Positions 1 to 25,735 of a stretch of 25,735 bases of DNA are shown here, one piece after another. How positions within the stretch are numbered: the stretch's first letter is position 1; the number at the start of each line of letters is the position of its first letter. The stretch covers positions 1 through 25,735 of IMG/VR virus record IMGVR_UViG_3300034082_000444, one strand, 5' to 3'. The position numbers were made by a program, and so were the translations under genes. The stretch is from a virus. Under the pieces are notes generated by a model. It was not told where the DNA came from. It did no database searches and saw only the letters and a program-made list of their open reading frames with translations.

Positions 1-221
1 TGTTCGCAGATGGACTGGACGATGCGATTATTGCTATTTCGCGTGATTCGCTGACAGGGAAGTACCGGGTGGTGTATGACGTAGCCCGTATCGTTCAGGT
101 CTTGATCAACGATCAGGGCATGGATGAAGATGAGGCGTATGAGTACATGGAGCACAACATCATCAACGCCTATGTTGGTGAGATGACCCCGATCTGGGCG
201 TTCCTCCCAGAGGAGAACTGA
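1..221 (+). CDS. Conserved small phage protein, 5' truncated
   Basis: The window opens inside this gene; 72 C-terminal codons are visible in the frame starting at base 3, ending in TGA at 219-221. The visible part begins FADGLDDAIIAI and continues with VVYDVARIVQVLI, an acidic DEDEAYEYMEHNI stretch and AYVGEMTPIWAF near the end. This pattern (FxDGLDxAIIG..., DGMxxxEAxEx...N, GxxTPI) is, from memory, that of a widespread small hypothetical protein of tailed phages of unknown function. The next gene starts on the base after its stop, so they are probably co-translated. Nothing indicates an enzymatic role. Confidence is high that it is coding and moderate on the family resemblance. Confidence 0.8.
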   Translation, partial: FADGLDDAIIAISRDSLTGKYRVVYDVARIVQVLINDQGMDEDEAYEYMEHNIINAYVGEMTPIWAFLPEEN

Positions 222-455
222 GTGGCTAAGAAGAAGAGTCCAAACCTATCGGTGGGTCGCGGCGAGAAGTTGCCTGTGTCTCAGGGTGCTGGCTTAACTG
301 CCAAGGGTCGAGCGAAGACGAACGCTGCAACGGGCAGCAATCTCAAGGCTCCCACAAAGGACAAGGACAACCCGCGCCACAAATCGTTCTGCGCACGGAG
401 TAGTTCATGGACGGGTGATCGCGGCAAGGCTGCGAGAAAGCGATGGGGCTGCTAA
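222..455 (+). CDS. DUF6321-like small basic protein
   Basis: 77-residue Lys/Arg-rich protein with a GTG start directly after the upstream TGA. A strong Shine-Dalgarno AGAGGAG at 209-215 with a 6-base spacer supports this start. The core GLTAKGRAKTNAATGSNLKAP and the later RHKSFCARSSSW ... KAARKRWGC match my memory of DUF6321 phage proteins (GLTxKGRxxYNxxTGSNLKxP ... SFCARxxG ... KWxC). The family's function is unknown. Two cysteines (57 and 77) in basic surroundings could be a partial metal site, but this is a guess. The stop TAA overlaps the ATG of the next gene (TAATG). Confidence 0.8.
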   Translation: MAKKKSPNLSVGRGEKLPVSQGAGLTAKGRAKTNAATGSNLKAPTKDKDNPRHKSFCARSSSWTGDRGKAARKRWGC

Positions 456-589
456 TGGCAAAGAACTCATTGGTTGGAAACATCAACAAACGTAAACGTC
501 TTGGGATTTCGCGCCCCAAGTCGGAATCCACTGTCAGCGCGAAGTCATTTGCCGCCATGAAGAGCGGCTGGAAGAAGAAGAGTAAATGA
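455..589 (+). CDS. Tiny basic phage protein (44 aa)
   Basis: Translates to a 44-residue protein beginning MAKNSLVGNINKRKRLGISR and ending MKSGWKKKSK. The SLVGNIN(K)RK...G.SR.KS.STVS.K...MK.GW pattern is one I recognise from small unnamed ORFs near the portal of many environmental phages. It is strongly basic, with no cysteines or membrane segment. The start overlaps the preceding stop (TAATG) and the stop overlaps the next start (ATGA at 586-589), which argues for translation by coupling since the upstream SD is weak. The role is unknown; charge suggests nucleic-acid or capsid-interior contact. Confidence 0.65.
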   Translation: MAKNSLVGNINKRKRLGISRPKSESTVSAKSFAAMKSGWKKKSK

Positions 590-699
590 AGAAGCCAGCA
601 AAGAAGGCGATGTCGAAGTCGCCAATGATGAAGAAGGCTGCTGCGAAGAAGCCAAGCATGGGTATGAAGATGGGCGCAATGCGTAAGGGAGGAATGTGA
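586..699 (+). CDS. Tiny Lys/Met/Gly-rich protein (37 aa)
   Basis: A 37-residue ORF starting in an ATGA overlap with the previous stop. The N-terminal half is KKPAKKA-type, similar in composition to histone H1 tails and protamine-like peptides; the C-terminal half is a Met-Gly-Lys alternation (MGMKMGAM, RKGGM). Small Gly-Met-Lys ORFs of this kind are common between terminase and portal genes in marine and freshwater phages. Coding status is supported by the exact overlap junctions and by its place in a run of four small basic genes. No function is established. Confidence 0.55.
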   Translation: MKKPAKKAMSKSPMMKKAAAKKPSMGMKMGAMRKGGM

Positions 700-700
700 A

Positions 701-811
701 ATGCCAAAGGTAGGAAAGAAGACGTTCCCATACACCGCCAAGGGGAAGGCTGCTGCGGCAGTTGCGGCAAAGAAGACTGGTAAGAAGGTCACGAAGACGA
801 AGGGTTACTAA
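701..811 (+). CDS. Tiny basic protein MPKVGKK-type (36 aa)
   Basis: 36-residue Lys/Ala-rich protein opening MPKVGKKTFPYTAKGKAAA. It has a very good Shine-Dalgarno, GGAGGA at 688-693, 7 bases before the ATG, which makes it the best supported of the tiny ORFs. The MPKVGxxxFPYTxKG opening followed by Lys/Ala repeats recurs in many environmental phage genomes next to the portal gene. One gapless alanine-lysine helix is likely. Function unknown. The stop TAA abuts the ATG at 812. Confidence 0.7.
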   Translation: MPKVGKKTFPYTAKGKAAAAVAAKKTGKKVTKTKGY

Positions 812-1129
812 ATGCTTGGACATCGATTCATCAAGATCCGTGCTACGTGGTATCACGCTGACGAGGTACTACAGATTGACGATCTCGGTGGTCGTATGCG
901 TGTCATGCTGTCCAGTGGATTGAAGTTAGACCTCGACCCCATTGAGGGTGAGAAGGTCGCCAAGCAATTGGAAGATCATGGTCTGACTCAAGCCAAGGGA
1001 TTTGACAACTCATCGATTGCGATTCTTGTGAATCGATTGTCTTCGCTGGAGAACACGCTTTCAAATATGAAGGCAAAGTTGGCAGCGATTGAATTAGAAG
1101 GTAAAGCCAAGCAGAAGGTATCCACGTGA
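812..1129 (+). CDS. Hypothetical protein with C-terminal coiled coil
   Basis: 105-residue protein that I do not recognise by family. The N-terminal 50 residues are predicted beta-rich (KIRATWYHADEVLQIDDL, then RMRVMLSSGLKLDLD), like a small SH3/OB-type barrel. The last 40 residues (LVNRLSSLENTLSNMKAKLAAIELEG) show heptad spacing of Leu/Ile/Met and should form a coiled coil, so an oligomeric structural or chaperone role is plausible. The ATG follows directly on the previous TAA. Its TGA overlaps the GTG start of the portal gene, indicating translational coupling to portal. Confidence 0.7.
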   Translation: MLGHRFIKIRATWYHADEVLQIDDLGGRMRVMLSSGLKLDLDPIEGEKVAKQLEDHGLTQAKGFDNSSIAILVNRLSSLENTLSNMKAKLAAIELEGKAKQKVST

Positions 1130-2898
1130 TCGACTTTAGTAATATCAACGCCATTCGTGACGAGATCGAACGGGCGGAATACTTTCGCAATGAGCACATG
1201 GAAACCCCGAAGGAACTCCGCGAGGCGTTCTCAGGTGCGGCGTACCGAAGCGGTCGGGGGACGGAGCAGCCGGAGAACGCAGTCCATGCGTATATTTCGA
1301 TGGTGCTCCCCCGCATCGTGCATGACAACCCGAAGGTGCGAGTGACCAGTTCGCGCCCGGGCATTCAGAAGACAGCCTGCGTAGCGATGAAGGCTGGTAT
1401 CAATCGTTGGTCGAAGATGACCCGGGTGCGCGGGACGTTGGAGCGCATTGCCACCGATATGTTGTTGGGCTGGGGAGTTGGCATGGTTGTCAACGAGCCA
1501 AAGGGGGCAGAGCGCAAGTGGGATGCTGACGGTCCGTACCTTCCGCGCCTGTACCGCATTGACCCAGAGCGGTTCTTCATTGACCCGGCAGCACAGCACT
1601 GGGAAGAGGCTCGCTTCATGGGTCACGTGTGGATCAGTGACAAGGAAGACCTGTTGCGCTTGGCTGAGATCGATGAGACTTGGAACAAGGAGGTCATTGA
1701 AAGCCTCGCCTGCAACAACGGTGTTGATGAATTACGTGACTATCGAGACATCCCAGAGCGTTGGGAACTCGCCATCTACGAGGTGTGGGTTCCAGAGTTG
1801 GATGAGGCTGCTGCCGAACTGATCGATGAGGCAACTGATCAGGCACTGTTCAATGGGACGATCTACACCATTGCCAAGTATCAAGGCAACTCTGGCGCAC
1901 CAGCACCGCGATACGAATACGTCCGCGCTCCGCGCCCCTACTATGGTGCTCCGAATGGTCCGTACATCATGTTCGGGGCGTTCACTGTTCCCAATGACCC
2001 ATACCCGCTGAGTCCGATTGTGGCTTGCCGCGATCAGATCAACTATGCGAACGAACTTGCTGTCCGTCAGCAAGAGAACACAAAGCGGTACAAGAGAATT
2101 CTGGTCGGCGATGCCAAGAACCCCAAGTTGCTACAAGACATTGTCAGTGCGCCGGATCTTTACGTCTTTGCAGAGGCAGGAATCACGGCGCAAAGCATTA
2201 TCCCCATCGAAGTTGGTGGCACTACAAATCAACATATCCAGTCGGTCGAAACCGCCAAGGAGCGTTTGGATCGAGCACTGGGGATGTCCGATGCGATGCG
2301 CGGGAACATCTCAGGTGGAGCATCGGCTACTGAGGTGGCGGTTGCTGAAAGTGCCTCCACGATGCGCATTGCCCACCTCAAGCGCGGGTTCCAAGAGTCG
2401 GTAGACACGATCATGCGCAATGTCGGGTGGTATCTCTGGCACGACCAGCGCATCATCATCCCAGTCGGCGGCGAGGACACCAAGGGTCTGCCGATGGAGG
2501 ATCCGATCTTCCAAGGCGGTCTAAAGGTGGGTGCTTGGGAGGATATGCAGATCGATGTGGATTCCTATTCAATGGAGCGAACCAGCGAAATGCTGGCGCA
2601 AAAGCGTGCTGTGGAGACATTTACGGTTGTAACTCAGGCTGCGCAGGCAATGCCAGCCATGCCGTGGATCCGCTGGCGCGACCTGATGTCCTTCCTTGGC
2701 GATGCCCAGAACGTCCCGCAGATGGCTGACTTCATTGACGAGTCAATCCTGAAACAAGCAACCCAACCACAGCAAGCACCACAAGGGGGGGTAGGGGGTG
2801 TTCCACAAAGTCCTCCTTCCCCGTCTCCTACTGGCGAGCAACCTGCAATATCGGCGCGATCACAAGGCGCAATTGCAGCCGCTGCTTCGAGGATGTAA
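1126..2898 (+). CDS. Portal protein
   Basis: 590-residue dodecameric-portal candidate that would form the DNA channel at the capsid vertex. It starts with GTG in a GTGA overlap; AGAAGG at 1113-1118 supplies the SD. Evidence: an N-terminal region with conserved Asn/Pro-rich portal-like motifs (RGTEQPENAVHAYISMVLPR); a middle region with PLSPIVACRDQINYANELAV, the long helix preceding the crown; and GMSDAMRG (residues 386-393) followed by GGASATEVAVAES, a signature of podovirus and related portals (GxSDxxRG...ATE). Length is in the usual 500-700 aa range. The last ~45 residues are Gln/Pro/Ser-rich and disordered and contain a G7 run at 2785-2791. Followed by the capsid-assembly genes, as expected. 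Confidence 0.9.
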   Translation: MIDFSNINAIRDEIERAEYFRNEHMETPKELREAFSGAAYRSGRGTEQPENAVHAYISMVLPRIVHDNPKVRVTSSRPGIQKTACVAMKAGINRWSKMTRVRGTLERIATDMLLGWGVGMVVNEPKGAERKWDADGPYLPRLYRIDPERFFIDPAAQHWEEARFMGHVWISDKEDLLRLAEIDETWNKEVIESLACNNGVDELRDYRDIPERWELAIYEVWVPELDEAAAELIDEATDQALFNGTIYTIAKYQGNSGAPAPRYEYVRAPRPYYGAPNGPYIMFGAFTVPNDPYPLSPIVACRDQINYANELAVRQQENTKRYKRILVGDAKNPKLLQDIVSAPDLYVFAEAGITAQSIIPIEVGGTTNQHIQSVETAKERLDRALGMSDAMRGNISGGASATEVAVAESASTMRIAHLKRGFQESVDTIMRNVGWYLWHDQRIIIPVGGEDTKGLPMEDPIFQGGLKVGAWEDMQIDVDSYSMERTSEMLAQKRAVETFTVVTQAAQAMPAMPWIRWRDLMSFLGDAQNVPQMADFIDESILKQATQPQQAPQGGVGGVPQSPPSPSPTGEQPAISARSQGAIAAAASRM

Positions 2899-3200
2899 TG
2901 CCGAACTACGAATTTACCAATCAAGCAGGGCAAGTCGTGGAGGTTTATTACCCCATGTCCACTGTCCCTTCGGTTGGCGCAGTGGTGCAGCATCCGGAAC
3001 GCGGCACGTTGACACGCATTCTAAGCAGTGCGCAACTGTCGCCTAACTTCACCACAGGCACATACCCCTATGTCAGTCACACACTGCCGCGCAATATGCC
3101 CGGTGTGCGGTGTGATGCCAAGGGTCACCCAATCATCTCAAGCCGTAAGCACGAACGCAATGTTGCGTCTGAGCACGGCTATGTACGAGCAGAGGACTAA
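2898..3200 (+). CDS. FmdB-like small protein lacking the zinc cysteines
   Basis: 100-residue protein starting in a TAATG overlap with the portal gene, with GAGGA at 2888-2892 as SD. The opening MPNYEFTNQAGQVVEVYYPM resembles the FmdB zinc-ribbon family (MPxYEYxCxxCGxxFExxxxM), but the CxxC is replaced by TNQAG and only one cysteine remains (about residue 72). The C-terminal NMPGVRCDAKGHPIISSRKH followed by Glu/Arg residues and a GYVR end is like phage FmdB-type proteins near portals. If the resemblance is real it has kept the fold but lost metal binding. The function of the phage versions is unknown; position suggests a capsid-assembly accessory. Confidence 0.65.
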   Translation: MPNYEFTNQAGQVVEVYYPMSTVPSVGAVVQHPERGTLTRILSSAQLSPNFTTGTYPYVSHTLPRNMPGVRCDAKGHPIISSRKHERNVASEHGYVRAED

Positions 3201-3202
3201 CT

Positions 3203-4075
3203 ATGGACAGCACTGCTGAACCCATTGATGTCGAAACGCTGCCCAGCGGGGCAACGGAGCAAGACACTGGTATCGAAGTTGAATCATCACAACCAGATGA
3301 CGAGGATTCGATACTTGATCAATTGCTTGGAAGTGTGGAATCCGATGACGATGAAGCCGATGTAGATTCGTCTACGACCGCTTTTGAGTCTGAACCATCC
3401 ACACCCGCCTTTGACCGTGAAGTGGTCGCCAAGATCCTTAAACGGGATGGCGTACCGGATGCAATCATTTCTTCTGCTTCCGATGCTGTGCTAGCCGAAT
3501 GGGCTGCAAAGGCTGAGAAGCGACAGAAGGATGTCGATTCATACGGCGGTCGAGTGAAGCAGATGGAGGAGCAACTTGCTCAAGGGAAGTCACCAGCGGA
3601 TGCGGCTATCGAGGCTAACAAGCCTACGAATGCGGCTCCAAAGGCGGCTGATCCGTTTGAGCAAATGGCGGAAATGTATGGCGAAGACGTTGTTGCGCCA
3701 GTCCGTTCAGCCTTTCAGATGCAACAGCAGCAAATGCAGGAAAGAATGCTGCTTGCCGAAGCCCGTGCATCGGATGCTTCGATACGTGTTCAGTACGGGG
3801 CGAAGGCTCCAACCTTTGACGTAGTCGTAGCGAAGATGTCTGCAATGGGTGCTGCAAAGCCGGGTGGGTACGCGAGCATTGATGAACTCACGCGAGCCGC
3901 CTACACGGAACTAGTTGGAACCACAAAGTCTGCACCATCGATCAAGAACTCACAGCCAACCGCGCCACGTGCGTCAAGTCCACCTGTGAAGGCTCCTGTT
4001 CGCGATGCTGACGATGACATCCTTGATCAAATCCTCTCTGGGACGAACACTCGTTCGTCTCGCATCAAACGTTAA
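3203..4075 (+). CDS. Scaffolding protein (probable)
   Basis: 290 residues between portal and capsid genes, the classical position of the scaffold. The N-terminal 75 residues are extremely acidic (runs of D/E/S); then a helical section DREVVAKILKRDGVPDAIIS, and Gln/Glu/Ala-rich coiled-coil regions at about 100-200 (VDSYGGRVKQMEEQLAQG, QMQQQQMQERMLLAEARA). The end is Arg/Lys-rich (NTRSSRIKR), like the basic C-terminal hooks that bind capsid protein in other scaffolds. A 10-residue motif, DSILDQLLGS (35-44), recurs as DDILDQILSG (271-280). SD GAGGA at 3192-3196 supports the start. No protease motif is visible. Function is inferred from position and composition. Confidence 0.75.
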   Translation: MDSTAEPIDVETLPSGATEQDTGIEVESSQPDDEDSILDQLLGSVESDDDEADVDSSTTAFESEPSTPAFDREVVAKILKRDGVPDAIISSASDAVLAEWAAKAEKRQKDVDSYGGRVKQMEEQLAQGKSPADAAIEANKPTNAAPKAADPFEQMAEMYGEDVVAPVRSAFQMQQQQMQERMLLAEARASDASIRVQYGAKAPTFDVVVAKMSAMGAAKPGGYASIDELTRAAYTELVGTTKSAPSIKNSQPTAPRASSPPVKAPVRDADDDILDQILSGTNTRSSRIKR

Positions 4076-4087
4076 AAGGAATAGGCA

Positions 4088-5365
4088 ATGCCTTCAATTA
4101 CACAATTCAATGACTTCATGCAGTCAACCGGACCTTCTTATCTGAAGAGTGCGGATGCCGTTATCAACGAAGCCGTCAAGAACAACTACGTTCTCTCGCG
4201 TCTCCTCAAGGAGAAGGCAAGCGAAACAACTGTTCAGGGTGGTACGTCCATTAAGGATGTCATCGTCTTTGACGATGCTACGACCTACCAGAAGTATCAG
4301 CCAAACGACACGTTCACTTGGTCGAACCCACAGGTCACTGACACGCTGACCGCTCCTTGGCGTTTCAGCATGGACCATATGTCGTGGACCGATCAGGAAA
4401 TTGAACTGAACGAAGGCGACCCAAAGGTCATGTACAAGCGCGTGAAGCGCATCAAGGAAATGCGTATGTGGACTTCCATGCTGAACGGCATGGAGAACGA
4501 TCTGTGGGCAACTTCCTTCGGTAACTATGGCAACATGGAAACTGGTGGCAAGGAGCCGTACTCGCTTCCTTCATTCATCACCGAAACCGTCAACTCGGAT
4601 CTCACCTTCGGTGAGCGTGGTGGTGTGCCTGCTGGTTGGACGAACATCCTCGGCATCAATCCTGCCAACGACCCACGTTGGACGAACCAGATTTCGTTCT
4701 ACAACCGTCTTGCTGGTCACAATGATCTGCCTAGTGTGCAGGCTGCTGATGCGTTCGGAACCAGTGGTCATAACAACAATGACCTTATTGCCCGAACTGT
4801 TTATAGCCTGTTTGGTGCATTTGACGATATGTACTTAAAGGTGCAATTCAAGGCTCCTCTTACGCAGAAGCAGTACTTTGAGGAGACGATGTTCAATCGT
4901 CAAATGATCTTGTGCTCAAAGGACGGTATCAACCTGTACAAGCGATCACTTCGTCAATCGAACGATATGCTTGTGAGCGCACAGGATTCGGCGTACAACA
5001 CGCCTACCTTCAGTGGTATTCCTGTTGAGTACTGCGCCAACATGGATACGGCTGCAATTTACCCTGCTATTGCTTCTGGATCGTCAGTTACTGATACGTT
5101 GGCTGGTCGTAACAGCAAGACGGTAGTTGCCACCGGAACTGAATTCGCAGTAAACACCATTGATAAGGGTGCTCGTTTCTGGTTCGTCAACGGTCAGTAC
5201 ATCACGCCTATCTATCACTCGACTCGCTACATGAAGAAGCATGATGTCATGCGTCACCCAAATCAGCCGTTCAGTTGGGTACAGCCTGTTGACTGCTGGT
5301 GGAACGTGTTCTGCAACAGCCGTCAGCGTCACGGAATCGTTGCCCCTATCTCGCTCGCTTCGTAA
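4088..5365 (+). CDS. Major capsid protein
   Basis: 425-residue protein, the likely shell subunit. It lies directly after the scaffold, has the best SD of the region (AAAAGGA at 4074-4080) and is followed by a strong terminator, as for highly expressed capsid genes. Visible features are an N-terminal helical arm (MPSITQFNDFMQSTGPSYLK), a beta-hinge-like GGTSIKDVIVFDDATTYQKY, and a Trp-rich DNA-distal end (QPFSWVQPVDCWWNVFCNSR). Length fits HK97-fold capsid proteins that are not fused to a protease domain. No maturation protease is seen nearby. Codon usage is strongly biased to a few codons, suggesting high expression. I could not name the exact family. Confidence 0.85.
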   Translation: MPSITQFNDFMQSTGPSYLKSADAVINEAVKNNYVLSRLLKEKASETTVQGGTSIKDVIVFDDATTYQKYQPNDTFTWSNPQVTDTLTAPWRFSMDHMSWTDQEIELNEGDPKVMYKRVKRIKEMRMWTSMLNGMENDLWATSFGNYGNMETGGKEPYSLPSFITETVNSDLTFGERGGVPAGWTNILGINPANDPRWTNQISFYNRLAGHNDLPSVQAADAFGTSGHNNNDLIARTVYSLFGAFDDMYLKVQFKAPLTQKQYFEETMFNRQMILCSKDGINLYKRSLRQSNDMLVSAQDSAYNTPTFSGIPVEYCANMDTAAIYPAIASGSSVTDTLAGRNSKTVVATGTEFAVNTIDKGARFWFVNGQYITPIYHSTRYMKKHDVMRHPNQPFSWVQPVDCWWNVFCNSRQRHGIVAPISLAS

Positions 5366-5372
5366 TACAACG

Positions 5373-5400
5373 GGGGGTGGGTCATCCCACCCCCTTCTTT
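5373..5400 (+). terminator. Rho-independent terminator after capsid gene
   Basis: A perfect 9-bp G/C stem (GGGGGTGGG, 5373-5381) with a TCAT loop pairs with CCCACCCCC (5386-5394) and is followed by TTCTTT. It begins 7 bases after the capsid stop. Position matches the terminator after gene 10 in T7-like phages, which reduces expression of downstream tail genes relative to capsid. The interrupted U-tract suggests partial rather than complete termination, and no clear promoter follows it. Confidence 0.85.
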
Positions 5401-5416
5401 CACAAAGGAAACTTAC

Positions 5417-5959
5417 ATGATTACTGCTCCAAATATGGGAACAATCGGAATTCAGCCTGTTGGTGCTGTTGTCCGATGCATCAATAAAGACTCAACCGCT
5501 TTGGTGGTTGGCAATGTCGTTATTACTTCGTTTAACCACACTGGCGTTATCTATCCACCCGCCGAAACTCCTACAAGTTTTGAACTGTCACCATTCTCAT
5601 GCGTGAAGTTGGCAGAGGGAGATGTCAATGCAACGTCTGGCGATGGAAGCCACAAGAACGCTGGGTATCTTGGAGTTGTTGTTGGGTTGTCTTCGCAAAG
5701 CAACTCTGGTGTAACTGGTCAGGCTGTGCAGGTGCAGTTTGGTGGAGTTGCAACTGCGCTTGTTGCGGCAGTGACAAACAACGTGGTCATCGGCAGCAAG
5801 TTGTTCTTGTCGGATACCGCTGGTCGCCTTGGTAATGAAGCCGATTCAACGGCTCCTGACACGTGTGTTGCTCTTTCGCTTGGCGCAGTGACCGCTGCTG
5901 CATCTGGAAACATTCCAGTGCTTCTGTTCAATAGTCCGATTGACGGAACCACGGCGTAA
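5417..5959 (+). CDS. Decoration/spike-base-like module protein A
   Basis: 180-residue beta-rich protein immediately after the capsid terminator, SD AAAGGAAA at 5404-5411. It is a paralogue of the proteins at 6034 and 9108: shared blocks are (I/L)GxQPxG, a C-(I/V)-N-K turn, GNVVITSFNHTGVIYPP, GYLGVVVGL, VQVQFGG and a late AG. Hydrophobic strands with Gly/Asp turns and the position after the capsid gene fit a capsid decoration (cement) protein of the lambda-gpD/DUF2190 type. This is inference; the alternative is a base domain for head fibres or spikes. It has a longer loop at residues ~55-85 than the other two copies. No signal peptide or membrane segment. Confidence 0.7.
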   Translation: MITAPNMGTIGIQPVGAVVRCINKDSTALVVGNVVITSFNHTGVIYPPAETPTSFELSPFSCVKLAEGDVNATSGDGSHKNAGYLGVVVGLSSQSNSGVTGQAVQVQFGGVATALVAAVTNNVVIGSKLFLSDTAGRLGNEADSTAPDTCVALSLGAVTAAASGNIPVLLFNSPIDGTTA

Positions 5960-5976
5960 TTCTGTTAACACCATAA

Positions 5977-6004
5977 CCACTGGACGGGGAAACCCGTCCA
6001 GTGG
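5977..6004 (+). promoter_or_regulatory. 12-bp perfect hairpin with GAAA loop in 5' UTR
   Basis: CCACTGGACGGG (5977-5988) pairs perfectly with CCCGTCCAGTGG (5993-6004) around a GAAA (GNRA) tetraloop. No U-tract follows (ATTTCAATG), so it is not a standard terminator. It sits between genes A and B, 29 bases before the start of gene B. Roles could include mRNA end protection, RNase processing or a weak pause site. Its right arm is duplicated at 6544-6555 before the adaptor gene, where no left arm is present. Confidence 0.8.
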
Positions 6005-6015
6005 ATTTCAATGCT
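5990..6015 (+). repeat. 26-bp direct repeat, copy 1
   Basis: Bases 5990-6015 match 6541-6566 at 25 of 26 positions (T6006 versus C6557). The repeat consists of AAA, the right arm of the hairpin, then ATTTCAATGCT, including an ATG. The two copies flank the gene at 6034-6522 precisely, like the scar of an insertion or duplication. Confidence 0.85.
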
Positions 6016-6037
6016 GATCAACAAGGACATCAAATGA
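6011..6037 (+). other. 8-codon leader ORF / relic of adaptor gene start
   Basis: The ATG in repeat copy 1 opens an 8-codon ORF, MLINKDIK, ending in TGA that overlaps the ATG of gene B (ATGA at 6034-6037). The corresponding ATG in repeat copy 2 begins the adaptor protein MLYYKDLT. The peptides match at M, L, K, D and similar residues. It is either a relic of a duplicated adaptor-gene start or a translated leader that couples to gene B. An AAGGA at 6023-6027 inside it serves as SD of gene B. Confidence 0.5.
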
Positions 6038-6522
6038 TCTTTACTCCATCGGCGAATGTGCTCGGCGTACAGCCAATGAGTTACACGACACAGTGTGTTG
6101 TCCGCACTGCAAATGTTGCCGTTGGCGATGTTGTTGCCACCTCGTTTCTGCATGGCAGTGTGGTTGTTGATCCAAGTTTGGGCTATGACCCACTGTATGT
6201 CTTCAACTCTGTTGCTCCAGCAGACGGCGATCTTGCGAACTTCAATGGTTACATTGGAGTTGTTACTAGTCTGGATCGCGCTGATGGAACTGTTGGCAAG
6301 ACAGTCACTGTCCAGTTTGGTGGAATCGTCACTGCTAAGGTTATTTCAAGTGCGGCATTGGCTGTTGGTGCATTGCTTGAACCCGGGAATACGGCTGGGT
6401 CGTTTGTTGACGTAGGCGGTGCTGGTTCATATCCAGCAGCAGTTCTCATGGAAGCAATTTCTACTGCTTCGACAGGGCAACGCCGCGTCTTTATCCCGCT
6501 GCAATATTGGTTCCGTGATTAG
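6034..6522 (+). CDS. Decoration/spike-base-like module protein B
   Basis: 162-residue paralogue of module protein A and of the N-terminal domain of the SGNH protein. The start at 6034 (MIFTPSANVLGVQPMSY) was chosen because AAGGA at 6023-6027 is well placed and because it aligns with MTFAPVQNRLGVQPVG of the third copy; the frame is open upstream only through the repeat. Shared blocks include GDVVATSFLHGSVVVDP, GYIGVVTSL, VTVQFGG, AG and a C-terminal RRVFIPLQYWF, the last matching KRVYIPQEYTF of the third copy. It is flanked on both sides by a 26-bp direct repeat. A role as capsid decoration or fibre-base protein is inferred from position and paralogy. Confidence 0.75.
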   Translation: MIFTPSANVLGVQPMSYTTQCVVRTANVAVGDVVATSFLHGSVVVDPSLGYDPLYVFNSVAPADGDLANFNGYIGVVTSLDRADGTVGKTVTVQFGGIVTAKVISSAALAVGALLEPGNTAGSFVDVGGAGSYPAAVLMEAISTASTGQRRVFIPLQYWFRD

Positions 6523-6540
6523 AGCGTTTGATGATTGATT

Positions 6541-6566
6541 AAACCCGTCCAGTGGACTTCAATGCT
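6541..6566 (+). repeat. 26-bp direct repeat, copy 2
   Basis: Second copy of the repeat at 5990-6015 (25/26). Here the ATG within the repeat (6562-6564) is the start codon of the adaptor gene. The left arm of the hairpin is missing, so no stem can form. Recombination between copies would delete gene B exactly and restore an adaptor gene preceded by the hairpin. Confidence 0.85.
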
Positions 6567-7287
6567 TTACTACAAAGACCTGACGAACCATGTGTTGCTT
6601 GCCATCGGTGGTCGCCCATCGACTGCCGCTGGTCAGACTGTCGCAGAGCGACAGGCTGAGATCATCAATCAGGCTGGTGAGCATCTGTTTGGCTACCAGT
6701 GGACGTTCAGGCAAGCCACCGCAATGCTGTCAACGGTTGCAGCCCTGCCCTATGTGGTGCTGCCTGCTGACTTTTCTGAACTGATCGCCGCGTGGAGTGG
6801 AACACTTCCGCTCTTGATCACTAATCAGGACGAGGTAGAGAACACCCGCTCGTCTGAATTCAACAGTTACGGTACGCGAGGGTACGTGAAGGCTGTTGTG
6901 CCTACGACTGCCGTTCCAACGCAGACATATCAGTTGCAAATCTATCCAACTCCGACAAGTTCGGAGGAAAACAAGATCAAGATCACATATCGCACAGGCT
7001 GGCAGCGCGTATCGACTGCTAATTTGCCCACGGATGTCATCTCAATCCCACTGTATCTAGAAACATTGCTCGTTCTCTACGTCCGGGCAATTACTGAGTC
7101 GTATGAAGACGGGCAGCAGTCTCAGCGTCTTGCAGAGATTGAGGCTGGACCACTCTTTGGTACTGCGCAGCGTAAGGACGGGATGCTGCAAGCCCACTTT
7201 GGTCAGTTGCGACCAAACGTTTGGACAAACAACTATCGAAACAACGGCGGATTTGTAATGACAAACACCGTCCCAAATCCATCATAA
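6562..7287 (+). CDS. Tail tube adaptor protein A (T7 gp11-like)
   Basis: 241 residues from ATG 6562. The frame is open upstream to a TTG at 6535, but the ATG gives the expected N-terminus, MLYYKDLTNHVLLAIGGRPS, a helix-Gly-Gly-Pro pattern like gp11 adaptors (xxAVNxILxxIGExPV). Next comes RQAEIINQAGEHLFGYQWTF, matching the helix ending GWxFN/GWTFR that is typical of gatekeeper/adaptor proteins; then beta strands ending DFSELI, and a C-terminal long helix with YEDGQQSQRLAEIE. It should form the ring between portal and nozzle. The SD is weak (AGTGGA), unlike neighbours, perhaps because the repeat displaced the native leader. Confidence 0.85.
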   Translation: MLYYKDLTNHVLLAIGGRPSTAAGQTVAERQAEIINQAGEHLFGYQWTFRQATAMLSTVAALPYVVLPADFSELIAAWSGTLPLLITNQDEVENTRSSEFNSYGTRGYVKAVVPTTAVPTQTYQLQIYPTPTSSEENKIKITYRTGWQRVSTANLPTDVISIPLYLETLLVLYVRAITESYEDGQQSQRLAEIEAGPLFGTAQRKDGMLQAHFGQLRPNVWTNNYRNNGGFVMTNTVPNPS

Positions 7288-7296
7288 GGAAACGCT

Positions 7297-7818
7297 ATGT
7301 CAGTAGACCTATCAGGACGCGTTGGAAATGTTACTGTTCAACAAACACTTGTTGATGCATTTGAATTGGCAAGCCTTACAAACGTAACTACGGTTACCAC
7401 TGTTGCCACAAAGTTTGCTACGGCTACGCGCCCTGTTACTACTGGCGCAAGCGTAGTCGTTGGAGCACAATTAAATTACATCAAGTTTCAAACGCTATCG
7501 ACATCTGGAAACGCAGTGACTGTCTATGTCATCGGATGGACGTATTCAGCATCTGCGTCTGTATGGATTCCATCCGTACTGTGCAAGATGGTTGTGACAT
7601 CCGCTACTGCTGGTCCAATTACTGTTGCTAGTACAGCCTTGTATCCCGGTCTGACTTATGCGACTCCAACACTTGGAGATGCAAAGCGATATAACGGAGA
7701 AAACGCATCATGTCCAAACGGGTTTGCAATTGTTGATACAACTGGTTGCGAACTCGTCGAATTACATATGGTGTCTAGTTCTGCTGTTGCCGCAAATGCA
7801 GTCTTTGGTTATCTATAA
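7297..7818 (+). CDS. Hypothetical beta-rich virion protein
   Basis: 173 residues, rich in Thr, Val, Ala and Ser, with no recognised family. It has many short predicted beta strands (VTTVTTVATKFATATRP, AVTVYVIGWTYSASASVW), consistent with a surface or fibre-associated virion protein. Good SD (AAGGAAA at 7287-7293) supports the ATG at 7297. It contains three cysteines, unusual among its neighbours. Its TAA overlaps the start of the fibre gene (TAATG), so it is translated together with it and could be its partner or chaperone. Confidence 0.65.
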   Translation: MSVDLSGRVGNVTVQQTLVDAFELASLTNVTTVTTVATKFATATRPVTTGASVVVGAQLNYIKFQTLSTSGNAVTVYVIGWTYSASASVWIPSVLCKMVVTSATAGPITVASTALYPGLTYATPTLGDAKRYNGENASCPNGFAIVDTTGCELVELHMVSSSAVAANAVFGYL

Positions 7819-9089
7819 TGCAAAGCCGCGCACGAACTTGGAATTTGACTGGTGATCCGATGCAGCGATGTCGCGAGCGTCAATTACCATTGAATGGTCC
7901 ATCTGCTGGATCTACGCTGTCGCTAGACTTTACAACGATGAATGGGGTACTTGACCCACTTATCACGTTCAGCCGCGTAGACGCGACCGCTCGGGCTACC
8001 TTCATCAATAGCCTTGGCTATGTTGAAACCGTGCCAGCCTTGCAACCGCAAGCCCCTCGCTTTACCTTCTCAGAGACATCTATTGGTAGTCCGCGTGGGT
8101 TGCTGCTAGAAGCACCAGCAACCAACCTCCTTAAATTTTCCGCGTATCCCGATTCGGGTTGGTTAACGGCTGGTGGATTTACTAGACCGTCTCCGTACAT
8201 ACTAGTTACAAGCCCTGCGAATGATTCAACGGCAACGAAGTTGAATTACACAGGGACCGGGCAAGGTATGTATGTGAGCGCGGGTTCGATGGCATACACA
8301 AACTCAGTTGGAAGCGTTTACACGTTTAGTGTTTGGCTTCGTGCAATACCGGGCGTGACAGCAAATGCATCGCTGCGCTTTAGTGATTCGGCTGTAGGTT
8401 CTCCTGTTACAACCGTTTCTTTTACAACCACATGGGCAAGATATCAATTTCAATATACGGCAGTTACCAATAGTGGTCCTTATATGCAAAGTGCATCCGG
8501 AACCGCAACCGGACAATTTGAGTGTTGGGGTTGCCAACTAGAACTAGGTTCTCAACCTTCTAGTTATATCCCGACCACAAGCACAGCACTCACCCGCGCC
8601 GTAGACACCGCCATCATTGCCGCCGGGACGAACTTTAGTTCGTGGTATACGGGCGGGACAACGGGTACGTTTGTCGCCAACTGGTACGGCAACGCGTCAA
8701 GCACAACCGCTCGCACGGTAATCGCAACGAGCGATGTAGATGACAAACACTTGCATATGTATCAAACCGCCTCCGCGCTCACCCTGCGACTGGCAGACTA
8801 CACAGCAATAGCAACCGTCACAACAGCAAACAGCCTGACCGCCAACGCGTTGACGAAGGGCGCATTCAGTTACGCTAGTACGGCTACCAGCCTGTGCCTG
8901 AACGGCGGGACGGTCGCTACGGGGACGCTCGGGTTTAGCGTTGCACCAACGTTCCTGAGTATTGGCGGACCATCGACAACCGGAACCAGCATTACCGACA
9001 CAAGTGTATTGCTTAAAAACTCAATCCGAAGTATTACCTATTTCCCAACGCGATTGTCTGATTCTGAAATTCAGGCTCTCACAACTTAA
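7818..9089 (+). CDS. Head-spike/tail fibre with CBM- and LamG-like modules
   Basis: 423-residue adhesin candidate. The N-terminus contains TLSLDFTTMNGVLDPLITFS followed by PRGLLLEAPATNLL, matching the common phage head-spike-fibre family (SLDFTxGxLDxRITFxRxS ... PRGLLIExxRTNLL). Residues ~115-250 form a CBM4/9-like jelly roll (VYTFSVWLRA, FECWGCQLELGSQPSSYIPT then TRAVD). Residues ~265-420 form a concanavalin/LamG-like domain ending SIRSITYFPTRLSDSEIQAL. These bind sugars in other proteins, so host-surface recognition is likely. GC content rises sharply at about 8570, at the boundary between the two modules, suggesting mosaic assembly. The start overlaps the previous stop; a second possible start is at 7860. 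Confidence 0.82.
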   Translation: MQSRARTWNLTGDPMQRCRERQLPLNGPSAGSTLSLDFTTMNGVLDPLITFSRVDATARATFINSLGYVETVPALQPQAPRFTFSETSIGSPRGLLLEAPATNLLKFSAYPDSGWLTAGGFTRPSPYILVTSPANDSTATKLNYTGTGQGMYVSAGSMAYTNSVGSVYTFSVWLRAIPGVTANASLRFSDSAVGSPVTTVSFTTTWARYQFQYTAVTNSGPYMQSASGTATGQFECWGCQLELGSQPSSYIPTTSTALTRAVDTAIIAAGTNFSSWYTGGTTGTFVANWYGNASSTTARTVIATSDVDDKHLHMYQTASALTLRLADYTAIATVTTANSLTANALTKGAFSYASTATSLCLNGGTVATGTLGFSVAPTFLSIGGPSTTGTSITDTSVLLKNSIRSITYFPTRLSDSEIQALTT

Positions 9090-9107
9090 TAAACCTTTGG
9101 AGACACG

Positions 9108-10928
9108 ATGACATTTGCACCAGTTCAAAATCGTCTTGGCGTACAACCTGTAGGAACAACTGTTACCTGCGTCAACAAGTCTGGTACATCAGTTGCTATT
9201 GGCGATTTGGTGATCACCTCGTTCATCCACGCTGGCGCGGTCGTTAACCCTGAGCAGGCGGCGAACACTGGCTACGTGTTCAACTGCATCCGCAAGGCTG
9301 TGTCTACAGAGACTGGCAATACGGGCTACCTTGGCGTGGTCACGGGTCTGATGACTGGCGCAGGCGACAACGGTCGCGAGGTGCAGGTGCAATTTGGTGG
9401 CATCTGTTCTGCTAAGGTTCTTGTCACTGCGACCGTAACTCCGGGAACACTTCTTAGCGTTTCGGCAACTGCGGGGGTGCTAACAAATGCTGTTACCGCA
9501 TCTGAATACTCAGTGACCTTGATGGACAATGCAGCGGTCGCTGATGGAACTGCACTCAAGCGTGTTTATATTCCACAGGAGTACACGTTTGGTACAACAA
9601 ATTCTCCAGTACCGGGGGTTTATGGCTCAAGGCGTGTTGGTCAGTTCTTGCGAGATGTAACAACACAAACCGACTCGGTTGATATCCTCATTGCCGGAGA
9701 TTCAAACACCAACATTAATGGTTGGGGGTGGGCAGACGGTTTGAATTTTGCGTTGCAAACAAACACTTCTGCGCTTGAATACGCCACACCAATTACGCCA
9801 ACCAGTTCATGGAACGGTAATTCCTATTACGGCGTGTATGCAGCAAACGGATTTTGGGCAAGAATCCCAACTGGTGGAGTAATTGTTAACCCAGAGGGTT
9901 TACCCGCACTTGGTGGAACGCTTGTCAGCGGCAAAGTTTCTGGACCTGCGGCACTTACTGCGCTGATGACACGGGGTACTGGAGACTTACAACCAAATAC
10001 AAGTCCATTCGATTATGGCTGGATTGCTAGTGGGTTTTGGTCTGACAAATTTGCTGGACCCCAGTCGTACCAGAGCACGACTATATTGTCATGGAGTCAA
10101 TTGGAAATACGTTATCGAGTAGTCCATGGTAAGGGACCCGGAATGGGAACGATTGGGTTGGGTGCTCGCCTAGATGTTGGTCCGTTTACAACTTATGGAA
10201 CATCATCAATTGCTTGCGATACAGGTGCAGGTTCTCCCTATCAATGGGTTACATCAATTCTTTCGCTTACAGCCGATAGCGCAAGAACAAACCAGAAGAT
10301 TCAATACACGTTTTCATCTGATGTTACAGTTCCAAGCACCAAAATAACTGGTCCGATGGCAATTGCACTCAACTCCATTTGCACACCACGAAAGGGATAT
10401 TCAGTCACCTGCATAAACCATCACGGTGGCGCAAACATGGATACTGTCTCAAGCAATGTAGTACAAGCAGCAACTCTTTTACGTCAGTATTTGAAAGAAG
10501 CACGACTTCGGCAGATTGATTGTCTTGGATCTGGTCGCGTTATTGTCTGCATTCAGGGCGGATGCAACGCTGGTGTAAACCCATGGAGTCAAAGCGCAAC
10601 TACATTCTTTGAACAATGTGCAACAGAGTGGGCTGCGCTTGGATACCCAAGTTCTGATCTTGCATTCTTGGGATTTGTTTCGCACCAAGAAAACGACCCT
10701 GATGACATGACTGCAGAGCGAAGTTCGGCGATTGCACTTGCTACGTCTTCTCCGCAATACACCATTGTCAATATTCCAACGTTCGTTTCTTTTAGCGATA
10801 TGACATATGGCGGCGGTTCAAACGTGACATGGTTTGCCGATGCCAGCACGGAACGCATTCATTTGTCAGAAAGCGGATACAAGGCAATTTCCGGACGAAT
10901 TATTACTAGGCTTCTTGCAACTGCATAA
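9108..10928 (+). CDS. Decoration-module/SGNH hydrolase fusion
   Basis: 606 residues with SD GGAG at 9099-9102. Residues 1-165 are the third copy of the module seen at 5417 and 6034 (RLGVQPVG, GDLVITSFIHAGAVVNP, GYLGVVTGL, VQVQFGG, KRVYIPQEYTF). From about 190 an SGNH/GDSL-type hydrolase follows: block I ILIAGDSNTN with nucleophile Ser199, block III QGGCNAG with Asn487, and block V ERIHLSESGY with His585. The usual Asp three residues before His is Glu582. Block I to block V spans ~390 residues, about twice the usual, with a beta-rich insertion at ~270-430. Likely substrate is an acyl/acetyl group on host surface polysaccharide. The N-terminal domain probably anchors it to the virion. Confidence 0.82.
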   Translation: MTFAPVQNRLGVQPVGTTVTCVNKSGTSVAIGDLVITSFIHAGAVVNPEQAANTGYVFNCIRKAVSTETGNTGYLGVVTGLMTGAGDNGREVQVQFGGICSAKVLVTATVTPGTLLSVSATAGVLTNAVTASEYSVTLMDNAAVADGTALKRVYIPQEYTFGTTNSPVPGVYGSRRVGQFLRDVTTQTDSVDILIAGDSNTNINGWGWADGLNFALQTNTSALEYATPITPTSSWNGNSYYGVYAANGFWARIPTGGVIVNPEGLPALGGTLVSGKVSGPAALTALMTRGTGDLQPNTSPFDYGWIASGFWSDKFAGPQSYQSTTILSWSQLEIRYRVVHGKGPGMGTIGLGARLDVGPFTTYGTSSIACDTGAGSPYQWVTSILSLTADSARTNQKIQYTFSSDVTVPSTKITGPMAIALNSICTPRKGYSVTCINHHGGANMDTVSSNVVQAATLLRQYLKEARLRQIDCLGSGRVIVCIQGGCNAGVNPWSQSATTFFEQCATEWAALGYPSSDLAFLGFVSHQENDPDDMTAERSSAIALATSSPQYTIVNIPTFVSFSDMTYGGGSNVTWFADASTERIHLSESGYKAISGRIITRLLATA

Positions 10929-10963
10929 ACCAAACCTCTCGCCTTTAGTTTGCAATTAAATAC

Positions 10964-11227
10964 ATGAGTCCACAATCCACAACCAAACTGTTCAATCTGG
11001 AAAAAGCCCAGTTGACTCTGACCGTCCTCCTCATTCTTGGCGCAGTTATTTACGTTGGACGGCGATTGGAGTCTGATGATCGCCAACAGCGTTTGCTTGA
11101 AACCATTGCAGCAGACATCAACCTGATCAAGGATCGCAACGCTGATGCCAGTGCGCAGATCCGTGTGATCGGCGAGCGCGTCTCGCAGGTCGAGAAGCGG
11201 CTGGAGCGCATGGAGTCGCGCCCATGA
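10964..11227 (+). CDS. Membrane-anchored coiled-coil protein (i-spanin/holin candidate)
   Basis: 87 residues: a single transmembrane segment at about 16-32 (LTLTVLLILGAVIYVG), followed by Arg-Arg and a highly charged helix (residues 38-87) with heptads such as IRVIGERVSQVEKRLERM. An N-terminal membrane anchor with a coiled coil directly before a lipoprotein gene is the i-spanin arrangement; a holin or a stabiliser is an alternative. No clear SD precedes the ATG. The gene ends in an ATGA overlap with the lipoprotein gene. No endolysin is visible in this window, so the lysis assignment rests on topology and gene order only. Confidence 0.65.
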   Translation: MSPQSTTKLFNLEKAQLTLTVLLILGAVIYVGRRLESDDRQQRLLETIAADINLIKDRNADASAQIRVIGERVSQVEKRLERMESRP

Positions 11228-11709
11228 AGTGCCTGCTCGTTGCTGCGCTAGTGCTGTCAGGCTGCTCCCCAGTAGCCCGTATCAGTGCCAACAGCAACGA
11301 GATTCGGACGGAGGCGCAACTGCTCATGGATCATGGGCAGGCGACAGGTGACACGGTGGTGGTCGCAGGCGCGACCCGGATTGACGGTCTGGCGGCAGGC
11401 ATCCATGCGGAGTTGCCGGGCGTGGAGGACAAGACTCCACCTTGGATGGCACTGGCAGGTTGGATAGCAGTAGCGGTAGTTGCGATAGCAGTAGTGATTA
11501 TTCTGTTCCAGACAGGGTTCGGTACTGCTATCAGAATTGCGATTGGTTGGATTCCACGTAAGCCTCGGCAAGAGGCGGAGTTAGCGGCAAATATGCTTGA
11601 CCCTGACAAACCAGAGAACGCTCGCGAATTTATAGCAGCCCGGAGAGCCTCTGATCCATTTTTCAATGCGGCGTTTAAAAACGTTCGGGCTGTAAAGGAG
11701 ACACCATGA
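11224..11709 (+). CDS. Lipoprotein with internal TM (u-spanin-like)
   Basis: 161 residues. A very short lipoprotein signal ends in the lipobox LSGC with Cys14; position +2 is Ser, consistent with outer-membrane sorting in enteric bacteria. About 60 residues follow, without cysteines, then a strong hydrophobic segment at 75-95 (ALAGWIAVAVVAIAVVIILF) and a basic, then helical, cytoplasm-type tail of ~65 residues. A lipid anchor at one end and a membrane anchor further on is the topology of unimolecular spanins such as T1 gp11, although the tail after the TM is longer. It overlaps both neighbours by ATGA, giving a tight three-gene cassette. Function is inferred from topology. Confidence 0.65.
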   Translation: MKCLLVAALVLSGCSPVARISANSNEIRTEAQLLMDHGQATGDTVVVAGATRIDGLAAGIHAELPGVEDKTPPWMALAGWIAVAVVAIAVVIILFQTGFGTAIRIAIGWIPRKPRQEAELAANMLDPDKPENAREFIAARRASDPFFNAAFKNVRAVKETP

Positions 11710-11816
11710 TTCTCGCAGACCTAAGTTCGTTCATCGGTAGCGTGTGGGCAGTTGGCTTGGCGTTGGTAGTTGGCGTTGGTGCAGGGTATTACCTGCGCAG
11801 CAAGAAGCAGTTCTAA
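11706..11816 (+). CDS. Small transmembrane protein (36 aa), holin candidate
   Basis: A 36-residue ORF starting in an ATGA overlap with the lipoprotein gene stop. It has one hydrophobic segment, residues 9-29 (FIGSVWAVGLALVVGVGAGYY), with small residues suited to helix packing, and a basic tail LRSKKQF, predicting N-out/C-in orientation. Short single-TM proteins of this kind act as pinholins or lysis accessories in some phages; nothing specific proves that here. Coding status is supported by the exact overlap. A strong AGGAGG follows its stop and serves the next gene. Confidence 0.6.
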   Translation: MILADLSSFIGSVWAVGLALVVGVGAGYYLRSKKQF

Positions 11817-11835
11817 TACAAGAGGAGGATTACTA

Positions 11836-13017
11836 GTGGCGATCAAGATGCAAATTCGGCGCGGAACTTTGGCGGCTTGGGATGCTGCTAGTAATCCTGT
11901 TCTTGAACCCGGCGAACTTGGCTTTGTGACTGACGTTGGCAAGACGGCGTTCAAGATTGGCGACACGGCTGGTACTGGGTGGAACACGCTTCCATACGTC
12001 AACTCGACCTATCCAGAGTTGTTACCTGATGCGGGTGGCAACCTTGACTTATCAATTGCGCAAGGTCGGTATCAGTTGTTAAGCGGAACCTCTTACACAA
12101 ACGTACCAGCAACAGACTTTACTAACACTACAACTGATGGTAATTGCCTTCTTTTCGTTACTGTTCCATCCACGACTATTATTATCCAAGAGTTGACAAC
12201 ATCGTTGACAACGTGTAAGCGATTCATCCGTGCCAAAAATAATTCTACGTGGACCGCATGGAAACGTATTGACAACTTGAGTGCTAGTGAAAGCCTGTCA
12301 ATTACAAACTTGGTTCTCAGTGGAAACCTCACTGTCGGTGGAAGATCGTTTGTTTCTTCAGGATCAGCAGCCGCGCCATCAATAACGATTACTGGTGATA
12401 CAACTACTGGGCTTTACCAATCTGCTGCACAGGAAATCGGTATTGCCACCAATGGTGCGAGCCGTGTCAGGGTTGGAGACTCACTTACTACCGTTACTAC
12501 TGGATTGACAGTTTCGTCAACATTGACAGCAAGTAATGCGCTCACTGTTTCTGCCGGAGCAGTTACTCTTCCAGCAGGATCAGTTGCTGGTGCTGCCCTA
12601 GCAGACAATGGGGTAACCGTTGCCAAACTTGCACAACTTGCAACATTGACTGTTCTTGGAAACAGTACTGCCGGAACTGCTAATGTGGCTGCATTGACAA
12701 GTGGCTCTAGTGGTACGGCACGAACTGCACTTGGACTTGGGACAAATGCATATTCGTCCGTTACTCCACTTCCGGCATTTCAAGTAGGCGCAGGGGTTGG
12801 TCAGGTCAAAGCGGCTTCTGCAATTGCAAGTACAAGTTCAAATGATCCTATTACATTCGGTGCAAGTGGAGAAACATGGTTTGTAATCGTGTGGAAACAA
12901 TGGCAAAACTTAGGAAGTACAGGATCAGCAACGATTGAAGTATTGACCGCTCCAAAAAATTACGTTCCACTGGCTAGTCAGTGGGGGGTTATTGGATTTG
13001 CAATTAGAACTGCCTAA
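11836..13017 (+). CDS. Tail fibre with Mtd_N-like head and pyocin-knob domain
   Basis: 393 residues from GTG 11836, chosen because AGAGGAGG lies at 11821-11828 with good spacing and the protein then begins MAIKMQIRRGTLAAWDAASN. That opening, with VLEPGELGFVTDVGKTAFKI then GDTAGTGWNTLPY, is the conserved N-terminal attachment domain of many phage fibres (IQxRRGTxxxWxxxNPVLxxGExGxETDTxxFKIGDGxTxWxxLPY). Residues ~70-145 look like a pyocin-knob domain (SIAQGRYQLLS ... STWTAWKRID). After that comes a repetitive shaft with ITGDTTTGLYQSAAQEIGIA and VTVAKLAQLATLTVLGNSTA. The last ~75 residues (from FGASGETWFVIVWKQWQ) form the tip. Probably trimeric and receptor binding. Confidence 0.82.
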   Translation: MAIKMQIRRGTLAAWDAASNPVLEPGELGFVTDVGKTAFKIGDTAGTGWNTLPYVNSTYPELLPDAGGNLDLSIAQGRYQLLSGTSYTNVPATDFTNTTTDGNCLLFVTVPSTTIIIQELTTSLTTCKRFIRAKNNSTWTAWKRIDNLSASESLSITNLVLSGNLTVGGRSFVSSGSAAAPSITITGDTTTGLYQSAAQEIGIATNGASRVRVGDSLTTVTTGLTVSSTLTASNALTVSAGAVTLPAGSVAGAALADNGVTVAKLAQLATLTVLGNSTAGTANVAALTSGSSGTARTALGLGTNAYSSVTPLPAFQVGAGVGQVKAASAIASTSSNDPITFGASGETWFVIVWKQWQNLGSTGSATIEVLTAPKNYVPLASQWGVIGFAIRTA

Positions 13018-15524
13018 TGCCATACCTACCAATCACTCTTCCTTCACGCGGCTTGCACGTTGACAGTGCATACTCGTCATTGCCTCCGGGCTTCACGCTC
13101 GATTCAATAAACGTGCTCCCGTATGACCCGTACAAGGGGAAGCAGCGGCTTGGTCAGCGCAGGGCTTTGCTTGGCGCGTTTCAGTTCAACACGCTTCCAA
13201 CTGCGGCTACGCGCAAGGTGCAAGCCATTGTCCGCGCTGATGCATATGTTGTGGCTGATAGCGGATCAACTGAACTCACACAACGCTGCGTTGTTGTGGC
13301 GGGTGGCGAGGTGTACATCATTGATCCGGGCGACACTGTGCCAACCCATATTGCGTATGCGTCATCAACATCAAAGTTAGATGACACCAAAGATATTTCT
13401 GTTGCGATCTTTGGTAACTACGCTTACTTTGCTGATGGTGAAAAATACCGCCGGATGAACATCACGCTCGCTACTTCCGCCATGCGTGTTGAATTCTGGG
13501 GAACGGTCTTATCAAACGTAATCCTCAATAACGCTAGCCACATTACATTTACTGCAACACCGTTGCGTATTGGTCAAGAAATTGTAATTACTGGTTCGTT
13601 TGCTGCTGGTGGTGGTCAGGGAACAATAAGCGGTTACTCATTTCAACAGACCGTTTATGTAAAACAACTAATTGGAACTGCTAATGATGAAGTTCACTTA
13701 TCAGCAACATATGACGGTGTAACTTTTGGACCAAACCTTACAACAACTTCTGGTACTACCAATGGATTGACATTCATTATTAGTGGTCCAGAAATGACCA
13801 TTAAGCCGTCATCGAACGCTAGCAGTATTGGTGCGGCTAAAGCAGAAGCAGGCGAACGTGCAAGTTTGCTAGTTCGCTTTGGCGGTCGCTTGGCGTTGAG
13901 CGGCTTTACCCCGTCACCAAACAACTGGTTCCTTAGCAAGATCAATGACGTTGACGATTGGGTTCCCGGCTCAACACCTGACGATGCTGTCGCTGGAAAC
14001 TTGTCAACGAAGTTCTCCATTCCCGGTGAGCCAATTGTTGCGCTGATCCCGATGGCAGAGAGTGGGCTGCTCTTCGCTGGTAGGCACACGATGACCTATC
14101 TATCCGCTGACCCAGTATTTGCCACGCAGGCTCGCATGATTGAGTTGTCGCGCTCGGTCGGCATTGTCTCTGCCAAGGCATGGTGTGTGTCGGATGCTCA
14201 GACGGTGTACATCATGGCGCAGGATGGTTTGTACCGCGTCCGCCCAAACGAATTCCAAGTGACACAGTCTGGTCGAATCACAGGCGGTAGGCTTGACTCG
14301 TTCTTCCAGTCGCAGAAGTTTGACAAGTTAGATTGCTCGCTTGGTTTCGATCCTGAAATCCAGAACATCTATTGCATTTTGTCGCGCACTGACTTGCCAT
14401 CGAGCAGTACGCACCTTGTTTACAGTCAAGCGACCGATTCGTTCTGGGCAATCCGCACGGGGTGGACAGCGTTTCAAGCACCATCATGCATTGGCGAGTT
14501 CCCGTTTGGTGATGCTCGATCACCAGTGCTGGCTCTTGGCAGCGAAGATGGCTACCTTGGTTGGTTTGATCGCAACCTGACATCAGGTGTTGATGGTCAA
14601 GCCGCTGTTGGTTACAAAGGAGGAAGTAGCCCCTTCACAGTAAACAACCTTCAAGCGGCTGCGCAGAAGATTGTCAGTTCATTGACTATTGGTCCAGTTG
14701 TCTCTCCAAATCTGTCTCAGGTCATGCTCCGCGATATGCGTATTGAACTGACAATGGATGAGCCGCAAGAGGTGGTGGATTTTAATACGCCGAACGTCCG
14801 ATTGACTGGACCATTCCTATCCATTCTGTCTGGTCAAACAGCAGAGGAGGCAATTGGTGAAGCAATCGTCAACGTCACGGTCAGATATGACCCATCGTTC
14901 CCGGCTGTGGTTTTGGACGGTGGAGACGCTTCTGTTATTCCTCGTGTGGAAGACCCTGTAGGTGGGTATGACTTTGGTGTTCCTGTGTTTGTCGGAACAA
15001 CTGGCATCAATCTTGCCTATCCGCAGTCACTTGCTCCTCACACATACACCACGCTTGACACGTTGATCACTGATCCAACGGCGCGAACGTATGCATTCGG
15101 TGACAACCGGATTTTTAATACTGGATCACCACCAAGCAACAGTTGGAAAATTCAAAATGAAGTTAATGTAGGCAATATTCAAACGTTGTTTACACGCGAT
15201 GAATCATTGCCGGGAACTTCGCTTGATACTCCCGGTGGTGTTTACGTCTATGGAGATGGAATTCCAACTGCGCTCCCGTTACCAACCCTGCCGGGATCAT
15301 CTCAATCTCCGCGCATCGTTGTAAGCAGCGGAACGTACACCAACACCAACTCCATCCAGATTGGTGAATTGCAATCTGGTCGCAATGACGCGCTTCGATG
15401 CCGCATCCGCGACCAAGCAGTCTTTGCTCGCATTGATAGTAACGGTGTTCCTTGGGCGATTGAGCGCATGGCTGCGCTTATCGACCCAATGACGCATACC
15501 AAGAACGTGAAGGGAACATACTAA
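13017..15524 (+). CDS. Tail tube nozzle protein B (T7 gp12-like)
   Basis: 835 residues, matching gp12-family nozzles (~700-900 aa). The N-terminus ITLPSRGLHVDSAYSSLPPG then DSINVLPYDP is typical (xxPGGLNxxxxPxxLxxGxAxxxxNVxxD). The middle holds beta-propeller-like repeats (RFGGRLALSGFTPSPNNWFL, SKINDVDDW, ALIPMAESGLLFAGRHTMTY, SVGIVSAKAWCVSDAQTVYI) as in the nozzle platform. Residues ~165-262 (nt 13509-13802) are an AT-rich beta-sandwich-like stretch that looks inserted between propeller blades. It starts in a TAATG overlap with the fibre gene without a good SD. It would sit below the adaptor and carry fibres. Confidence 0.85.
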   Translation: MPYLPITLPSRGLHVDSAYSSLPPGFTLDSINVLPYDPYKGKQRLGQRRALLGAFQFNTLPTAATRKVQAIVRADAYVVADSGSTELTQRCVVVAGGEVYIIDPGDTVPTHIAYASSTSKLDDTKDISVAIFGNYAYFADGEKYRRMNITLATSAMRVEFWGTVLSNVILNNASHITFTATPLRIGQEIVITGSFAAGGGQGTISGYSFQQTVYVKQLIGTANDEVHLSATYDGVTFGPNLTTTSGTTNGLTFIISGPEMTIKPSSNASSIGAAKAEAGERASLLVRFGGRLALSGFTPSPNNWFLSKINDVDDWVPGSTPDDAVAGNLSTKFSIPGEPIVALIPMAESGLLFAGRHTMTYLSADPVFATQARMIELSRSVGIVSAKAWCVSDAQTVYIMAQDGLYRVRPNEFQVTQSGRITGGRLDSFFQSQKFDKLDCSLGFDPEIQNIYCILSRTDLPSSSTHLVYSQATDSFWAIRTGWTAFQAPSCIGEFPFGDARSPVLALGSEDGYLGWFDRNLTSGVDGQAAVGYKGGSSPFTVNNLQAAAQKIVSSLTIGPVVSPNLSQVMLRDMRIELTMDEPQEVVDFNTPNVRLTGPFLSILSGQTAEEAIGEAIVNVTVRYDPSFPAVVLDGGDASVIPRVEDPVGGYDFGVPVFVGTTGINLAYPQSLAPHTYTTLDTLITDPTARTYAFGDNRIFNTGSPPSNSWKIQNEVNVGNIQTLFTRDESLPGTSLDTPGGVYVYGDGIPTALPLPTLPGSSQSPRIVVSSGTYTNTNSIQIGELQSGRNDALRCRIRDQAVFARIDSNGVPWAIERMAALIDPMTHTKNVKGTY

Positions 15525-16330
15525 TGGGACTCTTTGGAAACCTATTCGGCGGCGAGTCGGCAATGCGCCGTGCTACCAAGAAGATGAAGAAGGCTTACGC
15601 AGCCGAACGAACTACTCAAGAGGGAAACTACACCGCCTTGATCAGTAAGTTTGAGGACGAGCGAGCGAACAACGCCGATGTCTACTCCAAGCAATACAAC
15701 GAATCCGTCAAGCAATACGCTGACACGATGGCTCAAAGCCGTGCGGCGTTTGGCGCAGCATCTGCTGAGTCTTTCAAGACGCTGTCTGCTGGTCGCGATG
15801 CAACTTTGGCACTGTTGCAGCAGTCCACTGATAAGGCTGTTGGACAATCGACAGCGCAGGGTTTGATGATGGGGCTATCAAATACCACCTTCGGTCAGGC
15901 TCAGACGCAGGCAGTTGCCCGTCAAGGTGCGTTGCAGGCTGGCGCAGTCAACGAGCAGTACGCGCAGATCCTTGCTGCTGCACAGCAGTCAACCGCTAAC
16001 TCGATGGCGAACATGGAAGCGGCGGCTGGTCAGACAACCTTGAGTGCCGGGTTGGGCGCAGCGCAATACCTTGGCAACCAGTATCAGGGTTACACGCAGG
16101 GTGCTCTCCAGACTCAACAAACAGGTTACCAAGTTGGTCAACAACTTGGCACTGCTGCGATCTCTGGTCAGTATCAGCAGCAGATGGCATCGGCTCAATC
16201 AAGTATCAACGCTGGTAATCAACTTGGCGGTGCGCTTGTAGGCGCGGCTGCTGGAGCAGTAGGAAACATGATCATGCCCGGTGTAGGCGGCATGGTTGGA
16301 AGCAGTCTCGCAGGCGCAGCAGTCGGATAA
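15524..16330 (+). CDS. Internal virion protein (gp14-like position)
   Basis: 268 residues following the nozzle gene as T7 gp14 does, with AAGGGAA as SD and a TAATG overlap. It starts MGLFGNLFGG, a pattern shared by many small internal/ejection proteins, then has a long Ala/Gln-rich helical body (STDKAVGQSTAQGLMMGL, QYAQILAAAQQSTANSMANM) with repeated Gln-Gly spacing. The last 35 residues (GGALVGAAAGAVGNMIMPGV then GGMVGSSLAGAAVG) form a hydrophobic Gly/Ala segment that could insert into the host membrane during genome ejection. Assignment rests on position and composition rather than on sequence identity to gp14. Confidence 0.75.
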   Translation: MGLFGNLFGGESAMRRATKKMKKAYAAERTTQEGNYTALISKFEDERANNADVYSKQYNESVKQYADTMAQSRAAFGAASAESFKTLSAGRDATLALLQQSTDKAVGQSTAQGLMMGLSNTTFGQAQTQAVARQGALQAGAVNEQYAQILAAAQQSTANSMANMEAAAGQTTLSAGLGAAQYLGNQYQGYTQGALQTQQTGYQVGQQLGTAAISGQYQQQMASAQSSINAGNQLGGALVGAAAGAVGNMIMPGVGGMVGSSLAGAAVG

Positions 16331-16340
16331 GGAACAAACT

Positions 16341-16880
16341 ATGGCTGAAGACACAATGTTTGGTATGGGTACTGGAATGCAAGTCTTGTCTAACTTCCCT
16401 ATTCAATCGAAGGGGGTTGGCAAGTCATTAACTCCACCATCTCCATCTGGATGGGATGCGTTTATGACTGGCGCAGCAAACTTTGGTGGCAACTTCCTTG
16501 TTGGCGTAGCCAGTGGCATCCAAGCCTATAAACCCGGCAATGAATACAGTTCATTGGCTGGTGGTTTTCTTGGCGCATCTCGCCCAATGCAACAGGCAAT
16601 GGATATTCCTTTGAAGGCTCAACAGAATCAGTTTAATCGAGAGCAAAAAGACCTAGCCGAAAAGTCTGAGACGAAGACCAAGGAAGACATCTATCGATCA
16701 CAAGCAGATCGAACAGTTGGTATGCAAATGCCAGATATGTCTGGTATTTCCACTGGTGTAGCGGCTCCAACAAAGCAGGTCATTAATGAACCAGATGAAC
16801 CATTTGGCTTTCAGCCGGGATTCTCATTGAAACCAAGCAAGACAGCATCTGAAGCCGTACTCAAGATTGGACAGCAATAA
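16341..16880 (+). CDS. Internal virion protein, small
   Basis: 179 residues from ATG 16341; AAGGA at 16329-16333 supports this start over upstream in-frame codons inside the previous gene. It contains a Gly/Ala/Phe segment (DAFMTGAANFGGNFLVGVAS) that may be membrane-active, then a charged helix (NREQKDLAEKSETKTKEDIY) and a Pro/Gly-rich tail. No family recognised. It lies between two internal-virion-protein candidates, so a packaged ejection accessory is the best guess. Its TAA overlaps the start of the next gene. Confidence 0.65.
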   Translation: MAEDTMFGMGTGMQVLSNFPIQSKGVGKSLTPPSPSGWDAFMTGAANFGGNFLVGVASGIQAYKPGNEYSSLAGGFLGASRPMQQAMDIPLKAQQNQFNREQKDLAEKSETKTKEDIYRSQADRTVGMQMPDMSGISTGVAAPTKQVINEPDEPFGFQPGFSLKPSKTASEAVLKIGQQ

Positions 16881-18706
16881 TGTCTCAACTACCCAAGCCA
16901 AGCCCTATGACCCAACAGGAACTTGTCGGACCGCCAAGTCCAGAGAGTCCGATGATTGGACCGGACGAAGGCATGGCTCAACCGCCTGCTGATGGTTTTG
17001 TGCGTCCTGCTCAACAGGCTGAACAGCCTGATCCATTGATGGACGATAAGGCTCTCAAGGCTGCTGCGCTTGACCACCGTGGCTCGCGCCAGATCGCTCC
17101 GTACGGCACGTACGAGGCGGTCGATGCTGCCATCCAGCATGGGTATTACACGGGTCTTGAGGCTTTGGACTTTGGCACGTTGCCTGATGGCACTCCGGCT
17201 GCGCTGTTCACAGATCAGCGTGGACAGCGGCAAGCCATTCGGATGTCGCAAGAGCAGTGGTCGGCTGGCTTGCAGACTCGCGCACAGGCGCGTATTGCGA
17301 TGGCGAAGCAGATGCGCAATCAGCAGGAGTCGCAGCGGCTCATGCCTGCGGTCGAGAAGATGGCGCAGGAACTTGAGTCAGTTGCTCCGGGATTCATGGA
17401 CTTTGCTGCCATGAACATGGAAACAGATCCACGCGCTACGTATTCAAACATCCAAAGTATGTACGACAAGTACAAGGCGGGTGACCGAAAGGTAATGCAG
17501 GAACTGGAGAAGGCTGTCAATGGAGCAAGCCTGAAAGTTGCGCAGGGTACAGCAGAGAATGCTGTCAAGGTAAAAACTGAACAAATCACCACACGTATTG
17601 AGGGAACTATTGATGACTCTTCTATTCCACCAGCGTTCAAAGCACAACTAATTATTGATGCAAAGCGGTCAATCGGTAAGTTCACTCAATTTGCTTTATT
17701 GGCTCCACCCGATGGTTCAATTGTTCGGACCGCAAGTTTTCCTTCGTGGTACGCATCACAGTCAAATTCGGCTGCTATTGATGAACTGGCTGAAACTGCT
17801 ATTGATGACGTTGGCTATAGGAATCTTGCCAGTATTCCTCCTCCACAACAGATTCAGTTCTTGCTTCAACGCGCAATGAAACTTACAAACGAAATTGGTT
17901 GGAAGGTTCCATTTGGGCAAGGTGATATTGCGATGGTGTCAAATGCATTGGCACGAAAGTTGCAGGCATATCAACCACAGCAAATGATGCAGCCCAATCA
18001 GGTGGAGGGCAATCAAAGTCCACAAGCGCAAGAGATTCGTGGCACGATGTCGCAGATGCAACGCGCTCAACAGGAGCGCGAGCAGGCAAATCAAATGGCG
18101 CAAGCCAAGATTGCTGAAACAGAATCACGTGCGTTGTTTGGACAGAACCGTGCTGAGTTTGCTCCAGCCATGTCGCAGGCTGAACTTGAAAGCAAGAAGG
18201 CAAGGACTGGTCAGACGCAGGCAAGCACTGAATTGACACAGGCACGGGCTGAATCTGCAAAAACTGATGCTCAATATGCAGCGCAACGCCAGCAGGCACG
18301 GATTGATGAGATGCGAGCACGGGCTGCGCAGGGTGATGCCGAATCAGAACGCAGACTCGCTGAAATTGATGTGCTCACTGGTATGACACTTGAAGAGGCA
18401 AAGGAAGCAAAACTCCGGCGTGATGTAACGCGAGCAAGCCAAACCGCAAAACCTCCCGCAGCAACAGAAAAAAGCAGAAGCACAGAGCCTGCCCCTAGTA
18501 CTCAACCAGTACAAACTGCTCCTGTTGATGAACGTGAAGCAAAGATTCGATCACTAGCAGCAGAGGCTGGTATCCAAATGGACGATACGGGAAATATTGC
18601 TAATGATGTAGTTACAACAACCCACCGTCTTTACCGCGCAAAGGGAATGCTTGCAAACAATATGCTCAATCAATGGCTTGGCATTGTGGCAAAATTAAAG
18701 CAATAA
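16880..18706 (+). CDS. Internal virion/ejection protein with coiled coil
   Basis: 608 residues in the gp15-like position. The first ~60 residues are Pro/Glu/Gln-rich and disordered. A small globular region follows (GTYEAVDAAIQHGYYTGLEA, LPDGTPAALFTDQRGQR), then helices up to residue ~370, then a long Gln/Ala/Glu/Arg-rich coiled coil at ~370-520 (QMQRAQQEREQANQMAQAKI and similar), and a compact C-terminal domain (EAKIRSLAAEAGIQM ... LNQWLGIVAKLK). A predominantly helical, elongated packaged protein is consistent with ejection channel proteins. GC is higher at 17040-17400 than in the flanking 17560-17960. No enzymatic motif is seen. Confidence 0.7.
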   Translation: MSQLPKPSPMTQQELVGPPSPESPMIGPDEGMAQPPADGFVRPAQQAEQPDPLMDDKALKAAALDHRGSRQIAPYGTYEAVDAAIQHGYYTGLEALDFGTLPDGTPAALFTDQRGQRQAIRMSQEQWSAGLQTRAQARIAMAKQMRNQQESQRLMPAVEKMAQELESVAPGFMDFAAMNMETDPRATYSNIQSMYDKYKAGDRKVMQELEKAVNGASLKVAQGTAENAVKVKTEQITTRIEGTIDDSSIPPAFKAQLIIDAKRSIGKFTQFALLAPPDGSIVRTASFPSWYASQSNSAAIDELAETAIDDVGYRNLASIPPPQQIQFLLQRAMKLTNEIGWKVPFGQGDIAMVSNALARKLQAYQPQQMMQPNQVEGNQSPQAQEIRGTMSQMQRAQQEREQANQMAQAKIAETESRALFGQNRAEFAPAMSQAELESKKARTGQTQASTELTQARAESAKTDAQYAAQRQQARIDEMRARAAQGDAESERRLAEIDVLTGMTLEEAKEAKLRRDVTRASQTAKPPAATEKSRSTEPAPSTQPVQTAPVDEREAKIRSLAAEAGIQMDDTGNIANDVVTTTHRLYRAKGMLANNMLNQWLGIVAKLKQ

Positions 18707-18711
18707 AATAA

Positions 18712-21700
18712 ATGACCTCATTACAACAAACCATTGATGATTGGTCGAGCATCCTAGCAAAGCCAATTTCTGTTGGTCCAACACCGCCTAGTAACGGTGT
18801 TGATAGCAGTCTTTATCTAGGTAAAGCAATTGAGAAGTCGTATGAATTGATGACTGGTGTGGATGCCGCGCCCGGGTCTTCGACCGCTGATCAGGATCTG
18901 ATTGCATCGGCGGCTAAGTCCAACAAGTTTGAAACGATCATGCCCGACACATCGTGGGCGGGTTTGAATCTGCGTGAGGTTGCGCGTGGGTCGCAACAAC
19001 AATCGAGTCTGGCTGCTTCTGCAATTGCAACTCCAAGTTTGCGAGCAGAATTCATGCAGTCAATAATAAAGGCATATTCGTTACTTGGTGATTGGATCAT
19101 CCCACCCCAGAGTGAATTTGAAACTAGGTTTCGCGAGTTAACACGGAAAAATTGGGCTGAAAATTTATCGATGATGGTTGAACCTGAAGGATCTGGTTTG
19201 ATTGTGAGTCCACAGGACTTGAAGTCTGAAATCATTGCGCTTAGAGGAACCCAACAGGGTTTGGCTCAGGGTCAACAAGAAGGATTTGCCGGAGACGTAT
19301 CACGTGGCATTGGGCAGTCGTTGCCATCACTTGCTGTTACGGCTGGAACCGTTGCTACTGGAGGAGCGTTGTTGCCAATGATGTTGGCATCACAAGTTAC
19401 TATTCCACTGTCATCGTATACCAGTAGTCAATTGGCTTACATTGATGATCTTGAGCAGCAACGTTACGACCAAGCACTAGCGGGTGAAACGCTTTCGGAG
19501 TTTGATCCTGTTGAAATGAGAAGACGCGCTGAAATCGGCGCATTAATTGAAACCACCGCCGAAATGGGTGGGGCAGCGTTTGGTGCAAAGTTCATCGGTA
19601 AGGTTGCGGGTCGTGTTGGTACATCATCGGCTGCTAGGTATGCAACAAACAAGTTTGCTAAGACTGGCGCAGTTAAGGCGGCAACAGAGGCTGTTCGCCG
19701 CAGTGGTTCCACTGCTGGTCGGTTATTTACTTCTGCTAATGAAGGCGTGATGAACTTCACTCCGGGATTCATTTACCGAGGTGGTCAGATTTTCTTAATT
19801 AGTGGTCTTGAAGAAGCAGGCGAAGAAGGTTACGCGGCTTTATTAAACGCACCAATGACTTACGCACCGTGGACTAAGGATGTCACTGACGGTCTTTATA
19901 GTATGGCTGTTGGCGGTGTGGCTGGTGGTGCTGGTGGTGCTGCTTCTAGTGTTGGTCTTGCTGGGCGCGAGGCTGTTATTAATATCAAAGATGCGTTCCG
20001 TCCAGAGAATGACCGCGAGCGCATTGTCCGACAGACCCACTCCGATGCAATGAAGGCTCGCTCTAACTGGAGTGAAGGTCTAGAACAAACACAGCGCGAC
20101 CGCATTGCTGCGAAACTCGATACTGTTGAGGGCATGACTCCGGACGAGCGCGGTACGTATGTGAAGGATCTTGCTGACCGCAAGGCAGAGATCATTTCCA
20201 ATGCGGAAGCCACGCTTGCAGAGCGTCAAGAAATAGACATTGCCATGACTGGCGCACAAGAAGTGTTGGATAAGGCAAAGGCTGCTGCCGGGACAGCCAG
20301 CCCGACTGCTGACCAAGATATCTACGAGGCTGAGTTCGCATTGCTGGTGTTGCAAGAAAAAGCAAACGAACTTGATCAGCAACTAATACTAGCAAATACC
20401 GATCACATGATTGCAACTGCGGAGCACGGCGCGGTAGCGGAGAAGATCTCCGATATGCCTGCTACGGTGGTGCGGTCTACCCCGGTTGAGGTGCTTGCCT
20501 CTGTTGGTACACGCAGTGGCGTGGCACTGACAGAGACGAAGGCTCCACGCTGGGGGAAAAAAATCGCCAACGAGATGGAGGCTCTTGGCACTCAGGTAGT
20601 GTGGTACACGCCTGCTGACAAGAAGTCTTCCAATCCCGGCTTTCATAGTCGGCGCACACCCGGTGTGATTTACCTGAACGCTGCGTCTAATCAGCAGCGC
20701 GTCCGGGCTGTCGCACTAGAAGAAGCGTTCCACGACATCCAGATGTTCCGCCCTGACATTGCTCAGGCGTTCGTGGACAAGGCGGGTCTGCTGCCTGTCT
20801 ATGACGCGGCACTGGAATACGTGTCTCGCGGGGGCGCGGAGACAGCGGCGATTGAGCGGCAGGACGAGGCGGCATTCGCGCAGGCGGAGAACGTGGCGGC
20901 TACATTGGAGGGTGAAACCTCCGGCATCTCGCCGAACGCTGCCCGTGCTGGAGCCGCCAGAATCTCTCAGGAGGGCGAGGCGAACGCCTTTGCCCGTGCG
21001 ATGGCAGGCATCAAGGCGAAGGGAGCCATGAGCAGCCTGACCCGGCTAGCGGCACGTTCCGGGCTGATGGGTCGGGAGTCATTGGCTGCGATGGCGGTGG
21101 TTGACCGGGTCGCCCGGTCGGCTGCAATCGAGGCTGTCAGTGGCAAGACTGGTGACGCGACCCTGTCCCCATTGGCGCGGACGCTGATGTGGGCATCAGA
21201 CATGGACGTTGACTTTGCCCGTGACATCCCAACGGCTGACCGGGAATTGTCTGAGCCTATCCCCGCACCCGTTCGTCCTGCTGCGCCTGCTCAAACAGCA
21301 CAAGTGCAAACTGGTCCAACTGCTGAGACAACGAGCACGGTTGGTCGGCGTTTAGTTGCGGACGCTATCAAATCCCTTGGTCTAACCGAAGAAGAAGTCA
21401 ACGCCACTGTCATCGACTTGATGACGGGACTTCCAAAGACAAAGGCATTTGTTGCTAACAAGATTGGCAAGGTTCCAGATGTTGTGAAGTACATCCACGA
21501 ACGCAGACTTGCGTCCGGGCTGCGCATACTCGACATCACCAAAGAAGAAGATCAGATCACGCTTGCCAAGTTGATGGCTGCGGAAGCAATCGGTGCAATC
21601 AATAGTGCTGGCGATGCCTTGCAGTGGTACGACAAGACTATTAGAAATACTCTTGCGCAAGCCGCCATTAAATACCCTGAGTTGGAAACTGATCCACGGG

Positions 21701-24700
21701 CGCGTATGGCGTTCATCCTGTCGATGGCAATTACATCACAGACGATGAATGTTGAGGACAACCTCGCGTTCAGCATGGTTCAATACGGTAAGTATCGAGA
21801 TACAGTAGATCCTGTTACTGGCATTGGACAATTTGAACTGGCTGGTAAGGGTAAGAACGCGGGTGCGCAAGCAAACAACTTCCGCATTGCCAATGTGATG
21901 TTGCGCACACTCGGACCGGATCAGATGATTAGGTTCTTGCGCACTAAATTCACTGCTGGTCAATTATCAAACGCTGGGTTGAATATTGGCGGTGAGTTGA
22001 AATCTGAAGAGGTGCTTGGAAGTGCGATCTTTGGACCAAAGATTGGCTTTGGTTTCTATTCCAATCTCGATGGCAACTTTGATCCAGTGACAATGGATAT
22101 GTGGTTCATGCGAACCATTGGTCGATTGACTGGCAAATTGCCTGCGTTCGATCAGAATAAATACGACAAGCAGATTGTGAAGTTGAGAGCCAGTTTGGCT
22201 GAGAAGGGAAGCAATGGAATCTTCCCATCAACTATTGATCAGGCACTCATTGACGATGCCAACAATGCGACTGATGATTCTGGGCTAGTCAAACTAGCAC
22301 GTGCAGTAATCAAATTGCATGAAAAGGATTTCAAGGACAACCGTAAGGACTATGACAACAAAGATCGCGTCCAAAGCAAGATGGTTCTTGCATCAAAGGC
22401 GATCATCCAATCGTTGGATAAGCCACGCGATAGCCCTAAGTCTGGTGGCGAACGCCGATTGTTGCGTAAGGTTGTCAAACTTGCTGTAGCCAATGTCAGT
22501 GAAATTTATGGGGAAGAGGTTGCAAACGCTGCGTTCCAAGCAATGATTTGGTATCCGGAACAGGAACTCTACAAGTCACATGGTGTTAAACTCAAAGTCA
22601 CCAGTCAGGATTACTCCGGGGCAATCAGGAAGATCCTGAAGAACGAAGGAATTACAGATGGACAACTCGACACAGCAATCGCAACAGCAGAACGTGGATC
22701 AGGACTTGCACGGCAAGTGGCTGGAGTCACTGACACCGCAACAGGTGGACTCACTAGCAATGTCCCTGTCCAAACTCGCACTTTCAGTGATGCAGAACGA
22801 GCCAGTTTCCTCGCAACCACTCCGGTCGCAATCGCCAAAGCGTGGAACCCTCCAGCCCAAGACCCAAACCTCGATGAACTCCAAGCCCGATTCGCTGGAG
22901 ACTTTGAAGCAGTCATCTTCACAAGAAAACAAAGACAATCAGCATATTCCAGCAATTGGCAATATGGACGAAGCCTCGTTGGAAATGGCACGAAGCCTCG
23001 GATTCTTAAATTAACAGACGAAAGCGGCAAGAAGTCTTCGCTTCCGTACATTGCTGAAATTGCGCCGGGTGATGCGCTAGGCATTGTGTTCAAGAAGGCA
23101 GGATTGCTTTCGCCTAAGTTTGTTGAACTTGCGCCCGTCAAGGTGTCAGCGATGTGGTTCAACAAGACCATATCTGCATTCAAAGCAGAGGACAAGTTTG
23201 GCGCGTGTGTTGCTGCATACCCTGCTGATGATTACGTTGGTATGCGTTTGTTCATTGCAATGAATGGCAAATCTGGATTTGCTATTAAGCCAGACGGCGA
23301 TGTCATCTCTGTATTTGCCTATGACAAACACGGACGCGCCATCCTTGAAGCATCAACTGCTGTTGGTGGCAAGAAACTTGATGCATTCGATACAGTCTTG
23401 CCCGTCATCTATGCCGCACACGGATTCAAGGCTACGTCTCGCCTGAAGTTTAGTGAGCAAGAGAAGCCCGAAGGCTGGAACTACGACACGTTCAAGCGAT
23501 TCAACAATGGCAGACCAGACGTTGTGTTCATGGTGAACGATCCAGCGTCAATGACAAGGTATCAACCAACGGATGGGCAACTGGTTGAGGATTACGGTGA
23601 AGCCGTAGCCATCCAAGATAGGGCTGTGTCGGATGTTTCGTTTGCCCGTGAAGACGAGCGCGATGCTGGATACATGGATGCTGTTGATCGTGGCGATATG
23701 CGAACTGCACAGCGCATGGTCGATGAGAAAGCAAAGAATGCGGGGTACACCATCCCCGTATATCACTTCACTGATGAATCATTTACGGCATTTGATATTC
23801 AAAAGGGAAGGGCTGGTGCGGGTATCTGGCTGACCGCATCTCCTACAGGATGGTCTGGTCAAAACAAACTCAATCTGTATCTCAATCCCGGCAAGATTCA
23901 AACAGTTAAAACTCAATTTGATAAGACATGGCGCGAAGGCGAATTGAGTATTGAAGGAATACTTGAAGGCGATCTTGACACAATTTCGCAGCAGAATATT
24001 GATACTCTTAAAAACGAAGATTACAGATCTACGTTTTATGTAGCCACTCGCCCCGAACAAGTGAAGTCTGCTGATCCAGTTACACGTGACGAAGCAGGCA
24101 ATGTCATCCCGCTATCGGAACGGTTTGATGCAAGTCGCGCTGAAATTTCCTACGCCCGGACACCATCTGTAAAGTTTGATAAACAAACCAACACGTTACA
24201 AGTTCCAGATGGTTATGCCGTTCGTTTGACGAGACTTCCATCATTTGGATCTACAGAAGATTCGCTTGCAAATATTGTCCCAGAACGAAAGACGCATCAG
24301 TTTGCATTGCTTCCAACAAAATGGATTGAAACGTTTTATAGTCTGACTTTGAAAGATCCAGAAAAAGTATCTCGATATGGCATGACAGCAGTTGCCATTA
24401 ATCCGGGAACACTTGTTGCCGACATGGTGTTTGCCAATCGTTTTTATCGAACTAACAATCCAGAAGACGCGCAAGCGTATGCAAACAGCGTAAGAAAACT
24501 AGAAGAGGCTACGCTTGATAATTACCAACAGCCTGAACTTCTTATCCCATTAGAACAAGACATCTCATTCTCCCGTGAAGACGAGCGTGATGCCTTATTC
24601 CAAAAAATGCAAGCCGAACGCCGTGCTGCCCAAGCAGAGGTGATGAAGGATCTATCGCCGCGTGAGCAGGCACTAATCATTGAGGCTGGCATTGCTGACT

Positions 24701-25735
24701 ACGATGAGATCCTTGATCTTAAAGACAAGATCGACAAACTAAAGAAGCAGATTGCAAGCGGCACACCTGCTGCTGTCGAGAAGTCCAAGCGCACTGCTGA
24801 TCTACAGACTGCCGCGCAGCGCGTCAACGCACTGAGCGAGGTGCGCAAACTAGAGCGCAGGCTAAACGCCATGACCATGCTTGCCGAACAGCGGCTTGGT
24901 CAGGTCAACCGTGCCAAGGCGCGTCTGCAAACCCAGACTCAACTGGCAATTGAAGAGCAACAGTCAGCAGCCGAAACCATTGCATCACTTGAAGAACAGA
25001 TCACGACTACCAGAGATGCCGTAGCCGCTGCTAAGAAATCGATTGCTGAAGAGCGGACTGCTACCAAGGAACAGCGCGATGCACTCAACACTGCGTTGGC
25101 AAATGCCGAAGCCACAGCACAACGTGCTATCAACTGGGCGTATGCCATTGGTCGCAACGAAGGACTGGTTGCAGGTCAGGTTGCCGGACAGCAGGCGGTA
25201 CAGACTGATCTTGAGCGCGGTCAGCAGGCAGAAGAGAAACTGAAGGAACTTCAGAAGTCTGAGCGGTTCCAGAAGTTTGCTAGCCAACGCGCCATTGACT
25301 GGGCATACCGGATCGGTCGCAGGGAGGGGCTGGTTGCAGGTCAAGTGGCAGGTCAACAGGCACTGAAGCCAGAGATGACGCGCCTTGCCCGTGTTGAATC
25401 GCTGCTCGACATCTCTGTCCGCCGCGTCCGTGAACTCAAAGCCACTGTCCGCAGTGATGCTCGCGCTGCTCAACGAGCAGTGAACTTTGCGTACTCGATG
25501 GGTCTGAACAAGGGTCGTATGCAGGGCATTATGCAGGGTCGAGCACAGATCCTTGCGAAGATGCGCAAGCGTGAAGACACCTTGCAGAACCAGTTGTTTA
25601 ACCTGCGTGAGTTGATGAACACCCGGCTCGATGATGTTGCAGAGCGCAATCGAATCATCCGCAAGATTACGTCAGAAGCATTGCTGTCCATCCCAGCGAA
25701 CCTGCGTGGCACACTTGCCAACCGTGCCGCTACTG
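18712..25735 (+). CDS. Giant polyvalent/ejection protein, 3' truncated by window
   Basis: Open from ATG 18712 to the last base: 2341 codons without a stop. The SD is weak; start is the first ATG after the upstream stop. In order: helical N-terminus with hydrophobic Gly/Ala segments at ~204-235 and ~394-420; a zincin-like region (~585-690) with EEAFH at 670-674; a GC-rich linker to ~850; an all-helical HhH-like region (~880-1320) with FGPKIGFGFYSN and VTMDMWFMR; a GNAT-like domain (~1444-1610); an ADP-ribosyltransferase-like domain (~1654-1810) with YHFTDESFTAFD, GAGIWLT and EQVKSADPVT; an unknown domain to ~1950; then coiled coil with a three-times repeated 27-residue motif. Such multi-domain chains are known as polyvalent proteins of phages and conjugative elements. 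Position after internal virion proteins suggests packaging and injection. Confidence 0.85.
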   Translation, partial: MTSLQQTIDDWSSILAKPISVGPTPPSNGVDSSLYLGKAIEKSYELMTGVDAAPGSSTADQDLIASAAKSNKFETIMPDTSWAGLNLREVARGSQQQSSLAASAIATPSLRAEFMQSIIKAYSLLGDWIIPPQSEFETRFRELTRKNWAENLSMMVEPEGSGLIVSPQDLKSEIIALRGTQQGLAQGQQEGFAGDVSRGIGQSLPSLAVTAGTVATGGALLPMMLASQVTIPLSSYTSSQLAYIDDLEQQRYDQALAGETLSEFDPVEMRRRAEIGALIETTAEMGGAAFGAKFIGKVAGRVGTSSAARYATNKFAKTGAVKAATEAVRRSGSTAGRLFTSANEGVMNFTPGFIYRGGQIFLISGLEEAGEEGYAALLNAPMTYAPWTKDVTDGLYSMAVGGVAGGAGGAASSVGLAGREAVINIKDAFRPENDRERIVRQTHSDAMKARSNWSEGLEQTQRDRIAAKLDTVEGMTPDERGTYVKDLADRKAEIISNAEATLAERQEIDIAMTGAQEVLDKAKAAAGTASPTADQDIYEAEFALLVLQEKANELDQQLILANTDHMIATAEHGAVAEKISDMPATVVRSTPVEVLASVGTRSGVALTETKAPRWGKKIANEMEALGTQVVWYTPADKKSSNPGFHSRRTPGVIYLNAASNQQRVRAVALEEAFHDIQMFRPDIAQAFVDKAGLLPVYDAALEYVSRGGAETAAIERQDEAAFAQAENVAATLEGETSGISPNAARAGAARISQEGEANAFARAMAGIKAKGAMSSLTRLAARSGLMGRESLAAMAVVDRVARSAAIEAVSGKTGDATLSPLARTLMWASDMDVDFARDIPTADRELSEPIPAPVRPAAPAQTAQVQTGPTAETTSTVGRRLVADAIKSLGLTEEEVNATVIDLMTGLPKTKAFVANKIGKVPDVVKYIHERRLASGLRILDITKEEDQITLAKLMAAEAIGAINSAGDALQWYDKTIRNTLAQAAIKYPELETDPRARMAFILSMAITSQTMNVEDNLAFSMVQYGKYRDTVDPVTGIGQFELAGKGKNAGAQANNFRIANVMLRTLGPDQMIRFLRTKFTAGQLSNAGLNIGGELKSEEVLGSAIFGPKIGFGFYSNLDGNFDPVTMDMWFMRTIGRLTGKLPAFDQNKYDKQIVKLRASLAEKGSNGIFPSTIDQALIDDANNATDDSGLVKLARAVIKLHEKDFKDNRKDYDNKDRVQSKMVLASKAIIQSLDKPRDSPKSGGERRLLRKVVKLAVANVSEIYGEEVANAAFQAMIWYPEQELYKSHGVKLKVTSQDYSGAIRKILKNEGITDGQLDTAIATAERGSGLARQVAGVTDTATGGLTSNVPVQTRTFSDAERASFLATTPVAIAKAWNPPAQDPNLDELQARFAGDFEAVIFTRKQRQSAYSSNWQYGRSLVGNGTKPRILKLTDESGKKSSLPYIAEIAPGDALGIVFKKAGLLSPKFVELAPVKVSAMWFNKTISAFKAEDKFGACVAAYPADDYVGMRLFIAMNGKSGFAIKPDGDVISVFAYDKHGRAILEASTAVGGKKLDAFDTVLPVIYAAHGFKATSRLKFSEQEKPEGWNYDTFKRFNNGRPDVVFMVNDPASMTRYQPTDGQLVEDYGEAVAIQDRAVSDVSFAREDERDAGYMDAVDRGDMRTAQRMVDEKAKNAGYTIPVYHFTDESFTAFDIQKGRAGAGIWLTASPTGWSGQNKLNLYLNPGKIQTVKTQFDKTWREGELSIEGILEGDLDTISQQNIDTLKNEDYRSTFYVATRPEQVKSADPVTRDEAGNVIPLSERFDASRAEISYARTPSVKFDKQTNTLQVPDGYAVRLTRLPSFGSTEDSLANIVPERKTHQFALLPTKWIETFYSLTLKDPEKVSRYGMTAVAINPGTLVADMVFANRFYRTNNPEDAQAYANSVRKLEEATLDNYQQPELLIPLEQDISFSREDERDALFQKMQAERRAAQAEVMKDLSPREQALIIEAGIADYDEILDLKDKIDKLKKQIASGTPAAVEKSKRTADLQTAAQRVNALSEVRKLERRLNAMTMLAEQRLGQVNRAKARLQTQTQLAIEEQQSAAETIASLEEQITTTRDAVAAAKKSIAEERTATKEQRDALNTALANAEATAQRAINWAYAIGRNEGLVAGQVAGQQAVQTDLERGQQAEEKLKELQKSERFQKFASQRAIDWAYRIGRREGLVAGQVAGQQALKPEMTRLARVESLLDISVRRVRELKATVRSDARAAQRAVNFAYSMGLNKGRMQGIMQGRAQILAKMRKREDTLQNQLFNLRELMNTRLDDVAERNRIIRKITSEALLSIPANLRGTLANRAAT
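25117..25197 (+). repeat. 27-residue coding repeat, copy 1
   Basis: Encodes residues 2136-2162 of the giant protein, AQRAINWAYAIGRNEGLVAG then QVAGQQA. Copy 2 differs at only four of 27 residues. It lies in the C-terminal coiled coil, an Ala/Gly/Gln helix with an aromatic NWAY/DWAY core. Confidence 0.85.
25282..25362 (+). repeat. 27-residue coding repeat, copy 2
   Basis: Encodes residues 2191-2217, SQRAIDWAYRIGRREGLVAG then QVAGQQA. It is 55 codons downstream of copy 1, a multiple compatible with helical register (about five heptads and a half). Confidence 0.85.
25468..25548 (+). repeat. 27-residue coding repeat, copy 3 (diverged)
   Basis: Encodes residues 2253-2279, AQRAVNFAYSMGLNKGRMQG then IMQGRAQ. 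It is 62 codons after copy 2. It keeps the QRA(I/V)(N/D)(W/F)AY..G...G pattern but not the LVAGQVAGQQ part. Confidence 0.7.

Follow-up and report, generated by a model that had tools for sequence, protein, structure and literature searches.

Decoration-type modules fused to exchangeable domains suggest enzyme display on the heads of uncultured short-tailed phages

Phage depolymerases and esterases are normally credited to tail spikes and fibres. A locus in a viral DNA of 25,735 nucleotides (IMG/VR record IMGVR_UViG_3300034082_000444; hereafter called the window) raises the question of whether such an enzyme could be carried on the head. A sequence-only reading of this DNA had noticed that two proteins encoded behind the capsid gene share a module with the N terminus of a third protein, which continues into a putative SGNH hydrolase. 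From this arrangement it had proposed that the enzyme might be displayed on the capsid.

Three homologous modules in the window

All genes described here lie on the plus strand. The major capsid protein (4088..5365, 425 aa), which is the presumed partner of the modules, matches NCBIfam NF033394 (capsid_maj_Podo) with 89.1 bits against a cut-off of 80 (E 3e-25) and also matches phrog_9953, major head protein, at 1e-12. Stand-alone module A (5417..5959, 180 aa) starts about 50 bases past the capsid gene and is followed by stand-alone module B (6034..6522, 162 aa from the ATG at 6034), whose reading frame is open upstream from a GTG at 6001. Next are an SU10-type tail adaptor (6535..7287; Pfam SU10_adaptor, 37.1 bits, cut-off 27), for which an alignment of relatives indicates ATG 6562 as the likely start, a conserved beta-rich gene (7297..7818; alignment of 15 relatives), and a LamG-type fibre protein (7818..9089; phrog_5939 tail protein, 2e-31). 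The fusion gene (9108..10928, 606 aa) is located about 3.7 kb away from the capsid gene. Its product consists of module C as an N-terminal base (residues 1-160, 9108..9587), a junction defined by nucleotide identity profiles between fusions (9588..9611), and an SGNH-type hydrolase with an inserted beta-sandwich (residues 169-606, 9612..10928), recognized by fold and motifs. The positions originally given for the proteins at 5417, 6034, and 9108 were confirmed.

The proposed paralogy of the three modules was also borne out. When residues 1-170 of the fusion were used as a tblastn query in the window, the other two copies were recovered at E values of 5e-31 (40% identity, module B) and 8.5e-23 (44%), and pairwise scores among A, B, and C exceeded those of 500 shuffles with Z values of 18.6, 25.8, and 35.6. 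The shared motifs listed in the sequence-only reading are present, except that LG(V/I)QP does not fit copy A, which has IGIQP. As had been stated, R-V-(F/Y)-I-P-x-x-Y is found in B and C only. The description of the module as triplicated is correct in that there are three homologous copies, but these belong to separate lineages of the family tree. Copy A clusters with the stand-alone copy of phages of the L036/L056 type, B with phages of the L015/L018 type, and C with other fusion bases, and therefore a recent triplication in place is ruled out. The idea that gene 7297 is a fourth module finds no support in profile comparison (probability 0.1%).

Similarity of the modules to capsid decoration proteins

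A module is encoded directly 3′ of the major capsid gene in all 80 related loci that have room for one, a count that includes partly redundant contigs. Among 51 members of the module family, 23 match Pfam Phage_cement_2 (PF09956; best 3e-8) and 18 match PHROG 122 ‘head decoration’ (best 1e-6), and the modules resemble these families also in that the gene follows the capsid gene. One fusion (L127) itself matches PHROG 122 at 0.004, and the stand-alone copy of L103 scores 27.2 bits against PF09956, above the curated cut-off of 24 bits. The window copies differ in remaining below this cut-off: module B scores 19.2 bits (E 0.0016), and no PF09956 match was reported for A and C. Furthermore, the modules span about 160-180 aa compared to the 103 positions of the PF09956 model, and they occur in fused forms. 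Sequence searches of the PDB with the fusion and with the module profile found nothing, and tblastn with the fusion, module B, the capsid protein, the portal, the L103 module, and the L103 fusion as queries recovered no relative from 50,697 named phage records.

Structure prediction points to the same class of proteins. The AlphaFold2 model of module B (pLDDT 82.5) matches the HFTV1 capsid-stabilising protein (Z 12.3) and the decoration proteins of Sf11 (Z 11.2), T1 (10.2), TW1 (9.7), and Pam3 (9.7). Across the beta-tulip decoration proteins of HFTV1, Sf11, FCWL1, T1, TW1, and Pam3, Z scores range from 9.6 to 12.3 over 118-130 residues. Residues 15-155 of the model also match residues 1-113 of phi29 gp8.5 (Z 8.6), a stretch that ends just ahead of the gp8.5 fibre start. 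Within the fusion model, the base matches the same decoration and gp8.5 relatives (Z 10.6-11.6), with residues 13-164 reaching Z 11.6 against the HFTV1 decoration protein. The strands predicted for fused copy C coincide with those of copy B. Differing folds among the copies had been named beforehand as counterevidence to the proposal; the modelled copies, B and C, share one predicted fold. The phi29 tail spike gp12 shares this fold as well, but only in C-terminal residues 692-854, whereas the mature spike comprises residues 1-691. This match falls outside the spike and its anchor, and therefore we did not count it toward a tail anchor.

Among 148 windows of 8 residues, the one at module residues 7-14 ranks second in conservation, and residues 1-10 have a mean pLDDT of only 46 in the lone-chain model. 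A role has been described for the N-terminal arm of decoration proteins (PMC7602432). By analogy, a conserved yet low-pLDDT N terminus is as expected of an arm that would become ordered on the capsid.

Gene order, family matches, and predicted fold together support the earlier suggestion that the stand-alone copies are decoration proteins, and modules A and B are very probably capsid decoration (cement) proteins. They might instead be other structural proteins, such as head completion or tail tube proteins, as could be argued from the sub-threshold PF09956 scores of the window copies and from the weak matches of single family members to other virion families. However, nearly all fold matches are to capsid decoration or capsid-triplex proteins, and cement and head decoration are the commonest family matches. 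We consider this alternative extremely improbable.

The SGNH-type extension and the exchange of extensions

The third copy had been described as fused to a hydrolase of more than 400 residues, and we find SGNH-type motifs and a predicted esterase fold over a C-terminal extension of 437 residues. The motifs are GDSN at residues 197-200 (S199), GGCN at 484-487 (N487), and HLS at 585 (H585). These 437 residues have no significant Pfam or NCBIfam match. Judged by its model, the extension is an SGNH-type hydrolase with a predicted fold closest to Ape1: residues 169-606 align with the Ape1-type peptidoglycan O-acetylesterase 4k3u with a Z score of 19.7 and an rmsd of 3.8 over 305 residues, and the likeness to this type (4k3u, 8gkd) includes the inserted beta-sandwich. 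Many GDSL esterases match with Z scores above 11, and the Pan3 tailspike matches the fusion model with Z 11.3. The extension differs from the Ape1 type in that identity is 14%, part of the insert is poorly modelled, and Glu rather than Asp is located three residues before the His (Glu582, E-R-I-H; Asp in L008, and others vary). Model confidence is low for residues 233-325.

A search for further fusions of the module, which had been suggested as a check, uncovered about 25 distinct base fusions in uncultured short-tailed phages. Their extensions switch abruptly at residue ~160 and include several SGNH types, LamG-like domains, and a glycine-rich repeat. Likewise, nucleotide identity between different fusions drops from ~85% to ~40% at 9588..9611. 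The fusion bases are ~90% identical with a dN/dS of ~0.12 (median dN 0.079, dS 0.658), and the base is under strong purifying selection while the extension is exchanged. SGNH domains related to each other occur on both base types. LamG domains related to the 7818..9089 fibre are fused to bases in L083, L086, and L067, and the L083 fusion matches phrog_5939, the family of that fibre, at 9e-53. The extension of L027 resembles a YadA/Hep_Hag repeat by eye, a likeness unsupported by Pfam, PHROGs, or a tandem-repeat scan.

The fusions are polyphyletic, and a single origin of all of them was rejected (AU p 6e-118). In the tree, the bases of the L093 and L103 fusions nest with the stand-alone modules that these phages also encode. 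There were at least two fusion events, starting from different decoration lineages, and independent fusions retain both the base and its N-terminal arm. A stand-alone module is retained in every capsid locus with a fusion. As a separate observation, the capsid and adaptor proteins diverge together among these phages, and the base cannot be assigned to the evolution of either one.

Head or tail attachment of the fusion protein

The fusion gene lies between the adaptor and nozzle genes, and in the window two further genes separate it from the adaptor. The SU10 long tail fibre genes gp12 and gp13 occupy the same position, and their products dock on the adaptor (PMC9509320). Tail attachment is therefore a serious rival: a decoration copy would have been re-used as an adaptor or nozzle dock, and the fusion would be an esterase-bearing long tail fibre or tailspike. 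In 7-9 loci (those named are L007, L008, L011, L014, L027, L103, and L127), the fusion is encoded directly behind the adaptor and the pair formed by gene 7297 and the LamG fibre is missing, and thus the fusion might replace the tail fibre. Podophage tailspikes with SGNH esterases are known (Moo19 and B2; PMC11654681), to which the Pan3 match above can be added, and for some fusion extensions the matching PHROG bears the name ‘tail protein’. However, several phages, such as those of the window and L018, carry both the fusion and the LamG pair, and a separate fibre gene adjoins the nozzle gene in almost every locus that extends this far. The adaptors of L103 (fusion, no gene 7297) and L106 (gene 7297, no fusion) are near-identical despite this difference. 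Decoration modules were chosen in two independent fusions, each with the N-terminal arm kept. The base profile found no PDB chain by sequence, and the structural relatives listed by the fold searches include no tail anchor, an absence that is not proof. On balance, we regard a tail appendage as possible but rather unlikely.

The fusion could also be a free or loosely bound enzyme, either released at lysis or held inside the head, with a base that binds nothing in the virion. A GDSL esterase of Peru-2 is abundant in purified virions but not seen in the structure, and its authors place it in the internal core (PMC13320782). Strong purifying selection on a base whose extension is swapped argues against such an enzyme, as does the persistence of base and arm in independent fusions, and we judge it quite improbable.

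We hold it moderately likely that a decoration-protein base displays the hydrolase on the head. The module would be a beta-tulip or cement-type decoration protein whose stand-alone copies coat the head. Judging from solved relatives, these copies would most likely form trimers at (quasi-)threefold sites, and the conserved N-terminal arm would grip the capsid protein. A further copy would now serve as the foot of a head appendage, with an exchangeable domain attached at the C-terminal end of this copy, where phi29 gp8.5 passes into its fibre. In the window, the cargo would be a hydrolase that resembles SGNH O-acetylesterases and has an insert similar to carbohydrate-binding domains. Fusion subunits, as a minority, would occupy decoration sites among plain copies and thereby place the enzyme on the head, where it may deacetylate glycans of the host surface or matrix while the phage approaches and reversibly attaches. 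We see about even chances for a broader proposal, namely a natural capsid display platform that evolved at least twice within one clade of uncultured podophages, with a duplicated cement protein as a universal head anchor and with SGNH esterases, LamG-type lectins, and repeat adhesins passed between phages as cassettes.

The sequence-only reading knew of no described system of this kind. This strictly holds, and a literature search covering few subscription papers found no natural fusion of an enzyme to a decoration protein, but there are close precedents. The phi29 head fibre gp8.5 (PDB 6qyy, 6qvk), which occupies quasi-threefold sites of the head (PMC6542822), likewise joins a C-terminal appendage to an N-terminal base that belongs to the fold family of the module. 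Its cargo departs behind the final strand of the base, and that of the fusion starts at about residue 160. However, gp8.5 bears a helical fibre and no enzyme, and the paper describes neither separate plain copies nor a family with swapped extensions. The HFTV1 head turret gp30/gp31 carries polysaccharide-deacetylase-type and carbohydrate-binding domains on the head of a tailed virus (PMC12494034, 2025), and the threefold decoration protein of HFTV1 shares the module fold. This turret differs in being mounted on capsid hexamers via a separate base protein, while the threefold decoration protein is unfused; moreover, the enzyme family is another one and the virus is an archaeal siphovirus. The tailspikes of podophages Moo19, B2, and Pan3 also place an esterase-type domain on a virion appendage, but they are tail-bound and their anchors, as far as seen, are not decoration modules.

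Our findings suggest head display of enzymes by these phages. Were the enzyme located on the head, it could work in many copies ahead of tail contact with the cell, and head proteins would enter host-range evolution. The naturally tested junctions between anchor and cargo on a decoration protein would also be usable in display work. For an archaeal virus, the HFTV1 turret points to the same idea of head enzymes. Given this precedent, another construction of unrelated build among bacterial podophages would demonstrate convergence, and it would make the role of head enzymes a testable question.

Gene layout and the wider phage group

The 25.7-kb virus record represents a short-tailed phage whose structural genes include, in order, a portal (1126-2898), a scaffold-like protein (3203), and the major capsid protein (4088-5365; NF033394 at 3e-25). 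These are followed by modules A (5417) and B (6034), an SU10-type adaptor (6535), gene 7297 (7297-7818), a LamG-type fiber (7818-9089), the module-hydrolase fusion (9108), and two small genes. A fiber with an N-terminal Mtd_N domain (11770-13017), probably the short tail fiber, adjoins the probable nozzle gene (13017), which was assigned by position and size and for which no clear family match was found. Gene 7297 is conserved, beta-rich, and located between the adaptor and the LamG fiber in most relatives, but it is absent where the fusion comes directly behind the adaptor. No relation between its product and the module was found. Farther downstream, a very long protein (>2,341 residues), left open by the contig end (18712-25734), has an ART-PolyVal (polyvalent-protein-type ADP-ribosyltransferase) domain match (E 2e-4) under Pfam's cutoff, and is possibly injected along with the DNA.

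A tblastn search of 50,697 named phage genomes matched neither the capsid protein nor the portal, whereas dozens of environmental contigs encode capsid and portal proteins of this type. These phages thus form a large group without an isolate, and no named-phage relative was found at the sensitivity used.

A decoration-type module behind the capsid gene

The homology of modules A, B, and C (the base of the fusion) is far above chance, confirming the paralogy proposed in the sequence-only reading. The expected common fold was checked for B and C, whose predicted strands coincide. Structures were predicted as single chains for module B (pLDDT 82.5) and the whole fusion, and fusion residues 13-164 match the same structures as module B (Z 10.6-11.6). 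The module B model resembles solved decoration proteins of HFTV1, Sf11, T1, FCWL1, TW1, Pam3, and XM1, as well as the base at the N-terminus of phi29's head fiber. The matched HFTV1 entry includes the capsid stabilization protein, which binds capsid-protein trimers (PMC12494034).

Related loci were collected with the capsid protein, the fusion, and the stand-alone modules as queries. Wherever a capsid locus extends 600 bases or more past the capsid gene (80 loci), a module comes directly after that gene in every case; such counts are not independent because many contigs are fragmentary and some are near-identical (L004-L006 equal the window in this region). Among 51 family members, 23 match Pfam Phage_cement_2 (best 3e-8) and 18 match PHROG "head decoration" (best 1e-6); the window copies fall under the Pfam cutoff. 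Every indirect test agrees that the module is very probably a decoration protein. At two loci (L011, 1016-1654; L012, 3203-3898), the first post-capsid module comes from the family's other deep branch amid window-like neighbor genes, and is a swapped decoration gene.

The fused hydrolase and its probable location on the virion

As the sequence-only reading held, the third copy carries a hydrolase: residues 169-606 are of the SGNH type by predicted fold and motif residues (S199, N487, and H585, with Glu582 at the position of the customary Asp). In structural comparison, Ape1-type peptidoglycan O-acetylesterases come closest (Z 19.7, 305 residues aligned), and the likeness takes in a beta-sandwich inserted between the Ser motif and the remaining domain; residues 233-325 are modeled with low quality. 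This fold and its motif residues make an O-acetylesterase likely, with surface glycans as the predicted substrate.

The base of the phi29 head fiber protein, gp8.5, aligns with module residues 15-155 and its fiber starts immediately beyond, so by analogy cargo joined to the module at its C-terminal end would face away from the head. Residues 7-15 rank with the best-conserved segments in the family, and the first ten residues are poorly predicted in the lone chain, which fits an N-terminal arm that would become ordered on the capsid; a role for such arms in decoration proteins has been described (PMC7602432). Because plain copies persist, a few fusion copies could be mixed into the decorated shell.

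We consider it probable that the fusion is displayed on the head. Attachment to the tail, the main rival reading and in our view the less likely one, would accord with the gene order of phage SU10, where long tail fiber genes sit directly behind the adaptor gene and the fibers dock on the adaptor (PMC9509320). The fusion gene occupies this same interval, where at nine loci it stands in place of gene 7297 and the LamG fiber. However, the fusion and this gene pair occur together in the window and in many relatives, adaptors are nearly alike in phages with or without either, and no tail anchor appears among the listed structural relatives of the base.

Display on the head would have precedents, since in phi29 an appendage is fused to a base of the decoration type and the HFTV1 turret, known since 2025, places a deacetylase-like domain on a head. 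The suggestion that the arrangement is not a described system holds only for its particulars: in the open-licence papers searched, no case was found of an SGNH hydrolase joined to a decoration module in a system whose cargo is swapped and which arose repeatedly.

Recurrent fusion and exchange of cargo

A search for further fusions of the module, as had been proposed, recovered about 25 distinct proteins (one cut by a contig end). The fusion is present in 21 of 39 loci, a proportion biased by the manner in which loci were found. Window-type bases are 79-93% identical to that of the window (median dN 0.079, dS 0.658), and nucleotide identity between these fusions drops from ~85% to ~40% at codon 160. 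Their extensions include several SGNH types and a glycine-rich repeat protein (L027, 924-2372), whose GGxN-type repeats resemble trimeric adhesin heads by eye and for which no family match was found. LamG-like extensions (phrog_5939) occur on a different decoration-type base in L067, L083 (12923-15250), and L086. This domain forms a separate fiber in the window, and thus one kind of cargo passes from anchor to anchor.

A second base type (L093, L103, and L125-L131) groups with the stand-alone copies of its own phages in a different, well-supported region of the family tree, whose middle forks are resolved only in part. Two of these loci have an extra stand-alone module immediately upstream of the fusion and distant from the capsid gene (L093, 6064-6546; L128, 5492-5974), perhaps a duplication remnant or a partner of the fusion.

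A single origin of all fusions was rejected (AU P = 6e-118). Related SGNH types are found on both base types (L127 with L014, L103 with L024), where the likeness starts just past the base and the bases themselves are unlike. Therefore, different anchors trade cargo and have themselves been recruited on two or more occasions.
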